Assembly: GCA_005405945.1 (NCBI GenBank)
Contig: BJHW01000002.1
Location: forward strand, 1,736,001 to 1,800,000
Direction of reading: 5' to 3'
Source of the DNA: Streptomyces violaceusniger
GTDB taxonomy: Bacteria; Actinomycetota; Actinomycetes; Streptomycetales; Streptomycetaceae
DNA: 64,000 bases
In this document: positions 1 through 64,000 of the stretch, piece after piece
How positions within the stretch are numbered: position 1 is the stretch's first letter
How the letters are laid out: each line of letters starts with the position of its first letter
Translations under genes and position numbers: made by a program
The notes under the pieces: generated by a model
The model's database searches: none
Seen by the model: the letters and a program-made list of their open reading frames with translations, nothing else
What the model was told of the DNA's origin: nothing

Positions 1-403
1 GGGCCAGGGAGACGCGTTGGGCCTGACCGCCGGAGAGCGTCCGGGGCCAGGCGCCCGCGTACTCCTCGATGCCGACCTCGGCCAGATAGCGCCCGGCCAG
101 CGCGCGGTCCCCATCCGGCAGACCGAGCACGACGTTGTGCCACACCCGCAGCCACGGCATCAGCCGCGGCGACTGGAAGGCCACCGAGCGCCGCTCGGGG
201 ACGTCCACCTCGCCCTCGGTCTCGCTGTCCAACCCCGCGAGGATCCTCAGCAGCGTCGACTTTCCGCAGCCGCTCTGGCCGAGCAGGGCCACGAACTCGC
301 CCTCGCGGATGGTGATGTCGAGTCCGTCGAGTACGGTCTTGTCGCCGAATGCGCGGGTCAGCCGGTGGACCTCCACGCTGTTCGCGCCGTTCACCGCGGT
401 CAT
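1..403 (-). CDS. ssuB: Sulfonate/taurine-type ABC transporter ATP-binding protein, C-terminus cut by window edge
   Basis: This is the ATPase subunit that would power uptake of an aliphatic sulfonate or similar organosulfur compound at the inner face of the membrane. About 134 residues are visible. Walker A GQSGCGKST lies near residues 42-50, the Q-loop AFQ near 75 and the signature LSGGQAQR near 123; Walker B and the H-loop lie beyond position 1. The start ATG (401-403) overlaps the stop of the upstream permease as ATGA, so the two are translationally coupled. The family is clear from the NitT/TauT-type sequence RSVAFQSPRLMPWLRVWHN. The exact substrate is inferred only from neighbours (rhodanese, other sulfur genes). 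Confidence 0.9.
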   Translation of the reverse strand, partial: MTAVNGANSVEVHRLTRAFGDKTVLDGLDITIREGEFVALLGQSGCGKSTLLRILAGLDSETEGEVDVPERRSVAFQSPRLMPWLRVWHNVVLGLPDGDRALAGRYLAEVGIEEYAGAWPRTLSGGQAQRVSLA

Positions 404-1323
404 GCTCCCTCCCCGTCGAACGAGGCCCGCCAGTCCAGCAGCCGCCGGGACAGCAGCCGCACCGCGAAGTCGCACAGCAGCCCCAGTACCGCGTACACGG
501 CCAGGCACAGGACGATGACGTCCGTCTGGAAGTACTGCTGGGCGTTGCTCATCAGATAGCCGATACCGGCGTCCGCGTTGACCTGCTCGGCGAAGACCAG
601 GGCCAGCCACGCGGTGGACAGCGCGTACCGCAGCCCCACCAGCGCCCCGGGCAGCGCGGACGGCAGGATCACGTACCGGATCAGCCCGATGCGGCCCAGG
701 CCCACCATCCGCCCGGCCTCGATCAGCTGGGCGTCGGCGGACCGGATGCCGCCGTAGATGTTGAAGTACAGCGGGTAGGTGACGCCGAGCGCCACCAGCG
801 CGATCTTCGGTGTCTCGTCGATGCCGAACCAGACGATGAACAGCGGGATCAGGCCCACCCAGGGAATCGCCCGGAACATGCCCATGGACGCGTCGATGAC
901 GTCCTCGCCCAGCCGGAACAGACCGGCGGTGAGCGACAGGGTGAGCGCCACGGCCGCGCCGATGAGGAAGCCGATCGCCGCGCGCCGGCCGGAGGCGGCG
1001 ATGGCCCGCGGCAGCTCGCCGGTGCCGATGAGGTCCGCACCGCGCCGCACGACGTCGACGGGGGAGGCCAGTACGGTCTCGGGGAGCACGCCCGTCGCGG
1101 CGGCCAGGTACCAGATCAGCAGCAGTCCGACGGGCCCGGAGGCGCGCCGGACCCCGCGCGGAACCCGGAGGCGGGGCCGGGTGCGCGCGGCGGTGGGTCG
1201 GGATGTCCGCGCCGCGGCGGGTTTGACGGGCGGCGTCGGGTCCTTCGCCGCACCGGGGGGTGGTGGTGCGGACGTGCGCGGGGGCGGTGAGGCCCCGGCC
1301 ACGGGGGAGTGCGAGGAGGGCAT
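400..1323 (-). CDS. ssuC: Sulfonate-type ABC transporter permease
   Basis: This is the membrane subunit of the same importer, 307 residues. Residues 1-50 are a Pro/Ala/Arg-rich cytoplasmic tail, unusually long for SsuC. About six hydrophobic segments follow, with the EAA-loop signature EAGRMVGLGRIGLIRYVILP that docks on the ATPase. The ATG at 1323 was chosen because the frame stays open upstream only as an antisense shadow of the rhodanese gene. The C-terminal stop overlaps the ssuB start. No binding-protein gene is present beside this pair; it may lie past position 1 or be supplied in trans (an orphan binding protein lies at 29416-30458). Confidence 0.9.
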   Translation of the reverse strand: MPSSHSPVAGASPPPRTSAPPPPGAAKDPTPPVKPAAARTSRPTAARTRPRLRVPRGVRRASGPVGLLLIWYLAAATGVLPETVLASPVDVVRRGADLIGTGELPRAIAASGRRAAIGFLIGAAVALTLSLTAGLFRLGEDVIDASMGMFRAIPWVGLIPLFIVWFGIDETPKIALVALGVTYPLYFNIYGGIRSADAQLIEAGRMVGLGRIGLIRYVILPSALPGALVGLRYALSTAWLALVFAEQVNADAGIGYLMSNAQQYFQTDVIVLCLAVYAVLGLLCDFAVRLLSRRLLDWRASFDGEGA

Positions 1324-1375
1324 GGTGCGGCCTCTCGGTCGGGAAGTGTTCACAGGGAGGTGTGCGGGCGGTGGA

Positions 1376-2227
1376 TCAGCCCGCCGCCGCACCCACGGCC
1401 GCGGGGCGGGCGGTGTCGGCGGACCAGGCGGACCAGGAGCCGGGGTAGAGCGCGGCCGTGATGCCCACGCGGGCCAGGGCCGCGACCGTGTGGGCGGCCG
1501 TGACGCCGGAGCCGCAGTAGACACCGACCTCCGTCGTGCCGTCGGCACCCAGCGCGGTGAAACGCCGCGCGAGCTCTTCCACGCTGTGGAACGTGCCGTC
1601 CGGTGCCAGGTTGTCGCCCGTCGGGGCGGACCGGGCGCCGGGGATGTGTCCGGCGCGCGGATCGACCGGTTCGGTCTCGCCCCGGTATCGCTCGGCCGCC
1701 CGCGCGTCCAGCAGGACGCCCGTACGGGCCACCTCGGCCGCCGCGTCGGCGTCCAGGACCGGCAACCGCCCCGGGGTGAGCCGGACATCCCCCTCGGCCG
1801 GTGGGGCGGGCTCGCCCGTTTCGACGGGCAGTCCGGCCGCGCGCCACGCGGCCAGCGCCCCGTCCAGCAGCGAGACCCGTTCCACCCCGGCCCATCGCAG
1901 CAGCCACCAGGCGCGGGCGGCCGCGGTGTTGCCGTTGTCGTCGTACACCACCACCGGCCGGTCGGTGGTGAGTCCCCAGCGGCGCGCGGACCGCTGCAGG
2001 GCGGCGGGGTCCGGCAGCGGATGGCGGCCGCCGGCCGGAGTGGGCGGAGCGGCCAGTTCGGTGTCGAGGTCGACGTAAGCCGCGCCCGGGATGTGCCCGG
2101 CGCGGTAGTGCTCATGGCCGTGCGGATCGCCGAGCCGCCACCGTACGTCCAGGACGACGGGCGCCGGACCACCGTGGAACAGCCGGGAGTACAGCTCGGC
2201 CGGAGTGGTGAGGACGGGGGTGGTCAC
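1376..2227 (-). CDS. Tandem-domain rhodanese / sulfurtransferase
   Basis: A thiosulfate or 3-mercaptopyruvate sulfurtransferase of 283 residues, the usual length for the two-domain family. The C-terminal rhodanese domain carries the active-site loop YCGSGVTA with the catalytic Cys near residue 238. The N-terminal domain keeps the fold (VVLDVRW, AGHIPGA twice) but has YDDNGN where a Cys would be, so it is the inactive domain, as usual. The CGSGVTA loop is closer to 3-mercaptopyruvate sulfurtransferases than to CRKGVT thiosulfate enzymes. It sits 52 bp upstream of ssuC and overlaps the preceding hydrolase, consistent with release or transfer of sulfane sulfur after uptake. Confidence 0.92.
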   Translation of the reverse strand: MTTPVLTTPAELYSRLFHGGPAPVVLDVRWRLGDPHGHEHYRAGHIPGAAYVDLDTELAAPPTPAGGRHPLPDPAALQRSARRWGLTTDRPVVVYDDNGNTAAARAWWLLRWAGVERVSLLDGALAAWRAAGLPVETGEPAPPAEGDVRLTPGRLPVLDADAAAEVARTGVLLDARAAERYRGETEPVDPRAGHIPGARSAPTGDNLAPDGTFHSVEELARRFTALGADGTTEVGVYCGSGVTAAHTVAALARVGITAALYPGSWSAWSADTARPAAVGAAAG

Positions 2228-2957
2228 GCGAGGGCCTCCGGCACGGCGATGGGCGTCAGGCCGGGGTCCAGCCGCAGCCGCTCCAGGAAGAGGACCACCG
2301 TGGCGGCGGCGGTGCGGTGCGTCACGTCGTTGAGGACGTCGTGCCGGGTACCGGCCAGACTCACCAGCTCCGCGCCGGGCAGCCCGCGGAACACGCGGCG
2401 GACCTCACCGAGCGGGCTGACGGTGTCCTCGGCCCCGTGCAGCCCGAGCACGGGGACGGAGATCCCCTCCAGCGTGGGCGACTCCGGCGTCGGCGGGCCC
2501 GCCAGGGCGCCGCGCCGGAACGCGGAGTCGGCGGTCAGCCTGCCCCGATGGGTGGGGCAGGCGGTGCGCAGCTCCAACTCCTCCTCCCAGTCCGAAGCGG
2601 CCGTTTCGGCGGGGCGCGGCCCGGTCGGCAGCCCGGCGAGGATCAGCGCGTCCAGTCCGGAGGCGTCGAGGGCGGCGAGCCGCGCCGCGTGGGAGGCCCC
2701 GGTGTCGGAGCCGACCAGCACACGGGGCCCGGGAGCGTTTCATCGCGCAACAGCTTGGTGGCCGCCTCGGCGACGGCCTCCGGAGCGGAGGAGGCGTCTC
2801 CCAGGGTGCGGACGCGATAGCCGTCGGCGGCGATCCGGCGGCCGAACCGCTCGTACACACCGCCGTGTTCACCCCGTCCGGGGAGGAGCACGAGCGTGCC
2901 GCGCGGGGCGATTCCCGCCGGTTCGTCCCAGGAGTGGACAGGCTGAGCAGAGGACAT
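2224..2957 (-). CDS. Alpha/beta hydrolase, with one apparent frameshift
   Basis: First gene of the rhodanese-ssuCB operon. The N-terminal part (from ATG at 2957: oxyanion-region GTLVLLPGRGEHGGVYERFG) and the C-terminal part (VGSDTGASHAARLAA, GLHGAEDT, GTRHDVLND) are in different frames. Adding one G to the run at 2724-2727 joins them as LPGPRVLVGSDTG and gives a protein of about 244 residues. The nucleophile elbow reads G-S-D-T-G, so the expected Ser is replaced by Asp; the acid Asp and a His near the C-terminus are present. The substrate is unknown. The break is probably a sequencing error. The stop overlaps the rhodanese start. Confidence 0.75.
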
Positions 2958-3036
2958 GAGAACTCGATTCATCGACAGCGGCGCCCCCGCCCGCACGAGC
3001 GGGAGGGAGCGGCCGTGCGGGTGCGGAGGTGCGGCG

Positions 3037-3116
3037 GGGAACGGAAGAGACGCAGCGGGAACGGAAGAGACGCAGCGGGAACGGAAGAGTCGCAGCGAGG
3101 AAGGGAAGAGACGCAG
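3037..3116. repeat. 20-bp tandem repeat, about four copies
   Basis: The unit GGGAACGGAAGAGACGCAGC occurs twice exactly (3037-3056, 3057-3076), once with one change (3077-3096) and once degenerate (3097-3116). It lies in the untranslated stretch between the leader ORF (stop at 3205) and the hydrolase start (2957), so on the transcribed minus strand the mRNA carries a pyrimidine-rich repeat. Function unknown; candidates are an attenuation or anti-attenuation element, or simple slippage. Confidence 0.85.
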
Positions 3117-3204
3117 GCGGGAAGCGCCTGCCGACGCGAAAGCGCGGAGGGATCAACAGATGGCGAGCGGGGGCCGACGGCGAGCGCGCCGGGAAAGCGT
3201 TGAG

Positions 3205-3285
3205 TCAGCGACAGCGCATGGCGCCGGTGCGGCCGAAGTCGACCACGCGCCGCCGGGTCAGCCGGGCCCCCGTGGCGCGGCACAC
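3205..3285 (-). CDS. Short Cys-ended leader peptide upstream of the hydrolase-rhodanese-ssuCB operon
   Basis: Its C-terminus RRRVVDFGRTGAMRCR-stop matches the VDLxR...CR pattern of seven other short ORFs in this window, with the Cys codon second from the end. The GTG at 3285 gives 26 codons, the same size as the others. Longer in-frame starts exist (GTG 3348, ATG 3366). A TTGACT hexamer at 3390-3395 on the minus strand lies upstream, but the geometry seen at five sister leaders is not reproduced, so the start is uncertain. The role inferred is sensing cysteine supply by ribosome stalling near the terminal Cys codon. Confidence 0.65.
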   Translation of the reverse strand: MCRATGARLTRRRVVDFGRTGAMRCR

Positions 3286-3420
3286 CGCCGGTCCGGCGGC
3301 CGACGGCCCGGATCCGGTGCGGTGGGTGCGCGGCCCGCGGGCCGCCACGAACGCTGTACGCGGCATGACCTCAGGATGCACGAGGCCGGAGTCAACCGTC
3401 CAACGATGATTTGCCATCAA

Positions 3421-3449
3421 AACCGATCGTGATTTCCGATCGATCGGTT
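3421..3449. promoter_or_regulatory. Palindrome in front of the LysR-type gene, probable operator
   Basis: AACCGATCG (3421-3429) and CGATCGGTT (3441-3449) form a perfect 9-bp inverted repeat with an 11-bp centre. It lies 14 bp ahead of the LysR-type start codon, in the gap shared with the divergent leader. LysR-family proteins typically bind T-N11-A dyads of this spacing and autoregulate, so it is the likely site for the 3464-4363 product. Confidence 0.6.
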
Positions 3450-3463
3450 GCTAGCCTGCGCAC

Positions 3464-4363
3464 ATGCGACCGGTACTGGACATCGTGGCGTTGCGCAGTC
3501 TCATCGCCGTCGCCGACTACGGAGGCTTCCACCGCGCCGCCGGCGCACTCGCCCTCAGCCAGTCCACCGTAAGTCAGCACATCCGGCGGCTGGAGAAGTC
3601 CCTCGGTCGCCCCATCGTCGAACGTGACGGCCGGAAGACCCGGTTCACCCCCCACGGCACCCGGCTGCTCGAAGAGGCCCAGCAGATCGTCGGCGCACAC
3701 GACGCGGCCCTCCGCCGGCTCATGGGGGAGGACCCGGCCGGCGCGGCACCCGTCGTCATCGGCGCCACCGAACACGGCGCCGACCAGATCCTTCCCGTCC
3801 TGACCGCGGCCGTACGCGACACCCGGCCCGGTGCCGAGGTCCGGGTGCGCATCGACCGCTCGGCGCGGCTGACGGACGCCGTCGCGCGTGGTGAACTCGA
3901 CCTCGCCGTCTACGTCACCGAGGCGGCGTCCGCCCCGGGCACCCCGGTGGGGGAACTCCCCCTGCGCTGGTACGCCGCTCCCGGCTGGGAACCACCCGCC
4001 CCTCCCGCCCCCTTGCCCCTGGTGGCCATCAGCGATCCCTGCGTGATCCGCCGCCGCGCCCTGACCGCCCTCGCTTCCCACCACACGGCCGCCACCGTGG
4101 TCGCCGAGGCCGGATACCTCGCGGGAGTCCTGGACGCGGCCCGCGCCGGGCTCGGCGCCGCCCTGCTCGCCGTCCCCGGCGGTCCGTACCCCGATGGCCT
4201 CGCGCCACGCCACGACCTCCCCGCCGTCCCCCCGGTCCGCCTCAGCGCCCGAGCCCGCGGCGGCTGCGACCCCCTCCTGACCGGAGCCACCATCGAGGCG
4301 GTACGAGCCCTCCTCGGCTTCCGCGAAACGGACACCGCGGGGACTCGACCGGGCGTCATGTAA
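3464..4363 (+). CDS. LysR-family transcriptional regulator
   Basis: A 299-residue regulator of normal family length. The winged helix-turn-helix is at residues 5-65 (LRSLIAVADYGGFHRAAGAL, then SQSTVSQHIRRLE). The substrate-binding domain follows from about residue 95 but is poorly conserved, with a Pro-rich stretch near 180. It is divergent from the rhodanese-ssuCB operon and precedes the leader and operon at 4461-8616, so either or both are plausible targets, possibly responding to sulfur status in the manner of Cbl/CysB; that is inference from position. A perfect dyad precedes the start. Confidence 0.9.
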   Translation: MRPVLDIVALRSLIAVADYGGFHRAAGALALSQSTVSQHIRRLEKSLGRPIVERDGRKTRFTPHGTRLLEEAQQIVGAHDAALRRLMGEDPAGAAPVVIGATEHGADQILPVLTAAVRDTRPGAEVRVRIDRSARLTDAVARGELDLAVYVTEAASAPGTPVGELPLRWYAAPGWEPPAPPAPLPLVAISDPCVIRRRALTALASHHTAATVVAEAGYLAGVLDAARAGLGAALLAVPGGPYPDGLAPRHDLPAVPPVRLSARARGGCDPLLTGATIEAVRALLGFRETDTAGTRPGVM

Positions 4364-4423
4364 CGCGAACATGGCAGCCGTACGAAGTCGTCATTGCCGC
4401 CTTCCGGAAATACGAACGCATGC

Positions 4424-4453
4424 TTGACCCTTTCTTGACGTCGTGGGTAGCTT
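4424..4453 (+). promoter_or_regulatory. Promoter for leaderless leader-peptide mRNA
   Basis: TTGACC at 4424-4429, an 18-bp spacer and TAGCTT at 4448-4453 form a good vegetative-type promoter. Seven bases separate the -10 hexamer from the leader ATG at 4461, placing the predicted transcription start on or next to that A. A second TTGACG at 4435 has the wrong spacing. Confidence 0.65.
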
Positions 4454-4460
4454 CAGCGGC

Positions 4461-4535
4461 ATGCCGATCTCTCCGCGGTTCACGCAGCGGCGCCCTGTCG
4501 ATCTGATGCGCATCGCCATCGCACTGTGTAGCTGA
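4461..4535 (+). CDS. Short Cys-ended leader peptide upstream of the sulfonate ABC operon
   Basis: A 24-codon ORF whose peptide ends QRRPVDLMRIAIALCS-stop, matching the VDLxR...C family. No ribosome-binding site precedes the ATG; the promoter spacing implies a leaderless transcript. The stop is 102 bp before the chosen start of the binding protein, room for an attenuator. A cysteine-responsive attenuation role is inferred from the terminal Cys codon and from the operon downstream. Confidence 0.8.
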   Translation: MPISPRFTQRRPVDLMRIAIALCS

Positions 4536-4637
4536 AATCCAGCAGCGAACACCCCTCACTCGCGATGAATTCCGCCCCGCGACATCAGTTCACTTCCGTA
4601 CGCTCCGATGCCGTACGCCTTGCACCCGGGAATGTGT

Positions 4638-5699
4638 ATGCCCAGGCTCGCGCCGCTCATCCTGACCGCTCTGACCTGCGCCTCACTGCTGGTCGGCTGC
4701 GCAGACAACACCACCTCGTCGACTGCCGCCGACAGTAAGAACCTCGCCCACATCAAGATTCCCGAGAAGGTGAAGGCAAATACGTCGATTACGGTCGGTG
4801 CGCCGGATACTCAGGTGGCGTTGAAGCTCTCGGGGCAGATCGACAAGCTCCCCTTCAAGGTCAAGTGGGCCAATATCAGTGGCGGTCCGCAGTGCACCGA
4901 GGCATTCCGTGCGCACTCCCTGGATCTATGCTCGGCAGCGGAGATCCCGTCGATACACGCCCACTGGACCGGTCTCGATACGAAGCTCGTGGCGACGGAA
5001 TTCCGCAAGGACCCGTTGAAGCACCCCGTCTACGAGCTCGGAATCGCTCCCGGGGCGGACGTCGACACCCTGGCGGACCTGCGCGGCAAGAAGATCGCCT
5101 ACAGCCCGGGGCAGGCCCAGGGGGCGCTCGTGCTGCGGATCCTGGCCAAGGCGGGGCTCACCAAGAACGATGTGCACCTGGTCGAGTTGCCCAGCACCGG
5201 GGATGTGTACCCGACCGCGCTCGGCAGCCGCCAGGTGGACGTCGCACCCCTCGGAAGCGTCAACATCAAGCGCTATCCCGCGAAATACGGCAAGGACGGC
5301 GGGAAGACCATCCAGCACGGACTGCGGGACGACCCGGCGCATCTGTGGGCGCCTACCGCGTCCGTGAGCGATCCGCAGAAGGCCGCGGCCGTCCGGGAGT
5401 TCATCAAGTTCTGGGCGCGGTCGGAGGTCTGGATCGACCAGCACCCCGAGCAGTGGATCGACGGCTACTACGTCAAGGACCAGGGTCTCACCCGCGCGGA
5501 CGGTGAATACCTGGTGAAGCAGAACGGCCACCCGGACATCCCGGCGGACTGGACGGCGGCCATCGCACGGCAGCAGAAGACCGTCGACCTGCTGGCGAAG
5601 GAGACGGGCCAGAAGAAGTTCGACGCGGGCATCCTCTTCGACCGCCGGTACGAGTCGGTCGCCGCCGACGCGGTCGCGGAAGCGGGGCAGCCACGATGA
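4638..5699 (+). CDS. Sulfonate/nitrate-type ABC substrate-binding lipoprotein
   Basis: Extracytoplasmic receptor of the importer encoded next. The N-terminus MPRLAPLILTALTCASLLVGC is a lipoprotein signal with lipobox LVGC. ATG 4638 is preceded by GGGA at good distance; ATG 4608 and 4632 are alternatives. The mature part has the NMT1/SsuA-like fold signature: TVGAPDTQVALKLSGQ, then DLRGKKIAYSPGQAQGALVLRI and the C-terminal WIDGYYVKDQGLT. The stop overlaps the permease ATG as ATGA. An aliphatic sulfonate or related ligand is inferred from family and context. Confidence 0.88.
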   Translation: MPRLAPLILTALTCASLLVGCADNTTSSTAADSKNLAHIKIPEKVKANTSITVGAPDTQVALKLSGQIDKLPFKVKWANISGGPQCTEAFRAHSLDLCSAAEIPSIHAHWTGLDTKLVATEFRKDPLKHPVYELGIAPGADVDTLADLRGKKIAYSPGQAQGALVLRILAKAGLTKNDVHLVELPSTGDVYPTALGSRQVDVAPLGSVNIKRYPAKYGKDGGKTIQHGLRDDPAHLWAPTASVSDPQKAAAVREFIKFWARSEVWIDQHPEQWIDGYYVKDQGLTRADGEYLVKQNGHPDIPADWTAAIARQQKTVDLLAKETGQKKFDAGILFDRRYESVAADAVAEAGQPR

Positions 5700-6570
5700 G
5701 CACGGATGCCCAGGGCGAGCGGCTGTCGCTCGTCAAAACGGCGAAGACGACGAAGACGACCCCGGCCGCGGGGAACGCCGGGCGCCGGGGTGCGCGCCGG
5801 CGCCTCGGCCCCGGTCGGCCCATCCCGTACGGCAGGGCCCTCGGACCCCTGCTGCTGCTCGCGGTCTGGTCGGCCGGCTCGGCCGCCGGCCTCATCGACA
5901 CGCGCAACCTGTCCGCCCCTGGACGGTGGTGACCACGGCGGGCGACCTCATCGCGGACGGCAGGCTCCAGTCCAATGTGTGGACCTCCACCGAGCGAGCC
6001 CTGTCCGGTCTGGCGTACGGGACGGCCGCCGGGCTGGTGCTGGCGCTGGTCGCGGGGCTCAGCAGGCTCGGCGAGGGGTTGATCGACGGCCCGGTGCAGA
6101 TCAAGCGGGGCATTCCCTCGCTCGCGCTCATCCCGCTGCTGATCCTGTGGTTCGGCATCGGGGAGTCCATGAAGGTCATCACGATCGCCCTCGGTGCCTT
6201 CGTCCCGGTCTACATCCACACCCACAACGGACTGCGCACCATCGACAGCCGGTACGTGGAACTCGCCGAGACGCTGGGGCTGAGCCGTCCGCGCTTCCTG
6301 CTGCACATCGTGCTGCCGGGCGCACTGCCCGGCTTCCTCCTCGGGATGCGTTTCGCCGTGACCGCCGCATGGCTGGCGCTGGCCGTCGTCGAACAGGTCA
6401 ACGCCACCAGCGGGATCGGCTACATGATGGGGCTCGCCCGGACGTACGGACAGACCGACATCATCATCGTCGGCCTCGTCGTCTACGGACTTCTCGGACT
6501 GCTCTCCGACGGACTGGTACGGCTTGTGGAGAGGAAGGTCCTGTCGTGGCGACGCACGCTGGCGGGCTGA
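5696..6570 (+). CDS. ssuC: Sulfonate-type ABC permease, with one apparent frameshift
   Basis: Membrane subunit paired with the preceding receptor. The first 75 codons end ...DTRNLSAP, then the frame breaks at the C4 run 5916-5919. Adding one C restores SAPWTVVTTAGDLI and joins the main body, which has about six membrane segments and the docking loop ELAETLGLSRPRFLLHIVLP. Overall about 290 residues, normal for the family. The start overlaps the receptor stop and the end overlaps the ATPase gene by 25 bp. It resembles the permease at 400-1323 in sequence and order, so the two systems are paralogous. Confidence 0.85.
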
Positions 6571-7340
6571 CGGTCACCGCCCCGGAGGCCGGGGTGGCCG
6601 TCCGCATCGAGGGGCTCGTGCGGGCCTTCGGCGGGCGCAAGGTGCTGGACGGGCTCGATCTGAGCCTGCGCGCCGGGGAGTTCGTGGCCATGCTCGGCCG
6701 CAGTGGCTCCGGCAAGAGCACCGTGCTGCGGGCGCTCGCCGGAGTCGACCACGACGCCGGTGGCGAAGGCGTACTGAGCGCGCCCGACCATGTGTCGGTC
6801 GTCTTCCAGGACGCCAGGCTGCTGCCGTGGAAACGGGTGCTGGCCAATGTGGCACTGGGGCTCACCGGCGGGGACGCCGAGGAGCGGGCACGCACCGCGC
6901 TGGCCGAGGTGGGTCTGGCCGGGCGGGAGGACGCCTGGCCGGTGGAGCTGTCAGGCGGCGAACAGCAGCGGGTCTCGCTGGCCCGCTCCCTGGTGCGTGA
7001 GCCCGAACTGCTGCTCGCGGACGAGCCGTTCGGCGCGCTCGACGCGCTCACCAGGACCCGTATGCACGCTCTTCTGGCCCGCCTGTACGAACGGTACCGT
7101 CCCGCCGTGCTGCTGGTCACGCACGACGTGGACGAGGCCATCGCGCTCGCCGACCGGGTGGTGGTCCTGGACGGGGGCCGGATCGCCGCCGACCTCGCCG
7201 TGGAGGTTCCCTCGCCGCGTCGGCCCGCCGGTGCCGAGTACGCAGCGCTGCGCGAGCGACTGCTCGCCCGGTTGGGCGTGGACGCGCTCACCGAGCGGGA
7301 GGGCGACCTTCCCGAGAGCCGCTACGCGCCCCACGACTGA
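6546..7340 (+). CDS. ssuB: Sulfonate-type ABC transporter ATP-binding protein
   Basis: A 264-residue ATPase for the same importer. The start is GTG 6546, inside the permease 3' end, preceded by AGGAAGG. Visible motifs: Walker A GRSGSGKST, Q-loop VFQDARLLPWKR, signature LSGGEQQRVSLARSLV, Walker B LLLADEPFGALD and H-loop LVTHDVDEA. All catalytic residues are present. Context gives a complete receptor-permease-ATPase set under the leader at 4461. Confidence 0.93.
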   Translation: MATHAGGLTVTAPEAGVAVRIEGLVRAFGGRKVLDGLDLSLRAGEFVAMLGRSGSGKSTVLRALAGVDHDAGGEGVLSAPDHVSVVFQDARLLPWKRVLANVALGLTGGDAEERARTALAEVGLAGREDAWPVELSGGEQQRVSLARSLVREPELLLADEPFGALDALTRTRMHALLARLYERYRPAVLLVTHDVDEAIALADRVVVLDGGRIAADLAVEVPSPRRPAGAEYAALRERLLARLGVDALTEREGDLPESRYAPHD

Positions 7341-7372
7341 CCCAAGTCCCTCTACCTCTCAAGGAGTTGCCG

Positions 7373-8616
7373 GTGAGCCCGACAGCCACCCGACCGTTCA
7401 TGCTCGCCCTCGGCGCCGCGTCGCTGCTGGCCGCCTCGGCCGTGGGCCCGACCGCCGTCGCCGCGCCCGCCGAGCCCCGTCCATCGGTGGCGCTCGACTG
7501 GTACGACACCACGGCCGAGACGATCGCGGCGGCCGGGGCGCCGACCCAGGTGACCAACAGCCGCACCTGGGCGGTGAGCTGGCTGGCCGGCGCACGGGCT
7601 GCCCGCGAGGTGCCCACGGGCGTCGATCGGGGCGACTACCAGGACGCGGCGCTGGCATCCGCGGTGCACAGTTCCCTGGTCGCCCTCGCGCCTTCGCGCA
7701 CCGAGCAGTTGGACGCCGCGTTCCGCCGCACCCTCGACGGGATCCCGGACGGCCCGGCCGAGGACCGGGGCGTGGCGGCGGGGGAGCGGGAGGCCCGGTC
7801 CGTCCTCGCGTCCCGGGAGGGCGACGGCCTGGACCCGGCGTCGGTCGACGCCCCGTTCACCGTGCCCCCGGCCGCCCCGGCGTCTGGCAGCCGACGCCGC
7901 CCGCGTACGCCCCCGCCACGCAGTACGGCAACCGCGTCGCGCGGCCGTTCGTGCTGGCGGCCCCCGACCAGTTCCGGCTCGGTCCGCCGCCCGCGCTGGA
8001 CTCCCGGCGGTACCGGTCGGACCTGGCCGAAGTGCGTGCCTACGGCGCGGTGGACAGCACCCGGCGCACCGCCCACCAGACGGAGACGGCGAACTTCTGG
8101 TACGGCTCCTCGCTGACCCTCTACACCGAGCCGCTGCGGGTCGCGCTGTCCCGCTCCGCCGGGTCGGTGGCGGAGCGGGCGAAGCTGGTGGCGCTGTTCC
8201 ACATCGCCTCGGTGGACACGCAGATCGCGACCTCCGACTCCAAGTACGCGTATCTGCGCTGGCGTCCGGTCACCGCCATCCGCACCGGTGCCGTCGACCC
8301 CGACCCCGAGTGGACGCCGCTGCACAACACTCCGGCGCACCCGGACTATCCGAGCGGCCACACCACCTACGCGGGCGCCGCGGAGGGCATACTGACCGCG
8401 CTCACCGGCCCGCGCACCGCGCCGTTCGAGCTGACCAGCCCCACCGCGCCGGAGGTCACCCGTACGTACGCGGACTGGCACCGGCTGACGGCCGAGAACG
8501 TCGACGCGCGAATCCTCTCGGGCATCCACACCCGCTCCGCGGACGAGGCCGGAGTCACCCTCGGCAAGAAGGTGGCCGCGTACGTCCTGCGCGCCTCCGG
8601 CCCCCTCCTGCGCTAG
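7373..8616 (+). CDS. Secreted vanadium-haloperoxidase / PAP2-superfamily protein, with one apparent frameshift
   Basis: The start is GTG 7373 after AAGGAG. Residues 1-35 form a signal peptide ending near AVAAPA. The protein then resembles vanadium-dependent chloroperoxidase-like phosphatases: the C-terminal half has HPDYPSGHTTYAGAAEGIL and GIHTRSADEAG, which supply the vanadate/phosphate-binding Ser-Gly-His, Arg and His. The frame breaks at the C4 run 7875-7878; one extra C gives PAAPGVWQPTPPAY and a protein of about 414 residues. It follows the sulfonate ABC genes by 32 bp. Whether it acts as a haloperoxidase or an acid phosphatase, and why it belongs with sulfonate uptake, is unknown. Confidence 0.8.
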
Positions 8617-8653
8617 GGGTGGCCGACGGATCTTGAGGCCTGCGGCGGGCTGC

Positions 8654-8748
8654 TCCCCTAGCCCGCCCCTCCCCGTTACCAGGGGCTTCGCCCTGGTAAC
8701 GGGGTCTGGGGCGAAGTCCCAGTATTCGGGAAGGGGCGGGCTAGGGGA
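8654..8748. repeat. Nested palindrome between convergent genes, probable bidirectional terminator
   Basis: Outer 17-bp arms (8654-8670 and 8732-8748; core CCCCTAGCCCGCCCCT) pair perfectly. Inside lie a perfect 14-bp hairpin CCCCGTTACCAGGG / CCCTGGTAACGGGG (8671-8684, 8691-8704) with loop GCTTCG, and a short hairpin CTGGG-GCGAAGT-CCCAG (8706-8722). The fold is therefore a three-way junction. It sits between a plus gene ending at 8616 and a minus gene ending at 8783. A partial second copy lies at 42652-42684, so it belongs to a dispersed repeat family. Confidence 0.8.
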
Positions 8749-8782
8749 AAGATCCACCGGACAGGGCCTAGCCCTCCGGGGC

Positions 8783-9829
8783 TCAGTCGCGCGCGGTCGG
8801 GCGGCGACGGGCGGCCGGGTCGGTGAGCGACGGGGGCTGATAGCCCTCGTCGGCCGGGCTGATCGTGGTGCCGGGCGGCACGATCTCGTCGATCCGGTCG
8901 AGCACGTCCCGCGAGAGACGGACGTCGGCGGCGCCGAGCTGGCTCACCAGGTGCTCCTGGGTGCGCGGGCCGATGATCACCGTCGACACGGCCGGGTGCT
9001 CCAGCACGAACGCCAGCGACAGATGGATCAGCGACAGGCCCGCCTCGTCGGCCAGCTCGGCGAGCTGCTCGGCCGCCTCGCGCTTGCGCTGGTTGGCCGC
9101 CAGCTCCGGATCGTGCCGGTGCGGCTGGCGCTCCAGACGGCTGGACACGGCGTGTGCCGTGTCCCCCTTGCGGTAGCGACCGGACAGCCAGCCACCGGCC
9201 AGCGGGCTCCACGGCAGGACGCCCAGCCCGTATCGCTCGGCGACGGGCAGCACCGCCCGCTCGGCCGCCCGGGCCAGGACGGAGTACGGGGGCTGCTCGG
9301 TGACGGGACGCTGGCGGCGCAGCCGCTCGGCGATCCACTGGCCCTCGACGATCTGGTGCGGCTCGAAGGTCGTGGTGCCGAAGTAGCGGATCTTGCCCTG
9401 CCGTACGAGGTCGTCGAGTGCGCCGAGCGTCTCCTCGAAGTCGGTGGCGGGGTCGGGCCGGTGGACCTGGTAGAGGTCGATGTGGTCGGTGCCCAGGCGG
9501 CGCAGGCTGTCCTCGACGGCCCGGTGGATCCAGCGGCGTGAGTTGCCCTGGTGGTTCGGGTTGTCGCCGATCTGGCCGTGGAACTTGGTCGCGAGAAACA
9601 CATCGGCGCGGCGGCCGCCCGCGAGCGCCTTGCCGACGATCTCCTCGTTCTCGCCCTGGGAGTACACGTCGGCGGTGTCGATGACGTTGATGCCCGCGTC
9701 GAGGGCCTGGTGGATGATCGTGATGGCGTCGTCGTGGTCACGGTTGGCCCAGGCGCCGAAGTTCATCGCGCCGAGCGTCAGGGGGCTGACCTTCACGCCG
9801 GTACGGCCGAGGGTGCGGTACGTGGTCAT
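8783..9829 (-). CDS. Aldo/keto reductase
   Basis: A 348-residue NADPH-dependent oxidoreductase with a complete family tetrad: Asp 51 (DTADVY), Tyr 56, Lys 82 (TKFHG) and His 123 (YQVHRPD). The cofactor region SRRWIHRAVEDSLRRLG and the C-terminal VIIGPRTQEHL are typical. It lies 99 bp after the flavoprotein at 9929-11143 and may be the last gene of that operon; a role in reducing the aldehyde released by monooxygenase cleavage of an organosulfur compound is plausible but inferred. Confidence 0.9.
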   Translation of the reverse strand: MTTYRTLGRTGVKVSPLTLGAMNFGAWANRDHDDAITIIHQALDAGINVIDTADVYSQGENEEIVGKALAGGRRADVFLATKFHGQIGDNPNHQGNSRRWIHRAVEDSLRRLGTDHIDLYQVHRPDPATDFEETLGALDDLVRQGKIRYFGTTTFEPHQIVEGQWIAERLRRQRPVTEQPPYSVLARAAERAVLPVAERYGLGVLPWSPLAGGWLSGRYRKGDTAHAVSSRLERQPHRHDPELAANQRKREAAEQLAELADEAGLSLIHLSLAFVLEHPAVSTVIIGPRTQEHLVSQLGAADVRLSRDVLDRIDEIVPPGTTISPADEGYQPPSLTDPAARRRPTARD

Positions 9830-9928
9830 CTCTTCGGTGTCTTCCTTCTCTTTCGGGACGGTCGGCGGACACGGGGGTCGCGGGGAGGGGAACCTTACGG
9901 GCGGCGGCTTTCCGCGCCGAGGACATCG

Positions 9929-11143
9929 TCAGAAGAACCCCGTCAGCGGCGGCGGTTCGGCGTTGAGGAGGTAGTCGCCCACCACACGTGCCTTGTGGGC
10001 GATCGGATTGTGGCTGACCAGGGTGCGGGCGTTGCGCCAGTGGCGGTCGAAGTTGAACTCGCGCCGGGTGGCCGAGGCCCCGCCCACGTCGTACAGCCGC
10101 TCCGCCGCCCGCAGGGCCGCCTGGGCGGCCACCACCTGCGCCTGCGCCACCTCGGTGGCCGCCTCGACGAGCGCCGGTGCGCCGCCCGCGACGCCGTCCT
10201 CGCCGCGGGGGCCGGCGAGGGCGCGGTCGATGGCGGCGGCCGCGCGCAGCACGGTGGCCTCCGCCCCGTACCCGAGCGCCGCCATCTCGCCCACGGTGTG
10301 CTGCACGAACGGGTCCTGCACCGCGTGGTCGACGCCGCTGTGGCGGACCGCGCGGGCCCGGTCGCGGGCGTAGCCGATCGCGTCGCGCAGCGCGTTCTTG
10401 GCGATGCCGGTCTCCACGGCGGCGAGGAAGAGCTGGTGGTACGCGCCGAGATGGGTCCGGCGCACCCCCACGGCCTCGTCCACGACGACCTCGTGCGGGT
10501 ACACCGCCACGTCGTCCAGCTCCGTGGTGCCGCTCGCCGTCATGCGCTGGCCCATGCCGTCCCAGTCGTCGATCAGCCTGAGCCCGGGGCGGCCGTGGGG
10601 GAGCACCACGCGGACCCGCTGGTCGAGGTGGTTCTTCGCGGCGATGACCACCCAGTCGGCGAAGAGGCTGCCGGTGCTGTAGTACTTCGTGCCGCTCAGC
10701 CGGTAGCGGTCGCCGTCGGGCACCAGCGCGGTGTGGATGTCGCCGGGGTGCTTGGCGGTGGTCTCCCCGGTGGCGTTGCCGAAGAGTTCGCCCGCCAGCG
10801 CCGCCGTGAACCACCGCTCGCGGTCCTCCTCTCCCCCGTCGCTGATGAGCTTCTCGAGGAAGCCGAAGTGCGGCCGGAGCGCCTGTGCCACATTGGAGTC
10901 CGCCTCCGCGAGGTCGATGACGGCCCGGAAGAGGTCCGCGAGGCTCGCCCCCGGGCCGCCGTACGCCACCGGGACCCGCAGAGACCCGATGGCACTCGCC
11001 CGCACCGCGTCCATGGAACCGTACGGCAGTTCCCGCTCGGCCTCGCGGCGCGCCGTGTCGACGGAGAGGGAGGCGGCCAACTCCGGTACGCGGGCGAGGA
11101 CATCCCGTGGCGTGGCGGTCCGAGGGGCCGTGGTGGTGTTCAT
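9929..11143 (-). CDS. Acyl-CoA-dehydrogenase-fold flavin monooxygenase, SfnB/DszC-like
   Basis: A 404-residue protein with the acyl-CoA dehydrogenase fold but without the usual catalytic Glu context. It resembles SfnB/DszC-type FMNH2-dependent oxygenases used in sulfone, sulfoxide or dibenzothiophene attack. Visible landmarks: PVAYGGPGAS, ALAGELFGNATGE, SGTKYYSTGS, WDGMGQRMTASGTT and C-terminal LYDVGGASATRREFNFDRHWRNART. The start ATG (11143) overlaps the stop of the LLM gene as ATGA. It would need reduced flavin from a reductase, none of which is visible here. The fold is sure; the substrate is inferred. Confidence 0.82.
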   Translation of the reverse strand: MNTTTAPRTATPRDVLARVPELAASLSVDTARREAERELPYGSMDAVRASAIGSLRVPVAYGGPGASLADLFRAVIDLAEADSNVAQALRPHFGFLEKLISDGGEEDRERWFTAALAGELFGNATGETTAKHPGDIHTALVPDGDRYRLSGTKYYSTGSLFADWVVIAAKNHLDQRVRVVLPHGRPGLRLIDDWDGMGQRMTASGTTELDDVAVYPHEVVVDEAVGVRRTHLGAYHQLFLAAVETGIAKNALRDAIGYARDRARAVRHSGVDHAVQDPFVQHTVGEMAALGYGAEATVLRAAAAIDRALAGPRGEDGVAGGAPALVEAATEVAQAQVVAAQAALRAAERLYDVGGASATRREFNFDRHWRNARTLVSHNPIAHKARVVGDYLLNAEPPPLTGFF

Positions 11144-12485
11144 CGGGCCGTGGCCCCTTTCTGTCCGGAAGGCTCGTATGACGGTGCCGGTACGGGGAGC
11201 CCCAGGTGGTCGCGGAGGGTGGTGCCCGTGTAGCCGTGGCGGAAGACGCCGCGTTCCCGCAGGATCGGCACGACGTGGTCGACGAAGGCGTCCAGGCCGT
11301 CGGGCAGCGCGTCGGGCAGCAGGGTGAAGCCGTCCACCAGACCGGCCGTCCACCAGGCGGTGATCTCGTCCGCGATCCGTTCGGGGGTGCCGACGACCGA
11401 ACGGTGGCCGCCGATGGTGCGTGCGGCGAGCCCGGCCAGGGACAGTCCCTCACGGCGGGCGATCTCGGCATGGGTGCGGAAGAACCCGGTGGGCAGCCGG
11501 TCCGGCGGCGGTCCTGACAACTGGGCCTCGGTGAGCGGGGCTTCGGGGTCGGTGGTGGCGGGGTCGAGGCCGAGCGTACGGGCCACCCGGGCGAGCTGCC
11601 GCGCGTCCTGGTGCACGCCCGCCTCCAGCGCGGCGAAGCGCGCGCGGGCCTCCGCCTCGGTGCCGCCGATCACCGGGGTGAGGCCGGGCAGCAGCCGGAT
11701 GCCGGACACCTCCCGTCCGTACCGCCGTGCCTGTCCGGCGAGCCGGGCGCGGTAGTCGCGCGCCGCCTCGCGGTCGAGCAGCGGGGTGTAGACGGCCTCG
11801 GCGAAGCGTCCGGCGAGGGCCACGCCCGGTGGCGAGGCCCCGGCCTGCACCGTCACCGGGCGGCCCTGCGGGGAGCGCGGCACATTGAGCGGCCCCGCGA
11901 CGTCGAAGAACTCGCCGCTGTGGCCGGCTGCGTGAATCCGGCCGGGGTCGGCGAAGCGTGCGCCGTCGGTGTCCGCGATGAGCGCGCCGTCCTCCCAGGA
12001 ATCCCACAGCCGGTGCACCAGGCCGATGAACTCCTCCGCCCTGCGGTAGCGGGTGGCGGGGTCGGGCACGGTGTCGAGACCGAAGTTCCGCGCCGCGTCG
12101 GGGAAGAAGGTGGCGACCGCGTTCCATCCGGCGCGCCCCCGCGAGGCGTGGTCGAGCGAGAGGACCCGGCGGGCGAGGTTGTAGGGCTCGTTGAAGGTGG
12201 TGGACCCGGTGAAGACGACGCCGATGCGCTCGGTGGCGGCGGCGAGGTAGGTCAGCAGCATCGAGGGTTCCAGGGCCTGCCCGGGGCCGTGGCCGACGTC
12301 GCCGTGGAGGGCGGGGATGTCGGCGAGGAACACCCCGTCGAGGGCGCCGCGCTCGGCGGTACGGGCCACCCGCAGATGGTGGTCCGGGTCGACGTAGGCG
12401 TCCGGGGCCCGGCCGGGCAGGGTCCAGGCCCCGGGTGGTTTCCGACGCCGGTGATGTTCACCAGCAGACTGAGTCGACGGGTCAT
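11140..12485 (-). CDS. Luciferase-like monooxygenase, NtaA/SnaA/DszA type, with one apparent frameshift
   Basis: An FMNH2-dependent monooxygenase of about 447 residues. The N-terminus MTRRLSLLVNITGVGNHPG begins at ATG 12485 (ATGA overlap with the next upstream LLM); the frame breaks at the C4 run 12429-12432 (plus strand). One added base gives HPGAWTLPGRAPDAY and joins ARTAERGALDGVFLADIPAL. Family landmarks: TFNEPYNLARRVLSLDH, SRGRAGWNAVATFFP, NVPRSPQGRPVTVQAG and C-terminal RHGYTGTTLRDHLGL. Part of the MetNIQ-LLM-LLM-SfnB operon, so likely desulfurises or oxidises a ligand imported by that transporter. Confidence 0.85.
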
Positions 12486-13845
12486 CGGGCCGGCACCTCC
12501 GCCGTGTCGGGTGCGTACCGGGCGACCGAGGGCCGGGCCAGGCCGAAGTGGTCGCGCAGCGTGGTCCCCGCGTAGTCGTCCCGGAACAGCCCCCGGCGGC
12601 GCAGCTCGGGAACGACGTGTTCGGCGAAGGCCGCGAGGCCGCCGGGGAGCACGTCGGGCATCAGATTGAAGCCGTCGGCCGCTCCCGAGGTGAACCACTC
12701 CTCGATGGTGTCGGCGATATCGGCCGGGCCGCCCGCGACGACACGATGCCCGAGACCGCCGCCGAGCCGCCGGATCAGCTGCCGGGCGGTCAGTCGCTCG
12801 CGCCGGGCGAGGTCGGTGGTGACGGTGAAGAAGGTCTGCAGCCCCTGGACGTTCTCGGCGGGGCCGATGAGGTCCCACGGCAGTTCCGCGTCCGGCTCGA
12901 GGGCGTCGGCGTCGATGCCGAGGAGGGCGGCCAGCCGGTCCAGGCCGTAGGCGAGCGGAATGAGGTCCTGGAGGCCGTTCAGCCGCTCCAGCGCCTCGTC
13001 GCGGGTGGCGGCGACCACTGTCGACAGGCCGGGCAGGACCACGATCCCGTCGGGGTCGCGGCCGAGCGCGGCGGCGCGGGACTTGACGGCGCGGTAGTAC
13101 GCCGTGCCCTCGTCCAGGGTCTGGGCGGCGCTGAAGACGGCCTCGGCGTGCGCGGCGGCGAGTTCGATGCCGTCGGGCGAGCCGCCCGCCTGGACGAGGA
13201 CGGGGCGGCCCTGCGGCGATCGCGGGGTGTTCAGCGGCCCCTGGACGCGGAAGAACTCGCCCTGGTGGTCGATGGCGTGGATACGGGCCGGGTCGGCGAA
13301 CACACCGCGCGCGGAGTCCCCGATGAGCGCGTCGTCGTCCCAGCTGTCCCACAGCGCGCCCACGACGCCGACGAACTCGGCGGCGCGCCGGTAGCGGTCG
13401 CGGTGGGCGGGCGCCTGGTCAAGACCGAAGTTGCGGGCGGCGGCGGGCCCGGCCGTGGTCACCGCGTTGAACCCGGCGCGGCCCCGGCTGAGGTGGTCCA
13501 GCGCGGCGAACCGGCGGGCGATGTTGTAGGGCTCGTTGTAGCTGGTGGAGGCGGTGGCGATCAGGCCGATACGGCTGGTGTGGGCCGCGATCCCGGCCAG
13601 GATCACGGTGGGTTCCAGCGCGTATTCGGGCGGTGGGCGATGTCGGGGGTGAGGACCGGGGTGTCGGCGAGGAAGACGGCGTCGAGCTTCGCGGCCTCGG
13701 CGATGCGGGCGGTGGTGATGTAGTGGTCGAGGGAGAAGGCGGCGCGCGGGTCGCCGTCGGGGGCGCGCCACGCGCCCGCGAAGATCCCCGACTGGAAGAC
13801 GTTGACGTTGAGGTGCAGGTGTCGCCTGCCGGGCGAGAGGGTCAT
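12482..13845 (-). CDS. Luciferase-like monooxygenase, NtaA/SnaA/DszA type, with one apparent frameshift
   Basis: A second flavin monooxygenase of the operon, about 454 residues. ATG 13845 overlaps the binding-protein stop. The N-terminal part (LHLNVNVFQSGIFAGAWR ... DTPVLTPDIAHR) and the rest (PEYALEPTVILAGIAAHTSR ...) are separated at 13628-13630; one more base in that G3/C3 run restores AHRPEYALEPT. Landmarks: TSYNEPYNIARRFAALDH, SRGRAGFNAVTT, NTPRSPQGRPVLVQAGGSPDG and DDYAGTTLRDHFGL. It is a clear paralogue of the downstream gene, consistent with tandem duplication. Confidence 0.85.
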
Positions 13846-14746
13846 GGGGCGGCTCGCTGACGCTGGTCGGCGGGGATCTTGGCGGGCTGGGTTTCCACGT
13901 CGAGGTTGTGCTTGATGAACCGGGCCACCCGGGGTCGGCGAACGCGGCCTTGAGCCGTGTGATGGCGGGGTCGTCGGCGTAGGCGTCGCCGACGACGAGC
14001 TGGATGGCGAAGCGTTCGTCGGCCGGGGGCAGCAGGATGCGCTGCTTGATCGGGATCTTGGCGACCCGGAACTTGTAGGCGTAGTTGATGGCGGCGTCGA
14101 CATCCGGGAGGGAGCGGGCGATGGCGTCCAGGGACACCTCGTGCCAGTGGAAGTCGTGCGGGTTCTCGGCGATGTCGCCCAGCTGTGCGGTGAGCGGGTC
14201 CACATCCTTCTTGAGCTTGATCAGCCCCACCTTCTGGAGGACCAGCAGCGCCTGGGTCTGGTTCGCCGGGTCGTTGGGCAGGGTGATCCGCGCGCCGTGC
14301 GGGAGTTCCCGCACGCTGCCGTACTTCTGCGAGTAGAGGGCGAACGCCTGGGTGAAGACGGGCTGGACGGCCTTCGCCCGGTAGCCCTCGTTGGCCACGA
14401 TGACCTTGAGCCACTCGGCGTGCTGGGTGATGTTCGCGGCCAGCTTGCCGTCCGCGGTGGAGCCGTTGACCTGGTTGGCGTCGTTGACGGGGTAGGGCTG
14501 GACCGTGATGCCGTGGTCCTGGTCGACCCTGTCGGCGATGTACTTGACGATGGCGCTCTGCGGAATGCTCCCCTGGTTGTAGCCGACCTTCAGGGTCTTT
14601 CCCAGGGGCGGGTGGTCCTCGCCGCCCACCCGCGCGGCGACCAGCGAGCCGACGGCGAGGGCGACGGCGCTGAGCGCGGCCGTGACGGCGATGCGGCGGG
14701 GCAGTCTGGACTTCAGCTCGAAGCCGTGGTCATGGACGAAAGGCAT
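13842..14746 (-). CDS. MetQ/NlpA-type ABC substrate-binding protein, with one apparent frameshift
   Basis: Extracytoplasmic receptor of the MetNIQ-type importer, about 300 residues. The N-terminus has a positively charged stretch and one hydrophobic helix (AVTAALSAVALAVGSLVAAR) but no lipobox Cys, unlike most MetQ proteins, so it may stay anchored by an uncleaved helix. The NlpA signature is visible: KVGYNQGSIPQ, TLPNDPANQTQALLVLQKVGLI, DIAENPHDFHWHEVS and LPPADERFAIQLVVGDAYADDPA. The frame breaks at the G4 run 13931-13934; one base gives FADPRVARFIKHN. It could bind methionine sulfoxide, a sulfone or another organosulfur molecule. Confidence 0.85.
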
Positions 14747-14799
14747 GGGTGTTTCCCTGGTGGGATGAGGAGGTTCGGGGCGCGGCGGGCTCAGTGGCC

Positions 14800-15459
14800 T
14801 CAGTGGGCCAGACGGCGCACGACGCGGTCGCCGGTGAACTGGATCACCTGCACCATGACGATGAGCGTGACGATCGTGGCGGTCATGACCGTCGTGTCGA
14901 AGCGCTCGTAGCCGTAGCTGATGGCCAGGTAGCCGATGCCACCGGCGCCGATGGTCCCGGCGATGGCGGAGAATTCCAGCATGCCGACGATCGCGATGGT
15001 CAGGCTTCCCGCGAGCGCGGGCAGCGCCTCCGCCAGCTGCACGGACACGATCACCTGAAGGCGTGAGCCGCCCGCGGCGCGCCCCGCTTCGGTGGCCTCG
15101 CGGGGCACCTCCCGCAGTGCCGTTTCCACCAGCCGCGCGAAGTAGGGGATCCCCGCCAGCGCCATCGGCACGATCGCGGCGGACACCCCGATGGTCGTGC
15201 CCGCCACGTACCGGGTGAACGGGATGATCGCGGCCATCAGGATCAGAAACGGCAGCGAACGGCCCAGGTTGACCACCCAGCTGAGGGTGGCCCGCAGGGT
15301 CCGGTGCGGAAACAGCGCGCCGGGCGAGGAGTTGTGGAGCACCACGCCCACCGGGGTGCCCACGGCGACGACGATGAGCATGACGGCCGCGACCATCTGG
15401 AGGGTCTGCCCGATCGCGGGGAAGAGCAGCGGCCACAGCTGGTCCAGGTCGGTGCTCAT
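14800..15459 (-). CDS. metI: MetI-type ABC transporter permease
   Basis: A 219-residue membrane subunit with five or six hydrophobic segments. The MetI signature is ALREVPREATEAGRAAGGSRLQVIVSVQLAEALP. ATG 15459 overlaps the metN stop as ATGA. It is followed after 53 bp by the receptor gene. The D-methionine/organosulfur class is assigned by family; the monooxygenases downstream suggest a non-methionine substrate. Confidence 0.92.
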   Translation of the reverse strand: MSTDLDQLWPLLFPAIGQTLQMVAAVMLIVVAVGTPVGVVLHNSSPGALFPHRTLRATLSWVVNLGRSLPFLILMAAIIPFTRYVAGTTIGVSAAIVPMALAGIPYFARLVETALREVPREATEAGRAAGGSRLQVIVSVQLAEALPALAGSLTIAIVGMLEFSAIAGTIGAGGIGYLAISYGYERFDTTVMTATIVTLIVMVQVIQFTGDRVVRRLAH

Positions 15460-16523
15460 ACGACCGCCTCCTCGACCGTCTCCGCGGCCGCCTCGGAGGC
15501 TGCCTGCTCTTCGGCCGGGGCGCTCTGGTCCGGGGGCAGCGGTTCGGGCAGTGGTTCGGCGTGGATGCCCCAGCCGTCCAGGGCAGCGGTCAGCTCGTCC
15601 GCCCGGTCGTGGCTGACCGCGACGGTCGCACGGCCCGCGGCCCGCCCGGCGATCTCCTCCACCGTCGCGGACAGCAGATGGACATCGAGCCCGTGGTCCG
15701 CGCCGAGCCGTGTCAGCCAGTCCGTGGGCACCGCGTGCCCCTGGTAGGTGAGCCGCCACGTGCCGAGCCCCGGCCGGTCCAAAGAGACCGGCCGGTCTGG
15801 GAGCAGCGCGTTGCCCAGCGCGGAGTGCGGATCGGCCACCAGCTGGTGGACGGGCCCCGACTCGACGACGCGCCCCTCGCGCAGCAGGGCGGCGGTGTCC
15901 GCCACTTCGCGGACCACTTCCATCTCGTGGGTGATCAGGAGGATGGCCAGATCCAGGTCGGTGCGCAGCTCGCGCAACAGGGCGAGGACGGACCGGGTGG
16001 CGGCGGGGTCGAGACCGGAGGTGGCCTCGTCGGACAGCAGTACCTTGGGCCGCAGCGCCAACGCCCGTGCGATGCCCACGCGTTGGCGCTGGCCACCGGA
16101 GAGCTGGGCCGGGTAGTCGTCGGCCCGGTCCGTGAGGCCGACCCGCTCCAGCAGTTCGGCGACGCGGCGCTTCTCCTCCCGCGCGGTCACGCCGAGATAG
16201 CGTAGTGGCATCGCGACGTTCTGCGCCGCCGTGCGGCGGCGCAGCAGATTGGCCGACTGGAAGACCGTTCCGATGGCCCGCCGCGCATGGCGGAGTTCAC
16301 GTTCCGGAAGGCCCGTCACATCGGTTCCGGCCACCCACACCCGCCCGGTTGTGGGGCGTTCGAGCAGATTGACGCAGCGGGCCAGGGTGCTCTTCCCCGC
16401 GCCACTGGGGCCGACGACGGCTCCGATGGTGCCCTGCGCGATGTTCAGGTCGACTTCATGGAGTACCGGCCGCGCACGGATACCGGTACCGAAGGTCTTG
16501 TGCAGTTTCTCTACACGGATCAC
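15456..16523 (-). CDS. metN: MetN-type ABC transporter ATP-binding protein with C-terminal NIL domain
   Basis: A 355-residue ATPase. GTG 16523 is chosen because GAGGAG lies 8 bases upstream and homologous sequence starts there (VIRVEKLHKTFGTG). Walker A GPSGAGKST, signature LSGGQRQRVGIARAL, Walker B VLLSDEATSGLD and LITHEME are all present. Residues from about 245 form the NIL regulatory domain (GTWRLTYQGHA ... DGWGIHAEPL), which in MetN senses the imported amino acid. The acidic Ala/Glu-rich tail is an extension. First structural gene after the leader at 16609-16689. Confidence 0.93.
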   Translation of the reverse strand: MIRVEKLHKTFGTGIRARPVLHEVDLNIAQGTIGAVVGPSGAGKSTLARCVNLLERPTTGRVWVAGTDVTGLPERELRHARRAIGTVFQSANLLRRRTAAQNVAMPLRYLGVTAREEKRRVAELLERVGLTDRADDYPAQLSGGQRQRVGIARALALRPKVLLSDEATSGLDPAATRSVLALLRELRTDLDLAILLITHEMEVVREVADTAALLREGRVVESGPVHQLVADPHSALGNALLPDRPVSLDRPGLGTWRLTYQGHAVPTDWLTRLGADHGLDVHLLSATVEEIAGRAAGRATVAVSHDRADELTAALDGWGIHAEPLPEPLPPDQSAPAEEQAASEAAAETVEEAVV

Positions 16524-16608
16524 CGTGTGTACTCCTCGACGCTCTGGGGAGGGTGCGGGCGGGCGCGCCATCGGGAAGGAGACGGGCCGGCCCCGAGCGG
16601 GAATGAGC

Positions 16609-16689
16609 TCAGTGAGAGAAACAGGCGGCACTGGTGATCACCATGTGATCGACCGTGCGGCGGCGCGTGCTGAGAAGAGTCCGCGACAT
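16609..16689 (-). CDS. Short Cys-containing leader peptide upstream of the metNIQ-monooxygenase operon
   Basis: A 26-codon ORF ending RRRTVDHMVITSAACFSH-stop. It follows the family plan, but the Cys codon is four from the end and VDLxR is altered to VDHMV, making it the most divergent member. There is no ribosome-binding site, and the ATG is 31 bases from a TTGACC hexamer. Its stop is 86 bp upstream of the metN start. Confidence 0.72.
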   Translation of the reverse strand: MSRTLLSTRRRTVDHMVITSAACFSH

Positions 16690-16696
16690 GGGATGG

Positions 16697-16726
16697 GATG
16701 CTCACACCGCTGTCTGCCGAGGTCAA
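16697..16726 (-). promoter_or_regulatory. Promoter for the metN leader transcript
   Basis: On the minus strand TTGACC (16726-16721) is followed by an 18-bp spacer and AGCATC (or GAGCAT with a 17-bp spacer). The leader ATG begins exactly 31 bases after the -35 hexamer, so the transcript is predicted to start at or within two bases of the ATG. Confidence 0.55.
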
Positions 16727-16794
16727 CAGCGGACCGCATGGTGAGATGCGCGGTGTGCCCGGCGGCGTCCACCGTTCCGCATGCTGGTCGCCGC

Positions 16795-16824
16795 TTGACC
16801 CGTACACGAATGCCGGTGTTGGGT
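16795..16824 (+). promoter_or_regulatory. Promoter for the leader of the FAD-oxidase operon
   Basis: TTGACC at 16795-16800, an 18-bp spacer and a weak TTGGGT at 16819-16824; the leader ATG at 16832 again lies 31 bases after the -35 hexamer. It is back-to-back with the metN leader promoter: the two TTGACC boxes lie 68 bp apart on opposite strands. Confidence 0.5.
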
Positions 16825-16831
16825 GGCGCCC

Positions 16832-16903
16832 ATGGCCTCCACGCTTTTGGTGCACCGCCACCACGTCGACCTCGGTCGAGTGGTGAGCGCGCAGTGTTGT
16901 TGA
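16832..16903 (+). CDS. Short Cys-Cys-ended leader peptide upstream of the FAD-oxidase/ABC/LLM operon
   Basis: A 23-codon ORF ending HRHHVDLGRVVSAQCC-stop: two successive Cys codons directly before the stop. No ribosome-binding site; a leaderless start is predicted. The operon begins 160 bp later at 17064. In between, TACGGGG (16971-16977) and CCCCGTA (16986-16992) can form a 7-bp hairpin that might be part of an attenuator. Confidence 0.8.
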   Translation: MASTLLVHRHHVDLGRVVSAQCC

Positions 16904-17063
16904 GGCATTGACGGCTGCCCGCCGGGGCGCCTTCTCCCATTCTGTTTCTCGTGTGTGATCCGTCTGCCCGTACGGGGCCGATGACCCCCGTAACGGGACA
17001 TGACGGGCCGTCAACTTGCCTGCGTCGGAGCCGAAGGGCCCACGCATCCATGAGGAAACCACC

Positions 17064-18440
17064 GTGACCGACACGTTCCCGCGGGAGCTACGCCAAGCCC
17101 TCGCCGAGACCTTCGCGGCGGTGCTCGACGGCGCCGACGTCCTGCCGTACCTCGACGACCGCTCCGGAGCGGCCGGGGCCCGGGCGCTCGCCGTCGTACG
17201 CCCCGGCGACGCGGCCGAGGTCGCCACCGTCCTGAAACTCGCCCACCGGCATCGCGTCCCCGTGGTGACCCGTGGCGCGGGCACCGGCCTCTCCGGTGGC
17301 GCGGCCGCCGTCGACGGTTGCCTGGTGCTCAGTACCGAACGGCTGAACCGCATTCTGGAGATCTCACCCGAGGACGAGGTGGCCGTCGTCCAGCCCGGGG
17401 TGATCAACGCCGATCTCAACACGGCGCTCGCCGGTCATGGCCTGTACTACGCGCCCGACCCGGCCAGCCACGCCATCTCCACCATCGGCGGGAACATCGC
17501 CACCAACGCGGGCGGACTGCGCTCCGCCAAGTACGGCGTCACCCGTGACTCCGTGCTGGCGCTCGATGTCGTGCTCGCCGACGGAACCGCCCTGCACACC
17601 GGCCACCGCAGCGTCAAAGGGGTCACCGGCCTGGACCTGACCGCCCTGTTCGTCGGTTCCGAGGGCACCCTGGGAGTGATCGTCGGTGCCACCGTGCGGC
17701 TGCGTCCGCTCCCGGCGGCCACCGCCACGATCAGCGCGTACTACCCGTCCGTGCGGGCCGCGCTGGACGGCGTACGGCAGATCTCGCGCACCGGCGTCGT
17801 CCCCGCGATCGCCGAACTGATCGACCACTCCAGCCTCCGCGACATCGACGAGAACAGCGGCTCCCGGCTCACCGACGGCGGCCATGTCCTGCTGCTGGTG
17901 CGGACCGACGGCCACGCCGCCGCGGCCGAGGCCGAGGACGTCGTCACGGCGCTGCGCCACACCGGCGGGGACGCGCGCCGGGTCACCGACGAGGCGGAGG
18001 CCGAACGGCTGTGGGAGCTGCGCCGCTCCGGACGCGGTCGGACTCGCCCGCTGTGGACCGTCGGCGAGGACGTCGCCGTACCCAAGTCGAAGGTGGCGCG
18101 GATGTACGAGGAGGGGGAGCGGATCGGGCGACGGCACGGGCTGGACTTCGCGTCCGTCGCACACGCGGCCGACGGCAATCTGCACCCGGTGCTCTCCCGG
18201 CCAGTGCCCGAGGGGGTCGCCGCCACCGCCCCCGCGCCACCCGAACTGGACGCCGCGGCTGATGAGTTGGTGCACGCGGCGCTCGCCCTCGGTGGCACCA
18301 TCACCGGCGAGCACGGGGTGGGTGTCACCAAGCGGCGCTGGCTGGAGGACGAACTCGGCGCGGCCGGACTCGCCCTCCAGCGTGGCATCAAGGCCGTCTT
18401 CGACCCGCTCGGCATCCTCAACCCCGGCAAGGCCCTCTGA
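17064..18440 (+). CDS. FAD-linked oxidase, GlcD/D-lactate dehydrogenase-like
   Basis: A 458-residue flavoprotein of the vanillyl-alcohol-oxidase fold. The start is GTG 17064, preceded by GAGGAAA. The PP-loop FAD domain has VTRGAGTGLSGGAAA near residue 75, ISTIGGNIATNAGGLRSAKYG and GSEGTLGVI. The C-terminal domain has ADGNLHP and the ending TGEHGVGVTKRRWL...DPLGILNPGKAL. These proteins oxidise 2-hydroxy acids to 2-oxo acids. With the aminotransferase that follows, a hydroxy-acid to amino-acid conversion is possible (for example a hydroxy analogue of a sulfur amino acid); that is inference. Confidence 0.9.
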   Translation: MTDTFPRELRQALAETFAAVLDGADVLPYLDDRSGAAGARALAVVRPGDAAEVATVLKLAHRHRVPVVTRGAGTGLSGGAAAVDGCLVLSTERLNRILEISPEDEVAVVQPGVINADLNTALAGHGLYYAPDPASHAISTIGGNIATNAGGLRSAKYGVTRDSVLALDVVLADGTALHTGHRSVKGVTGLDLTALFVGSEGTLGVIVGATVRLRPLPAATATISAYYPSVRAALDGVRQISRTGVVPAIAELIDHSSLRDIDENSGSRLTDGGHVLLLVRTDGHAAAAEAEDVVTALRHTGGDARRVTDEAEAERLWELRRSGRGRTRPLWTVGEDVAVPKSKVARMYEEGERIGRRHGLDFASVAHAADGNLHPVLSRPVPEGVAATAPAPPELDAAADELVHAALALGGTITGEHGVGVTKRRWLEDELGAAGLALQRGIKAVFDPLGILNPGKAL

Positions 18441-18518
18441 AAGCCCGCCCGCCGAACCCGCCGACAGGCGCTCCGGCCACTCACCGAAACACTCACCTGT
18501 CTTTTGGAGACACACCTC

Positions 18519-19693
18519 ATGGCCCTCTCCCGCCGCGGTGCCGACACCACCGCCCTGGGCGGCTTCGGCGACCCGCCCCCGACCGGAGTCCCCGGCTTCC
18601 TCCCGCTCACCAGCGGCACACCCGCCGACGAGGCGCTGCCCGTCAAGGAGCTGGCCGAGGCCGCGGCCGGGGTGCTCGGCGGTCCGTCCGCGGCCGCCGC
18701 GTTCCAGTACTCCGGTGTGGAGGGGACACCGGAGCTGCGCGAGTGGATCGGCCGCCACGAAGGCGTCGACGCGGATCGGGTGCTCGTCACCAACGGGGCA
18801 CTCCATTCGCTCTCACTGGTCTTCGACGCCCTGCTCGACCCCGGCGACCTGGTCGCCGTCGAGGACCCGGTCTACCCGCTCGCGCTGCGTGTCCTCGGCC
18901 GGTCACATGTCGCGTATCTGCCGGTCCCCACCGGGCCGGACGGCCTGGATGTCGACGCACTCGCGGCGGCGCTCGAAGGCGGAGCCCGCCCCAAGATCCT
19001 CTACACCGTGCCCGACTTCCACAACCCCACCGGTGCCACGCTTCCCGCCCCGCCCGCGTCCGGCTCGTCGAACTCGCCGAACGCTACGGCTTCACGGTCG
19101 TCGCCGACAGCCCATACCGCGAACTGCGGTACTCCGGCCACCAGGTACCCCAGCTCAGCACCGACAGCGATCGGGTGGTCCGCGTCAACAGCTTCTCCAA
19201 GACCCTCGGGCCCGGTCTGCGCCTGGGCTGGATCGTCGGCCCGCCTTGGCTGCTCCCGGCGGTGGCGCGGCTGCGCGCCAACCAGGACCAACACCCCTCG
19301 ACCCTCACTCAGGCCATCGCCACCGCGCTCCTGACCACACCCGGTCGCTTCGACCGCATCACCGCCGACGCGCGGGCGCTGTACGGGCGCAGGGCACGCG
19401 CCCTCCACGAGGCGCTCGGCTCGGCGCTCCCGGGCCGTATCGAGGCCGTACCGCCGGAGGGCGGGCTGTTCGTGTGGGTGAAGGTGCTGGACGATGATCC
19501 GGATCTGCACGCGGCGCGTGCCCGCGCCCACACGCTCGGCACCGACTTCGGTGTCGGCAGCCACTTCTCCCCGCCCGGCGGCAGCGGCTCCCCGGTCCAC
19601 ATCCGCCTCGGCATCGGCGCCGTGGCCGAGCACGAGATCGCCACGGCGGTCGGCCGGCTGGCCGAGGCACTGCACCCGGAGACGGCCCGATGA
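18519..19693 (+). CDS. PLP-dependent aminotransferase, class I/II fold, with one apparent frameshift
   Basis: About 391 residues, fold-type I. ATG 18519 has GGAGA seven bases upstream. The N-terminal half carries TSGTPADEALPV, FQYSGVEGTPELREWIG and VPDFHNPTGATLP. The C-terminal half carries VVADSPYRELRY and the PLP-lysine motif NSFSKTLGPGLRLGW. The frame breaks in the C-rich stretch 19048-19055; one C restores continuity into RVRLVELAERYG. It is similar to 2-aminoadipate/valine-pyruvate-type transaminases. The stop overlaps the GNAT start. Confidence 0.83.
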
Positions 19694-20240
19694 CCCATAC
19701 GCCCACCCCGCCGCCGCGCCCGCCCCCGCGCCCGCCCCGGACGGGCCCGTCCGCTGGGCGGCACTCGGCTGGGACGATCCGGCGGCCGCCGAGCTGCGGG
19801 CGCTGATGGACGCGGAGATCAAGCCCCGCTATGCCGACTTCGGGTCGCGCCCGCATCTGCCGCCCCCGCCCACCGCGGACGAAGTGGCCGTCACCTGGGT
19901 CGCCTTCACCGGCTCCGGCGACCCCGTCGCCACCGCCTCGCTGCGCGCGCTGCCCGGTGGCCGGTGGGAGATCAAGCGCGTCTTCGTCCGTGCCGACCAC
20001 CGTGGCCGCGGGCTGGCCGTGGCGGCGCTGGCCGCCGTCGAGGCGTCCGCTGCCGAACGGGGCGTCGCGGAGCTGACGTTGCAGACGGGTGTCCGGCAGC
20101 CGGAGGCCGCCGCCCTCTACGCACGCGAGGGCTGGTACCGCATCCCGCCCTATCCGCCCTACTCCCGTGACCCGTACAGCGTCTGCTTCGCCAAACGGCT
20201 GCCCGCCACCGGCGGTGCGGAGCGGGGGAGCCATGCGTGA
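19690..20240 (+). CDS. GNAT-family N-acetyltransferase, with one apparent frameshift
   Basis: ATG 19690 overlaps the aminotransferase stop. After MTHTPT the frame shifts at the C4 run 19706-19709; one C gives a Pro/Ala linker and then VRWAALGWDDPAAAELRALM. The acetyl-CoA site motif RVFVRADHRGRGLAVAALAAVE and the beta-bulge region ELTLQTGVRQPEAAALYAREGW are intact. About 184 residues. Family members N-acetylate amino acids or related amines; next to an importer and LLM it may acetylate an S-substituted amino acid before C-S cleavage. Confidence 0.8.
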
Positions 20241-21849
20241 CCTCCGGCCGCTCGCCACCGTCCTGATCGCCCCGCTGCTGCTCGCCGGATGTGCCCCCTC
20301 CGGTGCCGGATCCCGCACCTCGGCCTCCGGCTCCTCCCTGACCTGGGGTGTCACCACCGAGCCGCAGTGCTTCGACCCGCACCGCTCCACCCAGCAGAAC
20401 GCGTTCATCATCATCCGCAACTACGTCGACTCACTCATCTCGAAGAAGCCGGACGGCACCTTCGCGCCCTGGCTGGCCACGCGCTGGAAGGTCTCCAAGG
20501 GCGGCACGGTCTACACCTTCCGGCTCCGCGACGATGTGACGTTCAGTGACGGCACCCGCTTCGACGCGAAGGCCGCGAAGGCCAACTTCGACTACGTCGC
20601 CGACCCGGCGAACGCCGCGGACGCCGCCAGCCTGCTCGTCAACTACAAGCGCAGCACCACCCCCGACCCGCGCACGCTGCGGATCGAGCTGAAGAAGCCC
20701 GACTCCTCGCTCCTGGAGTCGTTCTCCAGCGTCAAGCTGGGCTTCCTTTCGCCCGCCTCGCTGAAAAAGGGCGACACGCTGTGCGACGCGAGCCGGTCGC
20801 TCGTCGGCACCGGCCCGTTCACCGTCGACGGCTACACCCGTGGCCAGTCCGTGCGCCTCGCCAAGAACCCCCGCTACGACTGGCCGCCCGGCTACTCGGG
20901 GCACCGCGGTCCGGCGTATCTGGACACCGTCACCTACCGCTTCCTGCCCGAGTACTCCACCCGCGCGGGGGCGCTCTCCTCCGGTCAGGTCGACGCGATC
21001 GAGGGCGTACAGCCCCTGGACGTACCGCTGTTCAAGGGCGTCAAGGGCTTCCAGTACCTCACCGGCCCCTCCCGGCAGACCTCCTTCACCCTCAACGTCA
21101 ACTACACCCGGGGCCCGGGCGCCGACATCCGGGTGCGGCGGGCGCTGCGCGACGGCGCCGACCTGGATGCCGTCGTGAAGGCCGTCTACCGGGGCACCGT
21201 GTCCCGAGCCTGGTCCAACATCGGCCCCGACAACTCCGACTACGACGCCTCGCTGAAGGGGAGCTGGGGCAACGAGCCCGAGAAGGCCAACCGGCTGCTG
21301 GACGAGGCTGGATGGACCGGGCGCGACGGCGACGGCTACCGCACCAAACACGGCAAGCGGCTCACCCTGGAGGTCGGATACCCCCAGCCGTATGTGCGCG
21401 ACAACCGTGATGTGCTGATCGAGGCGCTCCAGGCCGAGCTGCGGCAGAACATCGGACTCGACCTCGACCTGAAGGTCAACACCGCCGGGGAGTTCACCGA
21501 CCAGAAGGCCCACGGCAACTGGACCATCTACCCGAACACGCTCAACCCGCTGGACGCGGGCATGGAACTGCGACAGGTCCTCGGCAGCACCGAGTTCCTC
21601 TACGGCAACGTCCGCGGCTACGACAGAAAGCTCGACGCCATGATCAACCGCGCCCTGGCCACCACCGACCTGGACCAGCGGCGCCCGCTGCTGGCGAGGA
21701 TCCAGCGGCGTGCCGTGGACCGGGCGTACATCGTGCCGCTGTTCGCCCCGCACTACCAGATCGCCGCCACCGACGAGGTCCACGGCCTCGGCTTCGAGAC
21801 CCAGCTCGACTCGCCCGCCAACAACTACGCGATACGGGTCGGCCGATGA
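20233..21849 (+). CDS. Dipeptide/oligopeptide-type ABC substrate-binding lipoprotein
   Basis: A 538-residue class-C binding protein (SBP family 5). The N-terminus MRDLRPLATVLIAPLLLAGC has a lipobox LLAGC. Typical features: WGVTTEPQCFDPHRS, ATRWKVSKGGTVYTFRLRDDVTFSDGTRF and GTGPFTVDGY. ATG 20233 has GGGGGAG upstream and overlaps the GNAT end by 8 bp. It would deliver a peptide-like or larger organosulfur ligand to the following permeases. Confidence 0.93.
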   Translation: MRDLRPLATVLIAPLLLAGCAPSGAGSRTSASGSSLTWGVTTEPQCFDPHRSTQQNAFIIIRNYVDSLISKKPDGTFAPWLATRWKVSKGGTVYTFRLRDDVTFSDGTRFDAKAAKANFDYVADPANAADAASLLVNYKRSTTPDPRTLRIELKKPDSSLLESFSSVKLGFLSPASLKKGDTLCDASRSLVGTGPFTVDGYTRGQSVRLAKNPRYDWPPGYSGHRGPAYLDTVTYRFLPEYSTRAGALSSGQVDAIEGVQPLDVPLFKGVKGFQYLTGPSRQTSFTLNVNYTRGPGADIRVRRALRDGADLDAVVKAVYRGTVSRAWSNIGPDNSDYDASLKGSWGNEPEKANRLLDEAGWTGRDGDGYRTKHGKRLTLEVGYPQPYVRDNRDVLIEALQAELRQNIGLDLDLKVNTAGEFTDQKAHGNWTIYPNTLNPLDAGMELRQVLGSTEFLYGNVRGYDRKLDAMINRALATTDLDQRRPLLARIQRRAVDRAYIVPLFAPHYQIAATDEVHGLGFETQLDSPANNYAIRVGR

Positions 21850-22829
21850 GCGCCGCCACCGCGGTGGCGGAGCCCACCGCCGACGCGGGAACCCGAGCCG
21901 GGGCCATCGTGGCCCTGCGGCGGGCCGCCGCGCGCGTCGCCACCGGCATCGGTGTGATGTGGGCCGCCGCCACCGCCGCGTACGTGGTGCTGCACACCAT
22001 GCCGGGGAGGATCGAGGACATCCTGGTGGGCGACCAGACCTATCCGGGCGCGCAGGAGGCGGTCGCCGCGGAATGGGGCCTGGACCGGCCGCCCGTCGTG
22101 CAGTACCTCGACTATCTGTGGCGGTTGCTGCACGGCGATCTCGGCACCTCGTACGCGATGCGGCAGCCGGTCGCCTCCGTCGTCGGCGGCCAGCTGTGGC
22201 CGACGGTCCAACTCACCCTGGCGGCCGCCGGGGTGGCCATCGGCCTCGCACTGGCCGTGGCCGTCGGCACGGCGGGCCGGGCCCGTCCGCTGCGCGCGCT
22301 CGCCTCCGTGGCCGAACTCGTCGCCACCTCCATGCCGGTGTACTGGCTCGGCATTCTGCTGCTGATGGTGTTCTCCTTCGGGCTGAGCTGGTTCCCGCTG
22401 ACCGCCGACAGCGGTGTGGCCTCGCTGGTGCTGCCCGCCGTCACCCTCGGGCTGCCGATGGCCGGGCTGCTGTCGCAGGTGCTCCGCGAGTCCCTGGAGG
22501 CCACGCTGGAGCAGCCGTTCATCACCACCGTTCGCGCGCGGGGTGTCGGCGAGACACTGGTGCGGCTGCGCCACGCCCTCAAGCACGCCCTGGCGCCGGT
22601 GATCAACCTGGGTGGCTGGATGATCGGCTCCCTGCTCGGCGGCGCCGTCATCACCGAGACCGTCTTCGGCCGTCCGGGCCTCGGCGCCGTCACGCTGACC
22701 GCCGTGACCAACAAGGACGTTCCGGTCGTGCTCGCCGTCGTCCTGCTCGCCGCGTTCGCGTACGTGGTGATCTCCACGTTCGTCGATGTCGTCAACCTGC
22801 TCATCGACCCGAGGCTGAGGACCCGATGA
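21846..22829 (+). CDS. DppB-type ABC transporter permease
   Basis: A 327-residue permease with six hydrophobic segments. It carries the DppB signature of an N-terminal helix, then LDRPPVVQYLDYLWRLLHGDLGTS, and the EAA loop TTVRARGVGETLVRLRHALKHALAP. The ending GRPGLGAVTLTAVTNKDVPVV is characteristic. ATGA overlap with the receptor gene. Confidence 0.93.
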   Translation: MSAATAVAEPTADAGTRAGAIVALRRAAARVATGIGVMWAAATAAYVVLHTMPGRIEDILVGDQTYPGAQEAVAAEWGLDRPPVVQYLDYLWRLLHGDLGTSYAMRQPVASVVGGQLWPTVQLTLAAAGVAIGLALAVAVGTAGRARPLRALASVAELVATSMPVYWLGILLLMVFSFGLSWFPLTADSGVASLVLPAVTLGLPMAGLLSQVLRESLEATLEQPFITTVRARGVGETLVRLRHALKHALAPVINLGGWMIGSLLGGAVITETVFGRPGLGAVTLTAVTNKDVPVVLAVVLLAAFAYVVISTFVDVVNLLIDPRLRTR

Positions 22830-23649
22830 CCACACGTCTTGGCCCGCTGCGCCACACCGGCACCGTCCTGTGCGCCGCGTTCATCGCCGTGGCTCTGCTC
22901 GCCGCCGCCTTCCCCGGTCTCTTCGGCGACGTCGACCCGCTGCGCTCCTCGATGCCCGAATCCCTGCAGGCACCCAGCGCGCGGCACTGGTTCGGCACCG
23001 ACCTGCTGGGCCGGGACGTCTTCGCCCGGGTGGTGCACGGGGCGCGCTACTCCCTGCTGCTCGGGGTGGCCGCCATGCTCATCAGCCTGGTCCTCGGCCT
23101 GCTGACCGGTGTTCTCGCCGGGCTGTCCGGCCGGGCGGCCGACGAGGCCGTGGCGCGGGTGCTCGATGTGGTCTCCGCGTTTCCGGGTGTGCTGCTGGCG
23201 ATGCTCGTGGTGGTCTTCACCGGGCCCGGCGTCTTCAACATCGCGGTGGCGATAGGGATTTCGGGCGTACCGAAGTTCGCCCGGGTGATCCGTGCACAGA
23301 CCCGGTCGGTGAAGGACGCCGGATATGTCACCCACGCCGTCGTCCAGGGCCGCGGCCGTGGCTGGATCCTGGCGCGCCACATCGCCCCCAACGTCCTGGT
23401 CGCCGTCCCCGTCATCGCCACCATCGACATCGGCACCTCGATCGTGGCCGTCTCCGGGCTGAGCTTCCTCGGTCTCGGACCGCAGCCCCGGTTCCCGAAT
23501 GGGGCGTGATGCTCGCCGAGGGCCGCGACATCCTCCGCACCGCCTGGTGGGCCGGGCTCTTCCCCGGTCTGGCGATGACCGTGACGGTGATCGCCTTCAC
23601 CGTCGTCGGCCGCAGGCTGCAACTCCTCCTGGAAGGCAGGACCCCATGA
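22826..23649 (+). CDS. DppC-type ABC transporter permease, with one apparent frameshift
   Basis: Partner permease of about 275 residues. Landmarks: HWFGTDLLGRDVFARVVHGARYSL and the EAA loop YVTHAVVQGRGRGWILARHIAPN. The frame breaks at the C4 run 23486-23489; one C gives LGPQPPVPEWGVMLAEGRDI, the conserved C-terminal DppC motif, and the last helix. It overlaps both neighbours by 4 bp, so coupling is intact if the extra base is real. Confidence 0.87.
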
Positions 23650-25328
23650 CCGCAACGGACGCGGCGGCGCATCGGCCGCTCGTCGAAGTGGACTCGCTCA
23701 GCGTCGCCTTCCGCGGCCGGACGGGGACCGTACGGGCCGTGGAGGATGTCTCCTTCGCCGTCCATCCCGGCGAGTGCGTGGCGATCGTCGGGGAGTCCGG
23801 CTCCGGCAAGAGCGTCACAGCCCGGTCCCTCGTCGGACTGAACGGCCGGGAGGCGATCCCCGCGGCCGCCGCCCTGCGGGTGGACGGCCGGGACGCGCTC
23901 GGCTTCTCCCAGCGGGACTGGCGGGCCGTGCGCGGCCGGTTCGCGGGGCTGGTCCTTCAGGACGCGCTGGTGTCGCTCGACCCGCTGCGCACCGTGGGCC
24001 AGGAGGCGGGCGAGGCCATCCGCCACCATCGGCTGGAGCCGCGCGGCCGGGTGCGGGACCGAGTGCTGGACACCTTGCGCGCGGTGGGCATGCCGGACCC
24101 CGAGCGGCGGATCGGCGCGTATCCCCACGAGCTGTCCGGGGGGTTGCGGCAGCGTGCGCTGATCGCCTCCGCCATCGCCGCCGAACCGCGGCTGATCATC
24201 GCCGACGAGCCGACCACGGCACTGGACGTGACCGTGCAGCGGCAGATCGTCCAGGTGCTCGCCGACCGGGTGACCGAGGGCAGCGGACTGCTGCTGATCA
24301 GCCATGACCTGGCCGTCGTCGCGGACATCGCCGACCGCGTCCTGGTCATGGAGCGCGGCCGGGTGGTGGAGGACGGGCCGGCGCGCGAGGTGCTGCGGCG
24401 CCCCGGCGCCCCCTACACCCGACGACTGCTGGCGGCGATCCCCACGGCCGCCTCGCGCGGTGCCCGGCTGACCGGCGACCGCCCGGCGTCCTCGGCGACC
24501 GCCACCGTACGCCGCCCTCCGCCCGGGCCCGGCGACGACGTGGTCCTGGAGGCGAGGGGCCTGACCAAGACCTACGCGGTGCGCGGCCGGAGCGGTACGG
24601 GCGGCCGCCGGCGGTTCACCGCCCTGGACGACGTGTCCTTCCGGCTGCACCGGGGAGAGGCGCTGGGCATCGTCGGGGAGTCCGGCTCGGGCAAGACCAC
24701 CTGCGCCGACATCGTGCTCGCCCTCACCCGGCCGGACTCCGGCGAGGTGCGGCTGCACGGCCGTCCGTGGAGTGCGCTGACCGAGCGGGAGCGCAGGGCC
24801 TCGCGCCGGCTGGTCCAGTACGTACCGCAGGATCCGCTGAGCTCCTTCGACCCGCGCTGGACGGTCGGCCAGGTACTGGCGGAGAACACCCACGGGGAGA
24901 ATTCCCGCGACCGGCGGCGCGACCTGGCCGTCACCGCCCTGGAACGGGTGGGGCTGAGCGCCGAGCACCTCACCCGCCGGCCCCGGTCGCTGTCCGGCGG
25001 CCAGCGCCAGCGGGTGGCGATCGCGCGGGCGCTGATGGGCGAGCCGGAGATCATCGTGTGCGATGAGCCGGTGTCCGCCCTGGACGTCCTCATCCAGGCC
25101 CAGGTGCTCGATCTGATCGCCGACCTGCGGGCCGAACTGGGCACCTCCCTGCTGTTCATCTCGCACGACCTGGGTGTGGTGCACCATCTCACCGACCGCG
25201 TACTGGTGTTCAAGGACGGACGGGTCGTGGAGCGGGGCGATGTGGACGAGGTGTTCGAGGCGCCGAGCCATCCGTACACACGCGAACTGCTGGCCTCGCT
25301 CCCGGGGCAGGAACTGCGGGCGTCGTGA
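23646..25328 (+). CDS. Fused dual ATP-binding protein for the dipeptide-type transporter (DppD-DppF)
   Basis: 560 residues with two complete ABC domains. The first (residues about 12-260) has GESGSGKSV, LSGGLRQRALIASAI and LIIADEPTTALDV. The second (about 305-550) has GESGSGKTT, LSGGQRQRVAIARAL and IIVCDEPVSALDV. Each ends with a peptide-transporter motif (APYTRRLL, HPYTRELL). Such fusions replace separate DppD and DppF subunits. The operon so far is a complete receptor, two permeases and an ATPase. Confidence 0.94.
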   Translation: MTATDAAAHRPLVEVDSLSVAFRGRTGTVRAVEDVSFAVHPGECVAIVGESGSGKSVTARSLVGLNGREAIPAAAALRVDGRDALGFSQRDWRAVRGRFAGLVLQDALVSLDPLRTVGQEAGEAIRHHRLEPRGRVRDRVLDTLRAVGMPDPERRIGAYPHELSGGLRQRALIASAIAAEPRLIIADEPTTALDVTVQRQIVQVLADRVTEGSGLLLISHDLAVVADIADRVLVMERGRVVEDGPAREVLRRPGAPYTRRLLAAIPTAASRGARLTGDRPASSATATVRRPPPGPGDDVVLEARGLTKTYAVRGRSGTGGRRRFTALDDVSFRLHRGEALGIVGESGSGKTTCADIVLALTRPDSGEVRLHGRPWSALTERERRASRRLVQYVPQDPLSSFDPRWTVGQVLAENTHGENSRDRRRDLAVTALERVGLSAEHLTRRPRSLSGGQRQRVAIARALMGEPEIIVCDEPVSALDVLIQAQVLDLIADLRAELGTSLLFISHDLGVVHHLTDRVLVFKDGRVVERGDVDEVFEAPSHPYTRELLASLPGQELRAS

Positions 25329-25380
25329 ACCGTATCCGCCTCGCCGCGGTCCGCCACGGCGGGCCGTCACGCCCCGATAT

Positions 25381-25416
25381 CCGCCCCGTCATCCGCTCCG
25401 TCATCCGTCTCGTCAT
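25381..25416. repeat. 12-bp direct repeat, three copies, in an intra-operon gap
   Basis: CCGCCCCGTCAT, CCGCTCCGTCAT and CCGTCTCGTCAT lie head to tail in the 103-bp gap between the ATPase and the LLM gene. The copies are imperfect. The gap is unusual because nearly all other junctions of this operon overlap. No function is assigned. Confidence 0.6.
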
Positions 25417-25431
25417 CACCGGGAGTCCGGC

Positions 25432-26784
25432 ATGAGCGAACCCGCCAAGCAGGTGCACCTCGGGGCGGCCTTCCCCGGGGTGAACAACCACACCGTCTGG
25501 AGCGATCCGCGCTCGGGCAGCCAGATCGACTTCTCCTCCTTCCACCATCTCGCACGGACCGCCGAGCGCGGCAAGTTCGACTTCTTCTTCCTCGCCGAGG
25601 GGCTCCGGCTGCGCGAGCACCGTGGGCGGATCTTCGATCTGGACGTGGTCGGCAGGCCCGACACCCTGCCGGTGCTGAGCGCGCTGGCGGCCGTCACCGA
25701 CCGCATCGGACTGGCCGGGACCGTCAACGCCACCTTCAACGAACCCTTCGAACTGGCCCGGCAGTTCGCGACGCTGGACCACCTCTCCGGCGGGCGCGCC
25801 GCATGGAACGTGGTCACCTCCTCGGACGCCTTCACCGGCGCGAACTTCCGCCGGGGCGGCTTCCTGGACCACGCCGACCGGTACACCCGCGCCGCGGAGT
25901 TCGTCGAGGTCGCCCGCGAGCTGTGGGACGCCTGGGCCCCGGACGCGGTGGCCGCCGACCCTGCCGCCGGGGTCTTCGTCAAGGACGGGTCCATCGCCGA
26001 AGTGCGCCACCGAGGACCGAAGTTCGACATCGCCGCGCATCCGACGGTGCCGCGCAGCCCCCAGGGCCACCCGGTGCTGATCCAGGCCGGAAACTCAGGC
26101 GACGGCCGTGAGTTCGCCGCCGCGATCGCCGACGCGATCTACACCATCCACGCCGAACTGGCGGCGGGCCAGGCATTCTACGCCGACATCAAGGGCCGGC
26201 TCGCCACGTACGGCCGTGCTCCCGGGGATCTGAAGATCCTGCCCCAGGCCACCTTCGTGCTGGGGGACACCGCGGAGGAGGCGCGCGAGCGCGCCCGCCA
26301 CATCCGCCGCCAGCAGGTCTCCCCGCAGGGAGCGATCGCACAGCTCGAACAGGTATGGGGACGCGACCTGTCCGGCTACGACCCCGACGGCCCCCTGCCC
26401 GACGTCGAACCACTCGCCGATGCCGTCAGCATCACCCGTGGCCGGGCCCGTCACCACCACGACCCCCTCGCGGTGGCGCGCCACTGGCGTCAGGTCGCCG
26501 AGGCGAAGAAGCTGAACATTCGCGACCTGGTCATCGAGCTGACCGGCCGCCACGCCTTCGTCGGCACACCGGCACAGGTCGCCGACGAGATCAACACCTA
26601 TGTACAGAGCGACGCCTGCGACGGATTCATCATCTCCGGGCACCTCACCCCCACCGGATTGGACGAGTTCGTCGACACCGTGATTCCCGAACTCCAGGAA
26701 CGCGGGGTGTTCCGCGCGGAGTACCACGGCACCACCCTGCGTGATCACCTGGGACTCGGCCCCGCACCGGCCCCGGTCCGATGA
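25432..26784 (+). CDS. Luciferase-like monooxygenase of the NtaA/SnaA/YxeK type
   Basis: 450 residues. Family landmarks in order: VHLGAAFPGVNNHTVWSDP, FFFLAEGLRLREHRGRIFD, TFNEPFELARQFATLDHLS, GGRAAWNVVTS, VPRSPQGHPVLIQAGNSGDG and EYHGTTLRDHLGL. It would use FMNH2 and O2 to cleave or oxygenate its substrate. The stop overlaps a GNAT gene, an arrangement like the YxeK/YxeL pair that dismantles S-(2-succino)cysteine in Bacillus. It is very similar along its length to the LLM at 36583-37959. Confidence 0.92.
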   Translation: MSEPAKQVHLGAAFPGVNNHTVWSDPRSGSQIDFSSFHHLARTAERGKFDFFFLAEGLRLREHRGRIFDLDVVGRPDTLPVLSALAAVTDRIGLAGTVNATFNEPFELARQFATLDHLSGGRAAWNVVTSSDAFTGANFRRGGFLDHADRYTRAAEFVEVARELWDAWAPDAVAADPAAGVFVKDGSIAEVRHRGPKFDIAAHPTVPRSPQGHPVLIQAGNSGDGREFAAAIADAIYTIHAELAAGQAFYADIKGRLATYGRAPGDLKILPQATFVLGDTAEEARERARHIRRQQVSPQGAIAQLEQVWGRDLSGYDPDGPLPDVEPLADAVSITRGRARHHHDPLAVARHWRQVAEAKKLNIRDLVIELTGRHAFVGTPAQVADEINTYVQSDACDGFIISGHLTPTGLDEFVDTVIPELQERGVFRAEYHGTTLRDHLGLGPAPAPVR

Positions 26785-27296
26785 GCGACATCCGCGTCCG
26801 CACCGCCCGCGCCCACGAGTACGAACGGATCGCGGCTCTCACCGTCGAGGGCTTCCGCAGCCGCAACAGCGCACCCCGACCCGAACGGCTGGCCCTGCTG
26901 CGCGACACGCCCGGCCGCGCCGCCGCCGGAGATCTGCTGGTGGCCGTGGACGAACCGGGCGGCACACTGATCGGCACCGCGACCCTGCTGCGCCCCGGCA
27001 CCGCGTACGCCCGCCTCGCCCTGCCCGACGAGGCGGAACTGCGCCTGCTGGCCGTCCTGCCCGAACATCGTGGTCGCGGAGTGGGCGGTGCGCTTCTCGC
27101 CGAGGGCGTCGAGCGCGCCCGGTCCCGGGGCATGCGCGCCCTGGTCCTGGACACGGGCCGGGACAACGTCGTCTCCCAGCGCGTCTACCAGCGGCTCGGC
27201 TTCGCCCGTCAGTACGCCCGCGAGGAGCGCGAGAACCGGCACAGACCGGTGAAGACCGCCGTCTTCTCCCACGACCTCGGCCAGGGCCGGGCGTGA
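26781..27296 (+). CDS. GNAT-family N-acetyltransferase
   Basis: 171 residues. The acetyl-CoA motif LLAVLPEHRGRGVGGALLAEGVERARSRG and the C-terminal VYQRLGFARQYAREE are clear. ATGA overlap with the LLM upstream and GTGA overlap with the MFS gene downstream show tight coupling. By analogy with known cysteine-salvage pathways it may N-acetylate the S-substituted cysteine that the LLM then attacks, or an export substrate for the MFS; neither is shown by sequence alone. No deacetylase is visible in the operon. Confidence 0.9.
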   Translation: MSDIRVRTARAHEYERIAALTVEGFRSRNSAPRPERLALLRDTPGRAAAGDLLVAVDEPGGTLIGTATLLRPGTAYARLALPDEAELRLLAVLPEHRGRGVGGALLAEGVERARSRGMRALVLDTGRDNVVSQRVYQRLGFARQYAREERENRHRPVKTAVFSHDLGQGRA

Positions 27297-28767
27297 CGGC
27301 CGCCACCCGCTTCGACACCGGCCGGCGCCGAGTGATCGCCGTCTGCATGGCCGCCGGAACGACCACACTGCTGGACAACTCCGTTCTGAACATCGCGATA
27401 CCGGTGCTGCGCAGCTCCCTGAACGCGAGCGCCACCGAAGTGCAGTGGATCGTGGCCGGGTACTCCCTGTCGTTCGGCCTCACCCTCGTCCCCGGTGGCC
27501 GCCTCGGCGATGTGCACGGGCGCAAGATGTTCTTCCTCGCCGGTCTCGCGACGTTCACCGCGGTCGGTGTGGTGGCCGCCGTCGCCACCCACCCGTGGAC
27601 GGTCATCGCGGCACGACTGCTCCAGGGCGCGGGCGCGGGCCTGGTCAACTCCCAGGTGATCGGCACCATCCAGGACGCGTTCAGCGGCCAGGACCGGGCC
27701 CGGGCCCTGGGCCTGTACGCGGTGACCAGCGGAGTGGCGGCCGCGCTCGGTCCGCCTCTGGGCGGGACGCTGATCGCGGCCGCCGGGCCGGACCTCGGCT
27801 GGCGGCTCACCCTCCTGCTGACCGTCCCCTTCGGACTGGCCACGCTGGTGCTCGCCGTACGGTATCTGCCCCACCCCGGCCGAACGCCGGCCACACCGGC
27901 CTGGATCCGGTCGGCCTCGTCCTGGTCGGGGCGCTGGCCCTGGTGGTGATGGTGCCGTTCATCCAGATCCCGTCGAACGGGGCGGCCGTGGCGGCCTGGG
28001 CGGCCGCGGGCTGCGCCGTGGCCGGGCTCATCCCGATCTGGCAGCGCCGCTTCACCCGCGCGGGAGGCCGCCCGTTGCTCCATCCCTCGCTGTTGGGGTC
28101 CGCGCAGTTCGCGCTGGGCACGGCCGTGGCGATGGCGCAGTTCGGCGCCTCGATCGCCGGATCACTGGTGCTCACCATGTTCCTTCAGGACGGCCTCGGA
28201 CTACCCGCCGTGGCGGCCGCCGCCGTCACCCTGCCCTCGGCGGTGGCGATGGGTATCTCGTCCGCACTGGCCTGGCGCCTGGTGCGGCGCATCGGTCGGC
28301 ACACGGTGACGCTCGGACTCGCTCTGGGTGTGTGCTCCCTGCTGGCGAGCGGCCTCGCCGCGCTGCGCGCCCCGGCGGACGCCCTGCCGGTCGTCCTCGC
28401 GCTGACCCAGTTCTGCGCGGGCGCCGCTTCCGGGCTGACCGTCTCCCCGAACCAGGCGCTGGTGCTGCGCCACGCCCCGCGGGAGGCCGCCGGGGTGGCC
28501 GGAGGGGTCCTGCAGATGTCCCAGCGCATCGCGGCCGCCGTGGGTGTCTCGGCCGTCTCCGGTGTCTATCTGCACACCGCGGCACGGGCGACCGCCGACC
28601 ACCGGTCGGCCTACTGGCACGCGAGCCTCACCTGTGCGGGCGTGGTGGCCGTCGCGCTGGCGGTGTCCACCCTGCGCGGCGGTCGAACGGACACCGACGT
28701 ACCCGGCCCCCTTCAGCCGGCCCACGACACGAACCCGCGCGCGGGTACACAGGAGACTCACCTGTAG
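27293..28767 (+). CDS. Major facilitator superfamily transporter, DHA2-like, with one apparent frameshift
   Basis: About 491 residues with 13-14 predicted hydrophobic segments. The start is GTG 27293. N-terminal signature TLLDNSVLNIAIPVLR, then WIVAGYSLSFGLTLVPGGRLGDVHGRK (motif A) and RLLQGAGAGLVNSQ. The frame breaks at the C4 run 27874-27877; one C restores LPHPRPNAGHTGLDPVGL. It closes the long operon, probably exporting a product or toxic intermediate. Confidence 0.85.
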
Positions 28768-28828
28768 TTCGGCCCTGTGGTCCGTCCCGATCAGTGGCCG
28801 TGGCGGCTCCCGGAGGTGTGGGACGCCA

Positions 28829-28864
28829 CCTGTCGGTTCATGCGCCGCCTGTCGGTTCATGCGC
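28829..28864. repeat. Two direct copies of a 17-bp sequence at a convergent junction
   Basis: CCTGTCGGTTCATGCGC occurs at 28829-28845 and 28848-28864. The second copy contains the stop codon of the minus-strand kinase gene. It may be slippage; no hairpin is evident. Confidence 0.7.
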
Positions 28865-29381
28865 GCGGCGGGCCCTGGGGCGGTAGGCCGATGGCGTGGT
28901 GGATGTCGGTGAGGCAGTCGGTGATGCCGCGTCCGGCGGTGTCGATCACGTGGTGGTCCCGATGCCACGGTTCGTATGCGCGCTCGGTGATGTCCGTCCA
29001 GCTGGGCAGGGGCAGATCGGGGATGTCCACGGTGCGCTGGGACGCCCGCCTCTCGTGCTCGGCGGGGTCCGAGCAGACGATCTCGATCTCGGCCGCGGGG
29101 ACGCCGACGCGGACGGCCACCTCGCGCCACGCGTCGCGGGTGACGGCGAGGGGGTTCACGGATTCGGCGATCACGGTCAGGCCCTGTCGCAGATGGTCCT
29201 CGGCGAGGGCGTATCCGACGATGTAGCCGACCGGGCCGACGGGGTGCCGCCCCAGCCCGGACCGCACGACCGCCTGCTCGATGGTGTCGATCCGCAGATG
29301 AACCGCGCCGGTCTGCCGGGCGAGTGCCCTCGCCAGCGTCGTCTTTCCCGTGGCGGGCAGCCCGCACATGATGATCAGCAT
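28857..29381 (-). CDS. AAA/P-loop small kinase of unknown substrate
   Basis: 174 residues beginning MLIIMCGLPATGKTTLARAL, a Walker A motif at residues 7-14. DTIEQAVV and VIAESVNPLAVTRDAWREVA match the zeta-toxin/adenylylsulfate-kinase-like P-loop group used for small-molecule phosphorylation; DPAEHERRASQR resembles the lid region. The substrate cannot be told. It lies 34 bp upstream of nothing on its own strand except downstream debris; the binding-protein gene at 29416 ends just ahead of its start, so it could be the last gene of that operon. Confidence 0.8.
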   Translation of the reverse strand: MLIIMCGLPATGKTTLARALARQTGAVHLRIDTIEQAVVRSGLGRHPVGPVGYIVGYALAEDHLRQGLTVIAESVNPLAVTRDAWREVAVRVGVPAAEIEIVCSDPAEHERRASQRTVDIPDLPLPSWTDITERAYEPWHRDHHVIDTAGRGITDCLTDIHHAIGLPPQGPPRA

Positions 29382-29415
29382 GGTTCATGGTGCCGCGGCC
29401 GCCCCCGGGGCCCGG

Positions 29416-30458
29416 TCACCGTCCCCCCTGCCCGGCGTCCGACGCGGCGGCGGCCTTCTCGACCACGGGCGCGAAGTCCCACTGCACGGAGTCCTTCACC
29501 ACCGGGGCCGACGGGATCTGCCCCAGGTCCTTGAAGTAGTCCACCTCCTTCTGCCAGGCGGCCACGGTCGGTTTGTCGACCGGTTCGTACATCGAACGGG
29601 ACCTGCTGACCTGGAGCCTGGCGGCGGCGAGGGGGATTCCGGACAGGCGGGAGATGCTCTTCGCCCATTCCTCGGGGTGCTTGTTGACCCAGGCGTTGGC
29701 CCGGATGACGCGGCGCGTGAGATCCCGCAGCGCGGCCTTCTTCGACGGGTCGTCGAGGGCGGCGGAGGGCGCGTAGAGCATCCCGGGCGGATCGATCACC
29801 GGCTTGAGGGGCTTGAGGACGCGGGCGTGCTGCTGGGTCTGGGCGATGGCGGTGTTCGGATCCCAGACGACGAACGCGTCGGCGTGTTTGCCGTTGAGGG
29901 CGGCTGATCCGGCGGCCGTGTCGAGGTTGACGACCTTGACGTCGTGCCAGGACAGCCCCGCCCGCTTCAGCGCCACCGCCAACTGGTAGTGCTGGTGGGT
30001 GTAGTAGGGAAGTGCGATGGTCTTGCCCTTGAGCTGGGCCAGATCGCGGATCGGCGAGCCCTTGCGGACCAGGATGGCGCTGCCGCCCAGCCTGCTCTCC
30101 CGAGTGGCCGCCAGCACCTTGATCTCGGACCTGTTGGCCATGGCGAACAGCACCCCGGTCTCTCCGCCCGCCGCGATGTCCACCCGCCCGGTGCGCAGGG
30201 CCTCGGTGAGCGGCTGGGTGGAGTCGAAGTCCGCGTACTTGATCTTGTACGGGGTGTTCTCGCCCTCCCCGAGGCCAGCAGTGCGCGGTGCAGACCGGCC
30301 CTGTTCGGGGTGCCGACGACCAGGGTGACCTCGGAGGGGTCGGTCTTGCCGGAGCCGTCGCTTCCGGTGGCGCTGCCGCAGCCCGTCAGAACCAGGGCCG
30401 TCGCCACGGTGAACACGGCGGCGGACAGGGCATGGTGGTCGGGGCGTCGCAGCTTCAC
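29416..30458 (-). CDS. Sulfonate/taurine-type ABC substrate-binding lipoprotein, with one apparent frameshift
   Basis: About 347 residues. Signal peptide with lipobox VLTGC near residue 27, then VTLVVGTPNRAGLHRALLAS. The frame breaks at the C4 run 30267-30270; one base gives LLASGEGENTPYKIKYADFDS. Further family marks: GETGVLFAMANRSEIKVLAATRE, DLAQLKGKTIALPYYTHQHYQLAVALKRAGL and DAFVVWDPNTA. No permease or ATPase gene accompanies it, so it probably feeds a transporter encoded elsewhere; the SsuBC pair at 1-1323 lacks a receptor. The start overlaps the LLM stop upstream. Confidence 0.85.
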
Positions 30459-31477
30459 GGTGAGACCTCGCTGAGTTGGCTGGGGACGGATGGAGGGAGG
30501 AGCCGGCGCAGGGCGGGGGCGACGTCGTGCGCGATGGTGCGGAGGGCGGAGAGTGTGGCGTCAAACCCCGGTTCGCCCGGCTGGACCTGGGTGATCAGCT
30601 CGTCCGCGAGCCGGATCACCGGATCGTGGGCCAGGGAACGGGCGATGTGGCCGGCCGGGCCGGTGTGGATGGTGTGCAGGGCGAGCAGCTCCTCGCCGTC
30701 CAGCGCGTCCCAGTCGGTGTCCGGGCGCATCTCCGCGCTCCAGGCGCGGGTCCCCCGCTCCAGGTCGCGCAGCGCGGCGGTGCGGTCCGGAGCGGGGTAG
30801 ACGGTGCGGGTGACGGCCAGCCGGGGCGAGGCCGCCGCGTCGCGGTATGCCCGGGCGACGGGGGCCTGGAGCTCGGCGACGGGCTGGGCCAGGCGCAGCG
30901 AGGAACGGGCGAGCAACAGCCCTTGGCCGGCGGCGGCCGCTTGCAGCGCGCCCTCCTCGCTGTGGGTGGCCCGCCAGACGCGCCGGTCCAGACCGGGGGC
31001 GTGCGGGCTCAGGCGCCGCCCGCCGGGAAGCGGCCGGCCCGACAGTGCGGAGGTGAGGGCCGCGGAGCTCCGGGCGAACAGGCCGCGGCGTTCCTCGGGG
31101 TCCCGGCCGAGGGCGGTGTACGAGGCGGTGTGCGCGCCGCTGCCGAGGCCGAGTTCGAGGCGCCCGCCGCTGAGCAGGTCGGCCACGGCGGCGTCCTCGG
31201 CGGCCCGCACCGGGTCCTCCAGGGGGAGGATCACCACGGCGGTGCCGAGCCGGATCCGCTCGGTGCGCTCGGCGATGGCGGCGAGGAGCACGAAGGGCGA
31301 GGGGAGTCGCCCGTTCTCGGCTCCGACATGGTGCTGGGCCACCCACAGGGTGTCGTATCCCAGTTCCTCGGCCGCCACGGCCAGGCGCACGGTGTCCCGG
31401 AGCAGCCGGGCCGGGTCGTCGGCGCCCGACACATGGGTCAGGAACCCGAGTTTCAACGGGTTTTGGGGCAGTGCCAT
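30455..31477 (-). CDS. Luciferase-like monooxygenase, short form
   Basis: 340 residues: KLGFLTHVSGADDPARLLRDTV at the N-terminus, YDTLWVAQHHVGAENGRLPSP, IRLGTAVVILPLEDPVRAAEDAAVADLLSGGRLELGLG. This is the bacterial-luciferase subgroup with the F/WxxQHH motif. It is a paralogue of 32180-33220 (same N-terminal plan LGFLTH...), the two flanking the OsmC gene. FMN- or F420-dependence cannot be settled by eye; the operon context favours FMNH2 and an organosulfur substrate. Confidence 0.88.
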   Translation of the reverse strand: MALPQNPLKLGFLTHVSGADDPARLLRDTVRLAVAAEELGYDTLWVAQHHVGAENGRLPSPFVLLAAIAERTERIRLGTAVVILPLEDPVRAAEDAAVADLLSGGRLELGLGSGAHTASYTALGRDPEERRGLFARSSAALTSALSGRPLPGGRRLSPHAPGLDRRVWRATHSEEGALQAAAAGQGLLLARSSLRLAQPVAELQAPVARAYRDAAASPRLAVTRTVYPAPDRTAALRDLERGTRAWSAEMRPDTDWDALDGEELLALHTIHTGPAGHIARSLAHDPVIRLADELITQVQPGEPGFDATLSALRTIAHDVAPALRRLLPPSVPSQLSEVSP

Positions 31478-31487
31478 GTCATGTCGC

Positions 31488-32156
31488 TCAGATCTGTTCG
31501 GGGCTGCCGGTCAGCACCACGCGCCCGGAGATGTTCTGCGGATTGGCCAGCAGGTTGTAGATGGGGCATGCGCGTTCCACCGTTTCGTGCAACTCGCGGA
31601 TGCGCTCCTTCGACGCCGGTGAGGTGAGGTGCACGGTGTAGGTGATGTTGTGGGGATAGATCGGCACCTGTTCGAAGCCCTTCTGACCCGCGCGGGGATC
31701 CTGATCGGCCTCGACCTCCACCTCCAGGGAGTCCAGGGGGATCCGCAGGTCGGCCGCCTGGATGAGGAAGATGTGCGTCAGGCAGCTGGACAGCACGCCG
31801 AGCTGGATCTCCGGGGACGCCGGGCCGAGGTCGTAGCCCGCGAAGTCCGCCGGGGAGTCGCTGAGGATCTGGTGGTGGCGGATGCGGATCCGGCGTACAC
31901 CGCTGCGTTCCTCCGCGGTCGTCCTGGCCCGCAGCCGGTTGGGCGCGGTGGGCGGATCGGCGCGCAGTGCCGTGCGGCGGGCCAGCAGCGCCGCCCGTTT
32001 GACGGCCAGGTAGGCGCGCAGACCGGGCCGTGGGTCGTCGGCCGTCTCCAGCAGCTCCTCTGCCGGCGCCGGGGCGGAATCCCGCCCGGCGGCACTCTTC
32101 TTCGGGTCGGTGGAGCCGCTCGCGGAGGAACGGGAGCCGGCGGCGTTGGTGGGCAT
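31488..32156 (-). CDS. OsmC-family protein
   Basis: 222 residues with a low-complexity Ser/Ala-rich N-terminus of about 40 residues. The OsmC core follows: GYDLGPASPEIQLGVLSSCLTHIFLIQAADL contains the peroxidatic-type Cys and CPIYNLLANP the second. OsmC/Ohr proteins reduce organic hydroperoxides or handle reactive sulfur species; here it lies between two flavin monooxygenases, which can leak peroxide, so detoxification or persulfide chemistry are both possible. Gaps of 10 and 23 bp place it in the operon. Confidence 0.87.
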   Translation of the reverse strand: MPTNAAGSRSSASGSTDPKKSAAGRDSAPAPAEELLETADDPRPGLRAYLAVKRAALLARRTALRADPPTAPNRLRARTTAEERSGVRRIRIRHHQILSDSPADFAGYDLGPASPEIQLGVLSSCLTHIFLIQAADLRIPLDSLEVEVEADQDPRAGQKGFEQVPIYPHNITYTVHLTSPASKERIRELHETVERACPIYNLLANPQNISGRVVLTGSPEQI

Positions 32157-32179
32157 GTCCGATGTGTCCTTTCGGGGGC

Positions 32180-33220
32180 TCAGGCGGGAACGGGGGTGTG
32201 GCTCAGCCGTTCCCGCAGGGACGGCACCACCTCGTGGGCGATCAGCTCCAGCACCCGCAGGATCTGGTCGAAACTCGGCGCGCCCGGCTGCACCTGCACG
32301 ATCAGCTCGGTGGTATCGGGCAGCAGCAGGTCCGCGGCGAGCGACGCCGCCACCTCTTCCGGATGTCCGTAGTGGGCGTGGGCGCGGCGTAGATAGTCCT
32401 CGAGGCCCAGACCGGCGGGGAACCAGCCGCGCTCCACCATCCCGCGCGCGTATTTCTCGGTGCCGTCGGCCAGTTGGGCCAGCGCTGAGCGCCGGTCGGC
32501 CGCGGGGAAGACGGTGCGCGACAGGCCGATGCGCGGAGCGGCTCCTCGCGCGGCCGCCGCGCTTCCCGCGAAGGCGCGCAGATAGGCGTCCGCGACGCGG
32601 CGCTGGTCGACATCGGTGGGGTCGCTGCTCATGAACGCCGCCCTGGCCAGGAGCAGTCCATGGCCCCGGGACCCGATGTCCTGCCCGCCCTGCGGGCGCA
32701 GCGTGGACTCCCACAGCCGTGCGGTCAGCGCTTCGGCGGGCGGTTCGAGCACCGGGCCGCCCTCACCGGTGACCAGGCTCTTGCCGGTCAGCGCGTGTCC
32801 CAGCCGCTCCAGATGACGGGCGTAGCGGGCGCGGCGATCGTCGGCGTTCAGGCCGAACGCGGCCAGCACGCTGTCGTCCGAGCCGGTGCCGACCCCCAGC
32901 TCCACGCGGCCCCCGCTGAGCGCGTCGAGTACGGACGCGTCCTCCGCCACCCGCAGCGGGTCCTCCGCGCCGAGCATCAGCACGGCCGTCCCCAGGCGGA
33001 GCGTGGAGGTCCGCTCGGCCACGGCCGCGAGGTAGAGCAGTGGCGAGGGGAGGCGGCCACCGTCCGGCTGGAAGTGGTGCTGGGCGACCCAGCCGCTGTC
33101 GTACCCCCATTCCTCCGCGGCCTGGAACAGGTCCAGGGTGCGGCGGTAGATCTCGCCGGGATGGGCGTCACCGGGCAGGTGGGTGAAGAACCCGAGCCGG
33201 AACGGACGGGATGTGGGCAT
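32180..33220 (-). CDS. Luciferase-like monooxygenase, short form
   Basis: 346 residues: RLGFFTHLPGDAHPGEIYRRTLDL, YDSGWVAQHHFQPDGGRLPSP, LRLGTAVLMLGAEDPLRVAEDASVLDALSGGRVELGVG and the ending VQPGAPSFDQILRVLELIAHEVVPSL. It is the first structural gene of the minus operon, 134 bp after the leader stop. It shares plan and C-terminal wording (VQPGxPxFD) with the gene at 30455, marking an internal duplication around osmC. Confidence 0.88.
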   Translation of the reverse strand: MPTSRPFRLGFFTHLPGDAHPGEIYRRTLDLFQAAEEWGYDSGWVAQHHFQPDGGRLPSPLLYLAAVAERTSTLRLGTAVLMLGAEDPLRVAEDASVLDALSGGRVELGVGTGSDDSVLAAFGLNADDRRARYARHLERLGHALTGKSLVTGEGGPVLEPPAEALTARLWESTLRPQGGQDIGSRGHGLLLARAAFMSSDPTDVDQRRVADAYLRAFAGSAAAARGAAPRIGLSRTVFPAADRRSALAQLADGTEKYARGMVERGWFPAGLGLEDYLRRAHAHYGHPEEVAASLAADLLLPDTTELIVQVQPGAPSFDQILRVLELIAHEVVPSLRERLSHTPVPA

Positions 33221-33354
33221 GAGTGTCCCTTCGGGAACCAGGGGGCGCCGGGTGGAAAGCGCGGTGGGAAGAGCCGTGGCAGGAGGAAGTCACGGCGAAA
33301 CGCGATATGTGCGAGGGGAGAGGGTGCCGGCGCGCGGGCGCGGCGAAGAATGCC

Positions 33355-33429
33355 TCAGCTACAGGAGAGCGAGGTCACGCGCTTGAGGTCGACGTGACGT
33401 CGGGCGGTGAGCTGAACAATAGGACGCAC
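33355..33429 (-). CDS. Short Cys-ended leader peptide upstream of the LLM-OsmC-LLM-receptor operon
   Basis: A 24-codon ORF from GTG 33429, ending ARRHVDLKRVTSLSCS-stop. The start was chosen because it lies exactly 31 bases after TTGACA, as at the sister leaders; an earlier in-frame GTG (33438) would lie within the -10 region. It has no ribosome-binding site. One Ser codon separates Cys from the stop, as at 4461-4535. Confidence 0.78.
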   Translation of the reverse strand: MRPIVQLTARRHVDLKRVTSLSCS

Positions 33430-33436
33430 AGGCAGC

Positions 33437-33466
33437 ACTGTGCTGTATAACAAAGTTGAATGTCAA
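33437..33466 (-). promoter_or_regulatory. Promoter for the leader at 33355-33429
   Basis: Minus strand: TTGACA (33466-33461), an 18-bp spacer and CACAGT (33442-33437), then 7 bases to the GTG. The consensus -35 is the best of the set. It lies in the gap shared with the divergent MocR gene, so that regulator could act here. Confidence 0.6.
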
Positions 33467-33540
33467 GGATGTTTGTTCTGGTAACGGCCGTACAAACGGG
33501 GAGACGCGCAGATGCAGGGGATGACCGCGGGGAGGAGAGC

Positions 33541-34929
33541 GTGGCGGGAGAAGGGAGCGCCGTGGTGTCGCCCGAGTGGCTCGCGGAGCGGGTGGACAAG
33601 CGGACCTCCCGCTCCATCGCCGACACGATCGCGGAGTTGATCCGCGAAGGGACCCTGGCGCCCGGCACCCGGCTGCCCACCGTCCGCGCGCTCGCGGCCG
33701 CCCTCGGGGTGAGCCCGGCCACCGTGAGCGAGGCATGGGGAGTGCTGCGCGCGGACGACCTGCTGGACACCGGCCGCCGCCGGGGCACCGCCGTACGGCG
33801 ACCGCACACGTCGGCACCGTCGCCCGCCCCGGCGAACGGCGGACCGCCCTCGTCCGCACGTTGGGCGGGCGTCGACCTCGCGCACGGGCAGCCCGATCCG
33901 CGGCTGCTGCCGTCGCTCGAGGCGGCCGTCCTCGCCGGGGCCCGAGGACCGCGCCTGAACAGCTTCGACAAGGACTACATCACCGAGCGGCTGCTGGCCG
34001 CGGTCGCGCCGACCTGGCCGCACCAGCCCCAGGCATGGACGGTCGTCGCCGGCGGCTATGAGGGCAGTCTGCTCGCCTGCCGGTCGGTGGCCTCGGCGGG
34101 CGACGCGGTCGCCGTCGAGGAGCCGACGGCGCCGCGCCTGCTGGACGCCCTGCGCCGGATCGGAGCGCGCCCCGTCCCCGTCCGCTGCGACGCACACGGT
34201 CCGCTGCCGAAGGAGCTGGAGCGCGCCCTGGCGGACGATCCCGTGGCGTTCGTCTACCAGCCCCGGGCCCATCTCCCGCTGGGCCACGCGGTCACCGATC
34301 AACGTGCGGCCGACCTCGCGCGGGTGCTCTCCCGCCCCGGGGTGCGGACGCTGGTGGTGGAGGACGACAACTCCGGCCCGCTGGCCACGGCGTGGGCGCC
34401 GGGCATCGGCGCCCATCTGCCGGACCGGGTGGTGCATGTGCGCTCGTACTGCAAGACCTACGGTCTCGACCTGCGCAGCTGTGTCGTGTCCGGTCCGGTC
34501 GAGCAGATCGACCGGATCCGCGCGGAGCACGCCCACGGCATGGTCTGGACGAGCCGTATCCTCCAGGACGCGCTCGCCCACCTGATCGAGGACCCCGGCG
34601 CGCGGCGCGCGGTGGCCGCCGCCCGCGAACGCTATGCCGTCCGGCGGGGCCTGCTCCGCGACGCCCTGCGCGAGGAGGGAGTCGACGTGCGGTGCGAGGA
34701 CGGGCTCGTCCTGTGGGTGCCCGTCGCGCAGGAGCAGAGCGCACTGCTGCACCTGGCCTCGTACGGCGTGACGGTGGCCCCCGGCAGCCCCTGCCACAGC
34801 GGCACCCCGGTCCCGGCCCACGTACGGATCGCCATCAGCCGGCTGCCCGAGCGGCCGGCGCCGGTCCGGGAGCTCGCGGCCCTGGTGTCCGCCGCGGCCA
34901 CCGGGGCGACCTGGGAGGAGTTCGACTGA
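33541..34929 (+). CDS. MocR/GntR-type regulator with aminotransferase-like domain
   Basis: 462 residues from GTG 33541, which is preceded by GGGGAGGAGA; an upstream ATG at 33460 falls inside the opposing -35 box and is disfavoured. The winged helix-turn-helix is at residues 20-85 (RSIADTIAELIREGTLAPGTRLPTVR, GVSPATVSEAW). The C-terminal fold-type-I domain has VAVEEPTAPRLLDALRRIG, VVEDDNSGPLA and the PLP-lysine motif SYCKTYGLDLRSC. MocR proteins sense PLP adducts of amino acids or amines. Its divergent position suggests control of the LLM-OsmC operon. Confidence 0.9.
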   Translation: MAGEGSAVVSPEWLAERVDKRTSRSIADTIAELIREGTLAPGTRLPTVRALAAALGVSPATVSEAWGVLRADDLLDTGRRRGTAVRRPHTSAPSPAPANGGPPSSARWAGVDLAHGQPDPRLLPSLEAAVLAGARGPRLNSFDKDYITERLLAAVAPTWPHQPQAWTVVAGGYEGSLLACRSVASAGDAVAVEEPTAPRLLDALRRIGARPVPVRCDAHGPLPKELERALADDPVAFVYQPRAHLPLGHAVTDQRAADLARVLSRPGVRTLVVEDDNSGPLATAWAPGIGAHLPDRVVHVRSYCKTYGLDLRSCVVSGPVEQIDRIRAEHAHGMVWTSRILQDALAHLIEDPGARRAVAAARERYAVRRGLLRDALREEGVDVRCEDGLVLWVPVAQEQSALLHLASYGVTVAPGSPCHSGTPVPAHVRIAISRLPERPAPVRELAALVSAAATGATWEEFD

Positions 34930-34964
34930 CCTCCGCCCCGCCCCGGTAGGCCCGCGCGGTCGTC

Positions 34965-34996
34965 AGGTCGTGCGTCCGTGAGGTCGTGCGTCCGTG
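34965..34996. repeat. 16-bp tandem duplication after the MocR gene
   Basis: AGGTCGTGCGTCCGTG is repeated exactly (34965-34980, 34981-34996) with a partial third start (AGGCCG). It lies 36 bp past the regulator stop in a 214-bp gap. The copies contain no dyad, so a terminator is unlikely. Confidence 0.75.
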
Positions 34997-35070
34997 AGGC
35001 CGCCCACACTTCGTCGGATTGCCCATGGGCGTCGGGGAATATGTCGCGGCGCCGTCCGAGTTGACGATTG

Positions 35071-35091
35071 CGTGAGGTCACCGGCCTCACG
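35071..35091. promoter_or_regulatory. Inverted repeat ahead of the leader at 35147, possible operator
   Basis: CGTGAGG (35071-35077) and CCTCACG (35085-35091) form a 7-bp dyad with 7-bp centre. TTGACG (35061) precedes it and TAGCGT (35092-35097) follows it; the latter is a fair -10 for a start near 35104. A repressor on this dyad would block the promoter. Confidence 0.45.
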
Positions 35092-35146
35092 TAGCGTTCC
35101 GAGATATCAACCAGGGCCCGAAGGCCGTCGGGAACGGGAGGCGATG

Positions 35147-35266
35147 GTGTCGCGACCGATGACCTGTCCGCCCGCGTCGGCTCCGGCCCTGGGCAAGGGC
35201 GTCCGCCTGTACTCCCGGCACCACATCGACCTGCTGCGCGTGGCCGGCGCGCTCTGTCGCCGCTGA
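35147..35266 (+). CDS. Short Cys-containing leader peptide upstream of the four-LLM operon
   Basis: A 39-codon ORF ending SRHHIDLLRVAGALCRR-stop. It differs from the sister leaders in being longer and in having a ribosome-binding site (GGGAGG) in front of GTG 35147 (ATG 35144 is too close to it). An extra Cys lies near the N-terminus (MTCPP). The stop is 77 bp before the first LLM start. Confidence 0.75.
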   Translation: MSRPMTCPPASAPALGKGVRLYSRHHIDLLRVAGALCRR

Positions 35267-35343
35267 CCTGATCACCTCGAGGACACCGCGCCCTCCCGAT
35301 GAGGGGCGGTGATCACCCATGGCCGACCAGGGAGGCACCCTTC

Positions 35344-36563
35344 GTGTCCGAGACCTCATCCACGCCCTCATCCACCCCTTGCACCTCGCCGTCGCTCTCG
35401 ACGGGGCGGGCTGGCATCCGGCCGCCTGGCGCGAGCCGCAGGCCCGCCCCCGGGAGCTGTTCGACCCGGCGTACTGGACCGATGTCGTCACCGAGGCCGA
35501 GCGCGGGCTGCTCGACTTCGTGACCTTCGAGGACGGGCTCTCGCTCCAGTCCTCGCACCGCACCGAGCCCGACAGCCGCACCGACCAGGTGCGCGGGCGG
35601 CTGGACGCGGTGCTCATCGCCTCCCGGGTCGCACCGCTGACCCGGCACATCGGGCTGGTGCCGACCGTCGTCGCCACCCACACCGAGCCGTTCCACATCT
35701 CCAAGGCGATCGCCACCCTGGACTACGTCAGCACCGGCCGCGCGGGGTTGCGGATCCGGGTGTCCAGGCGGCGCCACGAGGCGGAACACTTCGGCCGCCG
35801 CACCATCCCGCGCTTCGGCCCCGAGGATCTGGACACCCCGGTGGTCCGGGAGCTGACCGCCGAGCTCTTCGAGGAGGCCGCCGACTACATCGAGGTGGTA
35901 CGCCGCCTCTGGGACAGTTGGGAGGACGACGCCGAGATCCGGGACGTCGCCACCGGACGCTTCATCGACCGCGACAAGCTGCACTACATCGACTTCGAGG
36001 GCAGGCACTTCAGCGTCAAGGGCCCCTCGATCACCCCCAGGCCGCCCCAGGGACAGCCGGTCATCAGCGCCCTGGCCCACCAGAGCGTGCCCTACCAACT
36101 GGTGGCCAGCTCCACCGACATCGGCTACCTCACCCCGCACGACACGGACCAGGCCCGCGCCACCGTCGCCGAGGTCCGCGCCGCCCAGGCCGCGGCGGGC
36201 CGCGCGGGGGAGCCCTTGCACCTCTTCGGCGACCTGGTGGTGTTCCTCGACGACGAACCCGGTGCCGCGGCCGCCCGACGGGAGCGCCTGGACGCCCTCG
36301 CGGGCCACCCGTACACCAGCGACGCCAAGGTGTTCACCGGGACCCCCGCACAGCTCGCGGATCTGCTGCTGACCTGGCAGCGGACCGGACTGTCGGGCTT
36401 CCGGCTGCGCCCCGGTGTGATCGGCCACGACCTCGAGGCGATCACCCGCGGCCTGGTGCCCGAACTCCAGCGCCGCGGCGCCTTCCGCCGGTCCTACGAG
36501 GCCGACACCCTGCGCGGGCTGCTCGGCCTCGCCCGCCCCGCCAACCGCTACGCCACCGTCTGA
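35344..36563 (+). CDS. Luciferase-like monooxygenase, with one apparent frameshift near the start
   Basis: About 407 residues. GTG 35344 has GGGAGG at proper distance and reads MSETSSTPSSTP; one added C at 35375-35378 joins it to LHLAVALDGAGWHPAAWR, the natural N-terminus of this subfamily. The other possible start, ATG 35319 in the main frame, lacks a good ribosome-binding site. Landmarks: LLDFVTFEDGLSLQ, ASRVAPLTRHIGLVPT, HISKAIATLDYVSTGRAGLRI and VKGPSITPRPPQGQPVISAL. It heads a run of four LLM genes transcribed together. Confidence 0.83.
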
Positions 36564-36582
36564 GCCGGAGGGACCACCGACC

Positions 36583-37959
36583 ATGAGCACACCGCTCAAG
36601 CAGATCCACCTGGCGGCCCACTTCCCCGGTGTCAACAACACCACGGTGTGGAGCGATCCGGAGGCGGGCAGCCACATCGAGTTCAGCTCGTTCGCCCACT
36701 TCGCGCGCACCGCCGAGCGCGCCAAGTTCGACTTCCTGTTCCTCGCCGAAGGGCTGCGGCTGCGCGAACAGGGCGGGAAAATCTACGACTTGGACGTGGT
36801 GGGGAGGCCGGACACCTTCACCGTCCTGTCCGCGCTCGCCGCCGTCACCGACCGCCTCGGCCTGACCGGCACCATCAACTCCACCTTCAACGAGCCCTAC
36901 GAGGTGGCCCGCCAGTTCGCCAGCCTCGACCACCTGTCGGGCGGGCGCGCCGCGTGGAACGTCGTCACCTCGTGGGACGCCTTCACCGGGGAGAACTTCC
37001 GCCGCGGCGGCTTCCTCCCGCAGGACGAACGGTATTCCCGGGCCAAGGAGTTCCTGGCCACCGCCACCGAGCTGTTCGACTCCTGGCGGGGCGACGAGAT
37101 CGTCGCCGACCAGGCGTCCGGCACCTTCCTGGGCGACGCGCGGGCCGGGGCCTTCGCCCACCGGGGACAGCACTTCGACATCGCCGGGCAGTTCAACGTC
37201 CCGCGCAGCCCGCAGGGCCGTCCGGTGATCTTCCAGGCCGGTGACTCCGAGGAAGGCAGGGAGTTCGCCGCGGCCGCGGCCGACGCCATCTTCAGCCGGT
37301 ACAGCACCTTCAAGGAAGGGCAGGCGTTCTACACGGACGTCAAGGGCCGCCTCGCCCGCCACGGCCGCACCCGCGACCAGCTGCTGATCCTGCCTGCCGC
37401 CACCTTCGTCCTCGGCGACACCGACGCCGAGGCGCGGGAGCTGGCCCACGAGGTGCGGCGCCAACAGGTCAGCGGCGCCACCGCGATCAAACACCTGGAG
37501 TTCGTCTGGAACCGCGACCTGTCCGCGTACGATCCGGACGGCCCGCTCCCCGACATCGACCCGGACCCCGGCGAGCACACCATCGCCCGCGGCCGCGCCC
37601 AGGTGCGGATGTACCGCGATCCGCTGGCCGTCGCCCGGGAGTGGCGGGAGCTGGCGGCGGCGAACAAGTGGTCCATCCGTGACCTGGTCATCGAGACCGG
37701 CAACCGCCAGTCGTTCATCGGCTCCCCGGCCACGGTCGCCGAGACCATCAACTCCTTCGTCCAGGCCGATGCCAGTGACGGCTTCATCCTCGTACCGCAC
37801 ATCACCCCTGGCGGGCTGGACGTCTTCGCGGACACCGTCGTCCCGCTGCTGCAGGAGCGCGGGGTGTTCCGCACCGAGTACGAGGGCACGACCCTGCGCG
37901 ACCACCTCGGTCTGGCCCACCCGGGCACCGAGGCGCACCGGGAACGGGCCGCGTCATGA
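36583..37959 (+). CDS. Luciferase-like monooxygenase of the NtaA/SnaA/YxeK type
   Basis: 458 residues, with the same landmarks and order as the gene at 25432: IHLAAHFPGVNNTTVWSDP, FLFLAEGLRLREQGGKIYD, TFNEPYEVARQFASLDHLS, GGRAAWNVVTSWDAFTGENF, VPRSPQGRPVIFQAGDS and EYEGTTLRDHLGL. The two are close paralogues serving separate operons. The stop overlaps the next gene as ATGA. Confidence 0.92.
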   Translation: MSTPLKQIHLAAHFPGVNNTTVWSDPEAGSHIEFSSFAHFARTAERAKFDFLFLAEGLRLREQGGKIYDLDVVGRPDTFTVLSALAAVTDRLGLTGTINSTFNEPYEVARQFASLDHLSGGRAAWNVVTSWDAFTGENFRRGGFLPQDERYSRAKEFLATATELFDSWRGDEIVADQASGTFLGDARAGAFAHRGQHFDIAGQFNVPRSPQGRPVIFQAGDSEEGREFAAAAADAIFSRYSTFKEGQAFYTDVKGRLARHGRTRDQLLILPAATFVLGDTDAEARELAHEVRRQQVSGATAIKHLEFVWNRDLSAYDPDGPLPDIDPDPGEHTIARGRAQVRMYRDPLAVAREWRELAAANKWSIRDLVIETGNRQSFIGSPATVAETINSFVQADASDGFILVPHITPGGLDVFADTVVPLLQERGVFRTEYEGTTLRDHLGLAHPGTEAHRERAAS

Positions 37960-39047
37960 AGTTCCTGGCCATCACCCTCATCGTGCACGCCCCGGACCCG
38001 GTGACCGGGATGGCGAAGACGACCGGTGAGCGCTTCCGCGAGGTGATCGGCAACGCGCTGCTGGCGGAGGAACTCGGCTTCGACGGCTTCGGCGTCGGCG
38101 AACGCCACGAACGGCCGTTCATCTCCTCCTCACCACCGGTCGTGCTCAGCCACCTCGCCGCACTCACCTCCCGGATCCGGCTGTTCACCGCGGTGACCAC
38201 GCTCAGCCTGCTCGATCCGGTGCGCGCCTACGAGGACTACGCCACCCTGGACCACCTCTCCGCCGGTCGACTCGAGCTGATCATCGGCAAGGGCAACGGC
38301 ACCGCCCAGCGCGAGCTGTTCCAGGTCACCCCCGAGGACCAGTGGGACCGCAACGCGGAAGGCTACGAGCTGTTCCGCCGCATCTGGCGGCAGGACAAGG
38401 TGACCGCCGCACCGCGCTTCCGACCCGCCCTGACCGACGCCGAGGTGTGGCCGAGACCCCTCCAGCGGCCCATCCGGGTCTGGCACGGCAGCGCCACCAG
38501 CCGGGAGTCGGTCGACCTCGCGGCCCGCTACGGTGACCCGCTGTTCTCGGCCAATGTCACCCACCCCATCGAGCCGTACGCCGAACTGGTCCGCCACTAC
38601 CGGGAGCGCTGGGAGGCGTACGGCCACGACCCCGCCCGCGCCGTGGTCGGCGCCGGGACAGCGGGTTACTACGCGGCCCGCACCTCGCAGGAGGCCATCG
38701 CCGCCTACCGCCCGGTGTTCGAAGGCCGGCTGGCCTTCCAGAAGCAGCTCGGCCTCGAACCGGTGTTCCCGACCCTGGAGGACTTCGTCGAGCGCAGCTC
38801 GGCGCTGATCGGCAGCCCTCAGCAGGTCATCGAGAAGGTGCACCGCTACCACGAGGAGTTCGGACACACCGTGCTGCACCTGCACGCGGACGCGGGCGGA
38901 CTCACCGACGCCCAGCACCGCGCCTCGCTCGAACTCTTCCAGTCCGACATCGCGCCGGTACTGCGACGCGACATCCCGGATCCGCCATTCGACTGGGCCC
39001 CGGTGCTCGGCACGCCCGAACCCGCCTCCCCGCCCGCCGACCGCTGA
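37956..39047 (+). CDS. Luciferase-like monooxygenase
   Basis: 363 residues: FLAITLIVHAPDPVTGMAK, GFDGFGVGERHERPFISSSPP, IRLFTAVTTLSLLDPVRAYEDYATLDHLSAGRLELIIGKGN. It belongs to the LLM subgroup with GVGERH in place of Q/EHH. It ends with VLHLHADAGGLTDAQHRASLELF. It probably acts with its neighbours on an imported organosulfur compound; no specific reaction can be assigned. Confidence 0.88.
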   Translation: MKFLAITLIVHAPDPVTGMAKTTGERFREVIGNALLAEELGFDGFGVGERHERPFISSSPPVVLSHLAALTSRIRLFTAVTTLSLLDPVRAYEDYATLDHLSAGRLELIIGKGNGTAQRELFQVTPEDQWDRNAEGYELFRRIWRQDKVTAAPRFRPALTDAEVWPRPLQRPIRVWHGSATSRESVDLAARYGDPLFSANVTHPIEPYAELVRHYRERWEAYGHDPARAVVGAGTAGYYAARTSQEAIAAYRPVFEGRLAFQKQLGLEPVFPTLEDFVERSSALIGSPQQVIEKVHRYHEEFGHTVLHLHADAGGLTDAQHRASLELFQSDIAPVLRRDIPDPPFDWAPVLGTPEPASPPADR

Positions 39048-39060
39048 GGAGACCCCGACC

Positions 39061-40188
39061 GTGTCCGGCACCCCCCTCGCAGTCCTCGACCTCGTGCCCA
39101 TCTCCTCCGGCTCCACCGCGGCCGAGGCACTGCGCAACAGCATCGACCTCGCCCAGCAGACGGAGCGGTTCGGCTACGCGCGCTACTGGTTCGCCGAACA
39201 CCACCTCAACCCGGGCGTGGCCGGGACCTCGCCCGCCGTCGTCCTGGCCCTGACCGCCTCCGCCACCTCCACGATCCGCCTCGGCTCTGGGGCCGTACAG
39301 CTCGGCCACCGCACCGCTCTGTCCACCGTCGAGGAGTTCGGCCTGATCGACGCCCTGCACCCCGGACGGCTGGACCTCGGGCTCGGCCGCTCCGGCGGAC
39401 GTCCCACCGAGCGCACCGGCGACGCACCGCCCACCACGACCCCCGTCGTCGACGGACGCACCCCGAACGGCCTGCGCATCCCGCCCAGGTTCTCCCCGCA
39501 GCGACTGCTCGGATCGCCCCGCATCGCCCTCCAGCGGCGACTCCTCCAGCAGCCGGGCGCGGAAGCGCAGGACTACGGCGAACAGATCGACGACATCCTC
39601 GCGCTCCTGCGCGGCGACTACCGCTCCGCCGAGGGCGTCGAGGCACACGCGGTCCCCGGCGAAGGCGCCGAGGTGCAGGTGTGGATCCTCGGCAGCAGCG
39701 GCGGGCAGAGCGCCCAGGTCGCGGGCCGGGGCGGCCTGCGCTTCGCCGCCAACTACCACGTCAGCCCGGCCACCGTCCTGGAGGCCACCGAGGCATACCG
39801 CGCCGCTTTCCTGCCGTCCGAGACACTCGACAAGCCGTACGTCAGCGTCTCCGCCGACGTCGTAGTGGCCGAGGACGACGCGACCGCCCGCGACCGCGCC
39901 GCGGGCTACGGCCCGTGGGTCCGCAGCATCCGCACGGCCGAGGGCGCCATTCCCTTCCCCAGCCCCGAACAGGCCCGCGCCCACGTCTGGACCGACGCGG
40001 ACCGGGAACTGGTCGCCGACCGCGTGGACACCCAGTTCGTGGGCTCGCCCGCGCGCGTCGCCGACCAGCTCGAACAGCTCCAGGAAGCCACCGGCGCGGA
40101 CGAGCTGCTCATCACCACCATCACCCACCGCCACGCCGACCGGGTGCGCTCCTACGAACTGCTCGCGCAGGAGTGGCAACGCCGCTGA
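39061..40188 (+). CDS. Luciferase-like monooxygenase, alkanal-type subgroup
   Basis: 375 residues from GTG 39061: LAVLDLVPISSGSTAAEALRNSIDLAQQ, YARYWFAEHHLNPGVAGTSP, IRLGSGAVQLGHRTALSTVEEFGLIDALHPGRLDLGLGRSGGRP. This is the MsnO8/LLM group with AEHH. It follows the previous gene by 13 bp, with a GAGGAG ribosome-binding site in the gap, and ends the operon. Confidence 0.89.
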   Translation: MSGTPLAVLDLVPISSGSTAAEALRNSIDLAQQTERFGYARYWFAEHHLNPGVAGTSPAVVLALTASATSTIRLGSGAVQLGHRTALSTVEEFGLIDALHPGRLDLGLGRSGGRPTERTGDAPPTTTPVVDGRTPNGLRIPPRFSPQRLLGSPRIALQRRLLQQPGAEAQDYGEQIDDILALLRGDYRSAEGVEAHAVPGEGAEVQVWILGSSGGQSAQVAGRGGLRFAANYHVSPATVLEATEAYRAAFLPSETLDKPYVSVSADVVVAEDDATARDRAAGYGPWVRSIRTAEGAIPFPSPEQARAHVWTDADRELVADRVDTQFVGSPARVADQLEQLQEATGADELLITTITHRHADRVRSYELLAQEWQRR

Positions 40189-40274
40189 GCCGAGGGGGCA
40201 GGGACGTGGCGGGCGCCGGTACCTCCAGCGCCGCCGGGCGAGGGGAAGCGCCTCGGGCTCGCACGGCGGACCGG

Positions 40275-41348
40275 TTACGGGGCGGAATCGCGCAGCAGGG
40301 GGAGCAACTGGTCACCGATCCGGCTGATCTCCTGCTTGTAGGGGGTGTCGGACAGGATGAAGTGGGTGATGCCGAGCTTGCGGTAGCCGTCCAGCGCCCG
40401 GGCGACATCGTCGGCGGAGCCGACCAGCCAGGTGGTCCCTGCTCCGCCACCACCGAACGTGCCCGGCGTGGTGTACAGGCAGGTGTCGAGCACCTCTCCG
40501 CGCTGGGCGAGGTCGAAGAGCCGCTGTTGCCCGACCGCCGTCCTGCGATTCCCCGTCCACGTGGTCTCGCCGGCGCCGGACGCCATCTTCGCCACCTTCT
40601 CCTCGGCGGCACGCCATGCCTCCTCGGTGGTGTCCCGCACCAGTGTCGTGATCCGCAGCCCGAACTCCAGTGGCTTGTGCCGTCGGCCCACCTCCTCGCT
40701 CAGCGTCTTGAGCCGGTCGATGCGTTCGGCGAGCCCGTCGAGTGGTTCACCCCAGAAGAGCTGGACATCGGCCTCGGCCGCCGACACCCGTTCGGCGGCC
40801 GAGGACGCGCCGCCGAAGTAGAGCGTCGGATGCGCCCTCCCGCTAGTGGGGTACGGGCGAGGAGCGACGGTTGAGCCGGTGACCTGGAAGTGTTCGCCGT
40901 GGAAGGTGACGTCCTCCTCGGTCCACAGGCGCCGCAGGAGATGCAGGAACTCCTTTGTGCGGGCGTACCGTTGCGGGGGTTCGACATTGGTGTCGCCGTA
41001 GGCGGCCGGGTTGTCCAGCCCGCTGACGATGTTGACGAGGACGCGTCCCCGGCTGAGCTGGTCGAGCGTGGCCGCCGCACTGGCGAAGTTCGCCGGGTGC
41101 CAGTAGCCGGGGCGGATCGCGATCAAGGGTTTGAACGTCGTGGTTCGGGCGGTCAGCGCCGTGGCGACGGTGAAGGTGTCCGGACGTCCCCATCCGGTGC
41201 CGAGCAGGGCCCCGTTCCAGCCGTGGTCCTCTGCCGATCGGGCAAGGTCGGTCGAGTACTCGATGGACCCCCAGCCCGATGTCGTGTCGTCGCCGCGGTG
41301 GCCCGGTTCGACGGTGTTGGGTATGTACCAGAGAAATTCCAGGCTCAT
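40275..41348 (-). CDS. ssuD: FMNH2-dependent alkanesulfonate monooxygenase
   Basis: 357 residues. It matches SsuD strongly: FLWYIPNTVEPGH, GWNGALLGTGWGRPDTFTVATAL, LIAIRPGYWHPANFASAAATLDQLSRGRVLVNIVSG, ARTKEFLHLLRRLW and GRAHPTLYFGGASSAAERVSA, with a C-terminal ILSDTPYKQEI. It would release sulfite from C1-C10 alkanesulfonates. It is monocistronic, convergent with the LLM operon, and has its own leader peptide 221 bp upstream. No SsuE-type flavin reductase is adjacent. Confidence 0.93.
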   Translation of the reverse strand: MSLEFLWYIPNTVEPGHRGDDTTSGWGSIEYSTDLARSAEDHGWNGALLGTGWGRPDTFTVATALTARTTTFKPLIAIRPGYWHPANFASAAATLDQLSRGRVLVNIVSGLDNPAAYGDTNVEPPQRYARTKEFLHLLRRLWTEEDVTFHGEHFQVTGSTVAPRPYPTSGRAHPTLYFGGASSAAERVSAAEADVQLFWGEPLDGLAERIDRLKTLSEEVGRRHKPLEFGLRITTLVRDTTEEAWRAAEEKVAKMASGAGETTWTGNRRTAVGQQRLFDLAQRGEVLDTCLYTTPGTFGGGGAGTTWLVGSADDVARALDGYRKLGITHFILSDTPYKQEISRIGDQLLPLLRDSAP

Positions 41349-41569
41349 GATGGATCCGATCGCTGCTTGCCCGGTGTCGGCACGACACGAGCCGGGGCGG
41401 TCATGGCGGGTGGGGTCAGCTGGGTGGACAACTCGGCCCGGTCCGGAGCCGGGGCTTCGGCGTCACTGGAGCGCGTGGCTCGCACGGAGCGGCTTGCGAG
41501 CGGTTCGTGCAGGCGCGTTGGTTCGTGTCCGGATGACGGGCGGCGCAGTGGAGCGGAATGGACGCGGGA

Positions 41570-41641
41570 TCAACACTGGGCGCTGGACACGCGGAGGAGG
41601 TCGACACAACGCTCGCTCGTCAGGAGCAGGACCTCACCCAT
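41570..41641 (-). CDS. Short Cys-ended leader peptide upstream of ssuD
   Basis: A 23-codon ORF ending SERCVDLLRVSSAQC-stop: the final codon is Cys, and a second Cys precedes VDL. ATG 41641 is 30 bases after TTGACA. No ribosome-binding site. This is the canonical member of the family in this window. The 221 bp between its stop and ssuD hold no gene that I can recognise. Confidence 0.82.
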   Translation of the reverse strand: MGEVLLLTSERCVDLLRVSSAQC

Positions 41642-41648
41642 GTGATCG

Positions 41649-41677
41649 AGTCTCGGTGAGCGTGTTCAGAATGTCAA
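41649..41677 (-). promoter_or_regulatory. Promoter for the ssuD leader
   Basis: Minus strand: TTGACA (41677-41672), 17-bp spacer, GAGACT (41654-41649), 7 bases, ATG. Same plan as the promoters at 4424, 16697, 16795 and 33437. Confidence 0.6.
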
Positions 41678-41776
41678 TGAGCCTCCTGCGGCCCCGGCCC
41701 GACGTCGCCGGACGCGATCAGGACGGCGGTGGCCCCGCGACGGTTTACCCGTCCGTTCATGTCCATGTGGCGGGCC

Positions 41777-41980
41777 TTCTCGATCGTCGGGGAGTCCGGC
41801 AGCGGGAAGTCGACGACGGCACGCATCCTCACCGGCCTCACACGGGCGACGGCGGGTCAGGTCTCGCTGCTCGGAACCGAGGTCGGCACCCTGGACACCA
41901 AGGCGTTTCGCCCATTGCGACGCGATGTCCAGATCGTCTTCCAGAATCCGTATGCCTCCTTCGATCCGCGCTTCGACGTC
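41777..41980 (+). pseudogene. Fragment of a dipeptide-type ABC ATPase
   Basis: A 68-codon remnant reading FSIVGESGSGKSTTARILTG ... DVQIVFQNPYASFDPRFDV. Walker A and the Q-loop are intact, but the sequence before the P-loop and everything after the Q-loop are missing. It runs directly into unrelated sequence at about 41981. It is distinct in sequence from the intact fused ATPase at 23646-25328. Confidence 0.8.
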
Positions 41981-41997
41981 CGGCACACCCCGGACCA

Positions 41998-42120
41998 TGA
42001 GGTCCGCGCGGCCGGCGCCACCGCGGCCGTCGCCCAGGCGCAGTACCTCGCCATCGAGTCGGCTCTCAAGTCGGGGGAGCCGCTCTTCGACGTGGGCGGA
42101 GGCTCCGCGACCGACCGGGC
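41998..42120 (+). pseudogene. Fragment of an SfnB/DszC-like flavoprotein
   Basis: In the same open frame as the ABC fragment lies AQYLAIESALKSGEPLFDVGGGSATDRA. FDVGGGSATD matches the C-terminal region of the intact gene at 9929-11143 (YDVGGASATR). About 40 codons remain. It is joined without a gap to the ABC fragment before it and the reductase fragment after it. Confidence 0.55.
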
Positions 42121-42672
42121 ACGGTGCTGAGGAGGGACCTCGACCCCTACCGGGACGAGCTGATCCTGTCGACCAAGGCCGGCAATCCGATCGGCCCGAG
42201 CTCCTACCACAAGGGGGGCTCGCGGAAGTCGCTGCTGACCTCGCTCGACCACAGCCTGCGTGACCTCGGCACCGATTACGTCGACATCTTCTACAGCCAC
42301 AGCCCCGACCCCGCCACTCCGCTGGAGGAGACGGTCGGCGCGCTGGTCACCGCAGTCCGGTCCGGGAAGGCCCTGTACGCCGGAATCTCCAACTACACCC
42401 CGGAGCGCGTCCATGAGGCGGCCGAGTCGCTCCGCCGGGCGGGGGTTCCCCTGCTGGTGCACCAGCCGCGGTACTCGATCTTCGATCGCCGCCCGGAAAA
42501 CAACGGTCCGCTCAAGCTCGCCGCCGAGGACGGCTTCGGCCTCGTCGTCTACAGCCCGCTGGCCCAGGGACTGCTGACCAACAAGTACCTCGATGGCACG
42601 ATCCCCCCAAACGCCCGAGCCCAGAACAGCGCCTTCCTGCCGGCCGACCCCGGGGTCTGGGGGCGAAGCCCC
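42121..42672 (+). pseudogene. Aldo/keto reductase fragment lacking both ends
   Basis: About 180 codons: LRRDLDPYRDELILSTKAGN, SLDHSLRDLGTDYVDIFYSH, SGKALYAGISNYTPERVHEA, VVYSPLAQGLLTNKYLDGTIP. The YghZ-type AKR is recognised. The catalytic Lys (STKAG) and His (YSHSPD) remain, but the Asp and Tyr from the missing N-terminus and the C-terminal cofactor segment are lost. The 3' end runs into the dispersed repeat at 42652, which may mark the deletion joint. Confidence 0.8.
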
Positions 42673-42684
42673 TGGTAACGGGGA
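42652..42684. repeat. Partial copy of the dispersed palindromic repeat
   Basis: GGGGTCTGGGGGCGAAGCCC followed by CTGGTAACGGGG combines the two halves of the element seen at 8691-8722, in a rearranged order. The inner part forms a hairpin GGGGC-GAA-GCCCC. It ends the truncated aldo/keto reductase and precedes the thioredoxin gene stop, so it may also act as a terminator. Confidence 0.7.
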
Positions 42685-42726
42685 GGCCCTCGGCCGTCAG
42701 GACGGGGCGGTGGTGGCCCTCGGCCG

Positions 42727-43176
42727 TCACGGTGGGGGAGTGGTGGCCCCGGTCGCTTCGCTGATGGCCGCCATCACCTCCGCGCGCCGGGGCTGCCCGG
42801 ATGCCCTGCCGACGACCCGGCCGGCTCGGTCGAGCACCAGCACGGTCGGCGTCCGCAGGATTCCCAGCCGCCTGACCAGCTCGAGCCGGTCCTCCGCGTC
42901 GATCTCCACATGCGCCGTACCCGGCATCGTCGCGGCGATCTCCGCCAGCAACCGCCGTGTCGCCCGGCAGGGTTGGCAGAAGGCGGTGGAGAACTGGACC
43001 AGCGTGGCCCGGTTCCCCAACTCGGCCTTGAGCTCCGCCGCCGACAGGCGCACCGCGCCATCCCGCGGCCGCGCCCGGAGTCTTCCGCCGCGCGTCGCAC
43101 GCACGACTCCGAAGGCGCTCGCCAGAAGGAGCGCCGCGGCACACACCACCAACCCGGTCACGCCACCAGTCTGCAT
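42727..43176 (-). CDS. Membrane-anchored thioredoxin-fold protein
   Basis: 149 residues. One N-terminal membrane helix (VTGLVVCAAALLLASAFGVV), then a thioredoxin domain with the redox motif FCQPC, the cis-Pro region LRTPTVLVLDRAGRVVG, and LAEIAATMPGTAHVEIDAED. ATG 43176 was used; an in-frame GTG a few codons on is also possible. It probably works outside the membrane as a thiol-disulfide oxidoreductase. It is divergent from a leader-controlled DUF4395 gene, and the two families commonly occur together in actinobacteria. Confidence 0.85.
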   Translation of the reverse strand: MQTGGVTGLVVCAAALLLASAFGVVRATRGGRLRARPRDGAVRLSAAELKAELGNRATLVQFSTAFCQPCRATRRLLAEIAATMPGTAHVEIDAEDRLELVRRLGILRTPTVLVLDRAGRVVGRASGQPRRAEVMAAISEATGATTPPP

Positions 43177-43228
43177 CCACCGGGCCCTTTCCGGGCAACC
43201 GGCCATCGCCCCGTCGACACCGTTCCAC

Positions 43229-43234
43229 TAGCAT
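43229..43234 (+). promoter_or_regulatory. -10 hexamer for the leader at 43242
   Basis: TAGCAT lies 7 bases before ATG 43242, the same -10 to start distance as at the other leaders. No TTGAC-like box is found 17-18 bp upstream, so this promoter would depend on an activator or an extended element. Confidence 0.4.
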
Positions 43235-43241
43235 GACCGCC

Positions 43242-43322
43242 ATGGACTCCCCCCGTTCGCCGCGGCTGACCAGCCGCCGTGTGGTCGACCTCTGCCGGGC
43301 CACGGCCTCCCGCTGTCGCTGA
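43242..43322 (+). CDS. Short Cys-ended leader peptide upstream of the DUF4395 gene
   Basis: A 26-codon ORF ending SRRVVDLCRATASRCR-stop, with Cys in VDLCR and again in the penultimate position. ATG 43242 fits the leaderless spacing; ATG 43233 is in frame but overlaps the -10. The next start, at 43377, is 54 bp after the stop. Confidence 0.8.
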   Translation: MDSPRSPRLTSRRVVDLCRATASRCR

Positions 43323-43376
43323 CACCCGCACCGGTCATCGCCGTCCTCCCTCCTCCCTCCTCCCGGAGTCCTCGTC

Positions 43377-43787
43377 ATGCAGATCGACCCGCGCGGCCCG
43401 CGGTTCGCCGCCGTGCTCACCACACTCGTCCTGTCCGCGGTACTGATCACTGGCAGCGGTGCCCTGCTCGCCGTGCAGACCGTGGTGTTCGCGCTCGGTG
43501 CGTTCGCCGGCCTGCGGTACTCCCCGTACGGCTGGCTGTACCGAGTGGCCGTTCGGCCCAGGCTTTCTCCGCCCAGTGAGCTGGAGGATGCCCGGCCGCC
43601 CCGTTTCGCGCAGGGCGTCGGCCTCGGCTTCAGCCTGGTCGGCACCGTCGGCTACCTCACCGGCGTCCACTGGCTGGGCCTGGCCGCGGCCGCGCTCGCC
43701 CTCGCCGCGGCCTTCCTCAACGCGGCTTTCGGCTACTGCCTCGGTTGCGAGATGTACCTGCTCATCCGCCGCGTCCGAAGCGCCTGA
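43377..43787 (+). CDS. DUF4395 integral membrane protein
   Basis: 136 residues with four hydrophobic segments: an N-terminal pair, a cytoplasmic loop (RPRLSPPSELEDARPPRFAQ) and a C-terminal pair ending NAAFGYCLGCEMYLLIRR. The CLGC pair near the C-terminus is typical of DUF4395 and could form a redox-active disulfide. Its Cys-sensing leader and the divergent thioredoxin suggest a role in sulfur or thiol traffic across the membrane; no function is established. Confidence 0.85.
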   Translation: MQIDPRGPRFAAVLTTLVLSAVLITGSGALLAVQTVVFALGAFAGLRYSPYGWLYRVAVRPRLSPPSELEDARPPRFAQGVGLGFSLVGTVGYLTGVHWLGLAAAALALAAAFLNAAFGYCLGCEMYLLIRRVRSA

Positions 43788-43797
43788 CCACGCGTTC

Positions 43798-45225
43798 TCA
43801 CGTCGCCCGGCCCGCCGGTCCCGCGTCTCGGGCAGGGGGGATGTGGCCGGTGGTCTGCCGCAGGGCGTCGTGGGTGATGGTGCCGGACACGCGGCCGTCT
43901 ATGAGGACCCAGGCGGTGCCGGTGCCCGGGGCGAGCCGGGCGGCGGCCTCGTCGGCGGGTTCGCCGATGCCCACGGCCGGGGGCGAGGGGATGAGATGGT
44001 CACGGAGCGGGGCGGCGGACGCTGAGGGGTCCCCGGCCACCAGGGCGCGGAGCGCATCGGGCCGGACGGCGCCGATGACCTCGGACACATCGGTTGTCGC
44101 GTTGTCGCCGGAGCGGGGGAGACGCACCGGGGCGAGCGCTCCGGCGGTGGTGAGCGCGTCGGCCACGGTGGCCGTGGAGGGAAGGGCGGTGAGGGGGGCG
44201 GGGCGGTCGCCGAGGGCGTCGGCGACCGTCGGCGTTTCCGCGAGGTCCTCCAGGAAGCCGAAGCGCCGCAGCCAGTCGTCGTCGAAGTACTTCGACAGAT
44301 ATCCCCGGCCCGAGTCCGGGAGCAGGACCACCACCAGGTCGTCCGGGGTGAGGGTGGCGGCCACCCGCAGCGCCGCGGCCACCGCGGTGCCCGCCGAGCC
44401 GCCCGCGAGGATCCCCTCCTCGCGGGCCAGCCTGCGCACCATCGTGATCGACTCACGGTCTCCGATCCGCTCGAAGTGGTCCACCACGGACGGGTCGTAC
44501 GACTCCGGGTACTCGTCCTCCGCGGTCTGCGGGTGGAGGTAGTGGCCGATGCTCTCCACGTAGTACGGACTTCCGTCGCCGCCGGAGTATGTGGATGTCA
44601 GCGGATCGGCGCCGATGACGCGGACCTGGCCGCCGCTGGCCTCTTTGAGGAAGCCGCCGGTCCCGGTGACCGTTCCGCCCGTGCCGACGCCGACGACGAA
44701 GTGGGTGATCCGGCCGCCGGTCTCCGCCCAGATCTCGGGGCCGGTCGTGGCCCGGTGGGCCTGCGGATTGGCGGGGTTGTCGTACTGGTTGGCGTACCAG
44801 GCGCCAGGTGTCCGCGCCGCCAGGCGCGCGGCGACGTTGCGCACGTGTTCCGGATGCTCACGCGGGAGCGCCCCCGTGGTGACGACTACCTCGGCGCCGT
44901 ACGCCTTGAGCGTCTTGATCTTCTCGGGGCTCGTACGGTCCGGGACGACGACGATCGACCCGTAGCCCCGCTGAGCGGCGATCATGGCCAGCGCCATCCC
45001 GGTGTTGCCGGAGGTCCCCTCGACGATGACGCCGCCGGGCGCCAGTGCCCCGGACTTCTCCGCCGCCAGGACCATGCCCAGCGCCGCCCGGTCCTTGACG
45101 CTGCCGGCGGGGTTGAAGAACTCCACCTTGGCGTAGACGGGGGCGGGCACCCCGGAGGCGACCCTCGTGAGTCTGACCAGCGGGGTGTCGCCGACAGCGT
45201 CGAGCAGGGATTCGTGAAGAGTCAT
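43798..45225 (-). CDS. PLP-dependent cystathionine beta-synthase-like enzyme
   Basis: 475 residues. The catalytic domain (1-320) has the PLP lysine in NPAGSVKDRAA (Lys 44), the substrate loop EGTSGNTGMALA and phosphate-binding VGVGTGGTVTGTGG. Residues 325-465 are a degenerate CBS-domain pair (TVADALGDRPAPLTALPS ... VSGTITHDALRQTTG). This matches actinobacterial Cbs, which condenses serine with homocysteine (or uses cysteine to give H2S); O-acetylserine sulfhydrylase activity is an alternative. It is convergent with the DUF4395 gene (10-bp gap), so it shares the sulfur theme, but no short leader was found in front of it. Confidence 0.9.
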   Translation of the reverse strand: MTLHESLLDAVGDTPLVRLTRVASGVPAPVYAKVEFFNPAGSVKDRAALGMVLAAEKSGALAPGGVIVEGTSGNTGMALAMIAAQRGYGSIVVVPDRTSPEKIKTLKAYGAEVVVTTGALPREHPEHVRNVAARLAARTPGAWYANQYDNPANPQAHRATTGPEIWAETGGRITHFVVGVGTGGTVTGTGGFLKEASGGQVRVIGADPLTSTYSGGDGSPYYVESIGHYLHPQTAEDEYPESYDPSVVDHFERIGDRESITMVRRLAREEGILAGGSAGTAVAAALRVAATLTPDDLVVVLLPDSGRGYLSKYFDDDWLRRFGFLEDLAETPTVADALGDRPAPLTALPSTATVADALTTAGALAPVRLPRSGDNATTDVSEVIGAVRPDALRALVAGDPSASAAPLRDHLIPSPPAVGIGEPADEAAARLAPGTGTAWVLIDGRVSGTITHDALRQTTGHIPPARDAGPAGRAT

Positions 45226-45341
45226 GGCTCCGCCTGAGTGAGGCCCGGTGCGGGCCGTGAAGTGGAAGATCGGTCGGCTGACAGTCTGGTCTGTTTCATC
45301 CCTTCCCGCGTGGAAAGCGTCGCACCACCGGACAGCGGAGT

Positions 45342-45372
45342 GCCGCCCGCCGGGTGGGACCCGGCGGGCGGC
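45342..45372 (-). terminator. Strong GC hairpin after the subtilisin gene
   Basis: GCCGCCCGCCGGGT (45342-45355) pairs perfectly with ACCCGGCGGGCGGC (45359-45372) around a GGG loop: a 14-bp stem 40 bp past the subtilisin stop. No U-tract follows, which is usual in high-GC actinomycetes. Confidence 0.7.
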
Positions 45373-45411
45373 GGGTGTGATCAGCGGAGGTCCGGTGCGC
45401 CGGTCAGGGCG

Positions 45412-46611
45412 TCACTGCACGATCTTGAGCAGCTTGTTGGGCGAGCCCGAACCGATGCCGGAGAGCGCCCCCGACGTGGCCCCGTCCACCAGCGCGCTCC
45501 CCACCTCGGACGGGGACGCGGTGGTGTGGCCCGAGAGATATATCGCCGCGGCGCCCGAGACATGCGGGGCGGCGAAGGAGGTCCCGGAGCCCGTGTAGGT
45601 GGCGGTGTCGGAGGTGTTCCAGCCGGCCGTGATGTTCGAGCCCGGGGCGAAGAGGTCCACGGTCGAGCCGTAGTTGGAGTAGCTCGCCCGCGCGTCGGTG
45701 TTGGTGGTGGCGCCGACGGTGAGGGCGGTCGGTACCCGGGCGGGTGAGTAGTTCGCGGCGTTGGCGTTGGAATTGCCGGCCGCGATGGAGTAGGTCACCC
45801 CGGACGCGATCGACTTGGTCACCGCGCTGTCGAGGGAGGTACTGGCGCCACCGCCGAGCGACACGTTGGCGACGGACGGGCCGGAGTGGTTGGCGGTGAT
45901 CCAGTCCACGCCCGCGATGACACCGGCCGTGGTGCCGGACCCGTCATTGCCGAGCACCCGGACCGCCACGATCTTCGCCTTCTTGGCCACGCCGTAGGTG
46001 GTGCCGGCGACGGTCGTGGCGACGTGCGTACCGTGGCCGTAGCCGTCCTGTGCCGTGGTGTCGTTGTCCACGAAGTCGTAGCCGTACGACGCCCGGCCAC
46101 TGATCTGCGCGTGGGTGATCCGCACACCGGTGTCGAGGACGTAGACGGTCACGCCGCTGCCGGCGCTGTCGGGGTAGGTGTACGTGCCGCTCAGGGGCAG
46201 GTTGGCCTGGTCGACCCGGTCCAGGCCCCAGGGGGCGTTGGTCTGGGTCGCGTCGGCGTGGACCTTCTGGTCCTGCTCGACGGAGGCGACCGCCGGATCG
46301 GCGGCGAGTCTCCTGGCCTCGGTGGGCCCGAGCTTCGCCGCGTAGCCGTTCAGCGCCGCGGTGAAGGTCCGCTTCACCTCGCCGCCGTATCCGGATATGA
46401 GGTCCTTGCCCCGGGCGGAGGAGGCCCTGAAGTCGGCCGTCTTCTTCAGGGTGACGATGTAGCTGCCCGGGACCGCTTCCGCGGCTCCGGTGTTCAGGAC
46501 GGTGCCTTCGGCCGGGGCGGCGTGGGCGGGGAGCACCGTGACTGCTCCAATGGCCGCCGCGGCGGCGATTCCCGCGGCGATCCGCCGCTTGGTGGTACGC
46601 ATCACTGCCAT
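45412..46611 (-). CDS. Secreted subtilisin-like serine protease (S8)
   Basis: 399 residues. Signal peptide ending AHA near residue 30. The inhibitor I9 propeptide follows (GSYIVTLKKTADFRASS ... VASVEQDQKVHAD). The catalytic domain starts near WGLDRVDQ, with Asp in VYVLDTGVR, His in GHGTHVATT, the oxyanion Asn in IAAGNSNANAANYSP and Ser in GTSFAAPHVSG. It ends without a P-domain, in KLLKIVQ. ATG 46611 is preceded by GGAGGA. It is of the proteinase-K/aqualysin type, a monocistronic exoenzyme unrelated to the sulfur genes. Confidence 0.95.
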   Translation of the reverse strand: MAVMRTTKRRIAAGIAAAAAIGAVTVLPAHAAPAEGTVLNTGAAEAVPGSYIVTLKKTADFRASSARGKDLISGYGGEVKRTFTAALNGYAAKLGPTEARRLAADPAVASVEQDQKVHADATQTNAPWGLDRVDQANLPLSGTYTYPDSAGSGVTVYVLDTGVRITHAQISGRASYGYDFVDNDTTAQDGYGHGTHVATTVAGTTYGVAKKAKIVAVRVLGNDGSGTTAGVIAGVDWITANHSGPSVANVSLGGGASTSLDSAVTKSIASGVTYSIAAGNSNANAANYSPARVPTALTVGATTNTDARASYSNYGSTVDLFAPGSNITAGWNTSDTATYTGSGTSFAAPHVSGAAAIYLSGHTTASPSEVGSALVDGATSGALSGIGSGSPNKLLKIVQ

Positions 46612-46811
46612 CGCGAGGGAGTCCTCCTCGGTCGGTGGCGCGCTGTGGTGCGTGCGCGCTCTGCGGTTGTGGGCTTGCGCGGTTCGCGGGGAGCGCATGG
46701 TCACGCTTCCGGCTTGTCGAGGATTCGCCGGGCCGAGCGCGGGCGGCAAGGGTTGACATAAACACGACATGCACATGTAGCGGTGCGCCATGTGCCGTTG
46801 CGGGCGGTCAA

Positions 46812-47230
46812 ATTCCCGCAATCAGCCGTACACACCGCGTCGCGTCCGGCGGAGCCGGGAGGATGTCCTCCTCCCGCGTGCCCCGGATGACCTCCCGCAC
46901 CTCATCCGCCCAGCCGGTGTAGGCGCGCAGGTTTCCTTGCCACCGCGCCGGCGGTGCGAGTCCTGGGCGGGCATGTTCTTGGGGCCCCACCAGTAGGCCC
47001 GGCCGTGGCCGATGTCGATCAGCCCGAACCGTTGGCCGCTGCCCCAGTAGTGGCCGACATAGCCACCGGTGAACCGGCTGTGTGCGAAGGGGACGATGCC
47101 CAGCCAGCACACATGACCGCCGTCGCGGGCGTCGTCGAGCTCGGCCGGCCGGCCCTGGACGGCGGAGTGGAAACCGTCCGCGCCGATCAGTGCGCCGGGC
47201 GCCGACGGGAGTCCGCCGCGCGGAAGCTGT
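46812..47230 (-). pseudogene. Truncated FAD-dependent monooxygenase
   Basis: Remnant of a PHBH-type hydroxylase: LIGADGFHSAVQGRP (the GD FAD motif), WLGIVPFAHSRFTGGYVGHY, GLIDIGHGRAYWWGPKNMPA, then a frame change near 46940 and LRAYTGWADEVREVIRGTRE. The N-terminal Rossmann GxGxxG segment and the C-terminal GDAAH segment are both missing, so this is real decay. The flanks up to 47451 hold no recognisable gene. Confidence 0.75.
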
Positions 47231-47451
47231 CCCGTGGCGGCTGTCGCCACGACAGGGTCGAACGGCCTGCGAACCATGGTGTGAGCGTGCGGAAGCCCTC
47301 CATGGACAAACACGCTGACAACGCGGATGGGAAAGCTGGTGTTTTGTCGGCACAACTGGTGGAAGCACCGTTCGCCGACCGCGACGCGCGGCGGCCCCGC
47401 ACCCGTCAGGCGGCGGAGGAACGCGAGACCCCGTCCTCCTGCAGCGCCATG

Positions 47452-48926
47452 TCAGCCCGGATCGGGCGCCGCGGTGCGGGGGAGCCGGGTCCGGAAGACG
47501 GTGGCGCCCGGCCGGCTGGTCAGCGTGATCGTGCCGCCGTGGGCCGCGACCACGGCCCGGACGATCGCCAGCCCCAGCCCGGTGCCGCCCGCCGCCCGGG
47601 ACCGGCCGGGGTCCGCGCGCGCGAACCGCTCGAACACCTCGTCCTGTAGTCCCTCGGGCACCCCGGACCGTCGTCCGATACCGTCAGCTCCGCCCGGCTC
47701 GCACCGGCCGTGGCGAGCCGTACGGTGATCCTGGTGCCGGGCGGGGTGTGGGTGCGGGCGTTGGTCAGCAGGTTGCCCACCACCTGCTGGAGACGGTGCT
47801 CGTCGCCGAGCACCGTCACCGGTTCCTCGGCCAGCTCCAGCGTCCAGCGGTGGCCGGGCCCGGCGGCGCGTGCGTCGCCCGTCGCGTCCAGGACCAGCCG
47901 GGTCAGATCGACCGGCCGGCGGGCCAGTGGCCGTCCCGCGTCGAGCCGGGCGAGCAGCAGCAGATCGTCCACCAGCGTGGACATCCGCTCCGACTCGGCC
48001 TGGATCCGCTCCAGCGCGTGCCGCACATCATCGGGCACCGGGCCCGGGTGGCGCAGCGCCAGCTCGGCGTGGCCGCGGACGGAGGCCACCGGGGTGCGCA
48101 GCTCATGGCTGGCGTCGGCGGCGAAGTGCCGCAGCCGCTCCTCGCTCGCCTGGCGACGGGCCAGCGCGTCCCCGACGTGGCCGAGCATGCGGTTGAGCGC
48201 GGTGCCCACTTGACCCACCTCGGTGCGCGGATCGGTGTCCGGCACCGGTGGCGGCATGGCCACCTCACCGCTGGCCAGCGGCAGCTCGGCCACCCCGGCG
48301 GCGGTCGTGGTCACCCGCCGCAGCGGGCGCAGCGACAGCCGTACCCACAGCGCCCCGGCCACCCCGGTGACCAGCAGCGCGCTGCCGAACACCACGGTCT
48401 CCACGATCTCCAGCCGGTGCACGGTCTCCTCCACCGGACGCAGCGGCAGACCGGTGACCAGGACATCTCCGTCGTCCCCATGGACCGCGACCACGCGGTA
48501 GCCGCCGAGCGCGGACAGCCGCACGCTGTGGCCGTCGCCGTCCACCGGCAGCCCCGCCAGGACCCGCTGGTCGGCGCCGGTCAGCGGTACGGCGGCGTCC
48601 GTCTGGTCGCGCACCACCGCCGCGTCGGTCGTCGTGCCGCGCAGCAGCCGGGCGCCGAAGGTGCGGTCCGACTGACCGCGGGTGTCGGGCGCGTTGTCGG
48701 CGTCGGGGTGCCGCTCACCGTGCTCCAGGCTGGCCGGGAACCGGCCGCCGGCCGCCGTCAGCTGCTGGTCCAGCCGGCGCACCAGAAACCCCTCCAGGGC
48801 GAACACGGTGGTCAGCCCCACCGCCAGGCTCGCCACCGCCAGCAGCACCACCAGCCCCGCGGTGAGCCGGGCACGCAGCGTACGGGGCGGCCACCAGGCC
48901 GGGCCCCTGGTGAGCGGCCGTCTCAT
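47452..48926 (-). CDS. Sensor histidine kinase, with one apparent frameshift
   Basis: About 490 residues. A first membrane helix ([20 protein letters not shown]), an extracytoplasmic domain of about 120 residues, a second helix ([20 protein letters not shown]), HAMP, the phospho-acceptor box [19 protein letters not shown], and the ATP domain with N-box [18 protein letters not shown] and G2 [10 protein letters not shown]. The frame breaks at the C4 run 47661-47664; one base gives [18 protein letters not shown], the G1 motif. ATG 48926 overlaps the regulator stop. With the regulator it probably controls the divergent flavin/reductase operon. Confidence 0.87.
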
Positions 48927-49657
48927 GAAGCCTCCGCCTTCAGCACATAGCCGACCCCGCGCACCGTGTGGATCAGCGGCGCCCGCCCCGCGTCGATCTT
49001 CTTGCGCAGATAGCTGATGTACAGCTCGACCACATGGGCCTGGCCGCCGAAGTCGTAGCTCCACACCCGGTCCAGGATCTGCGCCTTGGACAGCACCCGC
49101 CGCGGGTTGCGCATCAGGAACCGCAGCAGCTCGAACTCGGTGCGGGACAGTTCCACGGCCACGCCCCCGCGGGACACCTCCCGCGCCTGCTCGTCCATCA
49201 CGAGATCCGCGACCACCAGCCGGTCGTCGCCCGGCTCCCGTGCCATCCCGGCCCGGCGCAGCAGCCCGCGCAGCCGGGCCAGCACCTCCTCCAGGCTGAA
49301 CGGCTTGGTCACATAGTCGTCGCCGCCCGCCGTCAGCCCCGCGATCCGGTCCTCCACCGCGTCGCGCGCGGTCAGGAACAGCACGCACACATCCGGCAGC
49401 TCCGCCCGCATCGCGCGCAGCACCGCGAGCCCGTCGGTGTCCGGCAGCATCCAGTCGAGCACCACCGCGTCCGGGCGGAACGCCCGCGCGGCGTCCAGCG
49501 CGGACGCGCCGTCGGCGGCGGTACGCACCTCCCAGCCCTCGTAGCGCAGCGCACCCGACAGCACCTCGGTCAGATCGGGTTCGTCGTCGACGACGAGGAC
49601 GCGGACCCGGGCGCCGTCAGGGCGCAGCAGAAAACGGCCGGTGGAGTGCGTATCCAT
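48923..49657 (-). CDS. OmpR-family response regulator
   Basis: 244 residues. The receiver (19-130) has the acidic pair in VVDDEPD, phospho-Asp in VVLDWMLPDTDG, Thr in FLTARDAVED and Lys in VTKPFS. The C-terminal winged helix has ELSRTEFELLRFLMRNPRRVLSKAQILDRVW and LRKKID ... TVRGVGYVLK. The gene is the first of the regulator-kinase pair, and a large dyad lies in front of it. Confidence 0.94.
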   Translation of the reverse strand: MDTHSTGRFLLRPDGARVRVLVVDDEPDLTEVLSGALRYEGWEVRTAADGASALDAARAFRPDAVVLDWMLPDTDGLAVLRAMRAELPDVCVLFLTARDAVEDRIAGLTAGGDDYVTKPFSLEEVLARLRGLLRRAGMAREPGDDRLVVADLVMDEQAREVSRGGVAVELSRTEFELLRFLMRNPRRVLSKAQILDRVWSYDFGGQAHVVELYISYLRKKIDAGRAPLIHTVRGVGYVLKAEAS

Positions 49658-49705
49658 GATGCATCCAGCATCCCTCGCCGCGCGCGGTGCCGAGCCCCGC
49701 CCTTC

Positions 49706-49761
49706 CTCTGAGTTTCCTCTGAATCCGACGGCGGCCGCTCGGGTTCAGAGGGTCCTCAGAG
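49706..49761. promoter_or_regulatory. Symmetrical repeat box between divergent regulator and reductase operons
   Basis: TTCCTCTGAG and TTTCCTCTGAA lie in tandem at about 49703-49723. The mirror arm CGGGTTCAGAGGGTCCTCAG lies at 49740-49759. Together they make an imperfect inverted repeat of about 23 bp per arm, each arm itself two direct half-sites. Direct half-sites one helical turn apart are what OmpR-type regulators bind, so this is the probable autoregulatory and target site of the 48923-49657 product. Confidence 0.65.
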
Positions 49762-49805
49762 CTTCGCGGGCGACGCTGACCGGGCACGTCACCGAGAGGA
49801 CTCCC

Positions 49806-51170
49806 ATGACCAGCACGACGCCACCGGCCCCGGCCATGACCCGCCCGTCCCGGTCGGCACCGCGCCCGCCCAGCCCCGTCCCGGTGCTCACGCACGTGAT
49901 GATCTGGGGCGGGGCCGCCGCCGTCCTGGCGCTGTGGTGGAACGACACCCCCTCGGTCGTCGGCGCCGCCGGCTGGCTGACCGGCGCGGGGCGGATCACC
50001 GGGCTGCTCGCCGGTTACGCCTGTGCGATCCTCCTGCTGCTGATGGCGCGCGTACCGCTGCTGGACCGCGCCATCGGCACCGACCGGCTGGCCCGCTGGC
50101 ACGCTCTGGGCGGCCGCTACACGATCTCGCTGGCCTGCGCCCATGTCCTGCTGATCATCTGGGGGTACTCGCTGGAAGCGCACACCGGTGTGGTGGCCCA
50201 GACCACCACCCTGGTCCTCCACTACCCGGACCTGCTCAAGGGGACGATCGGCTTTCTTCTGTTCCTCGCCACCGCGATCGTCTCCGCGCGCGCCGTGCGC
50301 CGCCGCGTCTCCTACGAGACCTGGCACTTCCTGCACCTCGCGACCTATCTGGCGGTCTTCCTCGCCTTCGGGCACCAGCTCTCCGACGGCGCCGACTTCA
50401 CCGGAAACCGGCTCGCCCAGGTGGTCTGGTACGCCCTCTACATCGGGGTGGCGGCGCTGCTGGTCTGGTACCGGCTCGCCGTCCCGGTGCGCCGGGCGCT
50501 GCGCCACCGGCTGTACGTCACCGAGGTCCGGCCCGAGGCTCCGGGCGTCGTCTCGGTGTACCTGTCGGGCAGCAGGCTGGCGGAGCTGCGCGCGGAGCCC
50601 GGCCAGTTCTTCCGGTGGCGGTTCCTGACCCGCGGCCTGTGGTGGGCCGCCAATCCCTACTCCCTGTCGGCCGCGCCGCACCCCGCGTATCTGCGGATCA
50701 CGGTCAAGGCGTCCGGCGGCCACAGCGCGGCCCTCGCCCGTCTCCGGCCCGGCACCCGGGTATTCGCCGAGGGTCCGTACGGGGCCTTCACCGCACGCCG
50801 CCGCCGCGCCCGCAAGACCCTGCTGCTGGGTGGCGGCGTCGGGATCACCCCGCTGCGGACCCTCTTCGAGACGCTGCCCGGCGAGGTGACCCTCGTCTAC
50901 CGGGCCCGGCGCCCCGAGGACCTGGCCCTGCGCGGCGAGCTCGACGCACTCGCCGCCGCGCGCGGGGCGGTCGTCCACTACGTCGTCGACGAGCCGGCCG
51001 CCTACTCCTCCCCGCTGACCGCTGGGGCACTGCGCGGTCTGGTACCCGATCTCGCCGAACGAGACGTCTACCTGTGCGGCCCGCCGGGCATGACGGAGGC
51101 CGCGCTGTGCGCCCTGCGCGAGGCGGGGGTGCGGCGCCGCCGTGTCCACCACGAGTCGTTCGCGTTCTGA
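49806..51170 (+). CDS. Ferric-reductase-like transmembrane flavocytochrome
   Basis: 454 residues. About six membrane helices at residues 30-225 carry paired His for two hemes (GRYTISLACAHVLLIIWGY; TWHFLHLATYLAVFLAFGHQL). A ferredoxin-reductase domain follows, with FAD-binding NPYSLSAAP, pyrophosphate loop LLGGGVGITPLRTLFE and C-terminal VYLCGPPGMTEAA. It moves electrons from NAD(P)H across the membrane. ATG 49806 has AGAGGA upstream. The next two genes supply a covalently flavinylated partner. Confidence 0.92.
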   Translation: MTSTTPPAPAMTRPSRSAPRPPSPVPVLTHVMIWGGAAAVLALWWNDTPSVVGAAGWLTGAGRITGLLAGYACAILLLLMARVPLLDRAIGTDRLARWHALGGRYTISLACAHVLLIIWGYSLEAHTGVVAQTTTLVLHYPDLLKGTIGFLLFLATAIVSARAVRRRVSYETWHFLHLATYLAVFLAFGHQLSDGADFTGNRLAQVVWYALYIGVAALLVWYRLAVPVRRALRHRLYVTEVRPEAPGVVSVYLSGSRLAELRAEPGQFFRWRFLTRGLWWAANPYSLSAAPHPAYLRITVKASGGHSAALARLRPGTRVFAEGPYGAFTARRRRARKTLLLGGGVGITPLRTLFETLPGEVTLVYRARRPEDLALRGELDALAAARGAVVHYVVDEPAAYSSPLTAGALRGLVPDLAERDVYLCGPPGMTEAALCALREAGVRRRRVHHESFAF

Positions 51171-51204
51171 GTCCGATCCGCGCCGCGTCCGAAGGAGAAC
51201 CACC

Positions 51205-51657
51205 GTGCGCAAGGCCGCCGTCACCACCGTCTCGACCGTGGCGGGTGTGATCCTGCTGCTGTCGCTCAAACCACACCAGAACCCGGCCCCGGACACGACG
51301 GCATCGCCACCCCCCTCCGGGACACCGGGAGCGTCGTCGTCCTCCGCGCCGAAGGAGCACAAGCCCTCCAGCGGCGGAGCCTCCGGCACGTACACCGGCA
51401 GCGTGATCAATACCTCGTACGGACCGGTCCAGGTGTCCGTCACGCTCTCCCACGGCAGGATCACCACGGTCAAGGCGCTCCGGACTCCGTCCGACCGCCC
51501 CCGCTCCCAGCAGATCGCCGCCGACGCCGTGCCCCGGCTCACCCAGGAGGCGCTGAGCGCCCAGAGCGCGCACATCGACGCGGTCTCCGGCGCCACCTAC
51601 ACCAGCGAGGGGTACGCCCGGTCCCTGCAGAGCGCGCTGGACAGAGCCGGTGTCTGA
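51205..51657 (+). CDS. Extracytoplasmic FMN-binding domain protein
   Basis: 150 residues from GTG 51205 (GAAGGAG upstream). An N-terminal membrane helix (VSTVAGVILLLSL), a Ser/Pro-rich linker to about residue 70, then an FMN_bind domain ending in VSGATYTSEGYARSLQSALD. The Thr of SGATYTS is the usual acceptor of FMN from ApbE, which is encoded next. It probably relays electrons from the flavocytochrome to an outside acceptor. Confidence 0.9.
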   Translation: MRKAAVTTVSTVAGVILLLSLKPHQNPAPDTTASPPPSGTPGASSSSAPKEHKPSSGGASGTYTGSVINTSYGPVQVSVTLSHGRITTVKALRTPSDRPRSQQIAADAVPRLTQEALSAQSAHIDAVSGATYTSEGYARSLQSALDRAGV

Positions 51658-52432
51658 GTCGTCCGCCCCCGCGCGCGGAACGCGCCACGTCGAGCACGCC
51701 ATGGGCACGGTGTTCTCCTTCGACCTCCGCGACCCGGCCACCGCGCCCGTCCGCCGGGCCCTGAAGGAGGCCGTGGCCTGGCTGCACCACGTGGACGAGG
51801 TCTTCTCGACCTACCGCCCCGACAGCGCGATCAGCCGCCTGGACCGGGGCGAGCCGGCCCCGGAGCGGTACGCACCGGAGGTGGCCGAGGTGTTCGCGCT
51901 GTGCGGGGAGGTGGCGCACACCACCGGCGGCTGGTTCACCCACACTCCCGGCGGCCGACTCGACCCGTCCGGGCTGGTCAAGGGCTGGGCGATCGAGCGG
52001 GCCTCGCGGATGTTGTACGAGGCGGGGGCTCGCAACACCTGCGTCAACGGCGGCGGCGACGTCCAGCTGCGCGGCGAGGCCGCCCCTGGCGTGCCCTGGC
52101 GGATCGGCATCGCCCACCCCACCCGCCCCGGTGAGCTGGCCGCCGTGGTCACCGGCCGCGATCTGGCCGTCGCCACCTCGGGGACGGCCGAGCGCGGAGC
52201 GCACGTGGTGGACCCGCACACCGGCGAGCCCGCCACCGCCCTGGCCTCTCTCACGCTGGTCGGCCACGGCCTCACCCGGACCGACGCCTACGCCACGGCC
52301 GCGTTCGCCATGGGCGACGGGGCCCTTGATTGGGTCGAGGCTCGGGACGGCCACGAGGGGCTGGGCATCACCGCGGCGGGCGAGATCTGGCACACCCCCG
52401 GCTTTCCCCGGGCCACCGGGGCGGGGCCGTGA
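51650..52432 (+). CDS. apbE: ApbE-type FAD:protein FMN transferase
   Basis: 260 residues from GTG 51650, overlapping the FMN-binding gene by 8 bp. Motifs: HAMGTVFSFDLRD at the N-terminus, VDEVFSTYRPDSAISRL, GLVKGWAIERASRML, NGGGDVQLRG and the Mg-binding region near TSGTAERGAHVVDPHTG with TDAYATAAFAMG. It attaches FMN to the Thr of the preceding protein. The three genes form one unit. Confidence 0.94.
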   Translation: MSESSAPARGTRHVEHAMGTVFSFDLRDPATAPVRRALKEAVAWLHHVDEVFSTYRPDSAISRLDRGEPAPERYAPEVAEVFALCGEVAHTTGGWFTHTPGGRLDPSGLVKGWAIERASRMLYEAGARNTCVNGGGDVQLRGEAAPGVPWRIGIAHPTRPGELAAVVTGRDLAVATSGTAERGAHVVDPHTGEPATALASLTLVGHGLTRTDAYATAAFAMGDGALDWVEARDGHEGLGITAAGEIWHTPGFPRATGAGP

Positions 52433-52463
52433 GGCCGCGCCGCCGCCCCGGCCGACGGCCGGT

Positions 52464-55064
52464 TCAGCCATGGGCCGGGCCAGGCGCCGAGCGGGCGCCT
52501 GGCGGCCGCGCCGGGAAGAGCCGTCTCTGCACGCGCATGACGATATGCCCCAGGCCGGAGAGCGCACCGGCGATCGCGAGGTCGACAAGGGGGAGTGGCT
52601 CCGTGCCCAGCAGGGCGCGCAGTGGCGGGAGACAGACGCCCGCCACTTGCAGGGCCAGGGCCGTCCCCACGGCCAGCAGCAGGAACGGGTTGGCGAGGCT
52701 GCCCGGGCGCGCCCGGGAGCCCAGCGCGACGCCGAGCTGGGTGGCGCCCAGGATCAGGAACATCATGGACTGCCATGGGCGGCCGGTCTCGCGCGCCCAG
52801 ACTCCGGCGGCCAGAGTGATAGCGGCGACAAAGACCCCCATGGCCAGGGTCCGTGGCCACAGTCCGGCACCCAGGACGCTCTCCTCGGGCGGGCGCGGTG
52901 GGTGGCGCATCACCCCCGGCTCCACGGGTTCGGCTCCCATCGCCACACCGGGGAGGCCGTGGGTGAGCAGATTGATCCACAGGATCTGGGCGGGGAGCAG
53001 GGGCAGGGGCATGCCGAGGAACGGGCCGAGGAGCATGACCAGGATCTCCGCCGTGCCTCCGGCGAGGGCGTAGAGCAGGAACCGGCGCACGTTGGCGTAG
53101 TCACGGCGGCCTTCCTCGACGGCGGCCACGACGGTGGCCAGGTTGTCGTCGGCGAGCACGAGGTCGGCCGCTTGACGGGCCACTTCGGTGCCGCGCTGCC
53201 CCATGGCCACGCCGATGTCCGCGCGGCGCAGCGCGGGACCGTCGTTGACGCCGTCGCCGGTCATCGCCACCACATGGCCCGCGGCGCGCCACGCCTGGAC
53301 GATGTCCAGCTTCTGATCGGGCGTGGTCCGGGCGTAGACGCGCAAGGCGGTCAGGGGGCCCGCGGTGCCCTGGCGGATGCGCATCCCCGTGGTGACCTCG
53401 TCCTCCCGGGCCACGATGCCCGCACGCGCGGCCACCGCCCGTGCGGTGAGAGGGTGGTCGCCGGTGATGAGGACCGGGGTGATGCCGGCGTGTTCGCACG
53501 CCGTGATGGTGGTCCGGGAGCTGTCGCGCGGTGGGTCGAGGATGCCGACCAGGCCGAGCAGCGACAGCCCCGATTCCCAGGTGTCCGGGCTCCGAAGGCG
53601 TGCCTCGTCGCGGTCGGCCGAGGCGATGGCGAGGACACGGTATCCGTCGCGGGCCAGGGCCTCGGCCTGGACGGCGGCCCGGGTCCGGGTGTCCGGGGGA
53701 TCGGTGAGGACCGGCGGCCGGAGCATGACCTCGGGGGCGCCCTTGCACACGATCCGCAGTCCGCCGGGCGCGCGGTGCACCGTCGTCATGCGCTTGCGTG
53801 CGCTGTCGAACGGGATCTCGTCGACGCGTGGCAGTTCGCGTTCCAGCGCGGCCCGGTCCAGGCCGAGTCTGGCCCCTGCCGTGAGCAGGGCCGCCTCGGT
53901 GGGGTCGCCCATCGCACGCCACCGTCCGTCGCCGTCCGAAGCAGGCTCCAGGGCGGCGTCGTTGCACAGCATGGAAGCGCGAAGCAGCGCGGCCAGGTCC
54001 GGGGCGTCGCACACGGTCACCGGGTGGCCGTCGCGTACGACGCGGCCTTCGGGCCCGTAACCGATGCCGCTGACGGTGGCCTCGCCCTGTGGTGTCCACA
54101 GCCTCTCCGCGGCCATCCGGCCCTCGGTCAGGGTGCCGGTCTTGTCGGTGGCGAGCACCGTGACCGAGCCCAGGGTCTCCACCGCGGGCAGCCGCCGGAC
54201 GATGGCGTGTCGCTCCGCCATCCGCCGTGCCCCGAGGGCCAGGGCGAGGGTGACCACGGCGGGCAGGGACTCGGGTACGGCCGCGACGGCGAGGCTGATC
54301 GCGGCCACGACCATCAGCTCGACCGGCTGCCCGCGGGCCAGACCCAGGGCGAGCACCACCGCGCACAGTACGACGGTGACGGCCGCCAGCACCCTGCCGA
54401 ACCGGGCCAGTCGTCGCTGCAGCGGAGTCAGCCCGGGCGCGGTTCCCATCAGCGCGGCGATCCGGCCCAGCGCGCTGTCGGATCCGGTGCCGGTGATCCG
54501 GACCCGTCCGCGGCCGCGGACGACCACCGTGCCCGCCGACCCCGTGGACGGCCGGTTCGCCCCGGCGGTCTTCTCCACCGGGACGGACTCGCCCGTCAGC
54601 GCCGACTCGTCGACCAGGAGCAGGGCCGCGTCGATGACCTCGCCGTCAGCGGGCACGATGTCCCCCTCGCCCAGCAGGACCAGGTCTCCCGGCACCACGT
54701 GGGCGGCCGGTACCGAACACTCCTCGCCTTCGCGTATCACCCGGGCGGTGGGCGCGCTGAGGGCCGTCAGTGCGGTCACCGCCCGTTCCGCCCGTACCTC
54801 CTGGACGACGCCGGCCACGGTGTTCACGGTGATGACGAGCAGGATCACCGAAGCGTCGGGCAGGTCTCCCGTGGTCAGGGTCAGCACGGCGGCCGCGAGC
54901 AACACCACGATCAGTGGGTCGCGCAACTGCTGCAGCACACGGCGCCACACCGGAGTGGGCCGCTCCCGGGCGACGACATTGGCCCCGTACTCCTCCAGCC
55001 GCCGCGCCGCCTCCTCCCGCGAGAGCCCCGCGGTAAAGCGCTCGGCGGGTCGAGGGGTCGGCAT
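52464..55064 (-). CDS. P-type cation-transporting ATPase (P2-like)
   Basis: 866 residues. The N-terminal cation ATPase domain begins GLSREEAARRLEEYGANVV. Motifs in order: actuator TGES (DESALTGESVPVEK), helix-4 VPESLP, phosphorylation site DKTGTLTEG, nucleotide domain KGAPE, TGDHPLTARAVA, and hinge MTGDGVNDGPALRRADIGVAMG; the C-terminal helices include LWINLLTHGLPGVAMG. PES at helix 4 and the layout suit Ca2+/Mg2+-type or related pumps; the ion is not certain. Such genes are common in actinobacterial hypoxia islands. Confidence 0.93.
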   Translation of the reverse strand: MPTPRPAERFTAGLSREEAARRLEEYGANVVARERPTPVWRRVLQQLRDPLIVVLLAAAVLTLTTGDLPDASVILLVITVNTVAGVVQEVRAERAVTALTALSAPTARVIREGEECSVPAAHVVPGDLVLLGEGDIVPADGEVIDAALLLVDESALTGESVPVEKTAGANRPSTGSAGTVVVRGRGRVRITGTGSDSALGRIAALMGTAPGLTPLQRRLARFGRVLAAVTVVLCAVVLALGLARGQPVELMVVAAISLAVAAVPESLPAVVTLALALGARRMAERHAIVRRLPAVETLGSVTVLATDKTGTLTEGRMAAERLWTPQGEATVSGIGYGPEGRVVRDGHPVTVCDAPDLAALLRASMLCNDAALEPASDGDGRWRAMGDPTEAALLTAGARLGLDRAALERELPRVDEIPFDSARKRMTTVHRAPGGLRIVCKGAPEVMLRPPVLTDPPDTRTRAAVQAEALARDGYRVLAIASADRDEARLRSPDTWESGLSLLGLVGILDPPRDSSRTTITACEHAGITPVLITGDHPLTARAVAARAGIVAREDEVTTGMRIRQGTAGPLTALRVYARTTPDQKLDIVQAWRAAGHVVAMTGDGVNDGPALRRADIGVAMGQRGTEVARQAADLVLADDNLATVVAAVEEGRRDYANVRRFLLYALAGGTAEILVMLLGPFLGMPLPLLPAQILWINLLTHGLPGVAMGAEPVEPGVMRHPPRPPEESVLGAGLWPRTLAMGVFVAAITLAAGVWARETGRPWQSMMFLILGATQLGVALGSRARPGSLANPFLLLAVGTALALQVAGVCLPPLRALLGTEPLPLVDLAIAGALSGLGHIVMRVQRRLFPARPPGARSAPGPAHG

Positions 55065-55246
55065 GCCTTCATCGTGTGGCCGACGTTCCCGGATCGCATC
55101 CGGTGCCCATGGGACCGGGCGACGGGGACCGAAGCCGACCCGTTCCGCCGTCAGAACTGATCGGTCCAAGCGGGGAAGCGGGGCGGTGTGTGCGTGGCCA
55201 CGGGGTACCCGGGGCGGGCGAGTCGACCGCAGGAAAGGCGGTGGGG

Positions 55247-56128
55247 ATGATGGCGCTCCCGCTGGTCGTGGGTGTCGATGGATCGGAGTCCAGTCTGCAG
55301 GCCCTGGACTGGGCCGTGGACGAGGCGGCACGCCATGAACTGCCCTTGCACCTGGTCAACGCTTCCCGATGGGAACGGTACGAGGGACATCTGCCCTCGT
55401 TCGGCACCGACCGTCCCACCGGGGATGTGGCGGCCGAGAACATCGTCGCCGCCTGCGCGGAGCGCGCGACGTCACGCGGCCCGGGCGTGAAGGTGTCCGC
55501 CGAGGTCCTGGCCGAGGACACCGTGATGGCGCTGCTGGAGCAGAGCCGTGAGGCGTTCGCCGTGGTCACCGGCTCCCGTGGCAGAGGCGCGATCGCGGAG
55601 ACGCTTCTGGGGTCGGTCAGTCTGGCGGTGGCGGCACGTGCCGTCTCCCCGGTGGCCGTGGTCCGGGGCGGGGAGAAGAACCGCGCGGGCGCTCTCCGGC
55701 GCGTGGTCCTCGCGGTCGGCGACCTGGTGGAGGGGTCGGCGGCCGTCCGGTTCGCCTTCCGCGAGGCGCGGGCGCGGGAGGCCGCACTGCACGCCGTACG
55801 TTCCTGGCGGCGCCCCGCGCACCCCCACGCGGGCCAGTCGCCGCTGGAGCGTGAGGCGAGGGGCCTGATCCACGAGGAGCAGGCGGCGGGCGTCCTCAGC
55901 GAGGTTCTGGATCAGGTCGAGCGCGAGCACGACGACATCACGGTCCATCGCGAAGTTGTCGAAGGGCCGGCACACCGGGTCCTGCTGGACGTGTCGGAGC
56001 AGGCCGATCTGCTGGTCGTCGGGGCCCTCCGGCGCCGTGACCACACCGGACTGCAACTCGGCCGGGTCAGCCACGCCGTACTCCACCGCTCCGCATGCCC
56101 GGTCGTGATCGTGCCGCAGCAGGTGTGA
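55247..56128 (+). CDS. Tandem universal stress protein
   Basis: 293 residues with two Usp domains. Domain 1 starts VVGVDGSESSLQALDWAVDEA and has the ATP loop GSRGRGAIAETLLGSVS; domain 2 ends VVGALRRRDHTGLQLGRVSH AVL. ATG 55247 has AGGAAAGG eight bases upstream (GTG 55241 also possible). Both G-x2-G-x9-G loops look usable in domain 1; domain 2 is degenerate. It is divergent from the ATPase. Confidence 0.92.
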   Translation: MMALPLVVGVDGSESSLQALDWAVDEAARHELPLHLVNASRWERYEGHLPSFGTDRPTGDVAAENIVAACAERATSRGPGVKVSAEVLAEDTVMALLEQSREAFAVVTGSRGRGAIAETLLGSVSLAVAARAVSPVAVVRGGEKNRAGALRRVVLAVGDLVEGSAAVRFAFREARAREAALHAVRSWRRPAHPHAGQSPLEREARGLIHEEQAAGVLSEVLDQVEREHDDITVHREVVEGPAHRVLLDVSEQADLLVVGALRRRDHTGLQLGRVSHAVLHRSACPVVIVPQQV

Positions 56129-56149
56129 GCGCGCGGCACGGGCGGGCTC

Positions 56150-56550
56150 AGGCCCGCCACTGCCGGGCGGCGCGCGGCCGCCGCGGGTAGGGGTCGTGCG
56201 CCCACCACCGCGACGCGGATGCCCGCGGGCAGCGGCTGGGCGTGCAACAGGGCCGTGGTGTCGACCAGTTCGGCGATGCTCCGGGTGGCGATGATGCCCG
56301 CCTGGGCGAACAGGGCACCGCGGGTCATGGTGGGGTGGCCGCGGCGGCGGTGTCCGGTTGCGCGGATGCGGTCCGCCGCCTCCTTGCGTAACGCCGGTTG
56401 ACGGCGAAGTACCGCAGCCGCATGGCCTCGGGGGACACCTCCTGATGCATGTGCGGGACCTCGTCCGGGTCCTGTGGCCGGGCGGGGTGTATCTCGATGG
56501 TGGAGCCGTCGGCGAGTAGGGCGCGGACCGCATCGGGGCGGGTGTGGTGT
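56150..56550 (-). pseudogene. Remnant of a GNAT / acyl-CoA synthetase (ADP-forming-like) fusion
   Basis: Two separate pieces are readable on the minus strand. Near 56420-56550: VRALLADGSTIEIHPARPQD and HQEVSPEAMRLRYFAVNRRY, the start of the acetyltransferase domain. Near 56170-56328: GALFAQAGIIATRSIAELVD TTALLHAQPLPAG, from the acyl-CoA-synthetase part. In intact proteins these are several hundred residues apart, so a large internal deletion has occurred. It lies directly after ppk2. Confidence 0.6.
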
Positions 56551-56553
56551 CCG

Positions 56554-57435
56554 TCATCGGTGATGTCTTCCGCCGGGCGTATCCGCGTCGGGGGCCGGTG
56601 CGCGGTCCGGTGTCCGGAGCGAGGCCGCGTGGTCGGGCACGAAGGTCTGCAGGTGTTTGGGCGGCCGCTGGTAGCCGGAGGGCGCGGGGCGGGGCGGCAG
56701 ACGCAGTTCCGGGAGCCGGACGTCGGCGTACGGAACGGTCGACAGCAGATGGGCGATCATGTTGATCCGGGCGGCGCGCTTGTCGTCGCTCTCGACGACG
56801 TACCACGGAGCCTCGGGGATGTCGGTGTACGCGAACATCTCGTCCTTGGCGCGGGAGTACGCCTCCCAGCGGGTGATGGACTCCAGGTCCATCGCGGAGA
56901 TCTTCCAGCGTCGCGTGGGATCGCTCAGGCGTTGTCGGAACCGCCGTTCCTGTTCGGCGTCGCTCACCGAGAACCAGTACTTGCGCAGCAGGATCCCGTC
57001 GTCGACCAGCATCCGCTCGAAGACCGGGCACTGGTGGAGGAAGCGCTGGTGCTCCTCCTCGGTGCAGAACCCCATGACGCGTTCGACACCGGCCCGGTTG
57101 TACCAGCTGCGGTCGAAGAGGACGATCTCCCCCGCGGCGGGAAGCTGCTCGACATAGCGCTGGAAGTACCACTGGGTGCGTTCGCGGTCCGTGGGCACGG
57201 GCAGGGCGACGGTGCGGACGACACGCGGGTTGAGGCGTGCGGTGACCCGTTTGATCGCGCCCCCCTTCCCGGCCGCGTCCCGTCCCTCGAAGACCACCAC
57301 GACGCGCTGTCCCCCGGCCCGCACCCACTCCTGGAACGTGACCAGCTCGATCTGCAGACGACGCAGTTCCTTCTCGTACGGGGCACGCGGCAGTCGTCCC
57401 GGTCCGGTTTCGGCTGGTGGAGTGCGGCGTGCCAT
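56554..57435 (-). CDS. ppk2: Polyphosphate kinase 2 family protein
   Basis: 293 residues. ATG 57435 is used, with GGGAAGG-type ribosome-binding sequence before it. The core has Walker A FEGRDAAGKGGAIKRVTARLN, the lid/Walker B region VLFDRSWYNRAGVERVMGF, and RKYWFSVSDAEQERRF, all PPK2 hallmarks. It transfers phosphate between polyphosphate and nucleoside diphosphates. The about 40-residue C-terminal Pro-rich tail is an addition. Confidence 0.94.
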   Translation of the reverse strand: MARRTPPAETGPGRLPRAPYEKELRRLQIELVTFQEWVRAGGQRVVVVFEGRDAAGKGGAIKRVTARLNPRVVRTVALPVPTDRERTQWYFQRYVEQLPAAGEIVLFDRSWYNRAGVERVMGFCTEEEHQRFLHQCPVFERMLVDDGILLRKYWFSVSDAEQERRFRQRLSDPTRRWKISAMDLESITRWEAYSRAKDEMFAYTDIPEAPWYVVESDDKRAARINMIAHLLSTVPYADVRLPELRLPPRPAPSGYQRPPKHLQTFVPDHAASLRTPDRAPAPDADTPGGRHHR

Positions 57436-57561
57436 CGGTTCTCCCTTCCGGACCGGCTGAGCACGCGACGTCATGCGCGGAGCACGACAGCGACGGGGCA
57501 CGCCGGCGTGGTGCAGCAGTGGATGTGGCTGGTCCTCCGTCCCGCCGATGCCGCGTCCCGC

Positions 57562-58419
57562 TCATTCATGGGGGACGACGGCGACCGGACAGTCCGCGTG
57601 GTGCACCGCCGCCTGCACCACGGGGCCCAGGCGGAGACCCAGTGCGGGCGGGTGCTTCCGCCGTCCCACCATCAGCAGATCGCTGTCGGCCGCGGCCTGG
57701 ACGACGGCTCGGGCCGGGCTCTCCAGCCGGACCTCGTCGACGACCCGCACCCGGGGGAACTTCTCCCGCCACGGCCGCAGCACCTCGTCCAGTTCCTGTC
57801 GCGCCCGCTCCGCGGTGTCCCGGGCCACGTCGGCTTCCGTGTCCCGGGCGGCGGCGTGGGCCCGGTCGGGCTTTCGCCCGTGGACGGCGTGCAGGGGCAC
57901 ATCGCGGGTGAACGCGGTGACATAGGCGAACTCCAGGAGGTTGTCCTGCGGGCCGTGCAGGCTCAGGCCCACGACCACATGCCGTCGTCGTCCTTCCGCC
58001 CCCTGCCCCGCGCGCATCAGCACCACCGGCCGCTCCGCCCTGGCGATGGTGTGCGACCCGATGTCACCCAGGAAGAAGCTGGCCACCCGGTCCAGTCCCC
58101 GCGATCCGAGCACCAGCATGCGGGAGTGCGCCGCCGCGTCGAGCAGGGCCGCCTCGGCCTCGTCCGCCACCAGGTCCTCGATGATGGTCAGCTTCGGGTG
58201 GTCACGGGCCAGCTCGGTGTGCGCGTCGTGCACGATCCGCTTCGACCAATAGTTCTGGTCGTCCGCCGCCGGGCTGTCGGGCGTGGGCGGGCACAGCAGG
58301 ATCCACGCGTGCGTCAGACGCAGCGCCAGCTCACGTCGCTCCGCCTCGTCGGCGGCCCAGTGCGCGGCGGCCAGGCTCTCGGCCGAGCCGTCGAGTCCCA
58401 CGGTGACCACTTGTTCCAT
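57562..58419 (-). CDS. Tandem universal stress protein
   Basis: 285 residues, two Usp domains: VTVGLDGSAESLAAAHWAADEA with loop GSRGLDRVASFFLGDIGSH, and VVVGLSLHGPQDNLLEFAYV with GRRKHPPALGLRLGPVVQ. ATG 58419 is followed by EQVVTVGLDGS. It shares orientation with the CBS-BON gene upstream (29-bp gap) and ppk2 downstream, likely one operon. Confidence 0.92.
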   Translation of the reverse strand: MEQVVTVGLDGSAESLAAAHWAADEAERRELALRLTHAWILLCPPTPDSPAADDQNYWSKRIVHDAHTELARDHPKLTIIEDLVADEAEAALLDAAAHSRMLVLGSRGLDRVASFFLGDIGSHTIARAERPVVLMRAGQGAEGRRRHVVVGLSLHGPQDNLLEFAYVTAFTRDVPLHAVHGRKPDRAHAAARDTEADVARDTAERARQELDEVLRPWREKFPRVRVVDEVRLESPARAVVQAAADSDLLMVGRRKHPPALGLRLGPVVQAAVHHADCPVAVVPHE

Positions 58420-58448
58420 GGCAGTGCCTCCCGCCGGGTTTCCGGATT

Positions 58449-59123
58449 TCACGCGGCCAGGGCGGAGCCGCCGGTGTCATCGGTGCCGTAGCCGATGCGC
58501 TCGGTGACCGAGACCACCCCGTCCACGCCTCGGCACAGCCGCACGATGACCGGCACCAGGCTCCTGGTCTCGACCGATCCGTCCAGCGTGACCTCGCCCT
58601 CGGTCACGTCGACCGTCACGGCCGAGGGGGCGAGCCGCAGGGTCCGCCGCAGCAGATCCCTTTCGATCTCCTCGCGGATCGCCTCGTCGTGGCGCAGGAA
58701 CACCCGCAGCAGGTCGCCACGGCTGACGATGCCGAGCAACTCGTCGGTCTCGTCCACCACGGGAAGCCGCTTGATGTTCCGGTCCGACATCACACGGGCT
58801 GCCTCGACGACCGTCCACTCCGGACGCGCGCACACGGCGGGCGCCGACATCAGCTCCTCAGCCCTCGCCCCCTCCGCCTTCGCGCGCTCCCACGCCTCCA
58901 GGTGCGGAACCGGCAGGAGACCGGAAGGGTCCTCCTGGCCGGACGACTTGCGCAGCAGATCGCCCTCGGAGACCACGCCGATCGGGCGTCCCGAACCGTC
59001 CACGACCGGTACGGCGGTGACATCGCGCTCCGCGAGCAGCGCCACGAGTTCCTTGAACGGCATGTCACGGGGTGCCTGGACCACCGGGCGCGTCATGAGG
59101 TCTCCGACCGTTCTGTGGTGCAT
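58449..59123 (-). CDS. CBS-domain pair with C-terminal BON domain
   Basis: 224 residues. CBS 1 (4-60): VGDLMTRPVVQAPRDMPFKEL, VTAVPVVDGSGRPIGVVSEGDLL. CBS 2 (88-145): ELMSAPAVCARPEWTVVEAARVM, IKRLPVVDETDELLGIVSRGDLL. BON (150-210): VTVDVTEGEVTLDGSVETRSLVPV. Adenylate sensing is the usual CBS-pair role; BON suggests phospholipid or partner binding. It is a paralogue of 60631-61296. Confidence 0.92.
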   Translation of the reverse strand: MHHRTVGDLMTRPVVQAPRDMPFKELVALLAERDVTAVPVVDGSGRPIGVVSEGDLLRKSSGQEDPSGLLPVPHLEAWERAKAEGARAEELMSAPAVCARPEWTVVEAARVMSDRNIKRLPVVDETDELLGIVSRGDLLRVFLRHDEAIREEIERDLLRRTLRLAPSAVTVDVTEGEVTLDGSVETRSLVPVIVRLCRGVDGVVSVTERIGYGTDDTGGSALAA

Positions 59124-59360
59124 GTTCCGGCTCCTCTCGCAGACTCACTCGCGTGCGTCGGCGGGTCTTCCCCTGTCGGGCCCGCGGCTCATCCCCTATC
59201 GAGCCTGCCAGCACGCAACCGCCACCGAATGAGCCTCATGGCTCCCCCTGACGGCCACACGGCCCACAACGGGGCCATCCGACCCATCGAGCCCGGGCTC
59301 TCCGCCCCCAGGACACCGCTCACCTGCGGTGACACAGTGGAAGTGAGACAGAGAGGCGGG

Positions 59361-60599
59361 ATGCCGATGCGCGCCCATATCGGCGACCAACTGATTGTCG
59401 AAAGCCCTACCACGGGTGCCACCAAACGCGATGGTGAGATCGTCGGAATCCACCATGACGACGGGACACCTCCCTACGACGTCCGGTGGTCGGACACCGA
59501 CCAAGTCACCCTTGTGTTCCCCGGCCCGGACGCGCACATTCACCCCATAGGGGACGAACCGACACGGCAACGGGAGGAGACGGGCCACCGCGGCTCCGCG
59601 ACGACCCGCCGCGGCGCCCGTTCGCTCTCCGAAGCGGTGGTCATGGCGCTGGTGGAGGACGCCACGGCCGCCCCGTCGATGCACAACGCCCAGCCCTGGC
59701 GGTTCCAGTACTTCCGGCGGAGGCGTGTCTTCCATCTGCGGGCCGATCTCCGGGGTGCTCTGCCACACTCCGACCCCGAGCTCCGCGCCCTGCACATCGG
59801 CTGTGGCGCCGCCCTGATGAACCTGCGGGTCGCGGTGGCCCACGAGGGCTGGGAGGCGCAGACCCGGCCGCTGCCCGACCCCGGCGACCCGATGCTGCTG
59901 GCCTCCCTGACGCTGACCCGCCCGCTCCGTGACGAGGCCGATCCGGGCGCCCTGTACCCGGCCGTCCGCACCCGCCACACCAGCCGGTACCCCTTCGACG
60001 AGAGGGAGATCCCCGCCCCGGTACAGACGGCCCTTGTGGAGGCCGCGCACAGGGAGCAGGTTGCGCTGTCCTTCGTCTCGGGCTGGCATCTCCAGTCCGT
60101 GGTGGACCTGGCGCTGGAGGCCGAGGCCCGCAATCTCACCGACCCCGGCGCCGCCGCCGACCTGGCCCGCTTCACCCGCGGCGCGGACGATACGCGGCCG
60201 GCCACCGAAGGGGTTCCGGAGTCTGCCTTCGGGCCCCGCCGCCGGGTCGGCAACGCCCCCATGCGTGACTTCGCGGGCGGCAGGACCGTCCCCGGCCGTC
60301 CGGCCGCCGACTTCGAGACCTTGCCCCATCTGGTGTTGCTGAGCACCTCCCGTGACCGGCCCGTGGACTGGCTGCGCACCGGCCAGGCGGTGGAGCGCGT
60401 TCTGCTGCAGGCCACGCTGGAGGGGTTGTCCGCCTCGTTCGTCACGCAGGCCCTGGAATGGCAGGACCTGCGCTGGCCGCTGCGCGACCCGATGTCGGGC
60501 ATGGCCTACGTACAGATGGTGCTGCGACTCGGGTACGGCCCTCCGGGCACGCGAACGCCCAGGCGGCCGGTCGACGACGTGCTGGACATCGAACCGTAG
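59361..60599 (+). CDS. DUF1918 domain fused to an Acg-type nitroreductase-fold protein
   Basis: 412 residues. Residues 1-62 are a DUF1918 domain (MRAHIGDQLIVESP ... GEIVGIHHDDGTPPYDVRWSDTDQ). After a linker of about 25 residues, the FMN-binding nitroreductase-like region of the Acg (Rv2032) family follows: EDATAAPSMHNAQPWRFQYF, LHIGCGAALMNLRVAVAHEG, TRHTSRYPFDEREIPAP and a C-terminal LRLGYGPPGTRTPRRPV. Acg proteins are thought to sequester FMN in dormancy. ATG 59361 has GAGAGGCGGG before it. A single continuous frame links both parts. Confidence 0.9.
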   Translation: MPMRAHIGDQLIVESPTTGATKRDGEIVGIHHDDGTPPYDVRWSDTDQVTLVFPGPDAHIHPIGDEPTRQREETGHRGSATTRRGARSLSEAVVMALVEDATAAPSMHNAQPWRFQYFRRRRVFHLRADLRGALPHSDPELRALHIGCGAALMNLRVAVAHEGWEAQTRPLPDPGDPMLLASLTLTRPLRDEADPGALYPAVRTRHTSRYPFDEREIPAPVQTALVEAAHREQVALSFVSGWHLQSVVDLALEAEARNLTDPGAAADLARFTRGADDTRPATEGVPESAFGPRRRVGNAPMRDFAGGRTVPGRPAADFETLPHLVLLSTSRDRPVDWLRTGQAVERVLLQATLEGLSASFVTQALEWQDLRWPLRDPMSGMAYVQMVLRLGYGPPGTRTPRRPVDDVLDIEP

Positions 60600-60630
60600 C
60601 CCCGGCCGTGCACCCTTGGAGGATTCGCCC

Positions 60631-61296
60631 TCAGAGCGTGCGCTCCGCCTCGTCCCGTCCCACGCCGCGGAAGTGGCATTGCACGTCCACGACCCCCTCA
60701 ACGGCCCGGGCAAGGCGCGCGGCCACCGGGATCGGCGTGGTGTCGCGGAGCTGCCCGCCGAGCGTGACGACTCCCTCGCGCACCTGGACATGGATACTGC
60801 TGCCGGGGAAGAGGTAGGACACCACCGTGCGATGGACCTCTTCCTCGATGTCCCGGTCCGAGCGGAGGAAGACCTTCAGCAGATCGCCCCGGCTGACGAT
60901 TCCCAGCAGCTTGCCCTCGGCGTCGACCACGGGAAGCCGTTTGACCCCTCTGACGGCCATGATCCGGGCCGCCTCGGCCAGCGTGGCGTCCGGATGCACG
61001 GTCACCGCCGGGGAGCTCATCAGCTCCTCCGCCGTCAACGCCCCCGCCTTCGCCAGGTCGGGCAGGCGCCGCAACTGCTGGAAGCGGTCCGGATCGCTGT
61101 CCCGGAACTCCTCCTTGGGCAGCAGATCCGCCTCGGAGACGACACCGATGACACGACCCTCGCCCTCCAGCACCGGCATGGCGCTCACCTGCCACTGACC
61201 CAGCGTCTGCACCAGCTCCTTGAACGACGCGTCACGTCCGACGGCGACCACCGTCCGGGTCATCACATCGTTCACGATGTGGGGAGTCTCGGACAC
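60631..61296 (-). CDS. CBS-domain pair with C-terminal BON domain
   Basis: 221 residues. GTG 61296 is chosen because GGAGGTGATCC, a near-full complement of the 16S 3' end, lies immediately upstream; an earlier ATG (61317) does not have this. CBS 1: VNDVMTRTVVAVGRDASFKEL; CBS 2: LMSSPAVTVHPDATLAEAARIM, VKRLPVVDAEGKLLGIVSRGDLL; BON: IHVQVREGVVTLGGQLRDT. Paralogue of 58449-59123. It is convergent with the Acg gene. Confidence 0.92.
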   Translation of the reverse strand: MSETPHIVNDVMTRTVVAVGRDASFKELVQTLGQWQVSAMPVLEGEGRVIGVVSEADLLPKEEFRDSDPDRFQQLRRLPDLAKAGALTAEELMSSPAVTVHPDATLAEAARIMAVRGVKRLPVVDAEGKLLGIVSRGDLLKVFLRSDRDIEEEVHRTVVSYLFPGSSIHVQVREGVVTLGGQLRDTTPIPVAARLARAVEGVVDVQCHFRGVGRDEAERTL

Positions 61297-61385
61297 GGGA
61301 TCACCTCCCTCCGTCATTCCGGCGGTTCTTCCCCTTCCAGTGTCCGGCCCGGCGGTGCCCCCCGGCCACTCGAGGACGCGGCCGC

Positions 61386-62439
61386 TCAGCAGATCCGGGG
61401 CAGTTGCTCGCCGAGCGGCAGATCCACGATCCGGGTTCCGCCGAGTCCGGTGCGGGCCACGACCGTGCCGGGGTGTTCGGCCACGCACACGCCGATCACG
61501 GCCGCCTCACGCCCCACCGGATGCGCGCGCATCCCGTCCAGGACCGCGTCGGCGTGGGTCCTGGGCACGAAGGCCACCAGACGGCCCTCGTTGGCCACGT
61601 ACATCGGGTCCAGGCCGAGGAGGGAACAGGCGGTGGCCACCGCGTCCGGGACGGGCACCGCCGTCTCGTCCAGGACGACGCCGGTGTCCGAGGCTGCCGC
61701 GATCTCATTGAGTGCGGCGGCCAGGCCGCCTCTCGTGGGGTCGCGCAGAACGTGGATCTCGGGGGTGACGGCGAGCATCGCCTGGACCAGTCCGGTCAGG
61801 GGAGCGGTGTCACTGACCACCTCGGTGCCGAACGTCAGCCCTTCGCGGACGCTGAGGATGGCGATGCCGTGTTGTCCGATCGGCCCGCTGACGATCACCA
61901 TGTCACCGGGTCGGGCACGCTGCGGGCGGATGTCCACCCCCTCGGGGATCAGGCCGATCCCCGCCGTGTTCACGTACACCCCGTCGCCGTGGCCGCAGTC
62001 GACCACCTTGGTGTCGCCGGTGACCACGGTGACGTCCGCCGCGCGGGCGGCCGCGCCGAGCGCCTGGGCGACCCGGCCGACGGTGCTCAGCTCCGTGCCC
62101 TCCTCCAGGATGAACGCACAGGACAGGTGTGCGGGAACGGCTCCGCTCATGGCCAGGTCGTTGACGGTGCCGTTGACCGCCAGGTCTCCGATGCTCCCGC
62201 CGGGGAAGAACAGCGGGCGGACGACGTAGGAGTCGGTCGAGAAGGCCAGCCGGGCACCGCCGAGCGTGACGGCGGCCGAGTCGGTGAGTCCTCCCAGGGC
62301 CTCGTCGCCGTAGGCCGGGAGGAAGAGGTGCCGGGTGAGCTCCGCGGAGAGCGCACCTCCGCCACCGTGACCCATGACCACCACCGGGTGGTCGCGCAGC
62401 GGCACCGGGCAGGACCAGCCGGTGGTGTCAGTGGTGATG

Positions 62440-62447
<8 letters not shown>
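61386..62447 (-). CDS. hypE: Hydrogenase maturation protein HypE
   Basis: 353 residues: [23 protein letters not shown] at the N-terminus, [39 protein letters not shown] and the C-terminal PRIC with the Cys as last residue. That Cys is carbamoylated by HypF and dehydrated to the thiocyanate that donates CN to the NiFe site. It overlaps hypD by 8 bp. Confidence 0.97.
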
Positions 62448-63557
<1,110 letters not shown>

Positions 63558-63561
<4 letters not shown>

Positions 63562-63857
63562 CGGTTCTCCTTCTCGGGCGCCCTTTCCGCCTCGGCCGCC
63601 GCTCGTGCCCAGGCGTCGCCGAACTCCTCGTCCAGTGCCCCGATCCGCTCGAAGAGCCGGAGGGTGGCCAGGGCGGACTCCTCGTCGAGCCGCTGGATCG
63701 CGAACCCCACATGGACGATCACGTACTCACCGACCTCGATCTCCGGCAGATAGACGAGGCAGACGTCCTTGGCCACCCCGCCGAAGTCGACCCGCGCCAT
63801 CGGCGTGCCGTCCCGTTCCTCGATGCCGACCACGCGGCCGGGTACCGCCAGGCACAT
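63558..63857 (-). CDS. hypC: Hydrogenase maturation chaperone HypC
   Basis: 99 residues beginning [14 protein letters not shown]; Cys 2 and His/Asp positions typical of HypC/Hup[33 protein letters not shown] is the OB-like core. A GAGGAGGAA ribosome-binding sequence precedes ATG 63857. It escorts the Fe unit from HypD to the large subunit. Confidence 0.96.
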
Positions 63858-63875
63858 GTGTTCCTCCTCGCTTCC

Positions 63876-64000
63876 TCACGTCTCGGCGACACGGGCGGCG
63901 ACGACCGCCTGTCCCAGGGCCAGGCCGCCGTCACCGGGCGGGACCACCGTGTGTCCGAGGACGGTGAATCCGTCCTCGGCGAGTCCGGTGGTGCACATCT
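63876..64000 (-). CDS. hypF: C-terminal end of HypF, cut by the window edge
   Basis: The last 41 codons: [35 protein letters not shown]-stop. [12 protein letters not shown] is the conserved HypF C-terminal motif (carbamoyltransferase domain). The stop lies 18 bp before the hypC start, so the order is hypF-C-D-E. No hydrogenase structural gene is in the window. Confidence 0.85.

Follow-up and report, generated by a model that had tools for sequence, protein, structure and literature searches.

The locus described here lies in a 64-kb window (C2:1736001-1800000), the whole stretch of DNA analysed, which belongs to a genome of 11.7 Mb. It comprises a gene for a small membrane protein of the DUF4395 family, a short open reading frame (ORF) with cysteine codons ahead of it, a divergent thioredoxin-fold gene and a convergent gene for a PLP enzyme (Table 1). 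The initial annotation had placed DUF4395 behind a cysteine leader, next to a divergent membrane-anchored FCQPC thioredoxin, and had pointed to a C-terminal CLGC pair; all three features are borne out. The Cys codons of the leader stand 9 and 2 codons ahead of its stop, the encoded peptide ends in VVDLCRATASRCR, and 54 nt separate the leader stop from the DUF4395 start. DUF4395 matches PF14340 over the full profile (positions 1-130 of 130; 167.8 bits, cut-off 24.5), and its nearest named relative, from Streptomyces iranensis, is 95% identical. The thioredoxin-fold gene may start at 43176 or near it. The PLP enzyme scores 394.3 bits with TIGR01137, under the cut-off of 510.25, and a PLP-type match is also present downstream of DUF4395, on the opposite strand, at two other loci (L266 and L268). 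Its C-terminal extension is without a Pfam match at E<=0.001 and, by eye, may be a worn CBS-domain pair. Two further reading frames nearby are probably decayed genes: a short ORF resembling, by eye, a piece of an ABC ATPase (41729-42130, +) and an aldo-keto reductase whose match is limited to profile positions 60-212 of 291 (42124-42678, +).

Table 1. Features of the DUF4395 locus (positions in the 64-kb window)
Feature	Position	Strand	Basis
Membrane-anchored thioredoxin-fold protein, FCQPC (Cys77, Cys80), divergent	42727-43206	-	PF00085, 31.7 bits
Candidate -10 box TAGCAT of a leaderless transcript from ATG 43242	43229-43234	+	Direct reading; spacing in relatives
Leader ORF, MTAMDSPRSPRLTSRRVVDLCRATASRCR, then stop	43233-43322	+	ORF reading; conservation
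Leader Cys codon 1 (TGC)	43293-43295	+	Cys here in 81/113 distinct leader cores
Leader Cys codon 2 (TGT), last but one before the stop	43314-43316	+	Cys here in 112/113 distinct cores
GGAG, Shine-Dalgarno of DUF4395	43365-43368	+	Read from sequence
DUF4395 (PF14340) membrane protein, 136 aa	43377-43787	+	PF14340, 1.8e-49
CLGC, residues 121-124	43737-43748	+	Alignment of 65 homologues
PLP enzyme, cysteine synthase / cystathionine beta-synthase type, convergent	43798-45225	-	PF00291, 1.1e-75

The true start of the leader is likely the second ATG, at 43242, which would leave 26 codons. This start is favoured because TAGCAT has the right position for the -10 box of such a leaderless transcript, and because the same arrangement (TANNAT, then 6-7 nt, then ATG/GTG-Asp) is present in most relatives with the same leader type, termed type A below. 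A sigma-70 pattern scan of positions 43150-43500 returned no promoter, and no Rfam family reached its gathering score in the window. With the two NCBIfam leader models the leader scores 20.6 bits (NF042933, cut-off 45) and 17.9 bits (NF042934, cut-off 27). Since it stays under both cut-offs, its identity had to be judged by conservation. The low scores are also what speaks for regarding the leader as an open frame that arose by chance in GC-rich DNA, a reading that we find very improbable: its position and promoter spacing are conserved both in its closest relatives and across many families, and a near-identical leader precedes DUF4395 in its neighbours in the protein tree. The leader at this locus is thus more than a product of chance, and comparison of sequences makes it very likely that it is both real and linked to DUF4395.

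The breadth of this conservation was assessed by running a regular expression for the leader core over the 450 nt upstream of DUF4395 at 218 loci, with the antisense strand as control. The expression was designed after leaders had been viewed and imposes the V-D-L-x-R part of the core. The initial annotation had staked its claim on the leader recurring ahead of DUF4395 in other genomes, and it does recur: in a sample that represents the best-scoring part of longer E-value lists, and is therefore tilted to closer relatives, the leader was found at 85 of 107 loci of the same class outside the genus of this genome, at 7 of 88 loci of the genus itself and at none of the 23 loci outside the class, with a single hit among the 218 antisense controls. 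By family, leaders were present at all loci of f91 (21/21), f90 (13/13), f77 (5/5) and f86 (4/4) and at many of f3 (15/18), f89 (6/7) and f97 (3/5). The expression found none in f7 (0/7), f8 (0/4) and f103 (0/2), and family f7 has kept the rhodanese and SseC genes despite this. Two of the three leader-less f3 loci (L053, L058) encode proteins just 35-37% identical to the query. Named relatives carry the regex leader in 48 of 80 cases, among them Actinomadura, Nocardiopsis, Planotetraspora, Herbidospora, Pseudonocardia, Kitasatospora and Streptacidiphilus, as well as one of three Amycolatopsis. The expression missed one leader that was found by eye (L275, in addition to the 48) and gave a spurious second hit at L286, so that the 141 leader ORFs correspond to 140 loci.

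Other properties of the leaders were examined as well. Among 113 distinct cores, 112 have a Cys six codons past the imposed Arg, and Arg occupies the third and the second residue ahead of the imposed part in 112 and 104, respectively. Third codon positions are more variable than second ones in all seven sets counted. Synonymous codon changes exceed other changes in five of these sets, and the reverse holds for the second Streptomycetaceae leader type, type B (36 vs 88), and for all loci pooled (23085 vs 34873). A TANNNT element lies 5-9 nt, mostly 6-7 nt, upstream of an in-frame start in 125 of the 141 leader ORFs, compared with 3 of 141 random start codons. This spacing suggests that the leaders probably sit on leaderless mRNAs and have a promoter of their own.

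A leader of this kind is not new in itself. The closest known case is Ms5788A of Mycobacterium smegmatis (NF042933), which resembles the leader described here in being a short ORF, putatively leaderless, whose Cys codons lie close to the stop, and in having the core RRxVDLCR. At our locus the Cys codons near the stop lie directly upstream of a gene whose sulfur context is known from comparison, and the -10 spacing is compatible with leaderless translation. The two differ in that Ms5788A has a poly-Cys run instead of two Cys, and in that related loci place the leader ahead of a DUF4395-rhodanese-SseC series, whereas here no rhodanese follows DUF4395. Single leaders of f3 (54.9 bits), f90 (49.1) and Actinomadura (47.9) pass the Ms5788A cut-off of 45 bits; the f91 leader tested, at 19.9 bits, stays under it. 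The cis_reg_atten leader NF042934 is likewise sited ahead of sulfur genes and has in common the core R-x-V/I-D-L-x-R ... C.

The literature, as far as the sources consulted go, fits this picture. Cysteine leaders lacking terminators were predicted ahead of cys operons (Seliverstov 2005), and the Cys-rich small ORF upstream of cysA2/Msmeg_5788 in M. smegmatis is reported to be ribosome-occupied (Shell et al. 2015, PMC4633059). A 2026 paper citing Canestrari 2020 describes the M. smegmatis Cys-leader cases as translation attenuation. MSMEG_5788 is listed as an 'integral membrane protein', MSMEG_5789 as a putative thiosulfate sulfurtransferase and MSMEG_5790 as SseC (PMC5445863). The order of these three genes matches that of the f3 loci, with DUF4395 in the first slot, which suggests that MSMEG_5788 is a DUF4395 protein; from the same evidence f3 appears to be the mycobacterial family. 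If so, the gene directly behind an already studied Cys leader belongs to this family. In the portions of the literature that were searched, the term DUF4395 appears just in tables or lists, and a DUF4395 gene behind a leader is not named; Canestrari 2020, which lay outside the search, may describe the Ms5788 gene. What our results add is the link with DUF4395 across the class, its persistence after the operon was split, and the fact that the main Streptomyces clade lacks it.

DUF4395 itself is widespread: within the class at least 220 of 296 genomes have it (E<=1e-10), and within the phylum 129 of 396 (E<=0.001). Pfam assigns no function to PF14340. The member studied here, a full-length match with an invariant CxGC, is accompanied by a leader and a divergent thioredoxin. 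Outside the genus, the usual order in the class is thioredoxin, leader, DUF4395, rhodanese and SseC. Here the survey for thioredoxin and sulfurtransferase neighbours that the initial annotation had proposed gave a clear answer: among same-class loci outside the genus, a same-strand thioredoxin lies upstream of DUF4395 at 99 of 107, a rhodanese downstream at 88 of 105 (15 of 18 in f3) and SseC at 86 of 104. This gene order resembles the CysA2/CysA-type thiosulfate sulfurtransferase operon, and the M. tuberculosis CysA2 has been reported to be a sulfurtransferase with thiosulfate and 3-mercaptopyruvate as substrates. The arrangement usual elsewhere is not that of this genome, in which the rhodanese is encoded on another contig (C1:6390062-6390898). 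Within the genus, thioredoxin is divergent at 83 of 88 DUF4395 loci, and a rhodanese follows DUF4395 at none of the 88. Beyond the class, 2 of 23 loci encode DUF4395 fused to a C-terminal thioredoxin-like domain: L239, in which PF00085 scores 25.5 bits (cut-off 23.5), and L066, in which PF13098 scores 20.9 bits, under its cut-off of 27. Five more loci outside the class have a same-strand thioredoxin match; at four it lies downstream of DUF4395, and at the fifth it overlaps the DUF4395 start. A divergent DUF4395 subfamily (L053, L059, L063-L065 and, in part, L222-L233) has extra C-terminal cysteines of CExC type and no regex leader; many of its members start with VNExxAR.

Such an operon raises the question of which gene the leader serves. 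Rhodanese and SseC stand behind DUF4395 at most same-class loci outside the genus, and within the genus the rhodanese has a leader of its own, MKRQADLTKRRAVDLCRVAAMLCR or nearly so, at 30 of 30 loci, even in genomes that have no DUF4395 (G002-G006). One might therefore suppose that the leader is there for the rhodanese-SseC operon and that DUF4395 is merely first in line, without being a target that matters. The Streptomycetaceae make this unlikely. In this family DUF4395 lies outside the rhodanese-SseC operon, and yet two groups of loci, types A and B, have a leader ahead of DUF4395 with no rhodanese adjoining. A leader in this position suggests that control of DUF4395 was either kept or regained separately. 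In type B (L069, L079, L182, L277, L280, L286, L296, L311 and L315) thioredoxin is encoded downstream on the same strand, as it is at L219. The type B leaders are of a second type, exemplified by LVIRAHIDFGRVWSAACR; one of them has a weak match to the Ms4527A leader model (25.7 bits of 45).

In a tree of 136 proteins, the 96 Streptomycetaceae DUF4395 lacking a regex leader form one clade (100/96). Outside it fall type A (14 sequences), type B (9), L275 and 15 leader-bearing outgroups. One leaderless sequence of the genus (L219) has a long branch and groups with the outgroup. The simplest reading is a single loss of the leader in the main Streptomyces clade, but it is not firm, because the tree has few columns, an unsettled bootstrap and a midpoint root. 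The Streptomycetaceae may thus be viewed as a natural experiment, in which one gene occurs with a leader of ancestral type (A), with another leader type (B) or with none.

The leaderless loci bear on another alternative, namely that DUF4395 serves thioredoxin chiefly as a thiol-oxidation partner, in redox maintenance, and that its link with cysteine does no more than mirror thiol status. Thioredoxin is indeed the most constant neighbour, including the divergent arrangement typical of the genus, and the fusions with thioredoxin-like domains agree with this. In addition, a SigR-like element (GGAAT-N17-19-GYT) is present on the thioredoxin side of the intergenic region at 79 of 81 leaderless loci of the genus, which are relatives and so not independent counts, compared with 51 of 2640 random windows. 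The reported SigR consensus is GGAAT-N18-GTT (PMC2375139). The form with GTT (N17-19) occurs at just 4 of these non-independent 81 loci (2 of 2640 random windows), neither form occurs at any of the 15 type A loci, and the linkage with rhodanese and SseC speaks for sulfur transfer. The pattern is suggestive of thiol-stress control on the thioredoxin side in the leaderless loci, no more, and redox maintenance as the main task of DUF4395 seems to us the less probable choice. The region between the divergent thioredoxin and DUF4395 genes also contains AGC[AG]TTCA...GAATGCT elements at 51 of the 81 leaderless loci (11 of 1760 random windows); L025-L027 and L087 are examples of such leaderless loci.

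At the protein level, the CLGC pair stands out by its conservation: C121, G123 and C124 are invariant in 65 aligned homologues, together with P50, F77 and G82. The AlphaFold model, based on the same 65 homologues, is confident (pLDDT 97.8, pTM 0.88) and predicts helices at residues 6-25, 28-44 and 50-62 and again at 73-95, 98-118 and 122-135. The predicted fold is thus made up of two repeats, each with two transmembrane helices and one short helix, giving four transmembrane helices in total. Sequence support for the internal repeat is modest (probability 47%, pairwise E of 2e-4 over 22 columns). By the positive-inside rule both termini, the CxGC pair and the domain of the anchored thioredoxin would be cytoplasmic.

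A four-helix membrane protein built of two repeats might also act as a genuine transporter that takes up or releases thiosulfate, sulfide, thiocyanate or cysteine. A rhodanese adjoins it at most same-class loci outside the genus, the leader regulon described below includes transporters, and the rhodanese-linked membrane protein YgaP has been proposed to export thiocyanate (PMC4730233). The likeness to YgaP-like membrane rhodaneses (PF11127) is one of idea alone, that of a rhodanese working with a small transmembrane protein: YgaP-like proteins have two transmembrane helices, whereas DUF4395 has four, its rhodanese is on a separate gene, and the profiles show no similarity. We considered whether DUF4395 could be a split YgaP, with its transmembrane hairpin doubled, and rejected the idea, hhalign giving a probability of 0.7% against PF11127; PF11127 also gave no match in the genome, nor does it figure among the Pfam matches of DUF4395 at E<=10. 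A Foldseek search against solved structures gave no match at E<=0.001, which is no proof of a new fold, and the best hits of a VIA structure search (Z 8.7) were helical bundles and uninformative. With neither the YgaP transmembrane domain nor an informative solved structure matching, a transporter appears doubtful.

The initial annotation had also assigned DUF4395 to the same leader type as sulfur importers, and the rest of the genome agrees. A search with NF042934 returned 23 matches at E<=10, 8 of them above the cut-off (150 of 441 candidates scored). At E<=10 matches were obtained in 10 of 14 control genomes as well, and above the cut-off in none of the 14. From ORF shape and downstream gene we took 17 of these matches to be genuine leaders, which is our own assessment and not a statistic. 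Transport is represented behind them by an ABC permease, two solute-binding proteins and an SDF-family symporter. The other Pfam types are ThiS, cysteine dioxygenase, sulfite reductase, flavin reductase, rhodanese, an FAD oxidase, a GST-like protein, five luciferase-like monooxygenases and DUF4395. The least convincing of the 17 (L012) precedes the GST-like protein and has its Cys far from the stop.

How would such a leader control DUF4395? Transcription would begin at the leader's own start codon, yielding a leaderless mRNA. With ample cysteine, the ribosome would complete the leader and DUF4395 translation would stay low; with cysteinyl-tRNA scarce, we infer that it would stall at the Cys codons of the leader and that refolding of the mRNA would then expose the DUF4395 start. 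Fold predictions agree with a plain sequestration switch in some families and not at the locus studied here. Pairing between the Shine-Dalgarno and the leader end is predicted (P>0.5) for 44 of 139 leaders, mainly in f91 (16/21), f90 (10/13), f81 (3/3) and f89 (3/6), and for none in f3 (0/14), f77 (0/5) or the genus itself (0/7); among named loci the count is 6 of 48. The duplex energy lies under z -1.5 of shuffled leader ends for 48 of the 139. At the locus itself the Shine-Dalgarno of DUF4395 is predicted to be paired (P 0.80), its pairing with the leader end having P 0.00. RNAalifold gave no convincing shared switch for types A and B, and a simple pattern scan of 43150-43500 found no terminator-like hairpin with a T run.

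Taken together, a conserved leader and neighbours that are as a rule sulfurtransferases and thioredoxins provide good contextual support for a role in sulfur or thiol metabolism, and it is likely that DUF4395 performs such work jointly with thioredoxin and rhodanese. The initial annotation had proposed movement or redox handling of a thiol across the membrane. The sulfur or thiol part of this proposal is upheld by context; movement across the membrane is not, given that the CxGC pair is probably cytoplasmic and that no solved transporter fold was matched. On balance we favour, as more probable than not, the reading that DUF4395 works at the membrane as a partner to rhodanese and thioredoxin, is controlled by the cysteine leader and handles sulfane sulfur or thiol redox. 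Its product would be a four-helix membrane protein presenting the CxGC pair at the cytoplasmic face. Its partners would be the membrane-anchored thioredoxin (FCxPC) together with the CysA-type rhodanese and SseC, with which DUF4395 would originally have shared an operon. In cysteine shortage its most likely job would be to hold or pass on sulfane sulfur, derived from thiosulfate or persulfide, at the membrane; alternatively, it might keep a sulfane-sulfur relay reduced there. A sulfane-sulfur relay in particular is a tentative suggestion. Equally tentative is a wider scheme, in which DUF4395 would be the missing membrane component of an actinobacterial CysA-SseC-thioredoxin system. Its cytoplasmic CxGC would relay sulfane sulfur between the membrane, the rhodanese and a dedicated anchored thioredoxin, cysteine shortage would switch the system on, and leader loss in the main Streptomyces clade would have given way to control of the thioredoxin partner of a thiol-stress type. 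In any case, the conserved cysteine leader, the thioredoxin-rhodanese-SseC operon and the thioredoxin-like fusions assign DUF4395 a specific position in sulfur metabolism, one that is open to testing.

Judged by its leaders and the genes behind them, the 64-kb window is a sulfur-scavenging island. Six of the 17 judged leaders of the 11.7 Mb genome fall inside it, at positions 4476, 16841, 33370-33411 (-), 35201, 41573-41623 (-) and 43263, and the genes behind them encode a solute-binding protein, an FAD oxidase, three luciferase-like monooxygenases and DUF4395.
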